64,000 nucleotides of DNA from Agathobacter ruminis (lineage in GTDB: Bacteria; Bacillota; Clostridia; Lachnospirales; Lachnospiraceae): the NCBI RefSeq assembly GCF_002735305.1, contig NZ_PDYG01000134.1, positions 1 through 64,000 of the forward strand, read 5' to 3'. The notes below the pieces were generated by a model. It ran no database searches, was not told the DNA's origin, and saw only the letters and a program-made list of their open reading frames with translations. The position numbers and the translations under genes were made by a program. Positions 1-64,000 of this stretch are shown piece by piece (the first letter of the stretch is position 1; each line of letters starts with the position of its first letter).

Positions 1-470
1 GATTGAGGTTGTTCTTTCAACTATTTGCACTTCTTCCGCACTGTCTTTTCCACGCAAACAGTCGACACCCCGTATCCCTTTCCTGGTTCATATAGACCGG
101 TGAAGGAACATCATTGGGAACGCGCTTAGTAAAACAGAAGTCGGTTTTGCGAAGCGCCCGATACGAGCCGCCACGGATGGCGGCGAGAGTCGATGGCGTC
201 CCGGATGGACGCTCTGAGACGGTGTCGGGCGCTCAAAACCGGCTTCGTTGTTTTACTTAGCAAGTGGACAGTGTTCCGCACCGGTCTATATGAACAGGAA
301 AGATATACGATACATCTTTATGTGTTTGCGCCGAAAAGACAGTTTGTCGAAATGCAAAATCGGTGAAAGGACAACCTCTTAAAGCTTGTGCGGCTTTGGA
401 GAATCTATGCCTTGACACCTATCGTTTGAGGGCAGGGAGGCAAGGGGCGGGGAGGGAATGGGACGGCAGG
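1..470. repeat. Giant imperfect palindrome, copy 1 (left end cut by window)
   Basis: A long inverted repeat folds on itself. The outer arm at 1-49 pairs imperfectly with 330-378. The flanking CATATAGACCGG pairs with CCGGTCTATATG (277-293). Stem P1 at 128-149 pairs with 234-258, and P2 at 151-164 pairs with 221-234. The tip carries two hairpins: GCCGCC/GGCGGC at 167-184 and GCGTCC/GGACGC at 196-212. The core is about 90% identical, in the same orientation, to copy 2 at 47852-48427. It is related in fold and conserved motifs to copy 3 at 44886-45521, read on the minus strand. The outer right arm continues homology to about 460, and the left arm runs out of the window. There is no ORF of its own. 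It could be a structured RNA or a palindromic mobile repeat; which one is unknown. Confidence 0.8.
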
Positions 471-561
471 CGAACGAAGGGAGGGGGCAGTGGCGCGTGG
501 CGGGAATTTGTGATAAAATAGGGGGTCTGGAAATGTAGACAAAAAAGGAAAGGTGCATTTC

Positions 562-3201
562 ATGGTATTTGGAATTGTGGCGCATGTCGACGCGGGTAAG
601 ACGACGCTGTCGGAGGCGCTTTTGTATAATGCGGGACAATTGAAGAAGATCGGGCGGGTCGATCATCAGGATGCGTTTTTGGATACGGATGCGATGGAGA
701 GAGAAAGAGGAATTACAATCTTTTCGAAGCAGGCGCGTCTGAAGGTGGGCGACCATATGATGACATTGCTGGATACACCGGGGCATGTGGATTTCTCGGC
801 AGAGATGGAACGAGCCCTGATGGTGATGGATTATGCGATTCTGGTGATCAGCGGCACCGATGGTGTGCAGGGACATACGAGGACACTGCTGAGACTGCTG
901 AAGCATTATCAGGTTCCGGTCTTTTTGTTTGTCAATAAGATGGATATGGACGGAGCGGATCGAGGCGAAGTCATGAAGCAGCTGCGCGCAGAGCTTGGCG
1001 AAGGCTGTGTCGATTTTTCGGCGGCAGGGCATGAATTTGTATTCACGGATGAGACGCTCGAGGAGATTGCGGTCACTTCGGAGGAACTGCTTGAGCAATA
1101 TATGGAGGATGGCACGGTCAGCCGGGAACAAATCAGGGATTTGATTGCGCAGAGGCTGCTGTTTCCGTGCTTCTTTGGATCTGCATTGATGAATGAGGGT
1201 GTGGATCTGCTGCTTGATGGCATTGCAAGGTTTGCGCGGGAAAAGGAATATCCGCGGGAATTCGGGGCGCGTGTATATAAGATTGCGCGAGAAGACAGAC
1301 AGCGGCTGACCTTCGTCAAGATTACGGGCGGCAGCCTGCGTGTCAAGGACAAGATTACCATTGTAGATAAGAACAAAGAGGCAAGAGAAGAAAAGGTCGA
1401 AGCCATTCGCCTGTATTCCGGAGATAAATATGAGGCGGTGCAGGCGGTTGATGCAGGATCTGTCTGTGCACTGTGCGGACTGGATGCAACTTACCCGGGA
1501 CAGTGCATCGGCGCCTGTGAAGAGACGGCGGAAAGCATTCTCGAGCCGGTGCTCAGTTATCGAATTGAACTGCCGGATGAAATTAATCCAATGGAATTTT
1601 TCGGCAGGCTAAAGCAGTTGGAGGAAGAAGATCCAAAGCTGTCGCTGGTATGGGATGAGGAGCATAAAGAGATTCATGTGCAGATGATGGGACAGGTGCA
1701 AATCGAAATCCTGACGCGCATGATTTATGAACGATTTGGTGTGACCGTGGTCTTTGACAAAGGCAGCATTGTCTACAAAGAGACCATTGCGGAGCCAATC
1801 GAAGGCGTCGGTCATTTCGAACCACTGCGCCATTATGCGGAGGTGCATCTTTTGCTTGAACCGGCAGAACCGGGAAGCGGAATCACGGTGGATTCGGTTT
1901 GTCCGGAGGATGTGCTGGCGCTCAACTGGCAGCGACTGATTTCGACACATGTACTCGAGCGGGAGCATCGCGGTGTGCTGACCGGATCGGTATTGTGTGA
2001 TGTCAAGGTCACCATCTTAAGTGGAAGAGCGCATCCGAAGCATACGGAAGGCGGAGATTTCCGCAAGGCGACGTATCGTGCCATTCGACATGGCCTGGCC
2101 AGAACAAAAAGCATTTTGCTGGAACCGTATTACGAATTTGTGTTGGAAGTGCCGTCCGATTTTGTCGGACGTGCCATGACGGATATCAATCAGCGTTTCG
2201 GCAAGCAGGAGGCACCGGAATATTTCTCGAGAGGCGGGCAGGATTTTGCTCGGATTTGCGGAACGGCGCCGGTGTCGACCATGCAGGATTACGTGAGCGA
2301 GGTGCATGGATATACCAGAGGGGTAGGCAGTCTGTCACTTGCCCTGAAAGGATATGATATCTGTCACAATGCAGAATCTGTTATTCAGGAAAAGGCATAT
2401 GATGCGGAAGCGGATTTGCGCAACCCGTCCTCGTCTGTTTTTTGCGCACACGGAGCGGGATTTGTGGTACCGTATGATGAAGTCGAAAATTATATGCATT
2501 TGCCGTACAGTTATGAAAACGGAGAAGTGAAGCCGTTGAACGGCGGATTTGCATATGACTTTGATGCAGCCGTTGAGATGGCAAGACGCGCGGGACAGCA
2601 ATCCACCACCAGCAGGCTGAATGCCATGAGCAGTTTTGAACTCGATCAGGAATTAAAAGATGTCTATCAGCGTGAGTTCGGTAAGAGTGCGGAGGAACTC
2701 GAGGAGGAGCGTCGTCGCAAGCGGCAGGTGAAACCGGTGATCAAAGCACAGTCGGTCAAGACGGACAAGAAAGGCAATCCGATTTATCCGAAGAAGGATA
2801 CGAGAGAGCGGTGCCTGATAGTCGACGGATACAATATGATTTTTGCATCCGGCTATCTCAGGGACCTCGGACAAAAAAACATCGATGCGGCCAGGGATGC
2901 GCTTGCGGATGCATTATGCAATTATCAGGGCTATCACGGCGGCAAACTGTTGCTGGTCTTTGATGCATACAAGAGAAAAGAACATTGTGGTTCGCATTTG
3001 TGTTACCATAACATCGAAATATGGTATACTAGAACAGATGAAACCGCGGATGCGTTTATCGAGCGCTATGTGCATCAGGAGAATCAGCATTATCAATTTA
3101 CGGTTGCCACTTCGGACGGACTCGAACAGCTGACCGTAATGAGCGCGGGCGCGCTTCGCATGCCGGCAGGGGAATTGCTGGCGGAGCTGGATTTGCGCTA
3201 A
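562..3201 (+). CDS. TetM/EF-G-like translational GTPase with C-terminal NYN (YacP/Rae1-like) nuclease domain
   Basis: Seen: an 879-residue protein. The N-terminal GTPase motifs are AHVDAGKTTL (G1), RGITI (G2), DTPGH (G3) and NKMD (G4), followed by EF-G/TetM-like domains to about residue 690. A charged linker rich in E/R/K leads to a C-terminal module from about residue 748. That module carries the acidic signature of NYN nucleases: VDGYN (D755), VFDAY (D801), ETAD (D830) and ATSD (D852). TetM/TetO proteins are about 640 residues and lack this module. Family knowledge: TetM-type proteins bind the ribosomal A site and use GTP. The Bacillus NYN protein Rae1/YacP cleaves mRNA in the A site. I infer a ribosome-bound GTPase with coupled RNA cleavage. 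Tetracycline resistance should not be assumed. The ATG at 562 is chosen because AAAGGAAAGG lies 9 bases upstream; an in-frame GTG at 553 overlaps that site. The gene is followed 21 bp later by lepB. Confidence 0.85.
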   Translation: MVFGIVAHVDAGKTTLSEALLYNAGQLKKIGRVDHQDAFLDTDAMERERGITIFSKQARLKVGDHMMTLLDTPGHVDFSAEMERALMVMDYAILVISGTDGVQGHTRTLLRLLKHYQVPVFLFVNKMDMDGADRGEVMKQLRAELGEGCVDFSAAGHEFVFTDETLEEIAVTSEELLEQYMEDGTVSREQIRDLIAQRLLFPCFFGSALMNEGVDLLLDGIARFAREKEYPREFGARVYKIAREDRQRLTFVKITGGSLRVKDKITIVDKNKEAREEKVEAIRLYSGDKYEAVQAVDAGSVCALCGLDATYPGQCIGACEETAESILEPVLSYRIELPDEINPMEFFGRLKQLEEEDPKLSLVWDEEHKEIHVQMMGQVQIEILTRMIYERFGVTVVFDKGSIVYKETIAEPIEGVGHFEPLRHYAEVHLLLEPAEPGSGITVDSVCPEDVLALNWQRLISTHVLEREHRGVLTGSVLCDVKVTILSGRAHPKHTEGGDFRKATYRAIRHGLARTKSILLEPYYEFVLEVPSDFVGRAMTDINQRFGKQEAPEYFSRGGQDFARICGTAPVSTMQDYVSEVHGYTRGVGSLSLALKGYDICHNAESVIQEKAYDAEADLRNPSSSVFCAHGAGFVVPYDEVENYMHLPYSYENGEVKPLNGGFAYDFDAAVEMARRAGQQSTTSRLNAMSSFELDQELKDVYQREFGKSAEELEEERRRKRQVKPVIKAQSVKTDKKGNPIYPKKDTRERCLIVDGYNMIFASGYLRDLGQKNIDAARDALADALCNYQGYHGGKLLLVFDAYKRKEHCGSHLCYHNIEIWYTRTDETADAFIERYVHQENQHYQFTVATSDGLEQLTVMSAGALRMPAGELLAELDLR

Positions 3202-3222
3202 TTGTGGTATTTGGAGGTATCA

Positions 3223-3852
3223 ATGGACAACAATCAGGATTTTAAAGTAGAAGATTTGGAGCAGGAGCAGGGGGAAAATACGGTACCGTCCGAGGAGCAG
3301 GAACCAAAAAGACCATCCGCATTTCGTGAGATTATGAGCTGGGTCATTCCGTTTGTGATTGCGGTCGTTTTGGTATATGTATTAAAAACCTATGTCATTA
3401 TCAATGCCAATGTACCGTCCGGTTCGATGGAAAATACCATTATGACCGGCGACAATCTGATCGGATTTCGACTGGCATATCAGTTCTCGGACCCAAAGCG
3501 CGGTGATGTCATTATCTTCCCGGCACCGGATGAACCAAACGAAAAATACATTAAGCGAATCATCGGCCTTCCGGGCGAAAAGCTTACCATCAAAGAAGGA
3601 AAGGTATATATCAACGGCGAATTGCTGGAGGAAGATTATCTGTCAAAGGAATGGCTCCCGGGAGGGGACATCAATGACGGATATACCGATCTGGAATTTG
3701 ATATTCCGGAAGACAGTTATTTTGTAATGGGTGATAACAGAACCAATTCCCATGATGCAAGATTCTGGAACAATACTTATGTGACAAGGGACAAGATTAT
3801 AGGAAAAGCCATTTTTATCTATTGGCCTTTTGCCGATGCGAAGTGGTTTTAA
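3223..3852 (+). CDS. lepB: Signal peptidase I
   Basis: A 209-residue type I signal peptidase that removes signal peptides from exported proteins at the outer face of the membrane. An acidic cytoplasmic N-terminus (about 35 residues) precedes one membrane segment (about residues 38-60). Next comes the catalytic serine box VPSGSMENT and the general-base lysine in KYIKRIIGLPG, followed by the conserved GDNRTNSHDAR box. The length is normal for Firmicutes SipS-type enzymes. The ATG at 3223 has GGAGG six bases upstream, whereas the longer reading frame starts with a TTG directly behind the previous stop. It lies 21 bp downstream of the GTPase gene and is probably co-transcribed. Its TAA stop is also the first part of a three-hairpin repeat. 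Confidence 0.95.
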   Translation: MDNNQDFKVEDLEQEQGENTVPSEEQEPKRPSAFREIMSWVIPFVIAVVLVYVLKTYVIINANVPSGSMENTIMTGDNLIGFRLAYQFSDPKRGDVIIFPAPDEPNEKYIKRIIGLPGEKLTIKEGKVYINGELLEEDYLSKEWLPGGDINDGYTDLEFDIPEDSYFVMGDNRTNSHDARFWNNTYVTRDKIIGKAIFIYWPFADAKWF

Positions 3853-3976
3853 CTCAGTCGGAGTACAAGCTCCGACTGAGTTAAACGCTCCGCGAGGATG
3901 CGCACGGATTCGGACAGGAATTTGTCTGCTGAAGCAGACCCGAATCCGGCGCGCAAGACTCGCGAGCGAGTCTTGA
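3850..3976 (+). repeat. Three-hairpin element, copy A
   Basis: Three consecutive hairpins of about 127 bp. The first is ACTCAGTCGGAG/CTCCGACTGAGT. The second is GGATTCGG/CCGAATCC with an inner GTCTGC/GCAGAC. The third is CAAGACTCGC/GCGAGTCTTG. A linker GCTCCGCGAGGATGCGCA sits between hairpins 1 and 2. The element begins on the TAA stop codon of lepB. Copies B (33114-33242, minus strand) and C (41693-41821) have the same linker and architecture. Their stem 2 and 3 sequences differ with matching changes on both sides. There is no poly-T run behind hairpin 3, so it is not a canonical intrinsic terminator. Confidence 0.85.
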
Positions 3977-4011
3977 CAAATAAAAAATAAAGAGAAACAG
4001 GAGGTAACAAC

Positions 4012-4860
4012 ATGCCGGAAAACAGCAGTTGTGCAAGTGCAGGAAGCTGCAACAAATCAAGTTGCGAGGACTGTCCTTCAAAAACAAATCCAAAGAGCTT
4101 TTTGGAGGCGCCAAATGCAGCGTCTCACATTAAATATGTGATCGGTGTCATGAGCGGAAAGGGAGGCGTCGGCAAGAGCTTTGTCACGGCATCTCTCGCA
4201 GTTGCCATGGCAAATCAGGGATACAAGGTCGGAATTATGGATGCGGATATCACAGGTCCATCCATTCCGAAGATGTTTGGTGTATCCGGAGAGGTAGTCG
4301 GAACCGAGGAGGGAATGATTCCTTTGACTTCGGAGAACGGCATCAAAATCATGTCCGTCAATCTGTTGATGGAGGATCCGGAAGCGCCGGTCATTTGGAG
4401 AGGACCGGTTGTCGCCGGTGTAGTGAAGCAGTTCTGGAATGAGACCGTATGGGGAGATCTGGATTATCTCTTCGTGGATATGCCACCGGGAACAGGCGAT
4501 GTACCGTTGACTGTATTCCAGTCTCTGCCATTGAGCGGAACTGTGATTGTCACATCTCCGCAGGATCTGGTGTCCATGATTGTCAAAAAGGCATACAATA
4601 TGGCCATTACAATGAACATTCCGGTGCTCGGTGTGGTTGAGAACTTCAGCTATCTGAAATGCCCGGATTGTGGAAAGAAAATTACACTTTTCGGCGAGAG
4701 CAAGATCGATAGTATTGCAGGTGAGCTTGGCGTTGCCGTACTTGGCAAGCTGCCGCTCGATTCAGCGAATGCGGCAAAGGCGGATTCTGGAATCTTCCAT
4801 ACCGTCAATACGGATGAGCTGTCTGCAGCAGTGGATGTGCTCAAAGGGCTGACAGAATAA
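4012..4860 (+). CDS. Mrp/NBP35-family Fe-S cluster carrier ATPase
   Basis: A 282-residue cytosolic P-loop ATPase of the Mrp/NBP35 family, which carries [4Fe-4S] clusters to apo-proteins. The deviant Walker A motif GKGGVGKS lies at residues 49-56. The fold continues with DADITGPSIPKM and DMPPGTGDVPLT. A CPDC pair (C217, C220) marks the cluster-bridging dimer interface of Mrp proteins. The N-terminus carries four extra cysteines (C7, C13, C18, C21), similar to the N-terminal cluster region of NBP35, which many bacterial Mrp proteins lack. A clear AGGAGG lies just upstream of the ATG. A member of the family, but the client proteins are unknown. Confidence 0.92.
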   Translation: MPENSSCASAGSCNKSSCEDCPSKTNPKSFLEAPNAASHIKYVIGVMSGKGGVGKSFVTASLAVAMANQGYKVGIMDADITGPSIPKMFGVSGEVVGTEEGMIPLTSENGIKIMSVNLLMEDPEAPVIWRGPVVAGVVKQFWNETVWGDLDYLFVDMPPGTGDVPLTVFQSLPLSGTVIVTSPQDLVSMIVKKAYNMAITMNIPVLGVVENFSYLKCPDCGKKITLFGESKIDSIAGELGVAVLGKLPLDSANAAKADSGIFHTVNTDELSAAVDVLKGLTE

Positions 4861-4874
4861 AATTGGAGTCGGAT

Positions 4875-6206
4875 ATGGATAAAAAGACGACGGTCGTCCT
4901 GAAAAAGGGCGAGGGACGCACCATCAAAAGCGGTGGCGCGTGGATTTTTGATAATGAAATTGCAACGATCGAGGGGACCTTTAAAAACGGTTCCCTTGTT
5001 TTTGTGGAAGATTTTGACGGCTATCCGATGGGCTGCGGATACATCAATCAGAATTCCAAAATACGCGTGCGTATGCTGAGCCGTAAGCCGGAACAGACGG
5101 TGGATGAGCACTTCATCTATATGCGGATGAAGTCTGCGTGGGAGTATCGCAAGCGCGTGATGCTGCATGAGCAGGACCTGCGCTGCTGCAGGGTGGTATT
5201 CGGAGAAGCGGACTTTTTGCCGGGCATGACCATTGACCGGTATGAGGATGTTCTCGTGGCCGAAGCACTGACACTCGGCGTGGAACAGGCTCTCATCGAC
5301 TGTGCCGACGGTGTGCAAAAGCGTCTGAAGCGCGTGATGATCGAGCAGCTGCTGAAAGTGCTGCGGGAGGATGGTGTCTCCATTCGAGCTGTCTATGAGA
5401 GAAATGATGCGAAGGAGCGCCAAAAAGAAGGACTGACCCGGGAGAAAGGGCTGTTCTGGGTCGACGAAGCCGGTTTTCTGGAAGATGTTTCGGATGCGCG
5501 TCGACTGCAGCTCGATGAACAATTTGATCCACATATTGAAATCACCGAGAATGGTGTCCGCTATCTGGTTGATGTCAAAGACGGTCAAAAGACCGGATTT
5601 TTCCTGGATCAAAAATATAACAGACTGGCGATGCAGCGAATCTGCAGAGGAATGGAGCATCTGAAGGTACTCGATTGCTTTACGCATATGGGCACCTTTG
5701 CGCTCAATTGCGGTCTGGCCGGAGCCGATGATGTGACAGGCCTTGACATTTCCGGATTCGCGGTACAGCAGGCAACGGAAAATGCAAAGCGAAACGGATT
5801 GAGTGAGACGGTTCATTTCCGTGAGGCAAATGTGCTCGAAGAATTGCCGCGCCTGCTTGCACAGGGAGAATCCTATGATGTGGTCATCCTCGATCCGCCT
5901 GCGTTTACCAAATCGCGTGAGGCGACAAAGAATGCCATCAAGGGATACCGAGAGATCAACATCAAAGGATTAAAATTGGTAAGGGACGGCGGATATTTTG
6001 CAACCTGCTCCTGCAGTCATTTCATGACACAGGAACTGCTGGCAAAAACCGTAAAGGAGGCTGCAAAGGCGGCCCATAAACGACTGCGTCAGATTGAATT
6101 TCGCACGCAGGCGTGTGACCATCCGATTTTATGGTCCTCTGCGTCAAATACACCGGAGAGTTATTATCTGAAATTCCTCATTTTTCAGGTGGTGGATGAA
6201 AAATAA
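4875..6206 (+). CDS. Class I rRNA large-subunit methyltransferase, RlmI-like
   Basis: A 443-residue SAM-dependent methyltransferase with an N-terminal PUA-type RNA-binding domain (about residues 1-80) and a Rossmann domain. The SAM motif is VLDCFTHMGTFALNCG, and the catalytic NPPY-type loop reads ILDPPAFTKSR. CSCSHFM follows, as in RlmI (23S rRNA m5C1962). I infer 23S rRNA m5C methylation from the family; the exact position is not provable here. The ATG at 4875 (MDKKTTVVL) is preferred, with GGAG about 8 bases upstream. It starts 14 bp after the Mrp gene, suggesting one operon. Confidence 0.88.
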   Translation: MDKKTTVVLKKGEGRTIKSGGAWIFDNEIATIEGTFKNGSLVFVEDFDGYPMGCGYINQNSKIRVRMLSRKPEQTVDEHFIYMRMKSAWEYRKRVMLHEQDLRCCRVVFGEADFLPGMTIDRYEDVLVAEALTLGVEQALIDCADGVQKRLKRVMIEQLLKVLREDGVSIRAVYERNDAKERQKEGLTREKGLFWVDEAGFLEDVSDARRLQLDEQFDPHIEITENGVRYLVDVKDGQKTGFFLDQKYNRLAMQRICRGMEHLKVLDCFTHMGTFALNCGLAGADDVTGLDISGFAVQQATENAKRNGLSETVHFREANVLEELPRLLAQGESYDVVILDPPAFTKSREATKNAIKGYREINIKGLKLVRDGGYFATCSCSHFMTQELLAKTVKEAAKAAHKRLRQIEFRTQACDHPILWSSASNTPESYYLKFLIFQVVDEK

Positions 6207-6228
6207 AAAAAGAAAGTGAAGGAATGAT

Positions 6229-6891
6229 ATGAAAAAAAATCACCTTGCGCAACCGGCATTCGTGTTAAATGTCATGCTGGTCATTTGCGGATTTATCGGG
6301 CTCATCATCAGTTGTTTCAATCTGAAGGTGTCCATGTTTGAATATTATACGCAGGACAGCAATATCTTTTGCTTGATTTCTGCACTGATTTATGTGATCG
6401 CATCCATCCGCGCACAAAAGGCGGGAAAAGAGCTACCGAAATGGGTGGCAAAGGTGCGATATCTTGCAACCTGCACGGTGACGGTAACATTTCTGGTAGT
6501 GATTTTTGTGCTGGCACCGATGTTTGAAAATATTTTATACGGATATTATCTGATGTTCTTTAACGGAGCAAACTTTTTTTACCATGTGACCTGTCCGCTG
6601 CTTTCCATCGTATCGTATGTATTTTGGGAACATGAAGACAGCAATGCGGCAAGAGATCCGCTGATCGCGCTGATTCCGACAGCCGTCTATGCGGCAGTGA
6701 CCATCGTGTTGAATATTCTGCGCCTGATCGAAGGCCCGTATCCGTTTTTGATGGTGTATCAGCAAACCCCATTGGCAAGTGTGGCATGGTGTGCTACAAT
6801 TCTTTTAATTGCGTGGCTGATCGCGGTGGTGATTCGCGGAATGCACAATCGCAATTATGCAAGATTTATGAAATATGAGAAGGAGAACTGA
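6229..6891 (+). CDS. Pr6Pr-type integral membrane protein
   Basis: A 220-residue hydrophobic protein with about six predicted membrane segments. The sequence pattern ([22 protein letters not shown]) matches the Pr6Pr (FAR-17A/AIG1-like) group of Firmicutes membrane proteins of unknown function. It lies 22 bp after the rRNA methyltransferase, preceded by AAAGTGAAGGA. Its stop is one base before the start of the DUF1858 gene, so the cluster is probably transcribed together. No catalytic role can be assigned. Confidence 0.7.
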
Positions 6892-6892
6892 A

Positions 6893-7099
6893 ATGTTTCG
6901 AATTACGAAAGATACAACAATCGGTGAACTGTTAAAGAATGCACCGGATATTGCACCGGTTCTTACCAACATCGGGATGCACTGCCTCGGATGTCCTTCT
7001 TCACAGATGGAGACATTGGAACAGGCTGCGGCAGTTCATGGCATGGATGTCGATGATCTGGTAGAAGATCTGCGTGGCTTTATGGAAGAAATGGCATAA
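6893..7099 (+). CDS. DUF1858 (hybrid-cluster-protein-associated disulfide) domain protein
   Basis: A 68-residue single-domain protein. It starts with [11 protein letters not shown], and the CLGCPSSQ motif (a CxxC pair) is the hallmark of the DUF1858 / TIGR03980 redox-disulfide family. Members occur beside hybrid-cluster and other redox proteins, and the function is unproven. The ATG at 6893 follows AGAAGGAG, so the 18-base longer reading frame is not needed. Its neighbours are the Mrp Fe-S carrier upstream and a parvulin downstream, a loosely redox/protein-maturation setting. Confidence 0.85.
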
Positions 7100-7124
7100 C
7101 AAATAAGAGAAAGTGAGAAAAAAC

Positions 7125-7865
7125 ATGAGTGAATCAAATGTAATTATCAAGGTTAAGGATTATACAATCACAACAGAGGATGTCGACGCATTTATCGATA
7201 CCCTTCCGCCGGAGCAGAAGCAGTATGCGGCTAATCCGATGTTTCGTGAGCAGATGAGTCAGCAGCTGGTGGCTCTGGCACTGCTTTCCGAATACGGCAG
7301 AGATGAAAAGCTCGAAGAAACCGAGGAATATGCAAAATTATTAGAGTCTGCAAAACGCGACATTCTGGCACAGCTTGCAGTCAAAAAGGTGATTTCCGAG
7401 GCAACTGTTTCAGAGGATGAGATCAAGGCATTTTATGAGAAAAACAAAGAGCGTTTCCAGAAGGGCGACAGTGTCAGCGCAAAGCACATTCTTGTGGATG
7501 ACGAGAACCTTTGCAACGAGATTAAGTCTATGATTGAAAACGGCGACAAGACCTTTGAGGAAGCTGCAGTTGCACATTCCACCTGCCCGTCCAAGGAGCG
7601 CGGAGGAGATTTGGGCGAGTTTGGCAAAGGCCAGATGGTTCCTGAGTTTGAGGAGGCTTCTTTCGGAGCGGAGCTGAATGCACTGGTTGGACCGGTCAAG
7701 ACACAGTTCGGCTATCATCTGATCAAGGTATATGACAAGAAAGAGGCATCGGTTGCTCCGCTTGAAGAGGTTGCAGCCCAGATTCGTGCAAACCTGCTTC
7801 AGAACAAGCAGGGTGAGTTGTACAATGCAAAACTGGAAGAATTAAAGGATAAATACACAAAATAG
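7125..7865 (+). CDS. Parvulin-type peptidyl-prolyl isomerase (PpiC/PrsA-like, no signal peptide)
   Basis: A 246-residue protein with a SurA-N-like helical N-terminal half. The parvulin domain follows (about residues 110-220) and carries SAKHILV, CPSKERGGDLGEFGKGQMVPEFE and TQFGYHLIKV. No signal peptide or lipobox is visible, so it is probably cytosolic, unlike PrsA. The ATG at 7125 is preferred over an upstream in-frame GTG at 7113, which lies in the ribosome-binding region. It is likely the last gene of the 4-7.9 kb cluster. Confidence 0.9.
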   Translation: MSESNVIIKVKDYTITTEDVDAFIDTLPPEQKQYAANPMFREQMSQQLVALALLSEYGRDEKLEETEEYAKLLESAKRDILAQLAVKKVISEATVSEDEIKAFYEKNKERFQKGDSVSAKHILVDDENLCNEIKSMIENGDKTFEEAAVAHSTCPSKERGGDLGEFGKGQMVPEFEEASFGAELNALVGPVKTQFGYHLIKVYDKKEASVAPLEEVAAQIRANLLQNKQGELYNAKLEELKDKYTK

Positions 7866-7997
7866 TACATTGGGACTAAAGTTTATGCGGTTTCATCCGA
7901 AATAGTATATAAGAGGCACAAGGTAACGCTGATTTATATCTAGGAGGTGAGACCAGCAGCACCACATGGAAGTGAGCTTTTTAAAGTCTCAGGTATT

Positions 7998-8219
7998 ATG
8001 GCCATACCTTACTACTCCGATTCAAGGGAGGGTAAAAATGGGCAGTCTGATAAACGTCGCCGCCAGCCTCAGGCTAGTTTCTCAGAAGTTTATGATTCGG
8101 AAAAAGGCAGGGATGCCGAAACAATCGATATCCAGACAAGAGGCTATACCCGTACAGGTGCACCGGCACTGTTGTCGATGCATATGCACGATTACACAAA
8201 TCAAACAAAGCATGCGTAA
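7998..8219 (+). CDS. Small hypothetical protein, 73 residues
   Basis: I do not recognise it. The reading frame encodes a polar, charged peptide (MAIPYYSDSREGKNGQ..., many D/E/K/R). It stops at 8219, six bases before a strong terminator, which supports it as the real coding frame. The ribosome-binding signal before ATG 7998 is weak. An overlapping frame from ATG 8038 has a better AAGGGAGGG site but runs into the terminator stem. The preceding interval 7866-7997 has no other ORF. It contains AGGAGGTGAG at 7942-7951 with no well-placed start, so the 5' end may be an RNA leader. The function is unknown. Confidence 0.4.
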   Translation: MAIPYYSDSREGKNGQSDKRRRQPQASFSEVYDSEKGRDAETIDIQTRGYTRTGAPALLSMHMHDYTNQTKHA

Positions 8220-8224
8220 TCAAG

Positions 8225-8278
8225 AATACCGCGACCCGATGATGTAGAAATGCATTTTCGTGCCGCGGTATTTTTTGT
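8225..8278 (+). terminator. Intrinsic terminator
   Basis: AATACCGCG (8225-8233) pairs with CGCGGTATT (8264-8272) and is followed by a T run. It closes the transcript of the small ORF before the C69 peptidase promoter region. Confidence 0.85.
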
Positions 8279-8406
8279 CTGCAATTACCGCAAGGATATT
8301 ATCCAAGTGTCAAAAATTCGTGTATAATGGCAGTATGACTGAACAGGAGAATTGACGCGCGAATAGCGAATAGATAAAAAATGATACGGATAAAGGAGGA
8401 ATTACT

Positions 8407-9873
8407 ATGCCGTGTACAACTATGCTGGTGGGAAAGAATGCCAGTAACGATCAATCAACAATGATAGCCAGAACCGATGATGGAATGTTTGACGAGAAGA
8501 AAATCATCGTGGTGACGCCGGATAAACAACCGAAGAAATATAAGAGCAAGCTTTCGCATGTGGAGATTACGCTTCCGGACAATCCGATGCGATATACCTC
8601 CTGCCCGAGTGTCAATCCAAAGGATGGCATCTGGGCTGCGACAGGAATCAATGCCGCAAATGTCGGCATGACTGCAACGGAGACCATCACTTCCAACCCG
8701 CGTGTACTGGCGGCAGATCCGCTTGTGGTATATGAGAAGGCAAAGAAGCGTGGCGAGAAGGACAAAATCGGTGGAATCGGAGAGGAAGACATTGTTGTAC
8801 TGGTGCTTCCGTATATTCACAGTGCGCGCGAAGGCGTGGAGCGTCTGGGCGCATTGCTGGAGGAATATGGTACCTACGAGTCCAACGGAATCGCTTTTAA
8901 TGATGAGAATGAAATCTGGTGGCTTGAGACCATCGGCGGACATCACTGGATGGCGCGCCGCGTGCCGGATGATGAGGTGGTTGTGATGCCGAACCAGTTT
9001 GGCATGGATGCCTTTGATTTTGAAGATGCATTCGGAGCGCAGACTGCGCATCTTTGCTCTGCCGATATGCGCGAATTTATCAAGGAATATCATCTTGATT
9101 TAAATCGTGAGGGAGAGCCGTTCAATCCGAGATTCTGCTTTGGCTCACACAGTGATCAGGATCATGTTTACAATACACCGCGTGCATGGTTTATGGGGCG
9201 CTGCCTGACACCTTCGTCCCATAAATGGGACGGCCCGGATGCGGAATACGGTCCGGAAAGTGATGATATTCCATGGTCGTTTGTGCCGGACAAGAAGGTA
9301 ACGGCGGAGGATGTCAAATATATTCTTTCCACCTATTATCAGGGCACGGATTACAACCCATATACAAGCCATGATACCGGCAAGAGAGGCATGTATCGCT
9401 CCATCGGAATCAACAGAACCGGTGTGACATCCATTTGTCAGATCAGAAGTGATGTGCCGTCTGCAATCAAGGGTGTGGAATGGATTATTTTTGGCTCGAC
9501 TGCTTTTTCCGCAGCATTGCCACTGTATGCCAATGTGGATAAAATGCCGAAATATCTGAGCAATGTGACACTCGATGTGTCGACAGAGAATTTCTACTGG
9601 GCAAGCCGTCTGATTGGTTCACTTGCAGATCCATGCTATGCCGCAACCATACAGCTGATTGACCGCTATCAAAGTGCGATTGCGACAGAAGGCCGTCGCA
9701 TCATCAATGAATACGATCGCAAAATGATTGAGCAAAACGATCCGAAATTGCTTGAAGAAGCCAATGAAAAACTGGCGGAGATGGCAAAAAAAGAGACGAC
9801 CAATACGTTGAACAAAGTTTTGCTTGAATCCAGCAAGCATATGAAAAACGGTTATAACCGCGCAGATAATTAA
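8407..9873 (+). CDS. C69-family (PepD-like) dipeptidase, Ntn hydrolase
   Basis: A 488-residue peptidase of family C69 (dipeptidase A type). The N-terminus MPCTTMLVGKNAS places a cysteine at residue 3, which becomes the N-terminal nucleophile after processing. The STMIARTDDGM segment and the NEIWWLETIGGHHWMA region match the family. These enzymes cleave dipeptides in the cytosol, so a role in peptide nutrition is likely. It is preceded by AAAGGAGG and a TATAAT at about 8322. The next gene (GH43) is 25 bp downstream. Confidence 0.88.
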   Translation: MPCTTMLVGKNASNDQSTMIARTDDGMFDEKKIIVVTPDKQPKKYKSKLSHVEITLPDNPMRYTSCPSVNPKDGIWAATGINAANVGMTATETITSNPRVLAADPLVVYEKAKKRGEKDKIGGIGEEDIVVLVLPYIHSAREGVERLGALLEEYGTYESNGIAFNDENEIWWLETIGGHHWMARRVPDDEVVVMPNQFGMDAFDFEDAFGAQTAHLCSADMREFIKEYHLDLNREGEPFNPRFCFGSHSDQDHVYNTPRAWFMGRCLTPSSHKWDGPDAEYGPESDDIPWSFVPDKKVTAEDVKYILSTYYQGTDYNPYTSHDTGKRGMYRSIGINRTGVTSICQIRSDVPSAIKGVEWIIFGSTAFSAALPLYANVDKMPKYLSNVTLDVSTENFYWASRLIGSLADPCYAATIQLIDRYQSAIATEGRRIINEYDRKMIEQNDPKLLEEANEKLAEMAKKETTNTLNKVLLESSKHMKNGYNRADN

Positions 9874-9897
9874 AAGAAGTCGGGGGGCTTTTCTGTT

Positions 9898-11538
9898 ATG
9901 AAAGAGAATATGATTCAAAATCCAATTATTCCGGGATTTTATCCGGATCCGTCCATCTGTCGTGTCGGCGAGGACTATTACATTTGCTGTTCGAGTTTTG
10001 AGATTTATCCGGGACTGCCGATTTTTCACAGCCGTGATCTGGCACACTGGGAACTGATCGGACATGCATTGACAGCCGAAAATGATTTTCATGTGGATGC
10101 GAATTCCTGGGCCGGCGGGGTAATGGCACCAACCATTCGTTATCACAAGGGGCTGTTTTATATTATCAATTGTAATTTTGCGGACGAAGGTAATTTTATT
10201 GTGACCGCAACGAATCCGGCCGGACCATGGTCCAAGCCGCACTGGCTTTCCGATGTTCCGGGAATCGATGCATCCATCTTTTTTGATGATGACGACACCT
10301 GTTATATCATGGGAACCGGAGATGTAATCAAAAATCCAGACGGCACGACAGGACGCGGAATCTGGGCTGCCGAATATGACATTGAAAACTTCCGCCTGAT
10401 TGGGGAGCCGGTTGCAATCTGGGACAGCGCGCTTCGCGTGGCTGCCTCTCCGGAAGCACCGCATTTGTATCATATCGGAGATTATTATTATCTCCTGATT
10501 GCGGAGGGCGGTACAGAGCATTATCACTGCGCGGCCATTGCGCGCAGCCGGACAGTGCTCGGTTTTTATGAAGGGTATCCGGGCAACCCGATTATGACAC
10601 ATCGACATCTTGGAACGCATGCAGGAATTGCCAATGTAGGCCATGCGGATTTTGTACAGACGCAATATGGCGACTGGTATGCAGTCATGCTTGCGTCCCG
10701 CACGATTGGCGGATATTACAAGAATTTTGGCAGAGAGACATTCCTCTGCCCGATGGAATGGGAAAGAGGATGGCCGATTCTGTCTCCGCAGACGGGAATG
10801 CTCGAAGCAGCTTATCCGGCAGATGAGAAATTGCCGTGGATTGTATATGAAAAGGAACCTGCAAAGGATACCTTTGATTTTGCGATGGAAAAGTGGCCGA
10901 TGCACCTTGTTTTCTGGGGCAGACCGTATCGCAATTATTACAGGCTGCAGGACGGACAATTACATATTCGCTGTATTCCGCGCCCGCTGGCACAGCCGGT
11001 TAAAGGATTCGGATATCCGAAGACAAAGGATGCGGACGCGCCGGTAATCGGACGACGCCAGCGCAGTGTGAATTTTGATCTGCAAACGAGGATGACATTT
11101 GTCCCGGATGCGTCGGAGGAGGCAGGACTTGTTTTGATGCAGGCAAGCTGCCATCAGTATCTGCTTCGAAAAGTGAAAAGGGGCGAAGGCTTTGCAATCC
11201 AGCTGGTATGCAATACTTCGACTCTGCACAGCTTTGCATGGCTTCCTGATTTTTCATGCGAAGTGCATACAGAGGTTCTCGAGGAGGTTCCATGCGACCT
11301 CGAAACGGTTGTCCTGCGTGTGGAAGCAAAAGGACAGGATTACCGGTTCTTTTTCGGTGCAGACGAAAACCATCTGACAGAGATGAATCATCACGGGGAT
11401 GGCCGCATCATCAATCCGGAAGAAGTGGGACCGATGGTTGGCACGTTTCTTGCAATTTATGCAAGTGGAAATGAAAAAGAAAGTGAGAATGAAGCTGCAT
11501 TTGACTACATTCAGGTGCAGGAGAGGGATGAAATATGA
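9898..11538 (+). CDS. GH43 family glycoside hydrolase (beta-xylosidase / arabinofuranosidase type)
   Basis: A 546-residue intracellular enzyme with no signal peptide. The catalytic five-bladed propeller carries PGFYPDPSI (general-base Asp), AWDSALRVAASPEAPHLY (acid Glu in PEAPH) and YPGLPIFHSRDL. The C-terminal about 200 residues form the beta-sandwich domain usual in GH43 xylosidases. The family acts on arabinoxylan oligosaccharides; exact specificity cannot be read here. It overlaps the downstream hydrolase by four bases (ATGA), so the two are translationally coupled. This pair, with GH5 (39.4 kb) and GH3 (45.6 kb), points to use of plant fibre. Confidence 0.9.
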   Translation: MKENMIQNPIIPGFYPDPSICRVGEDYYICCSSFEIYPGLPIFHSRDLAHWELIGHALTAENDFHVDANSWAGGVMAPTIRYHKGLFYIINCNFADEGNFIVTATNPAGPWSKPHWLSDVPGIDASIFFDDDDTCYIMGTGDVIKNPDGTTGRGIWAAEYDIENFRLIGEPVAIWDSALRVAASPEAPHLYHIGDYYYLLIAEGGTEHYHCAAIARSRTVLGFYEGYPGNPIMTHRHLGTHAGIANVGHADFVQTQYGDWYAVMLASRTIGGYYKNFGRETFLCPMEWERGWPILSPQTGMLEAAYPADEKLPWIVYEKEPAKDTFDFAMEKWPMHLVFWGRPYRNYYRLQDGQLHIRCIPRPLAQPVKGFGYPKTKDADAPVIGRRQRSVNFDLQTRMTFVPDASEEAGLVLMQASCHQYLLRKVKRGEGFAIQLVCNTSTLHSFAWLPDFSCEVHTEVLEEVPCDLETVVLRVEAKGQDYRFFFGADENHLTEMNHHGDGRIINPEEVGPMVGTFLAIYASGNEKESENEAAFDYIQVQERDEI

Positions 11539-12491
11539 AAGTCGAAACCGTTCAATTATACGAAAACAGACCTGATGTGACTCTGACCGCATATGTGATT
11601 GAGGAATCCGCTGAGCTGCAAAATGAAAAGCCGCGGCCGGCAATCATGATTTGTCCGGGAGGCGCATATGCATTTTGTTCGGACCGCGAAGCGGAGCCGA
11701 TTGCACTTCGCTTTGCAGCGATGGGCTATCAGGCATTTGTTTTGCGCTATTCGGTCTTTCACAAAGGCAGAATGGTGAATCCGCTGAAGGAACTCGAGCC
11801 GGATCCGGACAGTCTGTATCCGAATGCAATGTGTGATATCGGAGCTGCGATGCTGTGCATTCGCAAAAAAGCATCCGAATGGCGTGTTGATCCGGATGCT
11901 GTCGTGCTATGCGGATTTTCGGCCGGTGCGCATAACTGTGCAATGTTTTGCACGCATTGGAACAGCAAGGTGCTGCAGGAGCGGTTTCATCGACCGGAAA
12001 AAGAATTTCGCCCGGCCGGCGCAATTCTGGGATACGGTTTTTATGACTGGGTGGATTTTCGCAAACAAAAAGTGGACAATAAATTTTTGCGCGCGATGAA
12101 TGAGGCAATCGATTTTTCCTATTTCGGTGTGCGTCATCCGAGCGAAGAACAACTGGCAAAATGCAGTCCGGCGCGATGTGTGACGGACAAGACACCACCG
12201 ATGTTCCTCTGGACGACCGGAAGTGACAGAACCGTGCCGCCGGAGCAGAGCCTGATGATGGGGGTGGCGCTCGCAAAAGCGCATATTCCTTATGAACTGC
12301 ACTCTTTTGAAACAGGCGATCATGGACTGGCAAACGCGGACGAATCGACTGCCTGCTCCAGAGAGCAGGTCAATGCGGAGGTTGCTCAGTGGATGCAGAT
12401 GGCACAGCGCTGGCTGCGCCGCAATGTACCAATCGATTTGCCGGAAAAACCGCCGATGGGATTTGATCTTTCACTCCTGCATTTTGACTAA
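11535..12491 (+). CDS. Alpha/beta hydrolase, acetyl-xylan-esterase-like
   Basis: A 318-residue alpha/beta hydrolase of the BD-FAE/Axe-like group. The oxyanion region is CPGGAYAF, the nucleophile elbow CGFSAGAH, then the acid in TGSDRTVPPEQS and the histidine in DHGLAN. No signal peptide is seen. It overlaps the GH43 gene by four bases, which suggests deacetylation or de-esterification of the same oligosaccharides in the cytoplasm. Substrate assignment is inference from family and neighbour. Confidence 0.85.
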   Translation: MKVETVQLYENRPDVTLTAYVIEESAELQNEKPRPAIMICPGGAYAFCSDREAEPIALRFAAMGYQAFVLRYSVFHKGRMVNPLKELEPDPDSLYPNAMCDIGAAMLCIRKKASEWRVDPDAVVLCGFSAGAHNCAMFCTHWNSKVLQERFHRPEKEFRPAGAILGYGFYDWVDFRKQKVDNKFLRAMNEAIDFSYFGVRHPSEEQLAKCSPARCVTDKTPPMFLWTTGSDRTVPPEQSLMMGVALAKAHIPYELHSFETGDHGLANADESTACSREQVNAEVAQWMQMAQRWLRRNVPIDLPEKPPMGFDLSLLHFD

Positions 12492-12556
12492 CCTTCTGTT
12501 GTGTATTGAAGGTGAGATTATTATAATAATATCAGTGAAAAAGCAGGAGGAAGGTT

Positions 12557-13297
12557 ATGAGTATTCAACGAGTGGGGGATCCGAAACGGGATTTTATTAT
12601 TCCCGGAGAAATGGACGAACATACTGTATTGACCAAAGGGGTCTGGTACAACAAAAATTCACAGAAGAGTGAACCGGCGCAGACGATTCCGAACGGTGCG
12701 ATTGCACAGCTGTTTGATAACCAGTTTATGATTGTGGTGGACGGAGGCCGCATCGTCGACTGGACGGACGAACCGGGGTATTATGAAATTGTAAAAAGTT
12801 CTGCGCACAAAGGACTGTTTGCACGGCTGAAGAATGCACGCTCTCGGCAGCAGGTTTATTATCTGAACACCAAAGAAATTACGGGAATCCGGTTTGGTAC
12901 ACAGACGCCGATCAGCTATTATGACAAATATTATGATGCGGAAATGTTTATTCGTGCACATGGAACCTATTCGATACGCATCACGGACCCGGTCCGCTTT
13001 TATGAAGAAGTGGTCGCAAAAGACAAAGACCGCGTGAACATTGAGGAAGTGAATGCACAATATCTGATGGAATTTGTAACGGCATTGCAGGTGGCAATCA
13101 ATCAGATGGCACAGCAGGGAGAGCGAATCTCCTACCTGCCGGGAAAGGCAAATGAACTCGGACAGATTCTTGCCGGCACACTGGATCATGACTGGCGTAT
13201 CCTGCGTGGCTTTGAGATTGAATCGGTAGCAATTGCGAGCATCTCGTATGACGAGATGTCCAAGCGTTTAATAGAAAAGATGAACATGGAGAAATAG
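12557..13297 (+). CDS. SPFH-domain protein (YdjI / virion-core-like)
   Basis: A 246-residue SPFH-type protein. Its MDEHTVLTKGVWYNKNSQK and AEMFIRAHGTYSIRITDPVRFYEE segments match the SPFH/virion-core family, whose typical members are longer (about 350 residues) and end in a zinc ribbon. The zinc ribbon is missing here, and the next gene begins with one, so the functions may be split across the two genes. It is preceded by AGGAGG and starts the operon 12.5-15.7 kb. A role in membrane or stress microdomains is inferred from homologues only. Confidence 0.82.
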   Translation: MSIQRVGDPKRDFIIPGEMDEHTVLTKGVWYNKNSQKSEPAQTIPNGAIAQLFDNQFMIVVDGGRIVDWTDEPGYYEIVKSSAHKGLFARLKNARSRQQVYYLNTKEITGIRFGTQTPISYYDKYYDAEMFIRAHGTYSIRITDPVRFYEEVVAKDKDRVNIEEVNAQYLMEFVTALQVAINQMAQQGERISYLPGKANELGQILAGTLDHDWRILRGFEIESVAIASISYDEMSKRLIEKMNMEK

Positions 13298-13308
13298 GGG
13301 GGCATATT

Positions 13309-14934
13309 ATGATAGAATGTCCGAATTGCGGTAGCGGACTTCGGTTTGATATTTCATCTCAACAGAATATCTGTGATTCCTGTGGCAGTCATTTTGAACC
13401 GTTTTCATTTGATCCTGATTTTCGGGATGCAACCGAAAGCGATTCTTTTTCTTCCACGGTTTTTATGTGTCCGCAATGCGGCGGTGAAATCTATTCGACG
13501 GATGACACGATTGCAGGATTTTGCAGTTTCTGTGGTGCGTCTACCATTTTGACCGGGCGCATGGAACAGACAAGGCGACCGGATTATCTGATTCCGTTTC
13601 AGATTACCAAAGAGGCGTGCAAAGAGTCTTATGCACAGATGATGCGCCGTGCGATTTTTGCACCGAAAGAACTGCGCGACCGCAAATACATTGATGGCTT
13701 TCGCGGAATCTATATGCCATACTGGTCCTATGATGTAACGCAAAAAGGCAAGATTGAAGTGCCGGGACGCAAAGAATATACGTCCCACGGATATGATTAT
13801 ACGGAATATTACCGTCTGACGGGAAATATCGATGCCGGCTATGAAGGGCTGTCCTATGATGCATCCTCTTCGTTTGATGACAATTTCAGCGAAGCGCTTG
13901 CCCCGTATGACATGACGCAGAAAAAGGATTTCACGCCGGCCTATTTGTGCGGTTTTTATGCGGATACTGCGGATGTGGATGAGAGTGCATACGAGGATCA
14001 TGCAAAATGGTTTGCACTTGAATCGAGCGTACGCGAACTCAGAGACACGGGAATCTTTCACCGGGAAAATGTAGAGGCAGACGAGGAAAAAATCAATCCA
14101 AATACTTTGAATACCGAAATCGAGCAGGTGCATTATTCGCTGATTCCGGTCTGGTTTTTGTCCTATCGCAAAAAAGACCGTGTAGCCTATGCAACGGTGA
14201 ACGGGCAGACCGGAAGAGCGGTCAGTGATTTGCCGATTTCGCCGGTTCGATTCCTGATCGGTTCGCTGATTCTGGCAGTTCCGATTTTTTTGCTCCTGAA
14301 TCTGATTGCGACCACCGTTCCGTCTCGCGCAATGATGTATACGGGACTCTTTTCGCTTTTGACCCTCATGGTATACTGGGGGGAATTAAAGGCAATCGAG
14401 CGGCGTAACCTGCATGCGGATGATTACGGATATCTCTTTTTGCATAGCAAAAAAGACGCTAAGAAACTGTTTGATAAACGCGATTACCGGATTCGCATCA
14501 ACAAAAGATTCAGCTTCTCCGATTCCCTCGAATGGGGCATGCTGTTGCTGTACGGTCTGTTTATGCTGGCCGGAGTTTATTTTGTGGTGGAGGAATGGAT
14601 CGGCAACATGAATGGTCGGATTGTGCCGACAATCGGATGGGCCGTTATGCTGATTGCGGCAATTGTGACCGGCAGTCTTTGCAAGGATGAATTCGATCAC
14701 ATTGCGGGAAAGAAGCGCAAACTGGGTATTTCAATTACCTATTTTGCCATATTGATCGGTGCAGGAATCCGCTTCGCAAAGCCGGTTTATGATATTTATT
14801 ATTATCTGGGATCACTTCTGCTTTTGGTTGGCATTTTCGTGACAATCGCGGACATTATACTGGTTTATAATGTTCTCGTGACACGTCCGCTGCCACAGTT
14901 TGAACACAAGGGAGGTGACGATGATGCGGATTAA
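13309..14934 (+). CDS. Zinc-ribbon multi-pass membrane protein
   Basis: A 541-residue protein with an N-terminal zinc ribbon (CPNCG near the start, CDSCG about residue 25). A second one follows (CPQCGGE about residue 46, CSFCG about residue 64). A soluble middle part leads to a C-terminal membrane domain with about five segments (residues about 305-515). It resembles TFIIB-type-zinc-ribbon membrane proteins that sit next to SPFH and TPM genes. The function is unknown. It starts 12 bp after the SPFH gene and its end overlaps the start of the TPM gene. Confidence 0.72.
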   Translation: MIECPNCGSGLRFDISSQQNICDSCGSHFEPFSFDPDFRDATESDSFSSTVFMCPQCGGEIYSTDDTIAGFCSFCGASTILTGRMEQTRRPDYLIPFQITKEACKESYAQMMRRAIFAPKELRDRKYIDGFRGIYMPYWSYDVTQKGKIEVPGRKEYTSHGYDYTEYYRLTGNIDAGYEGLSYDASSSFDDNFSEALAPYDMTQKKDFTPAYLCGFYADTADVDESAYEDHAKWFALESSVRELRDTGIFHRENVEADEEKINPNTLNTEIEQVHYSLIPVWFLSYRKKDRVAYATVNGQTGRAVSDLPISPVRFLIGSLILAVPIFLLLNLIATTVPSRAMMYTGLFSLLTLMVYWGELKAIERRNLHADDYGYLFLHSKKDAKKLFDKRDYRIRINKRFSFSDSLEWGMLLLYGLFMLAGVYFVVEEWIGNMNGRIVPTIGWAVMLIAAIVTGSLCKDEFDHIAGKKRKLGISITYFAILIGAGIRFAKPVYDIYYYLGSLLLLVGIFVTIADIILVYNVLVTRPLPQFEHKGGDDDAD

Positions 14935-15730
14935 GAGGCAACTTCTTCCTGTGATTGCAGCAGTATATGTGGCTGTGGTTGTGAAGACTCCGGTTGTGGC
15001 AGCGGAAGCTGCGGATTACAGCAATGTGAATGCACAGACCGGATATGCATGTGTGCTAGAAGACTGTGCACAATTTTTGACAACCGGTACGGCTGAGGAA
15101 TATGATACCCTGATTCAATGGATGGATGACATTACCCGGTATTGCAACATCATGGTTGCAACCACGACGGATCACGATTATTATTCGACCCGCGCATATG
15201 CAGAGGCAACCTATGAGGCATATTTCGGGCATGGCAGCAATGGTGCAATTTTTGTCATCGACAGAGACCAGAATGAAATTTACATCGTCAGCGAAGGCAA
15301 TGTGCAATCCCTCCTCAGCGACAGCAGGTGTGAGGTAATCACAGACAATACATATATCTATGCGACGGAGTCACATGATTATGATTATATGACCTGTACG
15401 CAGAAGTCATTGGAACAAATCTATGCCAGTTTAAATGGACAACATATTGCATCTCCGATGAAAATGATTTGCAATATACTGCTTGCACTGGGCATGGCAA
15501 TGATTTTGAATTATTTTTTGGCGCGCGTACTTTCGCGCCCGCATATGCCAAACCATAAGAAGGTATTAAACGGGCTGCAACACCGGTTTGTACTGGAACA
15601 CCCGAAAATGGTGATGAAAGGAAAAACCAAGAGACGCAGCAGCAGCGGCAGCAGTAGCAGTGGCGGCGGCGGTGGCTCCTTCGGAGGAGGCGGTGGTGGC
15701 GGCTCATCGGGAGGCGGCCATTCGATTTAA
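14921..15730 (+). CDS. TPM-domain membrane protein with Gly/Ser-rich tail
   Basis: A 269-residue protein: a signal peptide (residues about 1-27), then an extracellular TPM domain (about 30-165, with GSNGAIFVIDRDQNEIYIVSEG). One transmembrane helix follows (about 188-210), then a cytoplasmic tail ending in long serine and glycine runs and GGHSI. TPM (YgcG/TPM_phosphatase) proteins of this layout are common in Firmicutes and of uncertain function. The start at 14921 (or 14924) follows GGGAGGTGA inside the end of the preceding gene, giving an overlap of 14 bases. Confidence 0.85.
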   Translation: MMRIKRQLLPVIAAVYVAVVVKTPVVAAEAADYSNVNAQTGYACVLEDCAQFLTTGTAEEYDTLIQWMDDITRYCNIMVATTTDHDYYSTRAYAEATYEAYFGHGSNGAIFVIDRDQNEIYIVSEGNVQSLLSDSRCEVITDNTYIYATESHDYDYMTCTQKSLEQIYASLNGQHIASPMKMICNILLALGMAMILNYFLARVLSRPHMPNHKKVLNGLQHRFVLEHPKMVMKGKTKRRSSSGSSSSGGGGGSFGGGGGGGSSGGGHSI

Positions 15731-15745
15731 CAGTGGAGGCAGACA

Positions 15746-16462
15746 ATGGACAACGGACAAATCGATTCCTATACGGTGATTGATCTTGAAATGACAGGAT
15801 TACAGGTCAAAAAAGACAAAATAATCGAAATCGGGGCTGTGCGCGTGCGCGGCGGCAAAGTTTCGGATTCCTATGCGACACTTTTGCAGTGCGATTTGCC
15901 GTTGTCCGAAACCATTACGGAACTGACCGGTATTACGCAGGAGATGCTTGCCGATGGCATGCCGGAGGATGAAGGCATGCAGGGGCTGCTGGAGTTCATG
16001 CAGGATGATATCCTCGTGGGACAGAATTTTTCCTTTGATTATGGGTTTATCCGGCAGTGGGCCGTCAATCATAAGAAAAACGTAAACAATCCGTTTCTGG
16101 ATACATTGAAGCTGGCGCGGGCTTTGCTCCCGCCGGGCGAAAAGAAAAATCTTGAATCGCTGTGCAGATATTTTCAGATTGAGCGTGAGCAGGCACACCG
16201 TGCGCTTGCGGATGCGCTGGAGACGCAGCGGGTTTTTGAAGCACTTTGCAGACTCGGCGCAGACAGACCGGAGCTGTTTGTGCCAAAACCAATGAATCTG
16301 AAAGTAAAAAAGATATCTCCGATTACAAAATCGCAGATTGAACAAATAAAAAAATACCGCGCACTTCATCAGGTAACGGAACCCATTTGCTGGGAAGCGT
16401 TAAATCGGGGAGAAGCGACGCGGTTGATGGAACATTATTATAAAACATATGGAAGACCTTAG
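15746..16462 (+). CDS. DnaQ/PolC-like 3'-5' exonuclease
   Basis: A 238-residue DEDDh exonuclease. Its motif I is VIDLEMTG, motif II NFSFDYGFI, and motif III HRALADALETQ. The C-terminal about 60 residues are not catalytic and contain a lysine-rich segment. It is a stand-alone exonuclease; a role in DNA repair or RNA trimming cannot be decided. It lies 15 bp behind the TPM gene, and its stop overlaps the stop of the convergent minus-strand gene. Confidence 0.88.
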   Translation: MDNGQIDSYTVIDLEMTGLQVKKDKIIEIGAVRVRGGKVSDSYATLLQCDLPLSETITELTGITQEMLADGMPEDEGMQGLLEFMQDDILVGQNFSFDYGFIRQWAVNHKKNVNNPFLDTLKLARALLPPGEKKNLESLCRYFQIEREQAHRALADALETQRVFEALCRLGADRPELFVPKPMNLKVKKISPITKSQIEQIKKYRALHQVTEPICWEALNRGEATRLMEHYYKTYGRP

Positions 16463-17064
16463 GCGTTCAGGCTCTTAAGATCTGCAACAATTCCGTCTTT
16501 GGAGAGCGAATTCAATTCATTGGCGGATGCAATCAGGCTGTCAATTGCGGATGGATTGCCTTCTTCCAGATACAGTTTGGCCAATCGCAGATAGAGTGGT
16601 TTGGCATCGGCCTGAATGGAGACTGCGTATTCGAGCAGTTGTTTGGCTTCGTTGGAACGATTTGCATCCAGCAGGTCTTTGGAACAATCCAGCAGGGCAT
16701 TGACCAAATCGATGAAGCGCTCATCGCATGCACTCAGGAATTCGAGATTGGCGACACCGTATTCGAGTTTCAAGTCGGTATTGGTCTTTCCTGTCAGGTT
16801 GAGAATCTGTTGCTGTGACAGGCTTTCCAGGGTCTTTACCGAATCTGTTGGAAGATTCGATGGAATTATCTCTTTGGGTATGGTAATATATGGGAGGTTT
16901 GAAATGTCTTGCTTACGCGTGGCATTGGCAAGTCGTTCACGCTCCCAGAACGCATCTTCCGTTTCCTGCTGCTGTCTGTTGGTTTTGCGATAACGCATAT
17001 TTAATACGAATAAAAAGAGCATGAATGCGACAAATATAAACGGGATGTTCTTTAAAAATTCCAT
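16459..17064 (-). CDS. Membrane-anchored hypothetical protein with TPR-like C-terminus
   Basis: A 201-residue protein: one N-terminal transmembrane helix (FLKNIPFIFVAFMLFLFVL), a polar linker, then helical pairs at residues about 120-195 (EAKQLLEYAVSIQADAKPLYLRLAKLYLEEG). These read like one to two tetratricopeptide repeats. The start at 17064 (minus strand) has AGGAGT upstream. The reading frame remains open for about 115 further codons upstream, but that part has no ribosome site and lies in the promoter area of neighbours. It is convergent with the exonuclease gene. The function is unknown. Confidence 0.65.
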   Translation of the reverse strand: MEFLKNIPFIFVAFMLFLFVLNMRYRKTNRQQQETEDAFWERERLANATRKQDISNLPYITIPKEIIPSNLPTDSVKTLESLSQQQILNLTGKTNTDLKLEYGVANLEFLSACDERFIDLVNALLDCSKDLLDANRSNEAKQLLEYAVSIQADAKPLYLRLAKLYLEEGNPSAIDSLIASANELNSLSKDGIVADLKSLNA

Positions 17065-17149
17065 AAGGACTCCTAACTTTACTTTGCAGGATAGCCGTTT
17101 CGGCTTCAAAAATATTATATACGATTTTAGGAAAAGAGGACAATAGAAA

Positions 17150-17254
17150 TGTGGAATATGTCTAGAAGAAAGAAACGCATCATTTCCATGGTTGGACTGG
17201 TACTGGTATTGACCCTTGTGGTGACTTCCATTGTGTCGGCCTTTTTGGTGTAAT
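17150..17254 (+). CDS. 34-residue single-span membrane peptide
   Basis: A short ORF starting MWNMSRRKKRIIS and then one hydrophobic helix (MVGLVLVLTLVVTSIVSAFL). AGAGGA lies eight to ten bases before the ATG, so it looks expressed. The plan (basic N-tail, one helix, about 31-34 residues) resembles the stressosome-associated miniprotein Prli42 of Firmicutes, but a resemblance this short is weak evidence. It sits between the divergent TPR-like gene and the VanW gene. Confidence 0.55.
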
Positions 17255-17365
17255 AGAGCAATTTGATTGGGATTTGCCCGCTTCTTTTGTGGATTTTCGG
17301 CATTGAAAATGGAGCAGATTCTGCTAAAATAAACATAAAATTGGATAAGATTAGAGGTTAAATAA

Positions 17366-18997
17366 ATGAAGAAGAAATTATTCGGACTGCTTGCCACGGC
17401 GGTAGCAGCCATGACTCTTCTTGTGAATCCGAGCCTGACAAGGGCCGAGACTGCAGAGGAGGAAACCAGGATTGTAGACGGGATCTACATTGGCACCGTT
17501 TATGTAGGCGGAATGACAAAAGATGAAGCAAACAATGCGATTTCAGATTATGTACAGAATCTGATGTCGACGACATTTACCTTGAAAGGTGTAGATGATT
17601 CTTCCGTGGAAGCGACTGCAGAACAGATGGGCATTCGCGCAGATGCGGGAGATTCCGTGGATGCAGCTTTGGCTGTCACACACAGCGGCAATCTGATTAC
17701 ACGTTATAAAGATTCCGTAGATTTAAAAACCGAGCAGCGCGTGCTTCCGCTTTCTCTTGAAGTGGATAAGCAGGAGACTGCACGATTCATTTACAAGGCA
17801 CATGACAAATTAAGCAAAGCGGCAGTCGATGCAAGTTTAAAGAAAAAGGGTGATACCTTTGAATATATTCCGGGAACCGACGGCGAAGAAGTGGTCGAAG
17901 TGGATTCCGTATATGCGATCAACGAATTCCTGGCAAAAGAATTCGACGGAAAAAAGACCGAAATCAATCTGGTGACACAGACGGTTGCATCGCGCGGAAC
18001 ACGCGAAGAACTTGCAGTGGTCAAGGATCGCCTCGGAAGCTTTACCACCGTATACGGCAATAATTCCGGATCATCCCGCGAACAGAATGTGGAAAATGCA
18101 TGTGATTTCGTCAATGGAACCATCGTTTATCCGGGCGAGGAATATCGCACACATGAAAATCTCGAGCCAATCACCGAAGAGAATGGTTATGCAATGGGCG
18201 GCACCTATTTGAACGGTGCAATTGTCGATTCGGTCGGAGGCGGAATCTGCCAGGTTTCAACCACGCTTTACAATGCATTGATTCGTGCAGAGATTGAGAT
18301 TACACAGCGCTTTAATCATTCCATGACCGTTACCTATGTCGATCCGGCAGCGGATGCGGCAATGGCAGGAGATTATAAAGACCTGCGTTTTAAAAATGAT
18401 ACGGGATATCCGATTTATATCGAAGGATATTATGACGGAACCAATATCACCTTTAATATTTATGGTGTGGAAACCCGTGCGGCAGATCGTGAGGTCAGCT
18501 TCGAGAGTGTTATCACCAAGCAGGATGATCCTTCCTTCCAGGCAAAGGCAGATGCGTCGCAGGAATTTGGATATTACAACATCGATCAGTATGCACATAT
18601 CGGCATGACAGCACAGCTCTGGAAAGTGGTCAAAGAGGGTGGCAAGGAAGTCAGCCGTGAAATATTCAATACCAGTACCTATCGTTCTTCTCCAAAGATT
18701 GTAACCATCGGAACCGGTGGAGCAACTCCGGAGCAGCTGGCGCTGATCAATGCGGCCATTGCAACCAATGATGAAGAGCAGGTGCTTGCAGCTTATCAAA
18801 AGGCTGTCGATCTTGGAAAGAAAGCAGAAGAGCCGGCAGACGACAAGAAGCAGGACAAGAAAAAACCTGACAATAAGAAACCAGAGAATAAGAAACCGGA
18901 TCAAAAGAAACCGGACAATACTACGCCGGAAAATCAGAATTCAAATACCGAATCAAATCAGACTACGAATGATACTACAAATCCGACAAATCAGTAG
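17366..18997 (+). CDS. VanW-family exported protein
   Basis: A 543-residue secreted or cell-wall protein. It has a signal peptide (about 1-27), then a YoaR-like putative peptidoglycan-binding region (about 60-200). The VanW domain (about 230-350) carries SVGGGICQVSTTLYNAL and FNHSMTVTYVDP. A beta-rich segment and a tail of repeated D/P-K-K motifs rich in Lys, Pro, Asn and Thr follow, typical of a wall-spanning spacer. The biochemical role of VanW is not established. It has its own promoter region (TAAAAT at about 17325), and no terminator with a T run follows. Confidence 0.88.
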   Translation: MKKKLFGLLATAVAAMTLLVNPSLTRAETAEEETRIVDGIYIGTVYVGGMTKDEANNAISDYVQNLMSTTFTLKGVDDSSVEATAEQMGIRADAGDSVDAALAVTHSGNLITRYKDSVDLKTEQRVLPLSLEVDKQETARFIYKAHDKLSKAAVDASLKKKGDTFEYIPGTDGEEVVEVDSVYAINEFLAKEFDGKKTEINLVTQTVASRGTREELAVVKDRLGSFTTVYGNNSGSSREQNVENACDFVNGTIVYPGEEYRTHENLEPITEENGYAMGGTYLNGAIVDSVGGGICQVSTTLYNALIRAEIEITQRFNHSMTVTYVDPAADAAMAGDYKDLRFKNDTGYPIYIEGYYDGTNITFNIYGVETRAADREVSFESVITKQDDPSFQAKADASQEFGYYNIDQYAHIGMTAQLWKVVKEGGKEVSREIFNTSTYRSSPKIVTIGTGGATPEQLALINAAIATNDEEQVLAAYQKAVDLGKKAEEPADDKKQDKKKPDNKKPENKKPDQKKPDNTTPENQNSNTESNQTTNDTTNPTNQ

Positions 18998-19074
18998 ACA
19001 ATCAAAAAAATGAAAGTGCAAATGAGGCTGCTCCGAAAGGGGCAGCCTATAAGCCTATATATGGGGAGTTGCGA

Positions 19075-20055
19075 ATGAAGGCAGGGAAGCCATCGGAAGC
19101 GGTTTTGTCCCGCTCAGTTTTGAAACAATTAAAAAAAGACCCAAATGCACCCGTTTCACGGATGAAACAATTGGATTATGGCAGTTTTACAATCAATGAT
19201 ACGCAGGTGCTGATGTCCAGCCAGGCAGTTGGCTACCCGGCAATCACGCCGGGACGGTTTGCTGTATATTCCGCATTAAATAATATTGTCTGCGGCGGCG
19301 CAGTTCCGTCTGCAGTCAGTTTGACCATTCTCTTCCCGACCGAGGCGCCGGAACAGGAATTGCGCGCACTGATCAAGGAAGCGGATGAGGCGTGTCATGA
19401 GAACGGCATTGCAATCGTCGGTGGACATACCGAGATTGTTTCCGGCATCAGGGAACCGATGATTGTCGCCTGCGCGGCCGGTACGGTTGAGCGCGCTGCA
19501 ATGGTTGTTTCGTCTGCCGTGCAACCGGGCATGGATCTGGTAGTCAGCAAACATATCGGACTGGGCGGCACCGCGATTCTGGCGCATCTGCAGGAAGCGC
19601 GACTGCTCGAGCGCTATTCGGCTCCGTTTTTGGACAGGGCGAAAGCCTTCGAACAGGAAATTTCAATCCGGCGGGAAGCGCAGATTGCCGCAACCTGTCA
19701 TGTCGCCGCGATGCATGATGTCTCGCTTGGCGGAATCTATGGCGCATTATGGGAACTGGCGGACCGCAACCATGTTGGTCTGACCATTGATTTGAAAGCG
19801 ATTCCGATTCGCCAGGAGACGGTGGAAATCAGTGAATATCTGAACGTCAATCCATACAAACTATTTGGTGCGGGCAGCCTGCTGATGGCGACTGAATCCG
19901 CAGAGCCCTTGATGGATGCACTTGCGGCCGCCGGAATTGAGGCGACGGTAATCGGTCATACGACAGACAGTAATGATCGCATTCTTGTGACAGGAGAGGA
20001 GCAGCGTTTCCTCGAAATGACACAGAGCGATGAATTATATAAATTCCGCAGATAA
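19075..20055 (+). CDS. AIR synthase-related protein (HypE/PurM-like fold)
   Basis: A 326-residue PurM-superfamily ATPase. The N-terminal half includes GGAVPSAVSLTILFP and GIAIVGGHTEIV, as in HypE and AIR-synthase-like proteins. The C-terminal half includes HDVSLGGIYGALWELA. There is no HypE C-terminal cysteine tail and there are no hydrogenase genes nearby, so it is not HypE proper. The start at 19075 follows GGGGAG. It is followed by an Lrp regulator and an aminotransferase, so a role in amino-acid metabolism is plausible but unproven. Upstream, at 19026-19048, a GGCTGCTCC/GGGGCAGCC hairpin lacks a T run. Confidence 0.75.
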   Translation: MKAGKPSEAVLSRSVLKQLKKDPNAPVSRMKQLDYGSFTINDTQVLMSSQAVGYPAITPGRFAVYSALNNIVCGGAVPSAVSLTILFPTEAPEQELRALIKEADEACHENGIAIVGGHTEIVSGIREPMIVACAAGTVERAAMVVSSAVQPGMDLVVSKHIGLGGTAILAHLQEARLLERYSAPFLDRAKAFEQEISIRREAQIAATCHVAAMHDVSLGGIYGALWELADRNHVGLTIDLKAIPIRQETVEISEYLNVNPYKLFGAGSLLMATESAEPLMDALAAAGIEATVIGHTTDSNDRILVTGEEQRFLEMTQSDELYKFRR

Positions 20056-20080
20056 CAGCACACGAAAGGAACCAGAGTTT

Positions 20081-20560
20081 ATGAGAGAAAAAATTTTAAC
20101 CTTTATCGAGAAAAACAGCAGAGTGGATTTGAACGAGCTCGCCGTGATGCTAGGCGTGGACGAAGCCGCGGTTATCAATGAACTGGCCGCGATGGAGAAG
20201 GAACGCATCATCTGTGGATATCATACCCTGATTGACTGGGACAAAGCAGGTGTGGAGAAAGTGACTGCCATGATTGAAGTCAGTGTGACTCCGCAGAAAG
20301 GCATGGGATTTGACAAGATTGCATCCGGCATTTACAAATATCCGGAAGTAAATTCTGTCTATTTGATTTCCGGTGGATTTGATTTGATGGTCATCATCGA
20401 AGGCAAGACCCTTCGTGAAGTATCCCAGTTTGTATCTGAGAAACTTGCACCGCATGATCAGGTGCTTTCCACCAAGACCAATTTTATTTTGAAGAAGTAT
20501 AAAGACCATGGAACTGTAATGGCAGAACCGAGCAAAGATGAAAGGATTATGATGGCATAA
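20081..20560 (+). CDS. Lrp/AsnC-family transcriptional regulator
   Basis: A 159-residue regulator. Residues about 1-50 form a winged helix-turn-helix, and residues about 65-140 form the RAM effector-binding domain (SVYLISGGFDLMVIIEG). These proteins form dimers to octamers and sense amino acids. The ATG at 20081 follows GAAAGGA. Its stop overlaps the aminotransferase start (TAATG), so it most likely controls that gene locally. Confidence 0.88.
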   Translation: MREKILTFIEKNSRVDLNELAVMLGVDEAAVINELAAMEKERIICGYHTLIDWDKAGVEKVTAMIEVSVTPQKGMGFDKIASGIYKYPEVNSVYLISGGFDLMVIIEGKTLREVSQFVSEKLAPHDQVLSTKTNFILKKYKDHGTVMAEPSKDERIMMA

Positions 20561-21729
20561 TGAGAGATCCGTTATCAAAAACAATTACCACCATTAAGCC
20601 GTCCGGAATCCGCAAATTCTTTGATATTGTCAGCGAGATGAAGGACGCAATCTCGTTGGGTGTTGGCGAGCCTGATTTTGATACACCGTGGCATATCCGT
20701 GAGGAAGGAATCAAATCCCTTGAAAAGGGCAAGACCTTCTACACTTCCAACGCAGGTTTAAAAGAACTGAAAGTAGAACTGGCGCAGTACCTGAAGCGCC
20801 GCTTTGACTTGACATATGACCCTTCCAAGGAGATGTTTATCACAGTCGGAGGCAGCGAGGCAATCGATGCAGCTATGCGTGCCATGCTCGACCCGGGCGA
20901 TGAAGTATTGATCCCGCAGCCGAGCTATGTATCTTATGTGCCATGCGCAGTGCTTGCACATGCCGTTCCGGTTACCATCGAATTAAAGGCAGAAGACGAA
21001 TTCCGCCTGACGGCAGAAGCGCTTGAAGCTGCAATCACGGACAAGACCAAATTGCTTGTGATGCCGTTCCCGAATAATCCGACCGGTGCAATTATGGAGC
21101 AAAAAGATCTCGAGGCAATTGCGGAAGTGGTTCAGAAACATGATATTTTTGTACTCTCGGATGAGATTTATTCCGAGCTGACCTATACGGAAAACCATGT
21201 GTCCATCGCATCGCTGCCGGGCATGTGGGAGCGCACCATTGTCATCAACGGATTTTCGAAGTCGTATGCAATGACGGGATGGCGTCTCGGATATGCCTGC
21301 GGACCGGAGGCCATTATCACACAGATGCTGAAGATTCATCAGTTTTGCATTATGTGTGCGCCGACGACCAGCCAGTATGCGGCAGTGGAAGCAGTCAAAA
21401 ACGGAGATGCTGATGTGGTAGCCATGCGTGAGGAATACAACCAGCGCAGACGCTATCTGATGCACCGGTTCCGCCAGATGGGACTGGAATGCTTCGAGCC
21501 GTTTGGCGCATTTTATATGTTCCCTTGTATCAAGGAATTCGGAATGACTTCCGATGAATTTGCGACCGATTTGCTAAACAGAAAAAAGGTTGCGGTGGTG
21601 CCGGGAACCGCATTCGGAGATTGCGGAGAAGGATTTATCCGTATTTCCTATGCATATTCGATGGAGGCCTTAAAAGAAGCACTTGGCCGAATCGAAGAAT
21701 ATATTACAGAATTGCGAGCAAATAAATAA
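20560..21729 (+). CDS. Class I/II PLP-dependent aminotransferase
   Basis: A 389-residue fold-type I aminotransferase. The PLP lysine lies in NGFSKSYAMTGWRLGY. NNPTGAIM and the C-terminal RISYAYSME (substrate-carboxylate arginine) match aspartate/aromatic-type enzymes. Family-level substrates include aspartate, aromatic or kynurenine-like amino acids. It is coupled to the Lrp gene upstream and to trmL downstream by one-base TAATG overlaps. Confidence 0.9.
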   Translation: MRDPLSKTITTIKPSGIRKFFDIVSEMKDAISLGVGEPDFDTPWHIREEGIKSLEKGKTFYTSNAGLKELKVELAQYLKRRFDLTYDPSKEMFITVGGSEAIDAAMRAMLDPGDEVLIPQPSYVSYVPCAVLAHAVPVTIELKAEDEFRLTAEALEAAITDKTKLLVMPFPNNPTGAIMEQKDLEAIAEVVQKHDIFVLSDEIYSELTYTENHVSIASLPGMWERTIVINGFSKSYAMTGWRLGYACGPEAIITQMLKIHQFCIMCAPTTSQYAAVEAVKNGDADVVAMREEYNQRRRYLMHRFRQMGLECFEPFGAFYMFPCIKEFGMTSDEFATDLLNRKKVAVVPGTAFGDCGEGFIRISYAYSMEALKEALGRIEEYITELRANK

Positions 21730-22235
21730 TGGCAAAGTTAAATATTGTATTGTATGAGCCGGAAATTCCGGCAAATACCGGAAATATCGGCCGTACCTGC
21801 TATGCGACGGGCACGAGCCTGCATTTGATAGAGCCGCTTGGCTTTTCAATTTCGGATAAAGCCTTAAAGCGTGCGGGCATGGATTACTGGAAAGATCTCG
21901 ATGTACATACCTATGTGAACTGGGAGGATTTCTGCGCAAAGAATCCGGATGCCAAAATCTATTATGCAACGACAAAAGGACGCCATGTCTATTCGGATGC
22001 CAATTATGAGTCGGACTGCTTTATTATGTTCGGCAAAGAGAGCGCCGGAATTCCGGAAGAAATTTTAAAAGCCAATCCGGACCGCTGCGTGAGAATTCCG
22101 ATGATTGGAGAGACGCGTTCACTGAACTTGTCAAATTCGGTTGCAATCGTACTCTATGAGGCATTGCGACAGAATGGATTTGATCATATGAAACTGGAGG
22201 GACAGCTCCATCGACTGAGCTGGGATGATGAATGA
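21729..22235 (+). CDS. trmL: tRNA (cytidine(34)-2'-O)-methyltransferase, SPOUT family
   Basis: A 168-residue SPOUT knot methyltransferase with NTGNIGRTCYATGTSLHLI, FGKESAGIPEEIL and RIPMIGETRSLNLSNSVAI, the three TrmL motif regions. It 2'-O-methylates the wobble base of leucine tRNAs. The length matches the family. It overlaps the aminotransferase by one base and the ECF ATPase gene by four, in one transcription unit. Confidence 0.93.
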   Translation: MAKLNIVLYEPEIPANTGNIGRTCYATGTSLHLIEPLGFSISDKALKRAGMDYWKDLDVHTYVNWEDFCAKNPDAKIYYATTKGRHVYSDANYESDCFIMFGKESAGIPEEILKANPDRCVRIPMIGETRSLNLSNSVAIVLYEALRQNGFDHMKLEGQLHRLSWDDE

Positions 22236-24028
22236 ATATAATCACGGCAAAACAATTGGTGCATGAATTTATCCGGCGCGATGAGGAAGGCAATGTCGAT
22301 TCCATCACGACGGCGCTCGACCATGTCGATCTGGATGTGAAGCCGGGCGAATTCATTGCAATTTTGGGACATAACGGTTCCGGAAAATCAACCCTTGCAA
22401 AGCATATCAACACCTTGCTTGCCCCGGATGAGGGAACTCTTTGGGTGGATGAAATGGATGCCACCCTGCCGGAAAATGCGATTCCGATTCGAAGAAGCGC
22501 CGGTATGGTTTTCCAAAATCCGGACAATCAGATCATCGCTTCGGTAGTAGAGGAGGATGTGGCATTCGGTCCGGAAAACCTGGGCGTTGCCTCTGCTGAT
22601 ATCAGGGAGCGTGTACGCACATCACTGAAATCGGTTGGCATGAGTAAATACCGGAATCACTCGCCGAATAAGCTGTCAGGCGGACAAAAACAGCGCGTGG
22701 CGATTGCCGGTGTTGTAGCGATGGAACCGAAGTGTATTGTCTTTGACGAACCGACGGCAATGCTCGATCCAAACGGCCGTCGCGAGGTCATTGCAACGGC
22801 ACACAAACTGAATCAGAAAAAGGGTGTCACCATCATTCTGATCACACATTATATGGAAGAAGTGGTCGGTGCAGACCATGTCTATGTGATGGACCATGGC
22901 AAGATTGTGATGGACGGAACACCGCGGGAGATTTTTTCGGATATCGAAACCTGCAAGCATTATCGCCTGGATGTACCGCAATCCACTTTGCTGGCAGACG
23001 AACTGCGCAATGCAGGGTTGCCGCTCCCAAAGGGCGTGCTGACAAGAGAAGAATTGCGAGACCGCTTACTGGATCTTTTTGTCGACCCGGTTCGTAGAGG
23101 TCAGTACTATCAGCAGTTGAATCCTGTCTCATTTGCGGATCGCATTCCAAAGCATCGCGAATATGTGACGGACAAGACAAAAGATATCATTGTTGATCAT
23201 GTCAGCTACGAATACAGCAGCGGGACGGCATATCGCGTGAAAGCGCTCGATGATGTGAGTCTTGAAATTCCGCGCGGACAATTTGTCGGCATCATCGGTC
23301 ACACCGGTTCCGGCAAGTCCACTTTGATTTCTCATCTGAACGGATTGCTCAAGGCAACTTCCGGACACATTTATGTGAACGGGGAAGACATCTATGATGA
23401 AGATTACAAAATCAAGGATTTGCGCAGCAAAGTCGGACTGGTATTTCAGTATCCGGAACATCAGCTGTTTGAGACAACCAATTTCAAGGATGTATGTTTC
23501 GGCCCGCGCAATCAGGGACTGGATGAGAAAACAGTAGAATTACGCGCATTTGAGGCATTGGAACAGGTCGGATTTCCACAGGAATTGTTTGATGCCTCTC
23601 CATTTGATCTGTCCGGCGGACAAAAACGCCGCGTGGCAATCGCCGGCGTGCTGGCAATGCATCCGGAAGTGCTGATTCTGGATGAGCCAACGGCGGGACT
23701 GGATCCTGCAGGACGCGATGAGATTTTGAATCTGCTTGCGCGCATGCATGAGGAGATGAAGATTACGATTATTCTGGTGTCACACAGCATGGAAGATGTG
23801 GCGGAATATGTGGATCGTATCATCGTTATGAATCAGGGCAAAGCAGTATATGACGGAGAACCGCGCGAAGTTTTTAAGCGCTATCTTGAACTGGAGCAGA
23901 TTTCACTTGCAGCTCCGCAGGTGACTTATCTGATGCATGAATTACAGGATTCCGGCATGCCGGTGAATCCAACCGCAACCACGGTTGCAGAAGCGGCTGA
24001 GACCATCATCGCCGCATTTGGAGCATAA
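22232..24028 (+). CDS. Fused energy-coupling-factor ATPases EcfA1-EcfA2
   Basis: A single 598-residue protein with two complete ABC ATPase domains. Domain 1 has GHNGSGKST (residues about 48-56), LSGGQKQR and CIVFDEPTAML. Domain 2 starts at about residue 310 with GHTGSGKST, LSGGQKRR and LILDEPTAGLDP. In most Firmicutes, EcfA1 and EcfA2 are separate genes of about 280 residues each. Here they are joined by a linker of about 25-30 residues (DPVRRGQYYQQLNPVSFADR) with no stop. It powers vitamin uptake with EcfT (next gene) and exchangeable S components, one of which lies at 36961. Confidence 0.9.
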   Translation: MNIITAKQLVHEFIRRDEEGNVDSITTALDHVDLDVKPGEFIAILGHNGSGKSTLAKHINTLLAPDEGTLWVDEMDATLPENAIPIRRSAGMVFQNPDNQIIASVVEEDVAFGPENLGVASADIRERVRTSLKSVGMSKYRNHSPNKLSGGQKQRVAIAGVVAMEPKCIVFDEPTAMLDPNGRREVIATAHKLNQKKGVTIILITHYMEEVVGADHVYVMDHGKIVMDGTPREIFSDIETCKHYRLDVPQSTLLADELRNAGLPLPKGVLTREELRDRLLDLFVDPVRRGQYYQQLNPVSFADRIPKHREYVTDKTKDIIVDHVSYEYSSGTAYRVKALDDVSLEIPRGQFVGIIGHTGSGKSTLISHLNGLLKATSGHIYVNGEDIYDEDYKIKDLRSKVGLVFQYPEHQLFETTNFKDVCFGPRNQGLDEKTVELRAFEALEQVGFPQELFDASPFDLSGGQKRRVAIAGVLAMHPEVLILDEPTAGLDPAGRDEILNLLARMHEEMKITIILVSHSMEDVAEYVDRIIVMNQGKAVYDGEPREVFKRYLELEQISLAAPQVTYLMHELQDSGMPVNPTATTVAEAAETIIAAFGA

Positions 24029-24046
24029 AAATTTGAGGAAACAAAT

Positions 24047-24862
24047 ATGTTACGAGATATTACAATCGGCCAGTATTATCCGGCAGAATCGCCAATTCAT
24101 AAACTGGACCCACGAGTAAAATTATTTGCGACACTGATTTATATCATTGCCTTGTTTGTTTTTAAAGGGGCATTGGGCTTTGGAATCATCACGGTCGGTC
24201 TGGTTGCGATGATTGCCGTGTCATCTGTGCCGCTTTCCTATATTTTAAAAGGGTTGAAAAGCATTGTGGTGATTTTGATCATCACAAGCTTGTTTAATGT
24301 TGTCTTTACAACAGGAGACATTATATTCGTGAAATACGGACCGTTTGTGATTTCCGATGCGGGAATTCGAAACGGAATCGTAATTATCTTCCGCCTGATT
24401 TACCTGATTATGGGTACTTCACTGATGACTTTGACCACCACGCCAAACCAGCTGACCGACGGACTTGAACGTTCCATGCGTCATCTGGCAAAAATAAAAT
24501 TCCCGGTGCATGCAATTGCGATGATGATGTCGATTGCACTTCGTTTTATTCCGATTCTGATTGATGAGACGGACAAGATTATGAAAGCGCAGATGGCCCG
24601 AGGTGCTGATTTTGAAACCGGTGGTCTGATTAAGCGTGCCAAGGCAATGGTGCCACTTTTGGTGCCGTTGTTTGTCTCTGCATTTCGCCGCGCGGACGAT
24701 TTGGCGATGGCAATGGAAGCGCGGTGCTATAACGGAGGTGTCGGTCGCACCAAGATGAATCCACTTCGTTACGGGAAAAAAGATGCGATTGCCTATATGA
24801 TCATCTTTGCTTTTCTTGCAGCAGTGATTGTAGCGCGTATTCTTTTGCCGTGGCCAATGTAA
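24047..24862 (+). CDS. ecfT: Energy-coupling factor transmembrane protein EcfT
   Basis: A 271-residue integral membrane scaffold of ECF transporters with about five to six helices. The two coupling-helix signatures, MKAQMARGAD and MAMEARCYNG, contact the ATPases. It follows the fused EcfA gene by 18 bp and precedes truA by 9 bp, the usual ecfA-ecfT-truA-rplM-rpsI order of Firmicutes. Confidence 0.94.
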   Translation: MLRDITIGQYYPAESPIHKLDPRVKLFATLIYIIALFVFKGALGFGIITVGLVAMIAVSSVPLSYILKGLKSIVVILIITSLFNVVFTTGDIIFVKYGPFVISDAGIRNGIVIIFRLIYLIMGTSLMTLTTTPNQLTDGLERSMRHLAKIKFPVHAIAMMMSIALRFIPILIDETDKIMKAQMARGADFETGGLIKRAKAMVPLLVPLFVSAFRRADDLAMAMEARCYNGGVGRTKMNPLRYGKKDAIAYMIIFAFLAAVIVARILLPWPM

Positions 24863-24871
24863 GAGGTGCCT

Positions 24872-25609
24872 ATGCGAGTAAAATTAGTGGTAGCATATGA
24901 CGGAACAAATTATTGCGGATGGCAGATTCAGCCAAATGGCATCACCATACAGGAAGTGCTCAACAAGACACTGTCCGAATTGTTTCGGACACCAATTACC
25001 ACCATCGGTGCAAGCCGCACGGATTCCGGGGTTCATTCACTGGGGAATGTCTGTGTCTTTGATGTGAATACGCGCATGCCGGCTGAGAAAATCAGCTATG
25101 CATTAAACCAGCGACTGCCGGAGGATATTGTGGTTTTGGATAGCACAGAGGTGCCGGATGATTTTCATCCGCGCTTTTCGAAGAGCCGCAAGACATACGA
25201 ATATAGGATTTTAAATCGTACATTCCGGGATCCGACGCGCAGGCTGGATACGCATTTCTTTCATTATCCGCTTGATGTGGCAAAAATGAATGAAGCGGCA
25301 AAGTTTCTAATCGGAGAACATGATTTCGCAAGCTTTTGCGCAGCAAATGCACAGTCGGAGACAACAATCCGTACCATCTATGATGCGTCTGTGGTGCGTG
25401 ATGGTGATATCATCCGGATTCGTGTCACCGGGAATGGATTTTTATATAATATGGTTCGCATCATAGCAGGAACGCTGATTAAAATCGGCGACGGAGATAT
25501 GCCTGCCGCTGCCATGAAACAAATCATAGAAGCTGCCAATCGAAGCGCAGCCGGTCCGACGGCACCGGCCAACGGTCTGACGATGATTGGGCTGGAATAT
25601 GAAACATAG
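24872..25609 (+). CDS. truA: tRNA pseudouridine(38-40) synthase
   Basis: A 245-residue TruA. The catalytic Asp lies in GASRTDSGVHSLGN, with YDGTNYCGWQIQPNG at the N-terminus and FLYNMVRIIAGTL near the C-terminus. The ATG at 24872 follows AGAGGTG, and the six-base longer GTG start is less likely. Standard neighbour of ecfT and rplM. Confidence 0.95.
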   Translation: MRVKLVVAYDGTNYCGWQIQPNGITIQEVLNKTLSELFRTPITTIGASRTDSGVHSLGNVCVFDVNTRMPAEKISYALNQRLPEDIVVLDSTEVPDDFHPRFSKSRKTYEYRILNRTFRDPTRRLDTHFFHYPLDVAKMNEAAKFLIGEHDFASFCAANAQSETTIRTIYDASVVRDGDIIRIRVTGNGFLYNMVRIIAGTLIKIGDGDMPAAAMKQIIEAANRSAAGPTAPANGLTMIGLEYET

Positions 25610-25629
25610 TGAGTTGTTTGCGAAAAACC

Positions 25630-25658
25630 TTGACAGGAGTCAAGGAAAAGATTATAAT
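25630..25658 (+). promoter_or_regulatory. Strong sigma-A promoter of rplM-rpsI
   Basis: TTGACA (25630-25635), a 17-base spacer and TATAAT (25653-25658): perfect consensus boxes. Confidence 0.9.
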
Positions 25659-25664
25659 ACATAA

Positions 25665-25840
25665 GTCTGCGAGCGTATAGAAATGTGAGTCAAAAGCCCC
25701 GACGAGCATTTTTGCGATAGATTAAGATAGCGGATTCGGAAGAAAACGATGAAGTGAATGCATTGGCAGGATCAGCGTCCGGACATACGAGGATACCTGA
25801 AATGCGACTTAGGACGAAGTTTATTTAAGGAGGAAATCCC
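25665..25840 (+). promoter_or_regulatory. Long 5' leader of rplM (candidate L13 leader)
   Basis: About 175 untranslated bases separate the expected start of transcription from the rplM start, and AAGGAGG ends the leader. Firmicutes rplM operons often carry an L13-type autoregulatory leader. Position and length fit; I did not fold or match it to the family model, so this remains a candidate. Confidence 0.5.
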
Positions 25841-26269
25841 ATGAAGACATTTATGGCAAGTCCTGCAACCATCGACAGAAAGTGGTTTGTAGTTGACGCT
25901 GAAGGCAAGACATTAGGACGCTTAGCATCAGAAGTTGCAAGCGTATTAAGAGGAAAGAAGAAAGCAATCTTCACCCCTCACATCGACTGCGGTGATTATG
26001 TAATCGTTGTAAACGCAGAGAAGATTAAAGTAAGCGGTAAGAAGCTTGATCAGAAGATTTACTATCATCACTCTGATTATGTAGGTGGTATGAAAGAGAC
26101 CACTTTACGCGAAATGTTAGCAACACATCCTGAGCGCGTAGTTGAGTATGCTGTTAAGGGCATGCTTCCAAAGGGACCTTTAGGACGCGAGATGTACACA
26201 AAATTATTTGTATACGCTGGACCGGATCACAAGCATGCAGCTCAGAAGCCGGAAGAGTTAACATTTTAG
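25841..26269 (+). CDS. rplM: 50S ribosomal protein L13
   Basis: A 142-residue L13 with the conserved starts [15 protein letters not shown] and [15 protein letters not shown]. Codon usage changes sharply to TTA/GTA/GAA-type codons compared with its neighbours, as expected for highly expressed genes. It forms the standard operon with rpsI, 16 bp downstream. Confidence 0.98.
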
Positions 26270-26285
26270 TAGGAGGTAAGATACC

Positions 26286-26681
26286 ATGGCAAACAATGCA
26301 AAGTATTATGGAACCGGAAGAAGAAAATCTTCCGTTGCTAGAGTATATTTAGTACCGGGAACCGGTAAGGTTACTGTAAACAAGAGAGACATCGATGAAT
26401 ATTTCGGATATGAGACATTAAAGGTTATCGCTCGTCAGCCATTAGTTGCTACAGAGAACGCTGATAAGTTTGATGTAATCGTAACCGTACGCGGTGGCGG
26501 ATATTCAGGACAGGCTGGTGCTGTTCGTCACGGAATCGCTCGTGCACTTCTTCAGGTAGATGAAGAGTACAGACCGGTTCTCAAGAAGGCTGGATTCCTT
26601 ACACGTGATCCACGTATGAAGGAAAGAAAGAAGTACGGCTTAAAGGCAGCGAGAAGAGCGCCTCAGTTCAGCAAGAGATAA
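26286..26681 (+). CDS. rpsI: 30S ribosomal protein S9
   Basis: A 131-residue S9 with [13 protein letters not shown] at the start and the invariant C-terminal QFSKR tail that reaches the P-site tRNA. The gene is intact to its stop. The 3' end of rpsI is a known integration site for some conjugative elements of Firmicutes, and the decayed island starts right behind it. Confidence 0.98.
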
Positions 26682-26692
26682 TCATTGCTTAC

Positions 26693-26732
26693 AAACCCCG
26701 AAAACTCACGGTTTCCGGGGTTTTTCTTTTTG
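26693..26732 (+). terminator. Intrinsic terminator of rplM-rpsI
   Basis: AACCCCGAAA pairs with TTTCCGGGGTT, followed by TTTCTTTTT. Confidence 0.92.
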
Positions 26733-26853
26733 AAAAAATCTGTTTGGTTTTGACTCGTTTTGTCTCAGTTTATAGGGGTTAAATCGGGGTTAAAACCCAT
26801 CTTATCTACCGTCTGAATGAATCCGAATGCAAATCATGCAAAGGAGGATTCAG

Positions 26854-26973
26854 ATGTCTAAAAAATCAGAAACGATCACATTAATTCCAATCGAAAAGCT
26901 TATTCTGTTCAGAGATCATCCGTTTCAGGCGAAGGATGATATGATTCTGAAGATCATGATGGAACAAAAGTAA
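26854..26973 (+). pseudogene. Truncated ParB-like protein (N-terminal stub)
   Basis: A 39-codon ORF with a good AAAGGAGGA site. Its sequence ITLIPIEKLILFRDHPFQ followed by AKDD matches the start of ParB/RepB-type partition proteins (pattern IPxxxLxPFxxHPFxVxDD), which are about 300 residues. Everything after the N-terminal motif is gone. Such ParB genes are frequent on Firmicutes integrative conjugative elements. I read it as a remnant marking the left side of the accessory island. The short interval 26733-26853 holds no gene, only two nearly repeated GGGGTTAAA words. Confidence 0.7.
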
Positions 26974-26975
26974 AT

Positions 26976-27077
26976 CTCGGTAAAAAAATAAAAAATACCG
27001 ATAAATACCTTGACTATAATACGAAATAAGGATAAGATGTTTAAGCAAATATAGGTCAAAACTCAAAAATTACCGAG
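26976..27077 (+). promoter_or_regulatory. Promoter and candidate operator of the AbiE-like pair
   Basis: TTGACT (27010-27015), a 17-base spacer and TAAGAT (27033-27038). The region is flanked by the inverted words CTCGGTAA (26976-26983) and TTACCGAG (27070-27077), with a partial TACCGATA between them. AbiEi antitoxins are known to autorepress through inverted repeats, so this fits a self-regulated operon. Confidence 0.6.
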
Positions 27078-27087
27078 GTTTACAAAG

Positions 27088-27630
27088 ATGATCTTATCAT
27101 ACAAGGAAGCAGCGCAGAAATGTGGGAACGATTATAACTTGATAAAAGCTGTGTCTGATGGATGCCTCTTCAAGCAAGAAGAAGGCGTTTATTCAACGGA
27201 GCGATTTGTGCCAGAAATCGGGATTGTTACGAAGAAATATCCCAAGGCTGTGATTACCGGAGAATACGCTTTTTATGTCCATGGCCTGACTAATGTTATA
27301 CCTGAAAAATATGATCTTGCCACACCGTCCAAGGCAGCGCCCATGACGGATCCGCGTGTCAGACAGAGCTACGTAAATGACAAAGTTTTTTCATTAGGCA
27401 TAATTGAAAAAGAGGTGGACGGGGTAAAGGTCAGAATATATGATAAAGAGCGTATGCTCATAGAATTATTACGAAAAAAGAATTCCATGCCATATGATCT
27501 TTACAAAGAAATAATCATGAATTACAGAGAGATAATAAGCAGTCTTGAGATTTGGAGGATCCAGGAATATGCCGCAATCTTTCCGAAGAGCAAGATGATA
27601 GCCAAAGCACTTGATGAGGAGGTTATGTAA
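27088..27630 (+). CDS. AbiEi-like antitoxin / transcriptional regulator
   Basis: A 180-residue protein resembling AbiEi antitoxins. It has a short winged-helix N-terminus (YKEAAQKCGNDYNLIKAV), then the AbiEi body with ITGEYAFYVHGLTNVIPEKYDLATP and IYDKERMLIELLR. In type IV AbiE systems it represses the operon and neutralises the nucleotidyltransferase toxin AbiEii. The toxin gene follows directly (TAA then TTG start) but is broken, so this antitoxin is now an orphan. Confidence 0.8.
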   Translation: MILSYKEAAQKCGNDYNLIKAVSDGCLFKQEEGVYSTERFVPEIGIVTKKYPKAVITGEYAFYVHGLTNVIPEKYDLATPSKAAPMTDPRVRQSYVNDKVFSLGIIEKEVDGVKVRIYDKERMLIELLRKKNSMPYDLYKEIIMNYREIISSLEIWRIQEYAAIFPKSKMIAKALDEEVM

Positions 27631-28070
27631 TTGAATTTACGTGAAATGATGGACGAATATGCGGAGGAGGGGCTTACTAGAGCACTCGCAGCATCTCGCG
27701 TTTGCCAGGATATAGTGCTGAAGGCGCTGGCAGAGGGACCGTTAAGTCGCAGCGTTACCATAAAAGGCGGAGTCGTTATGAGAAGCCTGACAAAGAATAA
27801 CAGAAGAGCGACCAGTGATATTGACCTGGACTTCATTCATTATTCTCTGGATGATGTGGCAATACAAGAGTTTGTTAAAAAACTGAATTGTATAGACGGC
27901 GTCCGGATATGTTTGAAAACTCTGTAGACGATATTGTTAGACGCTTGAAAGGGACATTTAAGGATGAACAGTATCTGAAGAGGGTATCTGAGTCACGTCA
28001 AAGATGGATGGATAACGAAATACATGAGATTTCAAACGGGATAGTGGAATATATACTGAAATTAGGTTAA
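27631..28070 (+). pseudogene. Broken AbiEii-like nucleotidyltransferase toxin
   Basis: The first 98 codons (TTG start at 27631) contain the nucleotidyltransferase core KGGVVMRSLTKNNRRATSD followed by IDLDF, as in AbiEii. At about 27895 the frame changes. The C-terminal part (PDMFENSVDDIVRRLKG onward) continues in another frame to 28070. Together only about 145 residues remain of the 250-300 expected. So an internal deletion has removed the middle and shifted the frame, and the toxin is predicted inactive. Confidence 0.72.
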
Positions 28071-28110
28071 TGAGAATAGATATCTATGTGCAGAGTGCAG
28101 ATGTTTGGGA

Positions 28111-28191
28111 GCAGATATTCCGTCTTATGAACTGATAGGAACAACGCTGCGGATTCGTTTCCGTGCTTTGGAACTTTGGCACTTAAGATAA
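28111..28191 (+). pseudogene. Possible C-terminal fragment of an AlbA_2-type ATP-binding protein
   Basis: In one frame GADIPSYELIGTTLRIRF... reads like the end of AlbA_2/HATPase_4 proteins. It has no start, is very short, and is followed by a stop. The rest of the interval 28071-28299 is a promoter and otherwise empty. Confidence 0.35.
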
Positions 28192-28237
28192 TTGAAATAG
28201 TATGCGTAGATATGTTTATAGTCGACGAAAAAAGATA

Positions 28238-28266
28238 TTGACAGTGCATATCATGACGAGTATATT
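28238..28266 (+). promoter_or_regulatory. Promoter of the leader-peptide attenuator
   Basis: TTGACA (28238-28243), 17 bases, TATATT (28261-28266). ATTAG/CTAAT dyad symmetry overlaps the -10 box. Confidence 0.8.
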
Positions 28267-28299
28267 AGTCTCTAATAACTCGAAAGGATAATCTGTGAC

Positions 28300-28413
28300 A
28301 TGAAGAATTATTTCCTTGTCTCCAATACAGTCACTACCCAGCCCACTAAAGAAGCCAGCGGGTTTATTTCTGTATGCAAGATAAGGTCGAGTTATAAGAT
28401 GAAATCTAAGTGA
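28300..28413 (+). CDS. 37-residue leader peptide
   Basis: An ORF with GAAAGGATAATC upstream, starting MKNYFLVSNTVTTQPTKEAS and ending KMKSK. It lies between a consensus promoter and a terminator whose left arm can pair with the peptide's own 3' coding region. Leader ORFs of this kind regulate antibiotic-resistance or ribosome-related genes by ribosome stalling. Which inducer applied here is unknown. Confidence 0.6.
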   Translation: MKNYFLVSNTVTTQPTKEASGFISVCKIRSSYKMKSK

Positions 28414-28487
28414 TCGAAGATTTCTTTATACTATTGATCATTAAGACCTTATCAAACCATAAAAGTTTGGTAAGGTCTATTTTTATA
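28380..28487 (+). promoter_or_regulatory. Transcription attenuator (anti-terminator / terminator pair)
   Basis: The terminator hairpin AGACCTTATCAAAC (28444-28457) / GTTTGGTAAGGTCT (28465-28478) is followed by ATTTTTATA. The word GATAAGGTC (28380-28388), inside the leader peptide ORF, is the exact complement of GACCTTATC (28445-28453) in the terminator's left arm. A ribosome position on the leader ORF can therefore choose between the two pairings. AGGAGGG and ATG (28503) follow, the original translation start of the controlled gene. Confidence 0.72.
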
Positions 28488-28502
28488 TCAGGAGGGAAAA
28501 AG

Positions 28503-29011
28503 ATGGAGTGATTGATATAGCTTGCGGAACCGGAGCTGTTTTGCTTTACCTTGCGCAGCATGGGATATTTGCGGATGGTACGGATCTGTCGGAGGCAATG
28601 TGCCGGGCTGCACTCATTAATATTCGTGAGAACCTGGTGGATGGCGGAATGCTGACCTTTAATACATTTGATCCGCACCCGGTCTTCCAGGCACAGCAGA
28701 TGAATACAAAAGACACGGACTATTCTCTGAGACTGGAATATACGAACAAAGAAGGCATGCGTGAGAGACTATATAATGCTATTTCCTATGATCCATATAC
28801 GCAGATCATGAGCGGAAATTGGAAGTTTGAAACGCTGGACGATAACGGAGCAGTAATCGGAGAAAGGGTTCGCCCTTTGAAAATGCGTCAGACTTATCGG
28901 CAGGAAATGCGGTATCTGCTGGAACTGACAGGATTTGAGATAGTAAACGTTTATGGCGGATACAACAAAGAGTCCGGAGAAGGTTCGGCGAAAATGTTAT
29001 TTGGTGCGTAA
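28503..29011 (+). pseudogene. Decapitated and internally deleted SAM methyltransferase
   Basis: After AGGAGGGAAAAAG the ATG at 28503 meets a TGA at its third codon. One frame over, from GTG 28508, the sequence VIDIACGTGAVLLYLAQHG is a class I methyltransferase SAM motif without its usual about 40 N-terminal residues. After DLSEAMCRAA it jumps directly to NLVDGGMLTFNTFDPHP, skipping the usual motif II/III segment. The rest runs intact to 29011. So the start region of one gene has been joined to the body of another. Confidence 0.72.
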
Positions 29012-29031
29012 GAAAAAAATAAGGTGAGGAG

Positions 29032-29559
29032 TTGATGATCATGGAAAGAAAAATCGAAACGGAGAGACTTATCTTAAGAACAGTAACCGTGGATGATGCA
29101 GAGGCAATTTTTAAGTGGGCTGCTGATCCTGATGTAAATAAATACCTGATATATCCGCTGCATAAGGACATTAATGTTACCAGGGAATGGCTTAAAAGCA
29201 GAGATATAGACGGTAAGGACGAGTTTGATCTTGGATTTGTGCTCAAGGAGACAGGAGAACTTATAGGGCAAGGTGGCTTATTTTACCATGGTGATCTGGA
29301 TGCCTGGTCGATTGGTTATAATCTGAGAAAAGACTACTGGGGACAGGGACTGGTACCTGAAGCCATACAGGCAATCATCGACTATGTGGATAAAGAAAAG
29401 GGTGTTCGTGCCATTGTGGGTGAGTTTGCAAAAGAAAACAGTAAGAGCAGGCGCGTAATGGAGAAGCTTGGAATGACCTATTGGAAAGACGGGCAGTATT
29501 CCAAATTTGACGGAAGCGTTACTTTTGAGGCTTGCTGGTACAAAAAGGAGTACAGATAA
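29032..29559 (+). CDS. GNAT acetyltransferase (RimJ/RimL type)
   Basis: A 175-residue GNAT enzyme beginning KIETERLILRTVTVDDAEAI, with the acetyl-CoA loop in NLRKDYWGQGLVPEAIQAI and ENSKSRRVMEKLGM. It is complete and looks functional. Family members acetylate protein N-termini or small molecules; the substrate is unknown. It starts 20 bp after the methyltransferase remnant with AAGGTGAGGAG upstream. Confidence 0.88.
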   Translation: MMIMERKIETERLILRTVTVDDAEAIFKWAADPDVNKYLIYPLHKDINVTREWLKSRDIDGKDEFDLGFVLKETGELIGQGGLFYHGDLDAWSIGYNLRKDYWGQGLVPEAIQAIIDYVDKEKGVRAIVGEFAKENSKSRRVMEKLGMTYWKDGQYSKFDGSVTFEACWYKKEYR

Positions 29560-29693
29560 ATGGGAACATTAATTCGAAGGGCTATGAATGACATCGCATT
29601 CTTACCCCGAAAGGATGTTTAAATCCTGAATGGAAACAGGTTTAATTGGTGATAGAAATAGACTAAGACAAATCGCGGATTGGAGGGGAAACC

Positions 29694-30140
29694 ATGTTAG
29701 AAATTTTAAAAGCGAGGTTTCAGGATAATAAGAATCTTCATATGGAACTGAGTTGGCCTGATGTGGAGAAACGTTTGCTTGAGCATCCGGACTCCGTGGA
29801 CGTTTTGAGAAGGATGGAGGAGAGCGGCGGAGAACCGGATACCATCGGCTATGACGAAAAGGCATTACAGGGGCGTGCTAAAAACCCGCCGTCAGGCAGC
29901 GCCGAAAGGAAAGCAAAAGAAATCGGCGTTTTGATCATGACGGAGGAACTCTATCGCCGACTGCAAAGTCTCGGGGAATTTGATTTGAAAACGTCAAGTT
30001 GGATCACTACTCCGGATGATATTCGCGACAAGGGCGGTGCATTGTTCTGCGAACGACGTTACGGAACGGTTTTCACATTTCATAACGGGGCGGATTCGTA
30101 CTATTCCGTGCGCGGGTTCAGAGGTTATACTCTTATATAA
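29694..30140 (+). CDS. DUF4256 family protein with internal deletion
   Basis: 148 residues. It starts LKARFQDNKNLHMELSWPDVE and ends ALFCERRYGTVFTFHNGADS followed by YYSVRGFRG, both diagnostic of DUF4256. Family members are about 180 residues and carry a conserved block between GGEPDTIGYD and the E-KAL segment. That block, about 30 residues, is missing while the frame is preserved. It may be non-functional; the function of the family is unknown. GGAGGGG precedes the ATG. Interval 29560-29693 holds no gene. Confidence 0.72.
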   Translation: MLEILKARFQDNKNLHMELSWPDVEKRLLEHPDSVDVLRRMEESGGEPDTIGYDEKALQGRAKNPPSGSAERKAKEIGVLIMTEELYRRLQSLGEFDLKTSSWITTPDDIRDKGGALFCERRYGTVFTFHNGADSYYSVRGFRGYTLI

Positions 30141-30146
30141 ATTCAA

Positions 30147-30284
30147 GTGAACGAGGGCATGCTTTTGGAAAATATGGTTGCTCAGAATTTGAGAGCGAAC
30201 GGACGTCGTGCCTATTACTACAAGGAAACAAGTAAAGATACCAAAAAGACTGTAATGGAAATAGATGGTGATTATGGCAGCTAG
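30147..30284 (+). pseudogene. Fragment of a DUF4143 / AAA ATPase protein
   Basis: An open frame without a proper start reads NEGMLLENMVAQNLRANGRR and then AYYYKETSKDTKKTVMEID. This matches the DUF4143 C-terminal region of AAA_14-type ATPases, which are about 400 residues. Only about 45 residues are left. The 3' end of the fragment overlaps the start of the adenosine deaminase gene. Confidence 0.6.
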
Positions 30285-31227
30285 TTTATTTGCTGAAGGA
30301 CTAATTGAGAATAATATAAACAAACTTTTGAAGGCTCCTAAGAGTGATCTTCATAACCATTCAACTAAGGGATGCAGGCTTAAGTGGGTTGAAGAGCAAA
30401 CGGGTCATTCTTTTCCCGCCCCTCCGGAAACCTTTGATGGTCTTGAGGGTATGCATAAATGGTTCACTACCTATGTCAAACCCTTTTGCTCAGGAGAGGA
30501 AGGCATAGTCTTTAGATGGGAGGGGGCGTTTGCTGAAGCAGGGCGCAACAATATTAAAAGGCTTGCAATGAATTTCGGGGCTACGGAGATTGAACTTGTA
30601 GGAGGAATTGATAAATTCAGGGAACTGATTCAGGGTTTTCACATGAAATACTGCCTGGAAACAGTTTTTGAACCGGAACTTACCTATATATCAGCGTGCG
30701 ATATCGATTCTGCGACAGATTCAATTGATGAGTATATAAAGACCGGATTCTTTAAGTCACTCGATGTCTGCGGCGGCGAGAATATTCGACCATTTGAAGC
30801 TTTTATTCCCCTGTATCGAAAAGCTGAACATTACGGTCTTACTAAGATAATACATGTTGGTGAGTCGGGATCTGCAGATGATGTGAGAAAAGCAGTTGAA
30901 GTGCTGGGACTTGATGAAGTTCATCACGGGATTGGCGCTGCCACATCAAAAGATACCATGCGATTTTTGGCGGATAATCACATACAGCTCAATGTTTGTC
31001 CCTCGAGCAATGTGATGCTTCGCTATGCCAAAGATTATGAGCATCATCCAATAAAGACGCTGGTTGAAAATGGCGTTGAGGTGACAATCAATACCGATGA
31101 TCTTCTGATTTTCAATAGCTCTATAGAGAATGAATATCTCAAGCTTTACAAGGCAGGAACTTTATCGGTGGAGCAGTTGGAAGAAATAAGACTCAGGGGA
31201 TTGAACGGGAAAAGGGAACTACTGTGA
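30265..31227 (+). CDS. Adenosine deaminase-like metallohydrolase
   Basis: 320 residues. The metal and catalytic motifs of the adenosine/AMP deaminase family are in order: SDLHNHSTKG (HxH), IIHVGES (His-Gly-Glu), VHHGIGAA (His) and VTINTDDLLIF (Asp-Asp). LNVCPSSNVML is the family's typical strand. The length is close to normal. The first about nine residues may come from the fused upstream remnant; ATG 30274 is an alternative start. Purine salvage is the default role, but the sequence is distant, and its location in a decaying island leaves other nucleoside substrates possible. Confidence 0.82.
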   Translation: MVIMAASLFAEGLIENNINKLLKAPKSDLHNHSTKGCRLKWVEEQTGHSFPAPPETFDGLEGMHKWFTTYVKPFCSGEEGIVFRWEGAFAEAGRNNIKRLAMNFGATEIELVGGIDKFRELIQGFHMKYCLETVFEPELTYISACDIDSATDSIDEYIKTGFFKSLDVCGGENIRPFEAFIPLYRKAEHYGLTKIIHVGESGSADDVRKAVEVLGLDEVHHGIGAATSKDTMRFLADNHIQLNVCPSSNVMLRYAKDYEHHPIKTLVENGVEVTINTDDLLIFNSSIENEYLKLYKAGTLSVEQLEEIRLRGLNGKRELL

Positions 31228-31305
31228 AGATATATTGCAGTAAAACTCGCTATGGAGGGTGAAGTGTATGAGGAGTATAGAAAAGTATAAGAAATACTTT
31301 ACCCT

Positions 31306-32010
31306 TTACGATGGTCTTTTCAAATAGTACCCTTGAAAAAAATCTGCTCCTAATTCCTTCATTGTTTCAAACTCGCCTTCGGTCTCGATTCCTTCGGCGA
31401 CCACGCTTATTTTTCTTGCATGAAATGTATCAATTATTTCGCGCAATTGTTCCTGTCTGTACGTATCTTTATCAATATCAGTCAGTAATGTCCGATCTAT
31501 CTTTACAATATCAGGGTTAGCAGCATCGATCACATCAAAATTATTAATGCCTGTACCAAAATCATCTATGGCAATCAGGTTATTATTAATATCTGCATAT
31601 TTTCTTTTTATCTGCGCAATTTCAACTGATAAATAAGGGTATTCCAGTGACTCCAAAATCATTGCATTCTTTTGTCCGCCATAGTATGAAATAAAAGCAT
31701 CAACTTCCTCTTTACTAAAACATTCACTGGGAAATGTATTAATCGATAAGTATTCCTTATATCCCCTGATAAAATATGCTTGAGTTGCACCAAATAAAGT
31801 AGCAACCTCTAATACATGTAATTTGTCCTGCTTTTCATATTCCGCTATAAGTTCAGTTACATCCATATCGTGGGGCCTCATAAGTGCTTCCCACGCGTAG
31901 ACAGTCTTTCCATCTGGGTAAAATATGGGCTGAAAGACATAATCTATTTTCAATTCATTTAAAGCAGCTAAGATATCTTTGGATAATGGTAGATCATCAT
32001 AATAAATCAT
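31306..32010 (-). CDS. Stand-alone EAL-domain protein (putative c-di-GMP phosphodiesterase)
   Basis: A 234-residue EAL domain without a sensor. It has YAWEALMRP, INTFPSE (where N is the metal-ligand Asn), AIDDFGTGINNF, VKIDRTLL, VAEGIET and FFQGYYLKRP. Position 2 of the metal site reads LESLEY rather than the usual EITE. The other listed residues are conserved, so activity is plausible. It is encoded opposite to the other island genes. About 100 bp of AT-rich promoter DNA lies upstream. Confidence 0.82.
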   Translation of the reverse strand: MIYYDDLPLSKDILAALNELKIDYVFQPIFYPDGKTVYAWEALMRPHDMDVTELIAEYEKQDKLHVLEVATLFGATQAYFIRGYKEYLSINTFPSECFSKEEVDAFISYYGGQKNAMILESLEYPYLSVEIAQIKRKYADINNNLIAIDDFGTGINNFDVIDAANPDIVKIDRTLLTDIDKDTYRQEQLREIIDTFHARKISVVAEGIETEGEFETMKELGADFFQGYYLKRPS

Positions 32011-32199
32011 AATATTTCCTTGCCTTTACAGTTGACATATTTTTCGCCACTCCTACAACAATATAGTATCATTATAAGACCAATAAATAAATGTATTATA
32101 GATAAATAATTGATAAAACGGAAAATAAGAAATCAGCCGCATACAGTAGCCCTGAGCTTTCTACCGTACGCAGCAGGTAAATAGCAACTTGAAGGAGAA

Positions 32200-32373
32200 A
32201 TGCCTAAAATACGGCATTTTCACTTCATTAATAGTTCTCAAAGAGATAATCAATCTGCATTGCAGATGCTTGTTTCTTTGGAAAAGTTCAAAGATCTATT
32301 ACCGGATGCCTATATGGCTTCCGGTTTTCTATTTAATTCGTTCCTATTAGGAATTAAAAATTTTACTTTATGA
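32200..32373 (+). pseudogene. 57-codon ORF, possible transposase remnant
   Basis: GAAGGAG precedes an ATG, giving MPKIRHFHFINSSQRDNQSA and LVSLEKFKDLLPDAYMASGFLF. The FKDLLPD-type segment recalls DDE transposases of IS1182-like elements, but the match is short and by eye. The ATTACCGGATGCC/GGCTTCCGGT hairpin at about 32300 lies inside it. Interval 32011-32199 holds only the EAL gene's promoter side. Confidence 0.3.
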
Positions 32374-32463
32374 GCCTATGAAGTTCTACTCAGGTGAGTC
32401 GATTGGCTTGTACTTGGCTTATTTTTTGGCATATGTTTCTAAATTGCATGACTGAAAACCCGG

Positions 32464-32920
32464 AAATGCTCTGTTTGAGTCAACCAAAGCAGGCCAAAGG
32501 GTTGACCTCTACCCAAGAAATGTTCAATATGAGTCAACCAGCGTTGGCCGAGGAGTTGACCTCAAACCAAGAAATGTCCAATATGAGTCAACCAAAGCTG
32601 GCTGAAGAGTTGACCTCAAACCAAGAATTGTTCAATATGAGTCAACCAAAGCTGGCCGAAGAGTTGACCTCAACCTAAGAATTATCCAATATGAGTCAAC
32701 TAACGATAAAGTGGGGCTTGACTTCAAAACAAGTATTCTGCTAATATAAGTCAACCAGTTATGGTTCAGGGCATGACCCAAATCAAAAAATATACAATAT
32801 GAGTCAACCAGCGCAGCTCGAAGAGTTGACCTCAAACCAAGTATTCTACTAATTGAGTCATATGTAGATGAAAAAGGATATGACTTAATCTCGAAATTGT
32901 CATATTTGAATCAATCAAGA
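32464..32920. repeat. Minisatellite, nine units of 53-55 bp
   Basis: Unit starts (GAGTCAA or close variants) fall at 32477, 32531, 32585, 32639, 32693, about 32748, 32801, 32855 and 32908. Units 1-4 are about 90% alike and the later ones decay. Each unit carries GTCAA and TTGAC about 20 bases apart, so each can form a small hairpin. Units 1-4 happen to be open as an 18-residue peptide repeat (NMSQPKLAEELTSNQELF). No CRISPR-type unique spacers are present, and no known element is recognised. Confidence 0.9.
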
Positions 32921-33060
32921 TTTCTCGGATAAAGTACTTTTCAACAAATTAAATGTTTTCAATAGAAGAGAACAGTTTCTATCACTGAAAAGAATTATAA
33001 TAAAAGCTATTCAAAAACAATTTCCATAAAATGATTTCAATAAAACGATTCTAATTAAAG

Positions 33061-33105
33061 ACCTTCCAACAAAAGACCTTCCAACAAAAGACCTTCCAAC
33101 AAAGG
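33061..33105. repeat. Three tandem 15-bp units
   Basis: ACCTTCCAACAAAAG is repeated at 33061, 33076 and 33091 (last unit with one change), directly before the three-hairpin element. The interval 32920-33060 is AT-rich and holds nothing else visible. Confidence 0.9.
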
Positions 33106-33113
33106 GCTTTTAT

Positions 33114-33242
33114 TCAAGTCTCGCTCGCGAGACTTGGCGCGAGATTTGCGTCAGCGTAGCTGACATATTTCATATGCAAATCTCTGCGCATCCTCGCGGA
33201 GCGTTTATCTCAGTCGGAGATTGTAACCCCGACTGAGATAAA
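33114..33242 (-). repeat. Three-hairpin element, copy B
   Basis: On the minus strand it is identical to copy C (41693-41821) except for one base in the linker after hairpin 1. It has three hairpins: TTTATCTCAGTCGG/CCGACTGAGATAAA; GAGATTTGC/GCAAATCTC with inner GTCAGC/GCTGAC; CAAGTCTCGC/GCGAGACTTG. It lies 5' of the PD-(D/E)XK-like gene, with hairpin 1 nearest to that gene. Confidence 0.88.
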
Positions 33243-33312
33243 CAACTCTCAAAAACCAAGCATAAATAATTGCTGTTTCATAGATAACAAAATAGAAAAG
33301 GGGGACAAATAT

Positions 33313-34101
33313 TTGTATGGATTAAGAGAATTGCTCTTAAAAGAGCAAAAACATCTGCAAAGTATCATAACAAAGGTAAAGAATGATATGATTGCGACAC
33401 CGGAAGGGCGCCTTCGAATATCGGTAGATCATGGTGTCGCCAGATACTATCAGTGTATAGATGACAGGAATGGTGAATACATCCCAAGAGATAATGTGCA
33501 GCTTCCTCGTCAGCTGGCGCAGAAAGCATATAATGAAGCTGTACTTAAGAACGCAAATGCAAGGGCTAGGCATATTGCTGCAATTCTTAAAGATTATAAT
33601 GATGATGAGATTGAGCAACTATTTATGTCGTTACATCCGGAAAGGCAAAAACTAATTACTCCTGTAGAACCAACATTCAGCCAATTGCAAGAACGATGGT
33701 ATTCAGAAGCGTATGAAGGAAAAACATTCAAGGAAGGAACCCCTTTAATTCTTACGGAGAAGGGAGAACGCGTGCGCTCGAAGTCAGAGAAAATCCTTGC
33801 AGATTACTTTTACAGAAACAACATTCTGTACCAGTATGAAAAGCCCTTAAAACTTGTTGGATATGGAACGGTTTACCCAGACTTTACATTTCTTTCGAGA
33901 AGATTGCAAAGAGAGATTTATTGGGAGCACGAAGGAATGATGGATAAAGCTGATTATGCCATTACAGCAATCAAAAAACTCAATAGTTATCAAATGAACG
34001 GGATTATGCCGGGGGAACGCTTGATTCTTACATTTGAGACCGAACAGTATGTTCTGAATTCAAAGATTGTAGGTGAATTGGTGGATCGATATTTAAGATA
34101 A
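33313..34101 (+). CDS. Putative PD-(D/E)XK nuclease-like protein
   Basis: 262 residues. The N-terminal half is helical (LRELLLKEQKHLQSIITKVK) with a central basic segment. The C-terminal half reads GERVRSKSEKILADYFYRNN, then YPDFTFLS and IYWEHEGMMDKADY. The E...PDF...E-x-H spacing matches PD-(D/E)XK nucleases of small Firmicutes families. The TTG at 33313 is the start, with AAAAGGGGG eight bases upstream. The role is unknown; defence or mobile-element maintenance is conceivable given the island. Confidence is in the fold, not the function. Confidence 0.6.
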   Translation: MYGLRELLLKEQKHLQSIITKVKNDMIATPEGRLRISVDHGVARYYQCIDDRNGEYIPRDNVQLPRQLAQKAYNEAVLKNANARARHIAAILKDYNDDEIEQLFMSLHPERQKLITPVEPTFSQLQERWYSEAYEGKTFKEGTPLILTEKGERVRSKSEKILADYFYRNNILYQYEKPLKLVGYGTVYPDFTFLSRRLQREIYWEHEGMMDKADYAITAIKKLNSYQMNGIMPGERLILTFETEQYVLNSKIVGELVDRYLR

Positions 34102-34150
34102 GTTAAGAATGATGTAAAAGATGACGGCTCAAAATAATCGGAAAAAAATC

Positions 34151-34206
34151 TTGACAGAGGTGGTTTATTCGGATAAACTAAAAATGTAGTTTATCTGAGT
34201 AAACCA
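34151..34206 (+). promoter_or_regulatory. BlaI-type operator and promoter
   Basis: TTGACA (34151-34156), 17 bases, TAAACT (34174-34179). A near-perfect dyad overlaps it: 34161-34180 (TGGTTTATTCGGATAAACTA) against 34187-34206, with 18 of 20 positions matching. BlaI/MecI repressors bind such dyads over their own promoter, so autoregulation is expected. Confidence 0.85.
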
Positions 34207-34223
34207 AAAGGAGGGAGGCAAAT

Positions 34224-34589
34224 ATGAAAGATTTTGAACTCGGGGCAATACAGGAGCGCTTTGCTGATATCGTGTGGGAGCATGAGCCGATTGCCTCAGG
34301 AGAACTGGCAAAAATATGTGAAAAGCAGTTGAACTGGAAAAAGCCGACAAGTTATACCGTACTTCGAAAACTCTGTGAAAAAGGACTGCTGCAAAACCGG
34401 GATGGTGTAGTAACTTCTCTGGTTTCGCGTGAGGAATTTTATTCGACCAAAAGTGAGCATATAATTGAAGATTCCTATCAGGGATCTCTCCCTTCATTTA
34501 TCGCAGCATTTATATCAAAGAAAGGGATATCGGCTGAAGAAGCTGATGAAATTCAAAAAATGATAGATGCGTTTAAGCGGGAGGTGTGA
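34224..34589 (+). CDS. BlaI/MecI-family repressor
   Basis: A 121-residue Penicillinase_R winged-helix repressor. The wing region is KPTSYTVLRKLCEKGLLQNRD, and the C-terminal helices form the dimer. The family is cut by BlaR1 upon signal. It overlaps the BlaR1-like gene by four bases, so the two are coupled. No beta-lactamase is encoded nearby, so the regulated target is elsewhere or the system senses something else. Confidence 0.88.
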   Translation: MKDFELGAIQERFADIVWEHEPIASGELAKICEKQLNWKKPTSYTVLRKLCEKGLLQNRDGVVTSLVSREEFYSTKSEHIIEDSYQGSLPSFIAAFISKKGISAEEADEIQKMIDAFKREV

Positions 34590-35947
34590 TTATGAGCGCT
34601 GTTTTTCTTAAAATAATGAATATGAGTATTACCGCAGGCTGGCTGATTCTGACGGTTATCCTTGGCAGACTGCTCCTGAAAAGAGCGCCGAAATGGATCC
34701 GGTGCATTCTGTGGGGAATGGTAGCAATCCGGCTGATCTGCCCAGTTTCCTTTGGAAGTATTTTCAGTCTGATTCCAAGCCGTGAAACAATTCCGGAAAA
34801 TATTGCTGCCCAGCAGGAACCTGCCATCAATTCGGGAATTGCCATTGTCAATGACATGATCAATCCGGTGATTGCAGAGTCGTTTACAAAAGCTTCTGCG
34901 GACAGTACAAATTCGCTTCAAAGCGTGGTCCCGGTTGCAGCAACCGTATGGATTTGCGGGACTGTTATCATGCTGGCATATGCGCTCATTAGCTTCATAA
35001 AGCTCAAGAAAGAGGTTTCTGTATGCGTGCCTGTCGGAAAATGTATTTTATCATGTGATGAAGTCAAATCGCCGTTTATTCTGGGCGTGCTCCGCCCTAC
35101 AATCTATGTGCCGTCTTCGGTGTGCGAAGAGACGCTTGACCTTATGATTTGCCACGAAAAAGCCCATTTACAGCACCATGATCATCTGTGGAAGCCTCTG
35201 GCGTATCTGTTGCTTGCTGTTTACTGGTTCAATCCGCTTTGCTGGATTGCATATATCTTGTTTGGCCGCGATCTTGAAATGGCCTGTGATGAGAGAGTTG
35301 TCCAAAATATGGATAAGGCTGAATTGGTGGCATACTCACAGGCGCTTCTGGACTGCAGCCTCCTGAGACGAAAAATTGCAGTCTGTCCGCTGGGGTTTGG
35401 CGAAGTGGGGGTGAAAGAAAGAGTGAAAGGTGTTTTGAATTACAAGAAGCCTGCATTTCTTGTCATCCTGTGTGCAATTATTTTTTGTATTGTCGCGGGA
35501 GTTTGTCTGATGACAGATCCGTTTTCACGGAAAGAAAACACTGCCGCCCAAACGGACGAAATCGATGTGGCATCATTAAGAAAAAAATACCCGGAGTACT
35601 TTGACCTGAGCACAGGCAAAGGGCTGGAACTCTATGTCTGGGAGATGGCACAGGGAGATTATTGTTGCAGCTTAATGAGTGGGACGAATCGAGACAAGGA
35701 TTTTGAGGAACTAATCAGTCTAAAAGGCGCTTCCATTGGAGAGATGAAAGCAATCCTCTCAACATATGATATTGATGAGGATGAAATCATCATTATTCCA
35801 TGGCAAAATCCTGTTTCCAGTTATTTGCCGAAGTGGGCGATTCAAAAAGATGGGGAAAGTTACAATACATTTGAGAATCGCCAACATGAATTTTGTGACA
35901 AAATTCGACAGATGCTTCGCTTAGAGGAAGGGGGCTTATCCGACTGA
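34586..35947 (+). CDS. BlaR1/MecR1-family M56 peptidase sensor
   Basis: 453 residues. N-terminal membrane helices and an M56 metalloprotease domain carry CHEKAHLQHHDH (zinc HExxH-like, with K in place of a small residue) and the downstream EMACDE. One helix (about residues 290-312) follows, then an extracellular domain of about 130 residues. There is no penicillin-binding SxxK sensor domain, so the ligand is probably not a beta-lactam. The last residues (GLSD then stop) are encoded by bases that match hairpin 1 of the three-hairpin repeat. Confidence 0.85.
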   Translation: MIMSAVFLKIMNMSITAGWLILTVILGRLLLKRAPKWIRCILWGMVAIRLICPVSFGSIFSLIPSRETIPENIAAQQEPAINSGIAIVNDMINPVIAESFTKASADSTNSLQSVVPVAATVWICGTVIMLAYALISFIKLKKEVSVCVPVGKCILSCDEVKSPFILGVLRPTIYVPSSVCEETLDLMICHEKAHLQHHDHLWKPLAYLLLAVYWFNPLCWIAYILFGRDLEMACDERVVQNMDKAELVAYSQALLDCSLLRRKIAVCPLGFGEVGVKERVKGVLNYKKPAFLVILCAIIFCIVAGVCLMTDPFSRKENTAAQTDEIDVASLRKKYPEYFDLSTGKGLELYVWEMAQGDYCCSLMSGTNRDKDFEELISLKGASIGEMKAILSTYDIDEDEIIIIPWQNPVSSYLPKWAIQKDGESYNTFENRQHEFCDKIRQMLRLEEGGLSD

Positions 35948-36012
35948 GATAAAAAATTTGCAAGACATTCCGGATGGACATCGCGTCCATCCGGGGTGTC
36001 TTTTTTTTTGCG
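35941..36012 (+). terminator. Intrinsic terminator of blaI-blaR1
   Basis: GACATTCCGGATGGAC (35964-35979) pairs with GTCCATCCGGGGTGTC (35985-36000), followed by nine Ts. The bases directly before it (35936-35951, ATCCGACTGAGATAAA) equal one arm of the three-hairpin element. Confidence 0.9.
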
Positions 36013-36128
36013 GGAATAGAAAGATTTCAATCTGGTTATAAAAAAATCATTCAAACTGGACATTATGATATAATCAAAAAAGTGATATAGTGCTATCTAA
36101 ATGAAAAACATAGGAGATTGATAGGATT

Positions 36129-36989
36129 ATGAGAGTTGCAGCAATTAATGATTTGTCCGGTTTGGGAAACTGCTCTCTGCTTGCAGATATCGGTGTCATG
36201 TCTGCGATGGGGATTGATGTTTGTCCGGTTCCGACCGCGGTATTGACAGCGCAGACCGGTTTCCCGAGCTATCATATGCAGGACACGGGGGATATGGTCA
36301 AACATAGTGCCAAAGAGTGGTCCGGGATGGGAATTGACTTTGACGGGATTTTGACAGGGTATATCCCATATGACGCGATTGCGGATGACATCTATGCGTT
36401 TGTGCAGACTTTTCGCAAAGACAATACACTGATTTTGATTGACCCGGTGATGGGAGATGATGGACTGTGCTATTCGAACTATACCCCACAGATGCTGGAA
36501 AAAATAAAAAAGCTTGTGGCACTTGCGGATATCATCACGCCAAATCTGACAGAGTTGTGCCTTTTGGCAGGAGTGGATGCAAAGCAACTGATCGCACAAA
36601 TTAAGAGCGAAAAAGACTTGCAGAAAGTTGCATCGCTGTGTGACCGGGTTCGGGGAAATGCCGGACAGACAGTTGTCGTAACCGGAATGTCCGTTGGAAC
36701 GGAACGTATCTATAATCTTGTAAGTACTGCGGGGGCGTATGAATGCATTGCCTGTAGCAGCAATGGCGAAAGCTATTCGGGAACGGGCGATTTGTTTGCG
36801 GCATCCCTGATGGCAAATGTGCTGAATGGAAAGCCGGTGAACGAAGCTGTGCGTACAACGGTTCATTTTCTCGGAAGAGCGATTGCGCAGACAAAACAGT
36901 CTGACAGAAATTTTGGAGTCAATTTTGAGGCAGTATTGAATGAAGAGGTAGGAGGAACAAATGGAAAAACAAGTGGAAAGAACAAGTGA
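36129..36989 (+). CDS. Pyridoxal/pyridoxamine kinase
   Basis: 286 residues, ribokinase fold of the PdxK/PdxY type. The N-terminus is INDLSGLGNCSL, the middle PVMGDDGLCYSNYTPQM, and the anion-hole motif GTGDLFAASL. It phosphorylates vitamin B6 vitamers in the cytosol. The 29-bp overlap with the ECF S component downstream suggests uptake and trapping of the same vitamin. A TATAAT box lies at about 36068. Confidence 0.88.
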   Translation: MRVAAINDLSGLGNCSLLADIGVMSAMGIDVCPVPTAVLTAQTGFPSYHMQDTGDMVKHSAKEWSGMGIDFDGILTGYIPYDAIADDIYAFVQTFRKDNTLILIDPVMGDDGLCYSNYTPQMLEKIKKLVALADIITPNLTELCLLAGVDAKQLIAQIKSEKDLQKVASLCDRVRGNAGQTVVVTGMSVGTERIYNLVSTAGAYECIACSSNGESYSGTGDLFAASLMANVLNGKPVNEAVRTTVHFLGRAIAQTKQSDRNFGVNFEAVLNEEVGGTNGKTSGKNK

Positions 36990-37497
36990 AAATACGATGG
37001 CATCAAGAACCAGACTGCTGGCATACACAGGCATTTTTGCGGCACTGACTGTGGTATTTACCGCATATCTGTTTCATATTCCTGTGGGAATGAACGGTGG
37101 ATATATTCATTTTGGAGATACCCTGATTTATCTGGCAGCGACATTGTTGCCATTGCCCTATGCGCTCGCGGTTGGAGCCTTGGGCGGTGGAATCGCTGAT
37201 TTGCTGACTGCCCCAATGTGGGCAATTGCGACGGTAATCATCAAGATGTTGATTGTGCTTCCGTTTTCAAGTAAGGGGACGAATGTTTTGAACAGGCGCA
37301 ATATTGTTGCACCGATTCTGTCATTTTTTATTTCAGCGACAGGATATTATCTGGCCGAGATGATTCTGTTTGGCAGCAGGGCAGCATTGCTTACCGCATT
37401 TTCGGGTTCTTTGGTGCAGTCGGGAGGAAGCGCGGTACTCTTTTATATACTGGCTGCTGCGTTTCAGTCTTCGGGCTTGAAAAAAAGAATGTTTTAG
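36961..37497 (+). CDS. ECF transporter S component (probable vitamin B6 carrier)
   Basis: 178 residues with about five to six membrane helices. YIHFGDTLIYLAATLLPLPY matches S components of energy-coupling-factor transporters (TIGR04002-like). It would pair with the EcfAA-EcfT module at 22-24.9 kb. Its substrate is inferred as pyridoxine/pyridoxamine from the overlapping kinase gene. TAGGAGGA lies within the kinase coding end. Confidence 0.82.
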   Translation: MEKQVERTSENTMASRTRLLAYTGIFAALTVVFTAYLFHIPVGMNGGYIHFGDTLIYLAATLLPLPYALAVGALGGGIADLLTAPMWAIATVIIKMLIVLPFSSKGTNVLNRRNIVAPILSFFISATGYYLAEMILFGSRAALLTAFSGSLVQSGGSAVLFYILAAAFQSSGLKKRMF

Positions 37498-37514
37498 TCT
37501 GGGAGGAGAAAATT

Positions 37515-38111
37515 ATGGCAGAAATTTTGTACAAATATAAAGATTCGGTATATGCGAATATTACCAATAAATGTAATTGCCGATGCACCTTTTGCATCCG
37601 CTTTTTGAAAGATGGAATCGGAGATACCGATACCTTGTGGCATCAGGAGAATCCGAGCAAGGAAGAAGTGCTTGCAGCAATTCGCAATTATGATTTTACA
37701 GGACATGACGAACTGGTTTTCTGTGGATACGGAGAGCCGACCTGCGCACTGGATATTTTGCTTGCGGCAGCAAAGGTGGCAAAGGAAGAAAAGGGCTTAA
37801 AAACACGGCTGAATACCAACGGCCTTGGCTGTGAGGAAAATCACGGAAATATTGTACCGCAGCTGGCAGAGGTGATTGACAGTGTATCCATCAGTTTGAA
37901 TGCGCCGAATGCGCAGGCTTATGAAAAAGTGACCAGACCACTGGTGCCATCTGCATTTGACAAGATGGTGGAATTTGCAAAACTGTGCAGAGATGCCATC
38001 AAAGAAGTAAAATGGTCCATCGTGGATGTACTGCCGGAGAATCAGATTGAGGAATGCAGACAATTGTCGGAAGACACCGGAATCCCTCTTCGCATTCGTC
38101 ATTTCAGTTGA
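37515..38111 (+). CDS. TatD-associated radical SAM protein
   Basis: 198 residues. The radical SAM CxxxCxxC motif reads NKCNCRCTFCIR, followed by VFCGYGEPT (SAM-binding) and RLNTNGLG. The length fits the TIGR04038 (TatD-associated radical SAM) family, usually found with TatD nucleases, but none is visible here. The substrate is unknown. It lies 17 bp after the S component gene. Confidence 0.85.
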   Translation: MAEILYKYKDSVYANITNKCNCRCTFCIRFLKDGIGDTDTLWHQENPSKEEVLAAIRNYDFTGHDELVFCGYGEPTCALDILLAAAKVAKEEKGLKTRLNTNGLGCEENHGNIVPQLAEVIDSVSISLNAPNAQAYEKVTRPLVPSAFDKMVEFAKLCRDAIKEVKWSIVDVLPENQIEECRQLSEDTGIPLRIRHFS

Positions 38112-38178
38112 GAAAGCGGATACATTTAGCTATAATGGATGCTGATATGCAAATATGATTCGTAATTGGAGAAAAAAT

Positions 38179-39357
38179 ATGTATTCGTTATTGCTGGCAG
38201 TAATTTATCTGATTTTTATCAGTCTGGGATTGCCGGATTCGCTTTTGGGATCCGGCTGGCCGAAGATGCAAATTGCATTTTCTGTGCCGTCTTCTTATGC
38301 TGGATATGTATCCATGGTGATCTCGTTTATGACGATTATCTCCGCATTGCTCAGCCCGAGAGTGATTCGAAAAGTACATACCAAATGGATTGTGATATGC
38401 TCGATATTTTTGACAATCCTTGGTCTGATCGGATTCTCATTCGCAGGGAGCTATGCGGTTTTATTTGTGTTTGCGGTACCGTACGGACTGGGCGCAGGCG
38501 CCATTGACGCTGCAGTGAATCATTATGTGGCCAATCATTTTTCGTCATCTGTGATGAACTTTCTGCACTGTTTTTACGGGGTGGGAGCAGTCATCAGTCC
38601 AAACATTATGGCGATTGCGCTTCGACATGCGGGATGGAACGAAGGATATCGTTGGACTGCATATCTGCAGATTGCGATTTTGATGGTAGTCATCGTTTCT
38701 TTGCCATTGTGGGATAAGCATGAGCAGGAGAGCAAGTTGCAGACCGTGGACTCCGTGGGAATTCGTGAGACCATTCACGTCCGCGGTGTGATTCCGACGC
38801 TGATTGCATTCTTTGCCTATTGTGCGGGAGAGGCGACCTGCTTCCTGTGGACATCAAGTTATTTTAAGGGAACGAAAACGGGACTTTCTGATGCAACAAT
38901 TGCATCATTTGGATCGCTGATATTCGGAGGACTGATGTTTGGACGCCTGATTTCAGGCTTTTGCTCGAATCGACTGGGAGACAGGATGCTGATTCGCATC
39001 GGCATCGCGGTAGAGCTGGTCGGCATCGTATTGGTGATGCTTCCACTGTCGGCTTATCAGGTTGCAGCAGTCGGATTTGTGATCATCGGAACCGGAATGG
39101 GACCGGTGTATCCGGCCATTCAGCATATGGCGCCGGAAAAATTCGGCAGAGAATACAGTGCGGCGGTGATTGGCTTGCAGATGGCATCCGCTTATATGGG
39201 AAGCACCTTTATGCCGATGGTGTTTGGCAATCTGCAACATTATATTGGGATTGGCGTGATGCCGATGTATCTTTTGATCTTTGCAATATTAAATATCGGA
39301 TTGCTGGAATATTCCTATAGATATTGCAAAAGCACGAACGGGTTCGATATAATCTAA
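38179..39357 (+). CDS. Major facilitator superfamily transporter
   Basis: 392 residues, about 12 membrane helices. Segments such as LGAGAIDAAVNHYVANHF, FYGVGAVISP and GTGMGPVYPAIQHMAPEKFG are typical of the fucose-permease-like MFS group. The ATG at 38179 follows TTGGAG, and the longer start at 38155 lacks a site. The substrate is unknown; the adjacent GH5 gene suggests a sugar or glycoside. Confidence 0.85.
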   Translation: MYSLLLAVIYLIFISLGLPDSLLGSGWPKMQIAFSVPSSYAGYVSMVISFMTIISALLSPRVIRKVHTKWIVICSIFLTILGLIGFSFAGSYAVLFVFAVPYGLGAGAIDAAVNHYVANHFSSSVMNFLHCFYGVGAVISPNIMAIALRHAGWNEGYRWTAYLQIAILMVVIVSLPLWDKHEQESKLQTVDSVGIRETIHVRGVIPTLIAFFAYCAGEATCFLWTSSYFKGTKTGLSDATIASFGSLIFGGLMFGRLISGFCSNRLGDRMLIRIGIAVELVGIVLVMLPLSAYQVAAVGFVIIGTGMGPVYPAIQHMAPEKFGREYSAAVIGLQMASAYMGSTFMPMVFGNLQHYIGIGVMPMYLLIFAILNIGLLEYSYRYCKSTNGFDII

Positions 39358-39409
39358 TTGTTTGAATCAATATTGGACTGATACGAGGATAAAGGAGGGC
39401 ATCGACAAC

Positions 39410-40447
39410 ATGAAGCAGCTGGAAGGATTTATGAAAGGCGTCAATCTTGGAGGATGGATATCACAATTTGACCGATATGATAAAGAACATTTTGATACCT
39501 TTATTACGGAAGAAGACATTGACAGTATCGCATCTTTAGGATTTGACCATGTTCGTATTCCAATCGACTATGTATTGCTGGAAGAAGAGGACGGCACACC
39601 AAAAGAAGATGGTTTTTATTACCTCGAGAATTGTCGTAAATGGTGTGAAAAGAATCATTTGAATGTTTTGATTGACCTGCATGAGTGCTATGGTTATTCA
39701 TTTGATCCGTTGAAGAAAGATATGGATCGTGCGAAATTCTTTTACGATGACGCATTGCAAAATAGATTTATGAATTTATGGAAGCGCATTGCAACCCGCT
39801 TTGCACAATACCCGGATCAGGTGGCATTTGAGCCGCTGAATGAGGTGGTCTTGCATGAGGTTGCGGATGCATGGAATGAGATTGCCGGACGCTTTATCCA
39901 TATGGTGCGAGAGATTTGCCCGAACCATGTATTGGTGGTCGGCGGAGTGGCATATAACAATGTCATGAGTGTTCCGCTTCTGAACCTGCCGGTGGATGAG
40001 AAAGTGGTATATAATTTCCATTGCTATGAGCCGATGGTATTCTCACATCAGGGTGCCTACTGGGTAGAAAACATGCCGCTTGATTTTCGCATCGGTTATC
40101 CAAAGACACTTGCGGAATATCGCAAAGCAGGCGATGAGCTCGCAGCTGATTTGGCCGGTGCCGTATATCAGGAGGGCATTCGCGAGATCGGAGAAGAATT
40201 CTTCGAAGACATCTTTGCTCCTGCAATCGAGAAGGCACAAAAAGATGGCGTATGCCTCTATTGCGGAGAGTATGGTGTCATTGACCAGGCAGATCCGGAG
40301 GATCGCCTGCGCTGGATGAAAGATATCCATGCGGTATTTGAACGATATGGAATCGGACATGCGCTCTGGAATTATAAACAAAAGGACTTCGGCCTCGTCG
40401 ATGAGAGCTTTGCAACCATTCGTGATCGCTTTATCGAAATCGTATAG
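39410..40447 (+). CDS. GH5 family glycoside hydrolase (cellulase / beta-glucanase type), intracellular
   Basis: A 345-residue (beta/alpha)8 enzyme with VNLGGWISQF, a DLHECYGYSFDP loop, the acid/base Glu in FEPLNEVV and the nucleophile Glu in YCGEYGVID. No signal peptide is present, so it acts on imported oligosaccharides. The ATG at 39410 follows AAAGGAGGG, and the 16-codon longer frame is unlikely. It is convergent with the XRE gene and shares a bidirectional terminator. Confidence 0.9.
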   Translation: MKQLEGFMKGVNLGGWISQFDRYDKEHFDTFITEEDIDSIASLGFDHVRIPIDYVLLEEEDGTPKEDGFYYLENCRKWCEKNHLNVLIDLHECYGYSFDPLKKDMDRAKFFYDDALQNRFMNLWKRIATRFAQYPDQVAFEPLNEVVLHEVADAWNEIAGRFIHMVREICPNHVLVVGGVAYNNVMSVPLLNLPVDEKVVYNFHCYEPMVFSHQGAYWVENMPLDFRIGYPKTLAEYRKAGDELAADLAGAVYQEGIREIGEEFFEDIFAPAIEKAQKDGVCLYCGEYGVIDQADPEDRLRWMKDIHAVFERYGIGHALWNYKQKDFGLVDESFATIRDRFIEIV

Positions 40448-40463
40448 ACAAAACGGATAGAAA

Positions 40464-40503
40464 AATGCAAAAAAGAAGAGCTTTTTAAGGCTCTTCTTTT
40501 TTG
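40464..40503. terminator. Bidirectional intrinsic terminator
   Basis: AAAAAAGAAGAGC and GCTCTTCTTTTTT flank a short loop, with A and T runs on both sides. It serves GH5 (+) and the XRE gene (-). Confidence 0.92.
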
Positions 40504-41492
40504 GTGCCGCAGATTGCTTCTGCGATTGCATGTACTACTGCAAATAAGATTCCGGCAACCGGCCAGATAATCCAGGTATAATGCCATGCATTGGTTGCAA
40601 AACTTACACCGAGATAAATGGCAACAGTGAGCAGCCAATAGATTTTGGTAACCGGTTCGAGTTTTTGTGTCTGCATTTTCTTTGACGGGGCAAAATCGCC
40701 GTCCTGTAACAAAACCATGCATGCGCCGTGGATCCCACATACCGCAATAAAAAGATATACGCCAAGCGCAACGAGGAAAAGAAGCAGTGCAACCAGGCAA
40801 ACCAATACATAATCAGGTACATTCATCAACGCACTCAGAATCAATGGAACCGGGCTGAAGATGCATAAAAGAAGGCCACTGATCAAAGCGACATGATTGC
40901 GATGTTCCTGCTGTGCTTTCACAGCCTTTACCATTCCATCGACACCATAGGCTGTTTCAAATGTTTCTTTTTGCAGATAATCATAACGCTCCAGACGGAG
41001 TCCCTGCTGAATGAACAGCGCAACGGCGATTCCAATCTGTACAAACAAAAAGAAAAGTCCGATTGCGATAGCCGGCTCTTCCCGCAGACCAAACATCCGG
41101 GATTCCGAAAGCGCACACATAATCAACAGAATCGCCGGGCAGGTGATACAAAGAAAGACACCGATACCAATCTTTGGCAGACACTGCTCATTGGTTATTA
41201 AATAATCGGAAGCTTCTTCCATTGATACAATTCTCTTTTCTGCAGTTTCATAGGTGTGATCATTCTCATAAGTGATTTCCCGTTCGTCCGGTTCAATTTC
41301 ATCTTTTAAGAGATAATCTGTTGAAACCTGAAACAGTTCAGCCATCTTCAAAATCTTTTGCAGATCAGGAATGCTTTGGGCACCTTCCCATTTCGAAACC
41401 GACTGTCTCGATACACCGAGCATATCGGCGAGTTCTTCCTGCGACCATCCGTTCTTTTTTCTCTCATAAATAATTTTGTCTGCTAAAATCAT
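40485..41492 (-). CDS. XRE-family membrane regulator
   Basis: 335 residues. It has an N-terminal helix-turn-helix (residues about 1-60: KKNGWSQEELADMLGVSRQS followed by VSKWE), a linker, then about six membrane helices. DNA binding coupled to a membrane domain suggests an envelope-sensing regulator. The C-terminal end overlaps the terminator. Its targets are unknown. Confidence 0.85.
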   Translation of the reverse strand: MILADKIIYERKKNGWSQEELADMLGVSRQSVSKWEGAQSIPDLQKILKMAELFQVSTDYLLKDEIEPDEREITYENDHTYETAEKRIVSMEEASDYLITNEQCLPKIGIGVFLCITCPAILLIMCALSESRMFGLREEPAIAIGLFFLFVQIGIAVALFIQQGLRLERYDYLQKETFETAYGVDGMVKAVKAQQEHRNHVALISGLLLCIFSPVPLILSALMNVPDYVLVCLVALLLFLVALGVYLFIAVCGIHGACMVLLQDGDFAPSKKMQTQKLEPVTKIYWLLTVAIYLGVSFATNAWHYTWIIWPVAGILFAVVHAIAEAICGTKKEEP

Positions 41493-41692
41493 AATTTATT
41501 CCCTTTCTCTGTGGCGGTATGTTTTTGCTATGAACACACCTTACCATTTTGCGTGGTTGCACACCATAAAGTTGCCTTTTCAATTTGTCAACCGGTGGTT
41601 GCAACCCGCGAAAATACAGGCTTCCCACAAAAATATTTCATTCCATATTATAAAGGTAATCGAGGGCTGACACAACCGCAAATTCCGGAGCG

Positions 41693-41821
41693 TTTATCTC
41701 AGTCGGGGTTACAATCTCCGACTGAGATAAATGCTCCGCGAGGATGCGCAGAGATTTGCATATGAAATATGTCAGCTACGCTGACGCAAATCTCGCGCCA
41801 AGTCTCGCGAGCGAGACTTGA
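41693..41821 (+). repeat. Three-hairpin element, copy C
   Basis: One base different from copy B (33114-33242), which lies in the opposite orientation. The linker GCTCCGCGAGGATGCGCA is the same as in copy A. It sits between the minus-strand XRE gene and the nadA promoter. The rest of interval 41493-41935 carries the XRE promoter side and nothing else seen. Confidence 0.88.
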
Positions 41822-41858
41822 TTTTACCGCCGCGGCTGGCTCGGGTTTTTCTAGTGTC

Positions 41859-41887
41859 TTGTCACAAGAGTTGACATGTGTTATACT
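41859..41887 (+). promoter_or_regulatory. nadA promoter with dyad operator
   Basis: TTGTCA (41859-41864), 17 bases, TATACT (41882-41887). The spacer holds the palindrome CTTGTCACAAG (41858-41868) and a wider TGTC...GACA pair. NAD-synthesis operons of Firmicutes are often repressed by NiaR over such sites; the match to that motif is not proven. Confidence 0.6.
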
Positions 41888-41935
41888 CGTAGTCAACGTG
41901 AAATCGGTGAGAAAGAAGCACAAAGGAGAGTTGCG

Positions 41936-42844
41936 ATGTCTACGATTGTAGAGGAAATTGAACAGTTAAAGAGAGAGAAAGATGCGGTGATTCTGGCACA
42001 TTATTATGTGGACGATGATGTGCAGGCCATAGCAGATTATATCGGAGACAGTTATTATCTGGCAAAAGTGGCCGTGAAATTGAAAGAGCGCACAATTGTA
42101 TTTGCCGGTGTGAAATTTATGGGAGAATCGGCAAAAATTCTGAATCCGGAAAAGACGGTTCTGATGCCGGACGAAAATGCGGATTGTCCTATGGCGCACA
42201 TGGCACAGATTGCAAGAATTGAGGAAGTGCGTAGGGAATATGATGATGTGGCAGTGGTCTGCTATATTAATTCAACGGCGGAATTGAAGATGCATTCGGA
42301 TGTATGCGTGACTTCCGCAAATGCGATGAAGATTGTAAAAGCATTGCCGAATAAACACATTTTCTTTATCCCGGATGAGAATCTCGGCAGATATATTGCA
42401 TCGAAAGTGCCGGAGAAAGAATTTATCTTTAATGATGGATATTGTCATGTACACAAAGCGGTGACCGCAGATGTGGTGCGCCGTGCAAAGGAAATGCATC
42501 CGGAGGCCGAAGTATTGATTCATCCGGAATGCACATTAGAGGTGTTAGCGCTTGCCGATTATATCGGAAGCACTTCGGGCATTATCGATTATGCGACGAA
42601 GTCGGATAACAAAGAATTTATTATCTCGACAGAACTTGGCGTGCTCTATCAGCTGAAGCAGCAGAATCCGGATAAGACTTTTTATTCGGCTGGGGCTGTA
42701 CAGATTTGCCCGAATATGAAGCGCGTGACATTGGAAAAGATTCGCAACTGCCTGCGTGACGGAAGCGGTGAGGTGGAAGTGAGTGACGAAACGAGAGAGA
42801 AGTCACTGATTCCATTGCAAAGAATGTTGGAGCTCGCACAATAG
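41936..42844 (+). CDS. nadA: Quinolinate synthase
   Basis: A 302-residue NadA that condenses iminoaspartate and dihydroxyacetone phosphate to quinolinate with a [4Fe-4S] cluster. The three cluster cysteines are visible in DENADCPMAHMA, LIHPECTLEVL and QICPNMKRV. The ATG at 41936 follows AAAGGAGAG; the 20 codons upstream in the open frame overlap the promoter region. Confidence 0.95.
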   Translation: MSTIVEEIEQLKREKDAVILAHYYVDDDVQAIADYIGDSYYLAKVAVKLKERTIVFAGVKFMGESAKILNPEKTVLMPDENADCPMAHMAQIARIEEVRREYDDVAVVCYINSTAELKMHSDVCVTSANAMKIVKALPNKHIFFIPDENLGRYIASKVPEKEFIFNDGYCHVHKAVTADVVRRAKEMHPEAEVLIHPECTLEVLALADYIGSTSGIIDYATKSDNKEFIISTELGVLYQLKQQNPDKTFYSAGAVQICPNMKRVTLEKIRNCLRDGSGEVEVSDETREKSLIPLQRMLELAQ

Positions 42845-42869
42845 CTCTTCAAAAGGATGGTGCAATCAG

Positions 42870-44024
42870 ATGGAACAAAAATATGATGTCATAATTGTCG
42901 GGACAGGCGCAGCCGGCTTGTTTTGCGCCCTGAGTCTGCCACGGAACAAAAAAATATTATGTATTTCAAAGGATGCGCTGGATGGAAGCGACAGCTTCCT
43001 TGCACAGGGCGGAATCTGCATGCTGCGCGATGAGTCAGACTATGATTCTTATTTCGAAGATACCATGCGCGCGGGACACTATGAAAACCGCAAAGAATCC
43101 GTGGAAATCATGATCAGAAGTTCGCAACAGATTATCCGCGATCTGGTCGGATACGGTGTGGAATTTGAACAGACAAACGGTGAATTTTTGTTTACGCGTG
43201 AGGGCGCTCATTCCAACAATCGCATTCTCTTTCATGCGGATGTGACAGGACGCGAGATTACAAGCAAATTGCTGGCGCGAGTACAGGAATTGGACAATGT
43301 CACCCTGATGGCGCACACCACGATGGTGGAGCTGGCACTGGCGCTCTATCATGATGTCCGCCTGGAGAATTGTGATTATGTCCAGATTCATCCGACGACT
43401 TTATTCACGAGACAAAACGGACGCAGTTTTTTGATTTCCGAATCGGTACGCGGAGAAGGTGCAGTACTGCGTGACAAGGACGGCAACCGTTTTACGGATG
43501 AACTGCAACCACGCGATGTGGTCAGTGCAGCCATCTATGCAAAGATGAAGGAACAGGGAACGGAACATGTGTGGCTTGATTTTTCTCCGATTCCAAAGGA
43601 GGAAATTCTCAATCATTTTCCGAATATCTATAAGCACTGTGTTGAGGCTGGCTACGATCCGCTGACCGACTGGGTTCCGGTGGTTCCGGCACAGCATTAC
43701 TTTATGGGCGGTATTTATGTGGACAAGGACAGTCGCACGACGATGAAGCATCTCTATGCAGTCGGTGAGACCAGCTGCAACGGTGTCCATGGACGCAACC
43801 GTCTGGCCAGCAATTCATTGCTGGAGAGCCTTGTGTTTGCAAAGCGTGCCGCAAATGATATCGCAGCACAGAACAATTTTGAAAAGGCAGAACATTTTGA
43901 AGATTTGGTAAATATTGACGGCTACGAAGATCTGCCGTCAATCATGGAATATTACCATGCAATGGTAGTGAGCGAAATCAAAAAAGAGGCAAGATTACGC
44001 GCACAGAAGGAGGCAACAGCATGA
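42870..44024 (+). CDS. nadB: L-aspartate oxidase with an internal in-frame deletion
   Basis: 384 residues. It should oxidise aspartate to iminoaspartate with FAD for NadA. Present: the N-terminal FAD motif VGTGAAGLFCALSL, LAQGGICM, VQIHPTTLF, SESVRGEGA and HGRNRLASNSLLES. The sequence passes directly from AHTTMVEL to ALALYHDVRLENC. The family has about 55-60 more residues there, including the ATGG FAD-contact motif and the GDALA helix. The frame is kept. Without that block FAD binding should fail, so activity is doubtful. It overlaps nadC by four bases. Confidence 0.85.
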   Translation: MEQKYDVIIVGTGAAGLFCALSLPRNKKILCISKDALDGSDSFLAQGGICMLRDESDYDSYFEDTMRAGHYENRKESVEIMIRSSQQIIRDLVGYGVEFEQTNGEFLFTREGAHSNNRILFHADVTGREITSKLLARVQELDNVTLMAHTTMVELALALYHDVRLENCDYVQIHPTTLFTRQNGRSFLISESVRGEGAVLRDKDGNRFTDELQPRDVVSAAIYAKMKEQGTEHVWLDFSPIPKEEILNHFPNIYKHCVEAGYDPLTDWVPVVPAQHYFMGGIYVDKDSRTTMKHLYAVGETSCNGVHGRNRLASNSLLESLVFAKRAANDIAAQNNFEKAEHFEDLVNIDGYEDLPSIMEYYHAMVVSEIKKEARLRAQKEATA

Positions 44025-44878
44025 ACCGGATTACAATGAAATTAAACGCAGATGAACTGATTATGATGGCACTAAGAGAGGACATTTCCAGTGAGGATGT
44101 GACCACGAATTCCGTGATGCCGGAGGCAACACCGGGAGAAGTCGATTTGATCTGCAAGCAGGATGGCATCATCTGCGGAATGGAAGTTTATAAGCGTGTC
44201 TTTGAACTGCTCGATGAAAAGACAGAGGTGGAAGCATATGTAAAAGACGGCGATGCCGTCAAAGCGGGACAGCTTATGGCAAAGGTAAAAGGAGATATTC
44301 GTGTCCTCTTATCCGGAGAGCGTGTAGCACTCAACTATCTGCAGCGTATGAGCGGAATCGCAAGCTATACCCATGAAGTCGTACAGCTTCTGTCAGGTAG
44401 CAAAACAGTATTGCTTGATACCAGAAAGACTACGCCGAATATGCGCATCTTTGAAAAATATGCAGTAACCTGTGGCGGGGGACAAAACCATCGATACAAT
44501 CTTTCTGACGGAATCCTCCTGAAAGACAATCACATCGGTGCGGCAGGTTCCATCACAAAGGCCATCGAAATGGCAAAGGCTTATGCGCCATTCGTGCGCA
44601 AAATCGAGATCGAAACAGAAACACTTGACCAGGTGCGCGAAGCGGTAGAGGCCGGCGCCGACATTATCATGCTCGACAACATGGATGTTGATACCATGAA
44701 GGAAGCTGTTCGCATCATCGACGGCCGCGCCCAGACCGAGTGCTCCGGCAATGTCACCCGCGAGAACATCCACAACATCATCGCAAGCGGAGTGGATTTC
44801 GTCTCCAGTGGAGCGCTGACGCACTCTGCCCCAATCCTTGACATTTCCATGAAAAACCTGCACGCTGTTCACGCATAG
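44021..44878 (+). CDS. nadC: Nicotinate-nucleotide pyrophosphorylase (quinolinate phosphoribosyltransferase)
   Basis: A 285-residue NadC converting quinolinate and PRPP to nicotinate mononucleotide. It has ALNYLQRMSGIASYTHEVV, LDTRKTTPNMRIFEKYAV, NHRYNLSDGILLKDNHI and IMLDNMD. It is complete and normal in length. It ends eight bases before a giant palindrome begins. Confidence 0.95.
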   Translation: MNRITMKLNADELIMMALREDISSEDVTTNSVMPEATPGEVDLICKQDGIICGMEVYKRVFELLDEKTEVEAYVKDGDAVKAGQLMAKVKGDIRVLLSGERVALNYLQRMSGIASYTHEVVQLLSGSKTVLLDTRKTTPNMRIFEKYAVTCGGGQNHRYNLSDGILLKDNHIGAAGSITKAIEMAKAYAPFVRKIEIETETLDQVREAVEAGADIIMLDNMDVDTMKEAVRIIDGRAQTECSGNVTRENIHNIIASGVDFVSSGALTHSAPILDISMKNLHAVHA

Positions 44879-44885
44879 CAGCCCT

Positions 44886-45521
44886 TTTTGCAGACACAGG
44901 CCAGGCCGCCCCGAGCCGTCATTGCCATTCATATTCTGATTTGTTTCATGCATCCTCGCACCATGGCCCGGTAAGTGCTTCACAGTTTTGCGAATATTTC
45001 AGGTTTTCAATATGCAAAAGGCGAGCATCACACATGTGTCTTTTGATGAATGAACCATTTGTAATTTATTGATATTATGTACTCCTCATCTAAGGGATAC
45101 CTGGGTTCAGACTCCGTTTGCCAAGTGAAATAACAAAATGAGTTTTGTGTTTATAGGCACCATGCATTACGCAACGTCGTGTTGCAATCGCATTTGCGCC
45201 GCCTTCCGTGGCGGCGCATGCCTATAAACATCAAAACTCATTTTTATTTCACTAGGCTCACTTCGATTCACCCGGGTATCCCTTAGATGAGAAGTACATA
45301 TACGAAAGTTTTGGGTGTCCGCCAACCATAAAACTTTTTTCAAAATTGTACAGGCATTCAAAAGACATATGTCAATCAGGATGCGAGCTTTTGCATATAT
45401 GAAAACCAAAATATTCTTGCAAAGTGAAGAACTTACCGGGGCACGGGGGAGGATGTTAGGCAATAACATAAACTGTGAATGGTAACGACGGCTCGGGTGT
45501 GGCCTGTTCTGTGTGGAAAAG
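44886..45521. repeat. Giant imperfect palindrome, copy 3 (core on minus strand)
   Basis: The whole nadC-GH3 interval is one inverted repeat of about 636 bp. Outer arms: CCGAGCCGTCATTGCCATTC (44913-44932) against the same word at the far end (45475-45494, minus strand). Middle arms: CATCTAAGGGATACC on both sides. Stem P1 at 45124-45147 pairs with 45232-45253. Read on the minus strand, the tip has the hairpin GCCGCCACGGAAGGCGGC (45198-45215) and a second hairpin GCAAC/GTTGC. These, and the words AGTRAAA...GTTTTG / CAAAAC...TTTYACTT and CTTRGCAA..GGA, align with copies 1 and 2 even where stem bases differ. There is no ORF. The right end lies about 60 bp before the GH3 TATAAT box (45581-45586). 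Confidence 0.82.
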
Positions 45522-45628
45522 TTCGCACTGCAGGGAAGAATCATCGCAAGTATTCGGTAGAATCGGGGTCTGTTTTTTCATATAATGGAACGACAAAAAT
45601 GAGGTCGGCTAGAAAGGATGGACGGCAT

Positions 45629-47770
45629 ATGAGCGAAGCGACGAGACAGCGTGCCAAGGAGCTTGTGGCGCAGATGACGCTAGAGGAAAAGATGGGGCAG
45701 ATGCTGCATCACGCTCCGGCGATTGAACGGCTGGGGATTTCGAAATATTGCTGGTGGAATGAGGCTTTGCATGGCGTGGCAAGAGCCGGGGATGCGACAA
45801 TGTTTCCGCAGGCGATTGCGCTTGGAGCAACCTTTGATGAGGAATTGCTGCACGAGATTGCAGATGTGACAGCAACCGAGGGGCGCGCGAAATACAATGC
45901 ATTTGTGAAGCACGGCGATCATGATATTTACAAGGGGCTGACTTACTGGGCTCCGAATATTAATATTTTCAGGGATCCGAGATGGGGCAGAGGCCATGAA
46001 ACCTATGGCGAGGATCCGTATCTGACGGGACAGCTGGGCATGGCATTTGTCAAGGGCCTGCAGGGAGATGATCCGGATGAGCCAAAGGCAGCGGCATGCG
46101 CGAAGCACTTTGCGGTACATTCGGGACCGGAGGCTGACCGCCATCATTTTGATGCAAAAGTATCTAAGCAGGATCTGTATGATACCTATCTGTATGCATT
46201 TAAGCGGCTGGTGAAAGACGCAAAGGTCGAAGCGGTTATGGGTGCCTACAACCGTGTGAACGGCGAGCCTGCATGCGGAAGCAAGACTTTGCTGAAGGAC
46301 ATTTTGCGTCGCGACTGGGGATTCGAAGGCCATGTGGTTTCCGATTGCTGGGCCATCAGAGATTTCCATGAGAATCATAAGGTGACAGGCTGTGAAGTGG
46401 AATCAGCAGCGATGGCAGTCAATAACGGATGTGATCTGAACTGCGGCTGCGTATTTGAAAAACTGATTTACGCATACAAGGCGGGACTGGTCAAAGAGGA
46501 GACGATTGATGCCGCTGTGGAGCGACTGATGGATCTGCGCTTGCGTCTGGGTACGCTGGCGGAGCGCGGAAGCAAATATGACACGATTCCGTATGATGTG
46601 GTCGAATGTAAAGAACATATTGATCTGGCGGTGGATGCGGCAAAACGCAGTATGGTTTTGCTCAAAAATGACGGTATTCTGCCGCTTTCCGTGGATTCGT
46701 TGAAAACCATTGCCGTCATCGGTCCGAATTCCAATTCGCGTGCGGCTTTGACCGGCAATTACGAAGGCATTTCTTCCGAATATATTACGACACTTGAAGG
46801 AATCAAAGCATATGTGGGAGACGATGTGCGCGTTTATCATGCGGACGGTACACATTTGTGGAAAGACCGTATGCATGTACTGAGCGAGGCACGCGATGAT
46901 TTTGCGGAAGCAATGACGGTTGCAGAACTTGCGGATGTGGTCGTGATGTGTCTTGGACTGGATGCCACCATTGAGGGAGAGGAAGGCGATGCCGGCAATG
47001 AATTCGGCAGCGGAGACAAGAAAGGCCTGTCTCTTCCGGGATTGCAGCAGGAATTGCTTGAGACGATCACCGCAATCGGAAAGCCGGTTGTATTGGTGGT
47101 TCAGGCCGGATCTGCACTGGATCTGACATGGGCACAGGAACATGTATCGGCAATCCTTGACTGCTGGTATCCGGGTGCGCGCGGTGGCCGCGCCATCGCA
47201 CAGGTACTGTTTGGCGAGGATACCCCAAGCGGTAAGCTGCCAATCACATTTTATCGGAGCGATCGGGATTTGCCTGCATTTTCGGACTATGCGATGCAAG
47301 GCAGAACATATCGTTATTTTGAAGGAGAACCGCTGTATCCGTTCGGATATGGATTGAGTTATAATACAATCACCTATCAGGATGCAAAAGTGGATCGCAC
47401 GCAGGCGGCAATCGGAGATACGGTGACTGTGACGGCCACGGTGACCAATCATGGCAGATATGCACAGCATGAGGCGGTACAGCTTTATGTGAAAGATCTC
47501 GAAGCGTCGACGCGGGTCCCAATCCGCAGTCTGCGCAAGGTGAACAATGTTTATCTGATGCCGGGCGAGACAAAAGAAATCAGCATTACGCTGACGGAGA
47601 GAGATTTTGCAATCATCGATGAAAAAGGAAAGTGCATCGTAGAACCGGGTGCATTCCGGATTTCTATCGGCGGTCAGCAACCAGATGCCAGAAGTACAGC
47701 ATTGACGGGGCAGACCTGTGCATACTTCGAAATCACATTGACCGGAGCCTGCAAAGAAACAGAATATTAA
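45629..47770 (+). CDS. GH3 family glycoside hydrolase (beta-xylosidase/beta-glucosidase type), intracellular
   Basis: 713 residues: a GH3 N-domain with RDPRWGRGHETYGEDPYL and the nucleophile Asp in GHVVSDCWAI. The C-domain has VVMCLGLDATIEGEEGDAGN, and a fibronectin III-like domain (about 600-700) follows. No signal peptide is present. Most similar in motif style to BxlB-type xylosidases, so it would finish xylo-oligosaccharides from the GH43/GH5 enzymes. The ATG at 45629 is used; the 50-codon longer open frame crosses the TATAAT box and the palindrome end. Its TAA stop starts a three-hairpin remnant. Confidence 0.9.
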   Translation: MSEATRQRAKELVAQMTLEEKMGQMLHHAPAIERLGISKYCWWNEALHGVARAGDATMFPQAIALGATFDEELLHEIADVTATEGRAKYNAFVKHGDHDIYKGLTYWAPNINIFRDPRWGRGHETYGEDPYLTGQLGMAFVKGLQGDDPDEPKAAACAKHFAVHSGPEADRHHFDAKVSKQDLYDTYLYAFKRLVKDAKVEAVMGAYNRVNGEPACGSKTLLKDILRRDWGFEGHVVSDCWAIRDFHENHKVTGCEVESAAMAVNNGCDLNCGCVFEKLIYAYKAGLVKEETIDAAVERLMDLRLRLGTLAERGSKYDTIPYDVVECKEHIDLAVDAAKRSMVLLKNDGILPLSVDSLKTIAVIGPNSNSRAALTGNYEGISSEYITTLEGIKAYVGDDVRVYHADGTHLWKDRMHVLSEARDDFAEAMTVAELADVVVMCLGLDATIEGEEGDAGNEFGSGDKKGLSLPGLQQELLETITAIGKPVVLVVQAGSALDLTWAQEHVSAILDCWYPGARGGRAIAQVLFGEDTPSGKLPITFYRSDRDLPAFSDYAMQGRTYRYFEGEPLYPFGYGLSYNTITYQDAKVDRTQAAIGDTVTVTATVTNHGRYAQHEAVQLYVKDLEASTRVPIRSLRKVNNVYLMPGETKEISITLTERDFAIIDEKGKCIVEPGAFRISIGGQQPDARSTALTGQTCAYFEITLTGACKETEY

Positions 47771-47806
47771 CTCAGTCGGAGTACAAGCTCCGCGAGCGAG
47801 TCTTGA
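47768..47806 (+). repeat. Three-hairpin element, remnant D
   Basis: TAACTCAGTCGGAGTACAAG then CTCCG equals the first 25 bases of copy A and then jumps to CGAGCGAGTCTTGAC, its last 15. About 85 bases are lost between short repeats (GCTCCG, CGCGAG). Like copy A, it begins on the TAA stop codon of the preceding gene. Confidence 0.85.
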
Positions 47807-47818
47807 CTCTGCAGATGA

Positions 47819-47851
47819 AAAAAGCCCGTGGATCTCCACGGGCTTTGTCTT
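47819..47851 (+). terminator. Intrinsic terminator of the GH3 gene
   Basis: AAAGCCCGTG (47821-47830) pairs with CACGGGCTTT (47837-47846), with A and T runs at the sides. Confidence 0.85.
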
Positions 47852-48427
47852 CATGCCCCACGCCCCCCGTCCCGGCTCCCTTTACCCCCGCTCTTCACAC
47901 GATAGGCATGGAAGCTTGGATTCGCTCAAGGCGTACGCTGCTTCAAGAGGTTGTACTTTCACCGATTTTGCACTTCGACAAACTGTCTTTTCATCGCAAA
48001 CACCCGAAAGTCCTGATTCCTTTCCTGGTTCATATAGACCGGTGAAGGAACATCATTGGGAACGCGCTTAGTAAAACAGAAGCCGCTTTTGCGAAGCACT
48101 CGATACGAGCCGCCACGGACGGTGGCGAGAGCCGATGGCGTCCCGGATGGACGCTCTGAGGCGGTATCGAGTACTCAAAAGCGGCTTCGTTGTTTTACTT
48201 AGCAAATGGACAGTGTTCCGAACCGGTCTATATGGGACAGGAAAGCGATTTGAAACACTTCAAGGTGTTTGCGCCGAAAAGACAGTGCGGAAGAAGTGCA
48301 AATAGTTGAAAGAACAACCTCAATCAAAGAAGCGGCGTACGCCTTCGTTGCGAATCCTGCTTCCCAATGCCGTGTGTGAAGAGCGGGGGTAAAGGAAGCC
48401 GGGAACGGGGGCTGGGCATTGCATGAG
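47852..48427. repeat. Giant imperfect palindrome, copy 2 (complete)
   Basis: One 576-bp inverted repeat fills the interval. The outer arms CCCTTTACCCCCGCTCTTCACAC (47878-47900) and their complement at 48370-48393 pair almost perfectly. The next arms are 47949-47993 with 48274-48322. P1 is at 48071-48091 with 48176-48200. The tip hairpins start at 48109 and 48138. Stem bases differ from copy 1 in a paired way: CGGTTTTG/CAAAACCGG there, CGCTTTTG/CAAAAGCGG here. The core has the orientation of copy 1, but the outer arms match copy 1 only after reverse-complementing. Confidence 0.85.
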
Positions 48428-48447
48428 TAAGAATGCATTGGTAAAAT
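48419..48447 (+). promoter_or_regulatory. Promoter of the hydrolase at the palindrome edge
   Basis: TTGCAT (48419-48424), 17 bases, TAAAAT (48442-48447). The -35 box lies inside the last bases of the palindrome arm. Confidence 0.6.
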
Positions 48448-48469
48448 AGGAGAGAGATGATTGGAAAGG

Positions 48470-49237
48470 ATGATGATGATGGAAGAAATGGAATTGTGGG
48501 ATGACGGGATTCGGCTGCATGTCAAAATTGATTTTCCGAAGGCGGAGGCTGCAGGCGGAAAGTATCCGATGTGCATTGTGTTGCATGGGTTTACGGGAGA
48601 TATGGAAGAACGGCATATCGTAGCGGTGCAGGAGGCCATGAACGAAATCGGGATGGCAACATTGCGTGTGGAACTGTACGGACATGGCAGCAGCGGCGGA
48701 GAATTCCGCAATCATAATTTGTATAAGTGGCTGAATAATGTGATGACGGTGATTGATTATGCGAAAACGCGCGAGGACGTCTCGGACCTGTATTTGTGCG
48801 GCCATTCGCAGGGCGGACTGACCGCAATGCTGGCGGCGGCGATGGAGCGAGAAGTAATCAAGGCGCTGATTCCGCTTTCCCCGGCGATTGTCATTACGGA
48901 TCGCGCAAAACATGGAGAACTGCTCGGGTTGCAATTTGACAATGAGCATATTCCGGACGAGGTGGAATCCTGGGACGGCAGGAAGCTCAGCGGCAATTAT
49001 CTGCGCGTGGCACGCACTATTGATGTGGATGCGGCAATTGCACAATACAGTGGACCGGTTTTGATTGTTCACGGAGATGAGGATGAGGCAGTTCCGGTTA
49101 CTTATGGCATTGAGGCCGCAAAAAAATACGCAAATGCGACATTGAAACTGATTGCGCATGACAATCATTGTTATGATTATCATCTTGACCAGGTGACGGC
49201 TGCTGTAAAAGAATTTTTACAGCAAGAATTAGGTTGA
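48470..49237 (+). CDS. Alpha/beta hydrolase (esterase/acyl hydrolase type)
   Basis: About 255 residues. The oxyanion HGFTG, the nucleophile elbow LCGHSQGGLTA, the acid in VHGDEDEAVP and the histidine in HDNHCYDYH form a full triad. This resembles cinnamoyl/feruloyl esterase-like intracellular hydrolases, which would fit fibre use, but specificity is unproven. Four ATG codons (48470-48479) follow one another after GGAAAGG, so the exact start is uncertain. Palindrome copy 2 lies immediately upstream. Confidence 0.82.
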   Translation: MMMMEEMELWDDGIRLHVKIDFPKAEAAGGKYPMCIVLHGFTGDMEERHIVAVQEAMNEIGMATLRVELYGHGSSGGEFRNHNLYKWLNNVMTVIDYAKTREDVSDLYLCGHSQGGLTAMLAAAMEREVIKALIPLSPAIVITDRAKHGELLGLQFDNEHIPDEVESWDGRKLSGNYLRVARTIDVDAAIAQYSGPVLIVHGDEDEAVPVTYGIEAAKKYANATLKLIAHDNHCYDYHLDQVTAAVKEFLQQELG

Positions 49238-49262
49238 CATTCGTCATGCGTTGGCGTATATT
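49234..49262 (+). promoter_or_regulatory. Promoter of the thi operon
   Basis: TTGACA (49234-49239), 17 bases, TATATT (49257-49262), starting on the stop codon of the hydrolase gene. Confidence 0.85.
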
Positions 49263-49275
49263 TTCTATGGAAAAA

Positions 49276-49362
49276 ACAGGGGAGCTTGTCCGGCAGGCTG
49301 AGAGGAAGTAATCAAACTTCGACCCTTTACCTGATACGGATAATGCCGTCGTAGGAAGTCAT
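49276..49362 (+). ncRNA. TPP riboswitch (THI box)
   Basis: Canonical elements in order: ACAGGGGAGC, GGCTGAGAGGAAGTA, GACCCTTTACCTGATACGGAT, AATGCCGTCGTAGGAAGT. The aptamer binds thiamine pyrophosphate and here controls thiE-thiD-thiC through the following terminator. Confidence 0.97.
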
Positions 49363-49379
49363 TACACTGAGATTTTTTG

Positions 49380-49413
49380 CAGGAAGCATCGTAACAGGTG
49401 CTTCCTGTTTTTT
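49380..49413 (+). terminator. Expression-platform terminator of the TPP riboswitch
   Basis: CAGGAAGCA pairs with TGCTTCCTG, followed by TTTTTT. It stops transcription before thiE when TPP is bound. Confidence 0.92.
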
Positions 49414-49432
49414 GCGTTTAGGGAGGCAAAAA

Positions 49433-50071
49433 ATGAAATGTCAAAAAAAGTATATGCAATTGTACGCCGTAACCGATCGCGCCTGGGCGAAGGAACAGAG
49501 TCTGTATGAGCAGGTTGAGGCGGCATTGAAAGGCGGCGTTACCGCTGTGCAGTTGCGGGAAAAACATTTGTCGGAGGAGGAATATATCAAAGAAGCCTGC
49601 GAGATGAAAAAACTGTGCGCAAAGTATGGAGTTCCGCTTTTTATCAATGACAATGTCAAAGTCGCGCTTGCCTGTCATGCGGATGGCATCCATGTGGGGC
49701 AGAATGATATGGATCCGGAGGAAGTCAGAGCTCTTGTCGGAGACGATATGATGATCGGCGTCTCTGCACATTCGGTGGAGGAGGCGCAGGAAGCAGTTCG
49801 AAAAGGTGCGGACTGTCTGGGGGTTGGCGCGGCATTTGCCACTTTAACCAAGAGTGATGCGAAGGTTCTGCCGCCGGATATGCTGCAGGCAATCAGTAAG
49901 AGTGTGGATGTCCCGATTGTAGCCATCGGCGGCATCAATCGGGACAATTTGCCGCAGCTTGCGGGAACAGGCATTTCGGGAGTCGCACTTGTCAGTGCTA
50001 TTTTTGCGGCCAAAGAGATTGAACAGGAGACACGCGCGCTGTTTCAAATGACGGAGGAATTGTTTGGATGA
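49433..50071 (+). CDS. thiE: Thiamine-phosphate synthase
   Basis: A 212-residue TIM-barrel ThiE that joins HMP-diphosphate and thiazole phosphate. It has GVTAVQLREKHLSEEEYI, PLFINDNVKVAL, GIHVGQNDMD and VAIGGINRDN. The ATG at 49433 follows GGGAGG. The operon contains ThiE and ThiD for the HMP and joining steps but no thiazole-branch genes in this window. Confidence 0.95.
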   Translation: MKCQKKYMQLYAVTDRAWAKEQSLYEQVEAALKGGVTAVQLREKHLSEEEYIKEACEMKKLCAKYGVPLFINDNVKVALACHADGIHVGQNDMDPEEVRALVGDDMMIGVSAHSVEEAQEAVRKGADCLGVGAAFATLTKSDAKVLPPDMLQAISKSVDVPIVAIGGINRDNLPQLAGTGISGVALVSAIFAAKEIEQETRALFQMTEELFG

Positions 50072-50874
50072 AAACTGCATTGACGATCGCCGGAAGCGAT
50101 GCAAGCGGCGGCGCAGGAATTCAGGCCGATCTGAAAACCATGATGGCGCAAAGAGTCTATGGCATGAGCGCAATCACCGCGCTGACAGCGCAAAATACCA
50201 TGGGAATACGGGCAATCGAAGCGGTTACTCCGGAATTCCTGGCAGCACAGATTGATGCGGTATTTGAGGATATTCGACCGGATGCAGTCAAAATCGGTAT
50301 GGTATTTACCTCTGCAAATGCAGCTGTGATTGCAGAGCGCCTGCGTTATTATGAAGCCTCTAATATTGTAATCGATCCCGTGATGATATCATCATCCGGC
50401 ACACGGCTGCTGGAGGAGGATACCATTCAAATCTGCAAAAAGCAATTGTTTCCGCTCGCAACCGTACTGACTCCGAACCTGCCGGAAGCGCAGGCACTGA
50501 GTGGAATCCGGCTGGAAGATCTGTCACCGGAAGAGACGGATACTGCGATTGCGAAAGCAGCAGAACAGTTGTCACAGGAATACGGATGTGCCATTTTGGT
50601 TAAGGGTGGCCACAGCAGCCGGGGGGCGGATGATTATCTGTACCAAAACGGGCGGGGCATATGTATCAATGGCACACGCATCGACAATCCCAATACGCAT
50701 GGTACCGGCTGTACCCTGTCATCGGCCATTGCCTCAAATCTGGCAAAGCAGGAATCGCTGGAGGATGCTGTGCGCGATGCCAAAACTTATATGAATCTGA
50801 TTCTGTCGGCAAATTTGAATCTGGGTGCGGGCCCGGGGCCGATGGATCATGGATTTGCCATGAAAACTCAATAA
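50068..50874 (+). CDS. thiD: Hydroxymethylpyrimidine (phosphate) kinase
   Basis: A 268-residue ribokinase-fold ThiD phosphorylating HMP and HMP-phosphate. It has [31 protein letters not shown] and the [18 protein letters not shown] anion hole. It overlaps thiE by four bases. Confidence 0.95.
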
Positions 50875-50900
50875 CATTAATGATACAGGAGAATGAAAAA

Positions 50901-52205
50901 ATGAGAGATTACAGCACACAAATGGAAGCCGCCAAGCGCGGAATTATTACACCGGAGATGAAAATCGTTGCACAAAAGGAATACCGCAGCGAGCAGGAAA
51001 TCTGTGAACTGGTGGCGAAAGGACAGGTGGCAATCTGTGCCAATAAATTGCATACCAGTCTCGATCCAAATGGTGTCGGCTCCATGTTGCGCACCAAGAT
51101 CAATGTCAACCTCGGTGTTTCACGCGACTGCAAGGATTATGATATTGAAATGAAAAAAGTCATGGCAGCAGTCGATATGGGAGCAGAAGCCATCATGGAT
51201 CTGTCTTCCCACGGCAATACGCAGCCATTCCGTCAGAAGCTGATCAAGGAATGCCCGGCTATGATTGGAACCGTTCCGGTTTACGACAGCGTCATTCATT
51301 ATCAGAGAGATCTTGCAACCCTGACCGCACAGGATTTCATTGATGTGGTACGTCTGCATGCACAGGATGGTGTGGATTTTGTGACACTCCATTGCGGAAT
51401 TACGCGCAAGACCATCGAGCAGATTCGCAAACATAAGCGCAAAATGAATATCGTATCACGCGGTGGATCCCTTGTATTTGCATGGATGAGCATGACAGGA
51501 AATGAGAATCCGTTTTATGAATATTTTGATGAAATCCTCGACATCTGCCGTGAATATGATGTGACCGTATCTCTCGGAGACGCTTGTCGTCCGGGATGTC
51601 TGGCTGATGCAAGCGATGTCTGCCAGATAGAAGAACTTGTACGCCTTGGCGAACTGACCAAGCGCGCATGGGCAAAAGATGTGCAGGTGATGGTCGAAGG
51701 ACCGGGCCATATGCCGATGGACCAGATTGAAGCCAATATGAAGATTCAGCAGACAATCTGCATGGGTGCACCGTTCTATGTACTTGGACCACTCGTCACC
51801 GATATCGCACCGGGCTATGATCATATCACCTCCGCAATCGGCGGTGCCATCGCAGCATCAGCCGGCGCAGCCTTTCTGTGCTATGTGACACCGGCAGAAC
51901 ATCTGGCGCTTCCGAATGTCGAGGATGTCAAACAGGGAATCATCGCATCCCGCATTGCAGCGCATGCTGCCGATATTGCAAAGAAAATCCCGCATGCGCG
52001 TGATATTGATGACCGCATGGCAGATGCACGTCGGGAATTCGACTGGGAAACCCAGTGGGAGTGCTCCATTGATCCGCAGACGGCACGCGCAATCCGCGAC
52101 AGCCGTGCCCCGGAACATGACGACACATGCTCCATGTGCGGCAAATTCTGTGCTGTCCGCAGCATGAACAAAGCACTTGCCGGCGAATATATCGACATTT
52201 TATAG
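50901..52205 (+). CDS. thiC: Phosphomethylpyrimidine synthase
   Basis: A 434-residue ThiC, the radical SAM enzyme rearranging aminoimidazole ribotide to HMP-phosphate. The C-terminal cluster motif CSMCGKFC and the [21 protein letters not shown] and MVEGPGHMP segments are intact. It lacks the long N-terminal domain of enterobacterial ThiC, as usual in Clostridia. The ATG at 50901 follows AGGAG; the 80 upstream codons in the open frame belong to thiD sequence. It ends directly against a solitary palindrome arm. Confidence 0.95.
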
Positions 52206-52300
52206 TCCAAAATATTCCGCAAAGTGAAGGGGTTACCGGGGCATAGGGGCGAGGCGGTCAAACTGTGAAAGGTAACGAAATGGGCATGAAGGGCTAGGCA
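52206..52300 (+). repeat. Solitary arm of the giant palindrome family
   Basis: AAAATATTCCGCAAAGTGAAG and TTACCGGGGCA...CTGTGAAAGGTAACGA align with the right arm of copy 3 (AAAATATTCTTGCAAAGTGAAG; TTACCGGGGCA...CTGTGAATGGTAACGA at 45412-45489). No matching left arm or core is present here. It lies between thiC and the EAL gene, whose TATAAT is at 52318-52323. Confidence 0.7.
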
Positions 52301-52376
52301 TAAGGTACCGAAAAGGGTATAATGCTGATATGGACATGTATTAGTAAAACTGTTCCGGACAAGGGGACCGCCATCG

Positions 52377-54311
52377 ATGGAAAATATGATTTGGGATGCG
52401 CGTTATGAATTGACCGCATTGATTATGCTCATTTTATTTTTGGTATTCTATCAGCTGCAACGCTCACTTCCACTGAAGAAAAACCGCGTCTTCATGGGAA
52501 TGCTTGTGGCTGAATTGTCATGCATACTTTGGGATTTGATCGCATCGTATATCAGTACGTGGCATATGCGCTATCCGACCTGGATGCTCGAAATCTCGAA
52601 TATGCTCTATTTTCTCTTTTTGATTTCAGTTTATTATTTGTTTTCTGTATATTGTCGATGCACGGCACGGGAGCGCGCCGCCGATCCGATTCTCAGATGG
52701 TGGCAGCTGCGGGTACCGCTATGGTTTGCGATAGCGGTACTGATCAGCAATCCGTGGACCAAAGCAATCTATGATGTCAGCCGCGAGAACGGATATGTCC
52801 GGGGCTGGATGTATTATTATTTGATTCCTGCGATCCTGATTCTTTATACGGTTATTTCCTTGGCATTTGTGCTGTATTATCGCAAATATCTCTCCATCCG
52901 CGAAAAGGGTGGACTTTATGCATTTGTGATCTGCACAATGTTAACCAGTATGCTTCAGATTTATTTCTTCCCGTATTTACTGATTACAAATATCGGACTG
53001 AGTACAGGTGTGGCAATTAATTATCTTGCGATGCAGAATCCGGAATTTGACAAGGATCGCAAAACACGCAATTACAATCTCGAAGGATTCGGCAGATATA
53101 CGAGTGAACAGCTTCGTATGGGCAAGGAATTTCAGTGCATGGCAATTGGATTTGCCAATTATAAGACACTTTTGTCAATTTACGGATCGCAAAAGATGGA
53201 CCGACTGCTCAACCGGATCGGAATCCGATTGCGGAACCACTATAACCATGCGGTAACATTTTATATTCACAATGGCCGTTTTGTGCTTGTATTCCCGCGG
53301 CATATAGAAATCAATCCGATTGAGACAGAATTGATTGCATATTTTGACAGGAACTTTGGATTAAACAAAGATGTGCTGCAACTGAATCTGCGACTGGCAT
53401 ATCTGTATGCGGACAAGCAAATCAAAAAACCGTTTGATATCGGAGAGAGTCTGGAGATGGCATTGGATGATGCATGCAGAAAAGAAATCTATCAGTTAAA
53501 AGTCGTCGACGATGCACTGATGGAAAAGCTGTATCGTGAACGCGAATACCACAGAGCTTTGCATGATGCAATCGAAAAAGACCATGTCGAAGTATTTTAT
53601 CAGCCGATTTATGACAGCAAGTGCGAACTGTTTACCATGGCGGAGGCATTGGTGCGCATTCGTGATCCGAAGCTGGGATTGCTGTTTCCGGATACATTCA
53701 TTTCGATTGCAGAGAAAGACGGCACGATACTGGGCCTTGGCAAAATCGTATTCCGCAAGGTTTGTCGATTTATCAGGGAACATGACCTTGATGCGCTGGG
53801 AATTCAGGCAATTGAAGTCAATTTGTCACCGATTCAGTGCCGCCACAGATTCCTCGCGGAAGACTATTTGAAAATCGCGGAAGAATATGGGATTGATCTG
53901 AACAATATTGTATTTGAAATTACCGAGTCGGCTACGGTTGGAGTTGCCAGGATGGGCAAGATGATGCAGCAATTGCAAAAGGCAGGCGCCCGTTTTGCAC
54001 TGGATGACTACGGAACGGGATACTCCAATATGATCAACGTGATGTCTCTCCCGTTTTACTGCATCAAGATTGACAAATCGCTGGTGTGGAGCTATTTCCG
54101 CCATGAAGACTGGATTCTGCCGAAATTTGTCCAAATTTTTAAGGACGATTCGCTTACGATTGTTGCCGAGGGGGCGGAAACAAAGGACATGACAGATGGT
54201 CTTATTGAGATGGGATGCGATTATGTCCAGGGATTTTATTATTCAAAACCGGTTGAAGAGAAGGTATTTTTGGAATTCCTGAAATCGCATAATGAAACGA
54301 GGAAAGAATGA
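52377..54311 (+). CDS. Membrane EAL protein with degenerate GGDEF domain
   Basis: 644 residues: about seven membrane helices (to about residue 220), a degenerate GGDEF domain, then an EAL domain. In the GGDEF domain the active loop reads NGRFVLVF, so it has no cyclase activity. The EAL domain (about 390-640) has FYQPI, AEALVRI, EVNLSPIQC, FEITESA, LDDYGTGYSN, KIDKSL and VAEGAET. It is predicted to degrade c-di-GMP and to be controlled by a membrane signal. It overlaps the next gene, a cyclase, by 20 bp. Confidence 0.88.
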   Translation: MENMIWDARYELTALIMLILFLVFYQLQRSLPLKKNRVFMGMLVAELSCILWDLIASYISTWHMRYPTWMLEISNMLYFLFLISVYYLFSVYCRCTARERAADPILRWWQLRVPLWFAIAVLISNPWTKAIYDVSRENGYVRGWMYYYLIPAILILYTVISLAFVLYYRKYLSIREKGGLYAFVICTMLTSMLQIYFFPYLLITNIGLSTGVAINYLAMQNPEFDKDRKTRNYNLEGFGRYTSEQLRMGKEFQCMAIGFANYKTLLSIYGSQKMDRLLNRIGIRLRNHYNHAVTFYIHNGRFVLVFPRHIEINPIETELIAYFDRNFGLNKDVLQLNLRLAYLYADKQIKKPFDIGESLEMALDDACRKEIYQLKVVDDALMEKLYREREYHRALHDAIEKDHVEVFYQPIYDSKCELFTMAEALVRIRDPKLGLLFPDTFISIAEKDGTILGLGKIVFRKVCRFIREHDLDALGIQAIEVNLSPIQCRHRFLAEDYLKIAEEYGIDLNNIVFEITESATVGVARMGKMMQQLQKAGARFALDDYGTGYSNMINVMSLPFYCIKIDKSLVWSYFRHEDWILPKFVQIFKDDSLTIVAEGAETKDMTDGLIEMGCDYVQGFYYSKPVEEKVFLEFLKSHNETRKE

Positions 54312-55920
54312 AAAAATCAGCCTATGTGAAAAAATATTTATTATACTTGTCATAGCGTTGTGCGGGCTTACGACATTCTGTGCATTGATCGGAGCGCAGC
54401 TGGTGCGCCAGTCTGTGACACCCGTTGAGACCCGTACGCTTGAGCCGACGGTGTGTCTGGAAAATTTAGAGGATGAGATACTCACATTCAAATTTATAGG
54501 AGCGGAATGGGTGCAGGGACGCAGCACCATTATGTTTTATACCAGCCATCAGACGGTAAAAGTGGAAGCGGACGGAAAGGTGATTTATGAGCGCAAACCG
54601 GTGAACAGTATTTTCGGACATTCGCCGGGATCTGCATGGAATCATGTGACCGTTCCGGCCAAGACAAAAGAGTTGATTGTGACAATTGATGCGGTATACG
54701 AAGACGCCATCATCAATACAAATATCGAATTTACGGTCGGCGCCGGTTCGTGGATGATTTTGGAGCGAATCAGGAACGGATTTGTTCATTCATTGGTATG
54801 TCTGCTGATCATCATGATTGGAATCTGCCTGATTACATATTATCTGATTACGCGCGCGGTCAGAAGCGACCTGCGTGAATTGCTTTATCTCGGCATTTTT
54901 GCGTTGCTGCTTGGATGGTGGGGATTTGGCGAGACGGAGCTGGCACAGATTATCATCACAAACCGTGTGCTGGCCTCCTTTACCGCGTTCCTTGCGATTG
55001 GAGCAATGGGACCGAGCTCGATTCTGTTTGCGCGTTATTTCTTTAAGACCAATGACAAAATCTTTTTCTATACTGTGATGACCTACTGTATCCTGATTAT
55101 GGTGGTTCCTACGGTGCTGCAGATTGCAAATATTGTGGATTTTCGCGAAATCGCCATAGTCATTCAGTCTACGATTCTGGCAGGACTGTCCTATTGGCTG
55201 TACGCGCTGACGGTACATTTCCGGAGAGGTACGGAGCGGTATAAAGGAGTCGTCAATATGATTGGACTTGGTATTCTGACCGTGGCAATCGGAATTGACT
55301 TTATGGCTTATTATACCGATCGCACGAGTGCGAACCGCACCGGCAAATTCGGATTTTTGATTTATATTATTTTGCTCGGAGCAGAGACGCTGCATCACAG
55401 CGTCAAGAATTTCGAGGAGCATCATCAATTGGAATTTTACAGGGAGATGGCTACGACAGATGCCCTGACCGGCTGCCTGAATCGGAATGCGTATGAGCAT
55501 GCGCTGGCAGAACTGGGAAACCCTGACGAATATGCGGTTGCCACATTTGATCTGAACAATCTGAAACATTGCAATGACACCTATGGGCATGCTACCGGAG
55601 ATGAATATATCATGCGTGCATCGCGCATTATGCGTGATGTGATCGGCAAATACGGAAAATTATATCGCACGGGCGGAGACGAATTTGTCGCACTCCTTCC
55701 GCGCGTCAGCCTGCGCCGTCTGCAGAACATCCAGCAAAAGGTGGCAGCGGACGAGCTGTTTGATATCGGTGATGTGCCGATCGGAGAATTGGGTTGTGCA
55801 TGCGGTTATGCCAAATACGATTCGACGAAGGACAAGACGCTCGAAGATACTGTCAAGCGCGCAGACGCGAATATGTATGAAACGAAAAAAATGATGAAGG
55901 ATCACAAAGTTATTGAATAA
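54292..55920 (+). CDS. Membrane diguanylate cyclase (GGDEF)
   Basis: 542 residues. A signal-anchor helix and an extracellular beta-rich domain (about 40-160) precede about seven membrane helices (about 165-370). The C-terminal GGDEF domain has an intact RTGGDEFVALLPR, preceded by FDLNNLKHCNDTYGH. No RxxD inhibitory site is seen at the usual spacing. It should make c-di-GMP, opposing the upstream EAL protein. The ATG at 54292 lies inside the end of the EAL gene. Confidence 0.9.
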   Translation: MKRGKNEKISLCEKIFIILVIALCGLTTFCALIGAQLVRQSVTPVETRTLEPTVCLENLEDEILTFKFIGAEWVQGRSTIMFYTSHQTVKVEADGKVIYERKPVNSIFGHSPGSAWNHVTVPAKTKELIVTIDAVYEDAIINTNIEFTVGAGSWMILERIRNGFVHSLVCLLIIMIGICLITYYLITRAVRSDLRELLYLGIFALLLGWWGFGETELAQIIITNRVLASFTAFLAIGAMGPSSILFARYFFKTNDKIFFYTVMTYCILIMVVPTVLQIANIVDFREIAIVIQSTILAGLSYWLYALTVHFRRGTERYKGVVNMIGLGILTVAIGIDFMAYYTDRTSANRTGKFGFLIYIILLGAETLHHSVKNFEEHHQLEFYREMATTDALTGCLNRNAYEHALAELGNPDEYAVATFDLNNLKHCNDTYGHATGDEYIMRASRIMRDVIGKYGKLYRTGGDEFVALLPRVSLRRLQNIQQKVAADELFDIGDVPIGELGCACGYAKYDSTKDKTLEDTVKRADANMYETKKMMKDHKVIE

Positions 55921-56710
55921 ACTGGAAGAATACTATAACAAATTTAATGAGGAAAAACGCTTGAATTCCAGACATGGGCAGGTGGAATTTGCCGTGACCA
56001 TGCATTATCTGCATTTATATCTGCAGGAGCTCGAAAAAAGCGGAATTCCAAAGAACCGGATACAAATCCTTGATGTCGGTGCCGGAACCGGCCGTTATGC
56101 GATCCCGCTTTCCGAGGAAGGATATAGCGTGACTGCAGTGGAACCAGTTCGCCACAATCTGGGCAGACTGAAACAAAACGGCCCGCTGGTGCAGGCATAT
56201 CAGGGGCGCGCCGAAAAATTAAAACGCTGTGCCGATCAGATGTATGATGTGGTATTATTTTTCGGACCGATGTATCATATAAAGGAACAAGAGCTGCGCC
56301 TGGCTGCGATGCAGGAGGCATACCGCGTACTGAAGCCAAGCGGACATCTGTTTGTCAGTTATATTATGAATGAATACAGTGTGCTGATGTATGGGTTCAA
56401 AGAACATCATATCCGGGAAGCAATGGCAAGCGGAATGATTGATCCGCAGTTTCACTGCACGGATTTGGCCAATCCACTGTATGAATATGTACGTCTGGAA
56501 GATATCAGGGCGCTGAGCGATCAGGCCGGATTTGAGCGGGAAAAGCTGATTGCAGCGGACGGACCTGCGAATCATATGCGTCGCATTCTTAATGAGATGG
56601 ACGAAGAAGAATTTGCATTATTTATTCAATATCAGCTGACAGTCTGTGAGCGACCGGAATTGCTTGGGGCAACATGTCATGCGCTTGATATATTAAAGAA
56701 GGGGATGTAA
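55913..56710 (+). CDS. Class I SAM-dependent methyltransferase
   Basis: 265 residues with a TTG start at 55913 overlapping the previous stop. SAM motif I is ILDVGAGTGRYAIPLSEEG, the acidic post-I loop AVEPV, and motif III EAYRVLKPSGHLFVSYI. It is a small-molecule type methyltransferase (Methyltransf_25/11-like) and its substrate is unknown. It lies between the c-di-GMP pair and the debranching enzyme. Confidence 0.8.
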   Translation: MNKLEEYYNKFNEEKRLNSRHGQVEFAVTMHYLHLYLQELEKSGIPKNRIQILDVGAGTGRYAIPLSEEGYSVTAVEPVRHNLGRLKQNGPLVQAYQGRAEKLKRCADQMYDVVLFFGPMYHIKEQELRLAAMQEAYRVLKPSGHLFVSYIMNEYSVLMYGFKEHHIREAMASGMIDPQFHCTDLANPLYEYVRLEDIRALSDQAGFEREKLIAADGPANHMRRILNEMDEEEFALFIQYQLTVCERPELLGATCHALDILKKGM

Positions 56711-56713
56711 CAG

Positions 56714-58894
56714 ATGAGAAAACAGCATATCATCATTAAAGGTCTGGCAAATGAAAAGGAGCCGGAACGCAAAAAATTTGAAAATGTCCCTTCGCGATTG
56801 GGAAATGTCAGCGCACTTCAGCCACTTGACGAGATCTGTGGATTTAAAGTCAGACCGGGACATTACCGCACCGAAGGTGCGCATATGGCAGAAAACGGTG
56901 TCAGCTTTACCATCAGCTCACACGGAGCAAAAAGCTGTACCCTGCTGCTGTTTCACGCGGGGGAACAAAAACCGTATGCGAAGCTGAAATTCCCGGACAA
57001 CTATCATATCGGCAACCGTTTTTCGATGCTGGTATTTGATCTGGACATCGAAGATCTGGAATATGCATACAGTTTTGACGGACCTTATGATCCGGAGCGA
57101 GGACTGCTTTTTAACAAAGACAATGTCATTCTCGACCCGCATGCGAAAGCGGTGACGGGACAGCATGAGTGGGGCCAGAAGCCAAAGGGCAATAAACCTT
57201 TTGTCTATCATGCCCGCGTCGTACGCAATGACTTTGAGTGGGGCGCAATGAAAAATCCGGAAATCCGGTTCGAGGATCTGATTATCTATGAGACACATGT
57301 GCGCGGATATACCAAGGACTCCTCTTCCGGTGTGCACGAGAAAGGCACCTATGAGGGGCTGCGCCGCAAAATCCCGTATTTAAAGGATCTTGGCGTCAAT
57401 GCGGTAGAGCTGATGCCGATCTTCGAATTTGACGAGATGGAGGGAGAGCGCTACCATAACGGGCGCAAACTCTACAACTATTGGGGCTACAGCACAGTCA
57501 GCTATTTTGCCCCGAATACGAGTTATGCGTTTTTTAATGAGCACAATCATGAGGGCGATGAGTTAAAACGCCTCATCTATGATTTGAAGAAAAACGGAAT
57601 CGAGGTCATTCTCGATGTGGTATTCAATCATACCGCAGAAGGAAATGAGCACGGTCCATGTTTCTCATTCAAGGGAATTGACAATAATATTTATTATATG
57701 CTGACACCGGACGGATATTACTACAATTTCAGCGGCTGTGGAAATGTCATGAACTGTAATCATCCGGTGGTACGTAATTTTATTGTAGACTGTCTTAGAT
57801 ATTGGGTAACGGAATATCGCGTCGACGGATTCCGCTTTGATCTTGCCTCTATCCTGAGCCGTGATCAGAACGGTGCTCCGATGGAGCGCCCGCCTTTGCT
57901 GGAGGAGCTGGCTTTTGATACGGTGCTTGCAAAGACGAAACTGATTGCGGAGGCATGGGATGCCGGCGGCATGTATCAGGTAGGAAGCTTCCCGTCATGG
58001 AACAGATGGGCAGAGTGGAACGGCCGCTATCGCGATGATATGCGTCGCTTCCTGAAGGGCGATGAGAATATGGCCGCTGCGGCGATTACCCGAATCACGG
58101 GATCGGCCGATCTGTACAGCCAGAACGGCAGGGGATATCGCGCATCTGTGAATTTTATTACCTGCCATGACGGATTCACCCTGTACGACCTGTATTCGTA
58201 TAATATGAAGCACAATGAAGAAAACGGATGGGATAATACCGACGGCGACAACAACAGCAACAGCTGGAACTGTGGGGCGGAAGGTGAGACAGATGACGTC
58301 AATGTGGAGAATCTGCGCCGCCGCATGATTAAGAATGCGTTCTCCGCACTCTTTATGAGCCGCGGACCGGCGATGTTTTATCAGGGCGATGAATTCTGCA
58401 ATACGCAAAATGGCAATAACAATGCCTATTGTCAGGACAATCCGATTTCGTGGATTGACTGGAGACGTCTGGATGAATACAAGGAGATTCATGATTTTGT
58501 GCGGTTCATGATCAAATTCCGCAAGAAGCATCCGATTATTCGCAAGACAACTGCTCAGGCAAGCAACAACCTTCCGGAGATTACCATCCATAACGGATAT
58601 CCGTTTAACGGACAGACTGACCGCAATACACGCCTGATCGGTGTGATGTACTCAGGACGCAATGAGGCCAATACAAAGGATGATGTGGTCTTTTACGGAA
58701 TGAATGCCTATTGGGAGCCGATGAGTTTACAGTTGCCGTCCGCACCTTCCGGAATGCACTGGAAGATGGTGGTCAATACCAACTGTGAATACAAAGACGG
58801 AGCAGATTTCGGAGCGATGTCCCAGTTCACAGGAAACATGATGCTGGTACCTCCGCGCACAACCGTAATTTTTGAGGCTGTGTCCGACAAATAA
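56714..58894 (+). CDS. glgX: Glycogen debranching enzyme / isoamylase-type GH13
   Basis: 726 residues: an N-terminal CBM48-like domain and a GH13 barrel. The GH13 motifs are VILDVVFNHT, DGFRFDLASIL (nucleophile Asp), LIAEAWDAGG (acid Glu) and FITCHDGFTLYDL. It hydrolyses alpha-1,6 branches of glycogen or limit dextrins in the cytosol. The first about 45 residues are an extra basic extension. GlgX/isoamylase naming follows the family; specificity is not tested. A terminator follows. Confidence 0.9.
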   Translation: MRKQHIIIKGLANEKEPERKKFENVPSRLGNVSALQPLDEICGFKVRPGHYRTEGAHMAENGVSFTISSHGAKSCTLLLFHAGEQKPYAKLKFPDNYHIGNRFSMLVFDLDIEDLEYAYSFDGPYDPERGLLFNKDNVILDPHAKAVTGQHEWGQKPKGNKPFVYHARVVRNDFEWGAMKNPEIRFEDLIIYETHVRGYTKDSSSGVHEKGTYEGLRRKIPYLKDLGVNAVELMPIFEFDEMEGERYHNGRKLYNYWGYSTVSYFAPNTSYAFFNEHNHEGDELKRLIYDLKKNGIEVILDVVFNHTAEGNEHGPCFSFKGIDNNIYYMLTPDGYYYNFSGCGNVMNCNHPVVRNFIVDCLRYWVTEYRVDGFRFDLASILSRDQNGAPMERPPLLEELAFDTVLAKTKLIAEAWDAGGMYQVGSFPSWNRWAEWNGRYRDDMRRFLKGDENMAAAAITRITGSADLYSQNGRGYRASVNFITCHDGFTLYDLYSYNMKHNEENGWDNTDGDNNSNSWNCGAEGETDDVNVENLRRRMIKNAFSALFMSRGPAMFYQGDEFCNTQNGNNNAYCQDNPISWIDWRRLDEYKEIHDFVRFMIKFRKKHPIIRKTTAQASNNLPEITIHNGYPFNGQTDRNTRLIGVMYSGRNEANTKDDVVFYGMNAYWEPMSLQLPSAPSGMHWKMVVNTNCEYKDGADFGAMSQFTGNMMLVPPRTTVIFEAVSDK

Positions 58895-58904
58895 GATTTA
58901 GAAT

Positions 58905-58942
58905 AACAAAAAAGAGTTCAGCGAAAGCTGAACCCTTTTTTT
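58905..58942 (+). terminator. Intrinsic terminator of glgX
   Basis: GTTCAGC, loop GAAA, GCTGAAC, then seven Ts. An A run precedes it. Confidence 0.9.
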
Positions 58943-58946
58943 GAAA

Positions 58947-59020
58947 TCGGCGTGACAGGATTTGAACCTGCGACTTCTACGTCCCGAACGTAGCGCTCTA
59001 CCAAACTGAGCCACACGCCG
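58947..59020 (-). tRNA. tRNA-Pro(CGG)
   Basis: On the minus strand the acceptor CGGCGTG pairs with CACGCCG. The D-arm region GGCTCAGTTTGGTAGAGC, the anticodon stem CTACG/CGTAG with loop TTCGGGA (anticodon CGG) and the T-loop GGTTCAAATCC are all standard. The discriminator is A, and CCA is not encoded. Confidence 0.97.
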
Positions 59021-59035
59021 TTCCAAACGAAAATG

Positions 59036-59064
59036 ATAATATCACATATTTTGGTTTTTGTCTA
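59036..59064 (-). promoter_or_regulatory. Promoter of tRNA-Pro
   Basis: Minus strand: TAGACA (59064-59059), 17 bases, TATTAT (59041-59036), about 15 bases before the tRNA. Confidence 0.7.
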
Positions 59065-59093
59065 GTATGGAATCAAAGAAATGGAGAAAAAAT

Positions 59094-59828
59094 ATGAAAG
59101 TTGAAAAAGTTGCATTGATTACAGGCGCTTCCAGAGGAATCGGAGAAGCCATTGCACATGCATTTGCAAATGCGGGATATGCGTTGGCATTGTGCTGCAG
59201 AAATCATATGGAGGATCTGGAACGGTTGCGCGATACCCTTCTGGAACAATATGATATCCCGGTTCTGATATATCGTGCGGATGTTGCGGACTCTGCAGCA
59301 GTCAATGAAATGGTCGCGTCCGTGCAAGCACAGTGGGGACAGATCGATGTACTGGTCAATAATGCGGGCATTTCCATGGTCGGACTGCTTCAGGATATGA
59401 CCGATGAGGAATGGAACCGGATTGTGCAGACCAATCTGTCATCCGTTTTTTATACTTCACGCGCAGTGATCCCTTCGATGATCGGTAGAAAGTGCGGACA
59501 GATCATTCAGATTTCATCCGTATGGGGCAAGGTTGGCGCATCCTGTGAGGTGGCATATTCCGCTACAAAGGGAGGCGTGAATGCATTCACACGCGCATTG
59601 GCAAAAGAGCTTGCACCGAGCCATATCTGTGTGAATGCCATTGCATGCGGTGCAATCGATACACAGATGAACGGTCACCTGAGCGCAGAGGAAAAAGCGG
59701 ATCTCGCAGAGGAAATTCCGATGGGATTCGGCACTCCGGAGGCAGTCGCAGAGGCTGTTTTGCGCCTGACGGAAATGCCGGAATACCTGACGGGACAAGT
59801 GATTTCGCTCGATGGCGGGTGGATATAA
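59094..59828 (+). CDS. Short-chain dehydrogenase/reductase (FabG-like)
   Basis: 244 residues: Rossmann motif TGASRGIGEAI, NNAG, the catalytic Ser in QISSV and YSATKGG (YxxxK), and a C-terminal ISLDGGW. This is the classical FabG/3-oxoacyl-ACP reductase pattern, but there are no fatty-acid genes nearby, so it may act on another carbonyl. The ATG at 59094 follows TGGAG; the 12 codons upstream overlap the divergent tRNA promoter. Confidence 0.85.
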   Translation: MKVEKVALITGASRGIGEAIAHAFANAGYALALCCRNHMEDLERLRDTLLEQYDIPVLIYRADVADSAAVNEMVASVQAQWGQIDVLVNNAGISMVGLLQDMTDEEWNRIVQTNLSSVFYTSRAVIPSMIGRKCGQIIQISSVWGKVGASCEVAYSATKGGVNAFTRALAKELAPSHICVNAIACGAIDTQMNGHLSAEEKADLAEEIPMGFGTPEAVAEAVLRLTEMPEYLTGQVISLDGGWI

Positions 59829-59862
59829 GAGGAACTTATAACAGGGGATAAATTAAAACCTA

Positions 59863-59892
59863 TTGACCTACTAGGAATAGTGGCGCTATACT
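59863..59892 (+). promoter_or_regulatory. metY promoter with dyad
   Basis: TTGACC (59863-59868), 18 bases, TATACT (59887-59892). CTATT (59860-59864) and AATAG (59876-59880) form a dyad overlapping the -35 box, with ACCTACTAGGAAT in its centre. This is reminiscent of Rrf2-family (CymR-like) operators, not proven. Confidence 0.55.
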
Positions 59893-59950
59893 CTGTACAA
59901 GCAAATGAAACAGAGTAAACGAGAGATAATAAGAAAGGTAGGAATAGGTT

Positions 59951-61234
59951 ATGGCAGATTACAAATTTGAAACATTACAGTTACATGTAGGACAGGAACA
60001 GCCGGATCCGGCATCAGATGCAAGAGCAGTACCGATTTATCAGACAACATCTTATGTTTTCCGCAACTCACAGCATGCGGCAGATCGCTTCAGCCTTGCT
60101 GATATCGGAAATGTCTATGGCAGAATTACCAATTCAACCCAGGGCGTATTCGAAGACAGAATCGCAGCACTTGAAGGCGGTACGGCAGGACTTGCAGTTG
60201 CAAGCGGCGCTGCAGCAATTACTTATACCATCGAAGCATTGGCGCAGGGCGGAGATCATATCGTTGCACAGAAGAGCATTTACGGAGGCAGCTACAACCT
60301 GTTGTCTCATACACTTGTTCCATTTGGTGTAGAGACCACTTTTGTAGACATTCACAACCTCGATGAAGTAAAGGCAGCAATCAAGGACAATACCAAGGCA
60401 ATTTATATCGAGACGCTCGGCAATCCGAATTCCGATATTCCGGATATCGAAGCATTGGCAGAAATTGCACATGCACATCAGATTCCGCTTGTTGTGGATA
60501 ACACCTTCGGAACCCCGTATTTGATTCGTCCGCTTGAGCATGGAGCAGATGTGGTTGTTCATTCTGCAACCAAGTTTATCGGTGGACACGGTACCACACT
60601 CGGCGGAGTTATTGTACAGGGTGCTAACTTTGACTGGAAGGCAAGCGGCAAATATCCGGGAATTTCAGAGCCGAACCCAAGCTATCACGGTGTATCATTC
60701 GCAGATGCGGTTGGAAAAGAAGCTGCATTTGTAACTTATATCCGCACCATCCTGTTGCGTGATCAGGGAGCTGCAATTTCTCCGTTCAACGCATTCCTGT
60801 TGTTACAGGGAACAGAAACTTTGAGCCTTCGCGTGGAGCGCCATGCGGAAAATACCAAGGCGGTAGTGGATTTCCTCAAGAACCATCCAAAGGTTGCAAG
60901 AGTGAATCATCCGTCTCTGCCGGATCATCCACAGCATGCCCTGTATGAGAAATATTTCCCGAACGGCGGCGGAAGCATCTTTACATTTGACATCAAGGGA
61001 GATCAGAAAGCGGCACATGCTTTCATCGATCATTTACAGATTTTCTCTCTGCTTGCAAATGTTGCGGATGTAAAGAGCCTTGTGATTCATCCAAAGACCA
61101 CAACACATTCTCAGCTCAGCGATGAGGAACTCAGCTCACAGGGAATCTATGAGAGCACCATTCGCCTCTCCATCGGAACCGAGCACATTGATGACATTAT
61201 CGCAGATCTTGAAAGAGGTTTTGCAGCAGTATAA
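59951..61234 (+). CDS. metY: O-acetylhomoserine sulfhydrylase
   Basis: A 427-residue Cys/Met-metabolism PLP enzyme. It has the PLP lysine in HSATKFIGGHGT, SGAAAITYTIEALAQGGD, VDNTFGTPYL and the C-terminal RLSIGTEHIDDI arginine. The length of about 430 and the sequence style fit MetY rather than MetB/MetC (about 380). It makes homocysteine directly from sulfide and O-acetylhomoserine. It has its own promoter. Confidence 0.92.
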   Translation: MADYKFETLQLHVGQEQPDPASDARAVPIYQTTSYVFRNSQHAADRFSLADIGNVYGRITNSTQGVFEDRIAALEGGTAGLAVASGAAAITYTIEALAQGGDHIVAQKSIYGGSYNLLSHTLVPFGVETTFVDIHNLDEVKAAIKDNTKAIYIETLGNPNSDIPDIEALAEIAHAHQIPLVVDNTFGTPYLIRPLEHGADVVVHSATKFIGGHGTTLGGVIVQGANFDWKASGKYPGISEPNPSYHGVSFADAVGKEAAFVTYIRTILLRDQGAAISPFNAFLLLQGTETLSLRVERHAENTKAVVDFLKNHPKVARVNHPSLPDHPQHALYEKYFPNGGGSIFTFDIKGDQKAAHAFIDHLQIFSLLANVADVKSLVIHPKTTTHSQLSDEELSSQGIYESTIRLSIGTEHIDDIIADLERGFAAV

Positions 61235-61272
61235 CAGTTTAACAGAATATAAAAATATGCTACAATGTCCGT

Positions 61273-61962
61273 ATGAATACATTGAAGCAGGACCCAAAGA
61301 ATTATGACAAGGGGGAAGCAGAACTGCTTCCCCCTTCTTTTTCGGATGCAATTGCCATGTCGAAGCAACGGGCTGCAATCGCGATCTTAAAGGAGGAAAT
61401 TGCACGCGATGATGCCGGGTTGTCACAGGCTGCATTTGCATACGCAGTAGAGAAAGGAGCCAAAAAAGTCGTCATTTATCTGTTGAAACATCATGCCCTT
61501 GAAAGCCTGGCACCGCTGGGTACGGCGGATGACGATTTGTTTGGACTGATCCGGGAAATCAGACCGGAAAAATTAGATGATGAAATTGTATTTGAGATTT
61601 ATTTTGCTGCACTTCGCTCGCGCAAGGCGAACGACCGACTGAACCTTCTGGTTCGCTGGGGCGTGCCGTTGGATGTGACGAATGAGGATGGACAGACACT
61701 GATACAGGCTCTGGAACATGAGATGGCAAACATATCCTATCCGAAGAACCGACGCGGCGAACTGTTGTTGCGCCGTGACCGACATATCTGTGAGCGGTTA
61801 AAAAAACTCGAAGAAACAGGGAGGCTGGCAGGTACTTTGCGAAGACGCAAATGGATTCATGCCGCAGTAATCGGCTTTTGCCTGTTGCTGATTGCCGTCA
61901 TTTGTTTCTTTGGAGGATATGCAATTGCAAGCGGCGCAGTGGAACAATTGCACCTGATGTGA
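61273..61962 (+). CDS. Hypothetical protein with helical repeats and C-terminal membrane anchor
   Basis: Up to 229 residues. Residues about 27-165 are helical pairs resembling weak ankyrin-like repeats (AAFAYAVEKGAKKVVIYLLKHH). Residues about 196-225 form one membrane helix after an RRRKW stop signal. The start is uncertain. The ATG at 61273 lies about six bases after a TACAAT box and has no ribosome site, so it would be leaderless. The next in-frame ATG is at 61357, downstream of a terminator hairpin. The function is unknown. Confidence 0.6.
   Translation: MNTLKQDPKNYDKGEAELLPPSFSDAIAMSKQRAAIAILKEEIARDDAGLSQAAFAYAVEKGAKKVVIYLLKHHALESLAPLGTADDDLFGLIREIRPEKLDDEIVFEIYFAALRSRKANDRLNLLVRWGVPLDVTNEDGQTLIQALEHEMANISYPKNRRGELLLRRDRHICERLKKLEETGRLAGTLRRRKWIHAAVIGFCLLLIAVICFFGGYAIASGAVEQLHLM
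61309..61342 (+). terminator. Terminator hairpin inside the 5' end of the following ORF
   Basis: AGGGGGAAGCAG pairs with CTGCTTCCCCCT across a two-base loop, followed by TCTTTTT. It probably ends metY transcription, yet it lies 36 bases inside the longest reading frame of the next gene and behind that gene's candidate promoter. Confidence 0.8.
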
Positions 61963-62008
61963 TATAATCAAAGGTCGGATTAGATATTAAATCCAAAAGG
62001 AGATTATC

Positions 62009-63400
62009 ATGTTTCAAAAAACAAACAAACAACCGTCAGGCGGACTCAAAATTATCATTGTCGGCTGCGGTAAAGTGGGAAGTACTCTTTTGGAAGAATT
62101 ATCCAAGGAGGGGCATGAACTTTCCATCATAGATCAACGCAGTGAGCGCATCATGGAGATGACCAATATGTATGATATTCTGGGCATCTGCGGAAATGGT
62201 GCAAGCTACAGTGTGCAAAAAGAAGCCGGAATCGAAAATGCGGATCTTGTTATTGCGGTAACAGATTCGGATGAATTAAATCTGCTTTGCTGTACCATTG
62301 CAAAACGAGTGGGCAACTGTGCAACCATTGCACGCGTGCGTACTCCGGATTACAGCAAGGAAGTCGGATATTTGCGTGATAAACTTGGTCTGGCCATGAT
62401 TATCAATCCGGAGCTTGAAGCGGCAAAAGAGGCATCGCATGTGCTGTTCTTACCGACTGCGCTGGAAGTGAATTCTTTCGCGCACGGGCAGGCGGAGATG
62501 GTCAAATTCAAGGTCCCGGCGGGAAATGAACTGATTGATATGAGCATTGCACATCTCGGCCGCCATATCACAAATGAAATATTGATTTGCGCGGTAGAGC
62601 GCGAAGGGGAAGTATATATCCCAAGCGGTAATTTTATTTTGCGCGAAGGAGATGTGGTTTCTTTTGTGTCCAATCGCAAAGTGGCGCGTGAATTTTTGCA
62701 TAAGATCGGATTTGAGACACGCCGTGTCAAGAACTGTCTGATTGTCGGTGGTGGTCGCGCCGCATATTATCTTGCCAAAGAATTGTTGCGCGGTGGAATT
62801 CGCGTGACCATTATCGAGCGTGATTTCAAACGCTGCGAGGAACTGAGTGTGCAGCTGCCGAAAGCGGTTGTAATCAACGGAGACGGTACGGATAAAGAAT
62901 TGTTAAAAGAGGCTGGCATTGAGGAGGCAGAAGCATTTGTCGCTCTGACCGGAATCGACGAGGAGAATATCCTTTTGACATTGCATGCAAAGAAGGTTAG
63001 CAATGCCAAAGTGGTTACCAAGATCAACCGTATCACATTCACGGAAGTCATCGACAATCTTGACCTCGGTAGTGTGATTTATCCGAAATATATTACATCC
63101 GAAGCAATTATCGCATATGTGCGTGCGCGCAAAGCCTCAAAGTGTTCCAATGTGGAAACTCTGTATCATATGTTTAATCACAGAGTTGAGGCAATTGAGT
63201 TCAAAGCACAGGAAGAAAGTGCAGTGACCAATATTGCTTTCAAGGATATGCATTTGAAAAAAGACTTATTGGTTGCATGTATCGCGCGCAAAGGAAGCGT
63301 GATCATTCCTTCCGGTGATGATTGTATTCTTCCGGGAGACACCGTCATGATTGTCACCAGACATACCGGATTCAATGAATTGACGGATATCATGGCGTAG
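62009..63400 (+). CDS. trkA: Trk potassium uptake regulatory protein
   Basis: 463 residues with two RCK units. The first NAD-binding motif is IIIVGCGKVGSTLLEEL (about residues 14-30) and the second is CLIVGGGRAAYYLAKEL (about 238-254). Each is followed by a TrkA-C domain. It gates the TrkH channel from the cytosol. AAAAGGAG precedes the ATG. It is followed by trkH 10 bp later. Confidence 0.94.
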   Translation: MFQKTNKQPSGGLKIIIVGCGKVGSTLLEELSKEGHELSIIDQRSERIMEMTNMYDILGICGNGASYSVQKEAGIENADLVIAVTDSDELNLLCCTIAKRVGNCATIARVRTPDYSKEVGYLRDKLGLAMIINPELEAAKEASHVLFLPTALEVNSFAHGQAEMVKFKVPAGNELIDMSIAHLGRHITNEILICAVEREGEVYIPSGNFILREGDVVSFVSNRKVAREFLHKIGFETRRVKNCLIVGGGRAAYYLAKELLRGGIRVTIIERDFKRCEELSVQLPKAVVINGDGTDKELLKEAGIEEAEAFVALTGIDEENILLTLHAKKVSNAKVVTKINRITFTEVIDNLDLGSVIYPKYITSEAIIAYVRARKASKCSNVETLYHMFNHRVEAIEFKAQEESAVTNIAFKDMHLKKDLLVACIARKGSVIIPSGDDCILPGDTVMIVTRHTGFNELTDIMA

Positions 63401-63410
63401 GAGGAGTAGG

Positions 63411-64000
63411 ATGAACGGTTCGATAGTTCGTGTGATTCTTGGTAATATTCTGAAAATTGCCGCAAGCTTTTTGCTGTTGCCGCTCGTAATCGCAATCGGT
63501 TACGGAGAATCAGGCTGGAAATATTTTTTGATTACCATGCTGATCGGCTGGGCGGTAGGTATTTTACTGACCATCAGAAAACCAAAGACCACTGTTTTTT
63601 ATTTAAAAGAAGGATGTGCGGCAACGGCACTCAGCTGGATTGTGATGAGTCTGCTCGGTTGTCTGCCGTTTTACCTGTCGGGAGAGATCCCGTCTTTCAT
63701 TGATGCACTGTTTGAGACGGTATCGGGATTTACCACGACGGGAGCAAGTATTCTGCCGGATGTGGAAGCACTTTCGCACGGAATGCTTTTCTGGCGAAGC
63801 TTTACGCACTGGATCGGAGGCATGGGTGTCCTGGTATTCATGCTGGCGATTATTCCGATGAGTGGCGGATCCAATATCAATCTGATGCGTGCGGAAAGCC
63901 CGGGACCGTCAGTGGGCAAGCTGGTACCGAAAATGCGTACCACAGCCAGAACCCTTTATTTGATTTATTTTGGACTGACCATTGCGGAATTTTTGATTTT
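63411..64000 (+). CDS. trkH: Trk potassium channel subunit (partial, runs off the window)
   Basis: The first 196 residues are visible. They have hydrophobic helices and the first selectivity-filter loop FETVSGFTTTGASIL, then WRSFTHWIGGMGVLVF, as in TrkH/KtrB. GGAGGAGTAGG precedes the ATG. The C-terminal half lies beyond the window. Confidence 0.93.
   Translation, partial: MNGSIVRVILGNILKIAASFLLLPLVIAIGYGESGWKYFLITMLIGWAVGILLTIRKPKTTVFYLKEGCAATALSWIVMSLLGCLPFYLSGEIPSFIDALFETVSGFTTTGASILPDVEALSHGMLFWRSFTHWIGGMGVLVFMLAIIPMSGGSNINLMRAESPGPSVGKLVPKMRTTARTLYLIYFGLTIAEFLI

Follow-up and report, generated by a model that had tools for sequence, protein, structure and literature searches.

The three giant palindromes in the 64,000-nucleotide stretch of Agathobacter ruminis DNA analyzed here (the window) are likely to be dispersed, non-coding MITE-like elements that carry the TwoAYGGAY motif at their tip, with IS66-type mobilization of one subtype (type A) and with arm covariation that stems from processes acting on the DNA. 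The motif at the core was known before, and its carrier is the new part. For an orphan Rfam RNA that has lacked an explanation since 2010, this would provide a genomic identity, that of non-autonomous transposons with a candidate transposase.

End-to-end palindromes were confirmed at all three sites, with pairing across 44910-45497 in copy 2 and 47853-48419 in copy 3, and the single-stranded DNA folds of these two copies lie far below those of dinucleotide shuffles (z of -20.75 and -23.46, respectively, with 0 of 100 shuffles equal in either case). Copy 1 is truncated because contig C133 begins at position 1 of the window, and the tracing of its arms covers 5-378 only. The copies have the conserved tip described in the first-pass annotation of this DNA, and the stem bases quoted there as changing in pairs are readable in their sequences. 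The annotation could not place the tip in a known family and proposed a comparison with ROOL, GOLLD, OLE and HEARO. A scan of the whole window against Rfam instead identified all three tips as TwoAYGGAY (RF01731), each above the gathering cut-off, and otherwise returned only a tRNA and a TPP riboswitch, with no match to those four large RNAs over gathering score. Copy 2 represents type A, and copies 1 and 3 represent a second subtype, type B, with the core on the opposite strand (Table 1). The gene for a nadC-like protein at 44021-44878 of the window encodes a product with at most 90% identity to Pseudobutyrivibrio.

Table 1. Features of the window. Positions are those of the forward strand.
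Feature	Position	Strand	Remarks
Copy 1, type B palindromic element	1..378	+	cut by contig start
Copy 1 TwoAYGGAY core	114..271	+	57.7 bits
Copy 2 left flank	44910..44920	+	pairs with 45487-45497; palindrome extends beyond termini
Copy 2, palindromic element of type A, as bounded by its terminal inverted repeats	44921..45486	-	strand of core
Copy 2 left terminal inverted repeat	44921..44934	+	degenerate ATTGCCATTCATAT; 4 mismatches to GTTACCATTCACAG, by eye
Copy 2 TwoAYGGAY core	45109..45268	-	RF01731, 75 bits (gathering 43)
Copy 2 right terminal inverted repeat	45473..45486	-	exact GTTACCATTCACAG
Copy 2 right flank	45487..45497	+	pairs with 44910-44920
Copy 3, type B palindromic element	47853..48419	+	
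Copy 3 TwoAYGGAY core	48056..48213	+	54.1 bits
TPP riboswitch	49268..49374	+	Rfam scan
tRNA	58947..59020	-	Rfam scan

The family of three copies recognized at first is present, but it is only part of a larger one, as the window's own genome (G000; 2.86 Mb in 134 contigs) holds 25 RF01731 matches at E<=0.001, of which 24 exceed the gathering score. Matches were found in 13 of 60 genomes, this one included, all within the genus (13 of 36, compared to 0 of 24 elsewhere in the order), and scored copies reach at least 38 per genome, the per-genome counts being lower bounds. In a sample of the phylum with at most six scored candidates per genome, 51 of 398 genomes match at E<=0.001 and 34 of 398 pass the gathering score; 29 of these loci were fetched and 26 examined, and the palindrome extends past the core in 23 of the 26. 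A search of plasmid and phage sequences with copy 2 as query gave no match. The available text on RF01731 (Weinberg et al. 2010, PMC2864571) describes the same core as that of all three window copies; the family covers a 168-position tip only, and the long arms, termini, duplications, inversion and core-less derivatives reported below apparently fall outside that description and its model. No description of the element as mobile was found in the open literature, searched without supplements.

The boundaries of type A elements are well defined, since similarity between copies ends sharply at GTTACCATTCACAG on both sides. With these ends as anchors, 22 loci yielded 16 copies with both ends, in which the 8-bp stretches immediately outside the ends match as direct repeats at 84 of 128 positions, compared to 39.9±6.1 for permuted partners. 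For each of two lengths, 16 offsets were tried and the best one was retained, which lies directly at the ends. Exact 8-bp duplications are present in four of these copies (L005, TTTCTAAC; L289, AATAAAAG; L290, AAAACTCT; L292, GTAAAGAG) and absent in the other 12. Direct repeats were detectable only with terminal repeats as anchors; a general test for direct repeats at the ends of the palindromes revealed nothing in G000, in the sister species G014 and G016, or in G028, with the exception of one G014 copy. The left terminus of copy 2 was missed by an end scan allowing three mismatches because it is too degenerate, and the flanks of this copy are inverted, with no direct duplication seen. The first-pass annotation had named a match to a described Rfam family or to a MITE as grounds against its reading, and both were observed: the Rfam match at the tips, and MITE-like ends in the subtype of copy 2. 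Type B copies 1 and 3 have the same architecture and core as type A, and neither the comparison of copies nor the direct-repeat test identified consistent ends for them. Copy 3 starts directly after a terminator-like hairpin with a T-run (47823-47846) located behind a GH3-like gene, and the start of the elements at L019, L237 and L240 likewise abuts a terminator-like hairpin with a T-run.

An end search of 62 genus genomes revealed, in a congener, an element of 2210 bp (L307) that carries GTTACTATTCACAG at either end, a sequence identical to the type A terminus GTTACCATTCACAG but for one base. Its 523-amino-acid protein scores over the cut-off of the Pfam DDE_Tnp_IS66 model (E 5.8e-12) and reaches 149 bits on the NCBIfam IS66 model, below the cut-off of 180. 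No direct repeat was found at the ends of L307 itself; a 44%-identical relative, L320 in G062, is bounded by similar ends and has AATTGCA on either side. In G031, which harbors type A copies, a decayed IS66 piece is also found next to the same terminus. According to the available text of PMC11946415, insertions of the IS66 family are flanked by 8-bp repeats, as in type A, and the ends of full IS66 elements begin with GTAAGCG, whereas those of type A and L307 start with GTTAC. Type A elements further differ from IS66 elements in being non-coding and nearly all palindromic, with a conserved structured core. Searches of G000 with the L307 protein or PF03050 as query found no IS66 gene, which leaves no enzyme at hand in that genome. 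Type A copies look like MITEs moved in trans: copy 2 and its relatives share their ends, the subtype shows 8-bp duplications, and the enzyme acting on these copies would be an IS66-family DDE transposase that recognizes GTTACYATTCACAG ends and duplicates 8 bp. Short elements with GTTACTATTCACAG ends and a different palindromic interior are also present in G018 (L309-L311), where they show exact 8-bp duplications, and in G010 (L308).

The same core is found within several kinds of ends, as indicated by the different sets of termini in type A, in G023 and in G028 and G021. The congener G023 harbors 11 copies with ends TTCGGGTGTCAAAAGG and 9-bp direct repeats, which are identical at 91 of 99 positions, a count reached in 0 of 50000 permutations (67.1±4.8). 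A search for these ends in 40 genomes revealed no pair with the spacing of an autonomous element. The third set of ends is common to G028 and G021, and no target duplication was detected at these ends in G028. Target duplications of 8 or 9 bp point to the staggered cut of a DDE-type enzyme. Together with the IS66 element whose ends match those of type A but for one base, they make it extremely unlikely that the palindromes are hairpin DNA processed in single-stranded form, for example by a REP-type (Y1/HUH) transposase, even though the entire element is a hairpin and the elements are intergenic, some of them directly after a terminator. REP/BIME and ERIC sequences likewise occur as many intergenic palindromic copies; the elements described here are much longer, and have terminal repeats and target duplications.

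Type A elements also occur in core-less form. A pattern search identified further inverted pairs of type A ends in G000 and G031, and the ten pairs read are centre-deleted type A elements of 109-463 bp without the core. Two 233-bp core-less copies in G031 have a common deletion junction (229 of 234 positions identical) and different flanks, which suggests that the core-less form has itself spread and that the core is dispensable in cis. Deletions of this kind would remove the tip of elements already inserted.

The relationship between the two arms was analyzed by counting single and concerted changes. The analysis covers 933 arm columns, after removal of 71 in which the two arms differ consistently. 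Single changes number 84 and concerted changes 16, compared to 0.63 concerted changes expected under independence; nine of the 16 fall in two elements and five are transversions. The paired changes reported in the first-pass annotation are therefore genuine. For the arms, their interpretation there as selection on a fold is at odds with the transversions and with two further lines of evidence, mismatch composition and core orientation. Arm mismatches over 144 elements are evenly divided between G-U (324) and A-C (341; p 0.53), and the respective counts are 78 and 35 in G016, 114 and 142 in G000, 45 and 43 in G014, and 31 and 36 in the phylum set. There is thus no consistent G-U excess in the arms, which is not as expected if one RNA strand were under selection. 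Moreover, in 6 of 21 orthologous elements of G014 and G016, whose flanks have diverged by 3.05%, the core is inverted, its identity being 92-99% in the reversed orientation and 73-83% in the direct one. This set retains 21 of 22 pairs, L131/L150 (18425/1500) having been dropped for its poor match in either orientation, and, as G014 is a draft, some of the inversions could reflect errors of assembly. In the same two species, divergence is 6.2% in the outer arms, roughly double that of the flanks, and 2.3% in the core (80/3544 compared to 722/23705 in the flanks; Fisher p 0.009).

Taken together, the inverted cores and the lack of an overall G-U excess favor template switching at the DNA level rather than selection for an RNA fold. 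Such switching between inverted repeats homogenizes arms and inverts spacers (PMC8604942), and it can mimic compensatory RNA changes (PMC8794818), as stated in the available text of both sources. We infer that it has acted on these arms: after insertion, the palindrome would be reworked during replication as one arm is copied onto the other and the centre is sometimes inverted. Because template switching matches the arms to each other, they can covary without selection on an RNA. The alternative that the whole palindrome of about 0.6 kb is transcribed as a large structured non-coding RNA with a selected fold would account for the concerted changes, for the stable folds of copies 2 and 3, and for the G-U excess seen in G016. 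It is nevertheless very unlikely in view of the even mismatch counts overall and the A-C excess in G000, the inversion of the core at orthologous sites, the rapid divergence of the outer arms, and the loss of the core or of part of an arm in many copies. Covariation in long palindromes is usually taken to indicate an RNA fold but can come from DNA template switching, and the asymmetry between G-U and A-C mismatches, combined with core inversion, provides simple discriminators between the two.

Insertion polymorphism was also sought between G014 and G016, by searching 21 unpaired sites and reading nine of them. The 'absent' site retains part of the element in eight of the nine, indicating losses rather than insertions, and no clean empty site was obtained among the sites read. 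Three sites were also compared: L172/L138 is ambiguous, with GAAAAT as a short repeat at its junction, L147/L137 represents a partial deletion, and the left side of L145/L127 has been lost. The alignment of L136/L215 is unusable.

The core itself shows a strand asymmetry. AYGGA occurs 2.24 times per core on the plus strand and 0 times on the minus strand in 21 G000 copies, and 1.73 times compared to 0.08 on the opposite strand in the phylum set; in 10 G023 copies there are 1.00 and 1.00 on the two strands. Only the core, and not the arms, folds better on the AYGGAY strand, as it does in 24 of the 26 loci of the phylum set and in 19 of 21 G000 copies. The preference may be helped by the choice of strands with an RNA model, and it fails in G028 (4 of 9) and G004 (0 of 3). 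This preference would also fit the large non-coding RNA considered above. G-U and A-C mismatches in the core are only suggestive: 76 and 47 in stem P1 for all related copies and 19 and 10 for the phylum set, and 15 and 2, and 1 and 1, respectively, in the hairpins. The core, which is conserved in many genomes throughout the phylum, may be a real RNA, and a real RNA fold is plausible for these approximately 160 nt only. In the available text of Weinberg et al. (PMC2864571), TwoAYGGAY is considered probably an RNA and probably not cis-regulatory.

Binding of CsrA has been proposed for TwoAYGGAY in the available text of PMC4333381, and the core might accordingly be a CsrA-binding RNA spread as repeats, in which two putative AYGGA loops titrate CsrA to the benefit of the host or the element. 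Consistent with this proposal are the published motif match, the confinement of AYGGA to one strand in G000, and the presence of a gene for CsrA in G000 and, across the genus, in 36 of 40 genomes. However, where elements and CsrA were both searched for, in 36 genomes, CsrA is found in 12 of the 13 that have elements and in 20 of the 23 that lack them, so that its presence does not discriminate, and core inversion and core loss speak against tight maintenance. We thus regard this explanation as rather unlikely. A broader version of it, in which TwoAYGGAY is a selfish RNA module residing in unrelated transposon termini as a mobile CsrA sponge, its arms matched by template switching, is unlikely; the same reading would encompass the IS66-like ends with 8-bp duplications, the other ends with 9-bp duplications and at least one more set, at dozens of copies per genome.

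Several smaller observations accompany the MITE-like elements favored here. Several G000 and G031 contigs begin inside an element (L294-L297, L299-L301), such that the palindromes probably disrupt short-read assembly. At the start of contig C99 of G000 (L302, positions 1-280), a tandem repeat of about 54 bp, GAGCCAAAAAACCTAGAGTTCGTATGCATCCCAGCGCGGCAAAAGCATACGAA, continues into one end of an element of type A. In G023, mini-hairpins made of the termini of that genome, with little or nothing between them, resemble REP hairpins (L272, L270, L273, L278), and another small repeated hairpin, of approximate sequence GAGGGTCAAAAGGTATTTTGCCCCTC, is found near G014 and G016 elements (L216, L166, L162).
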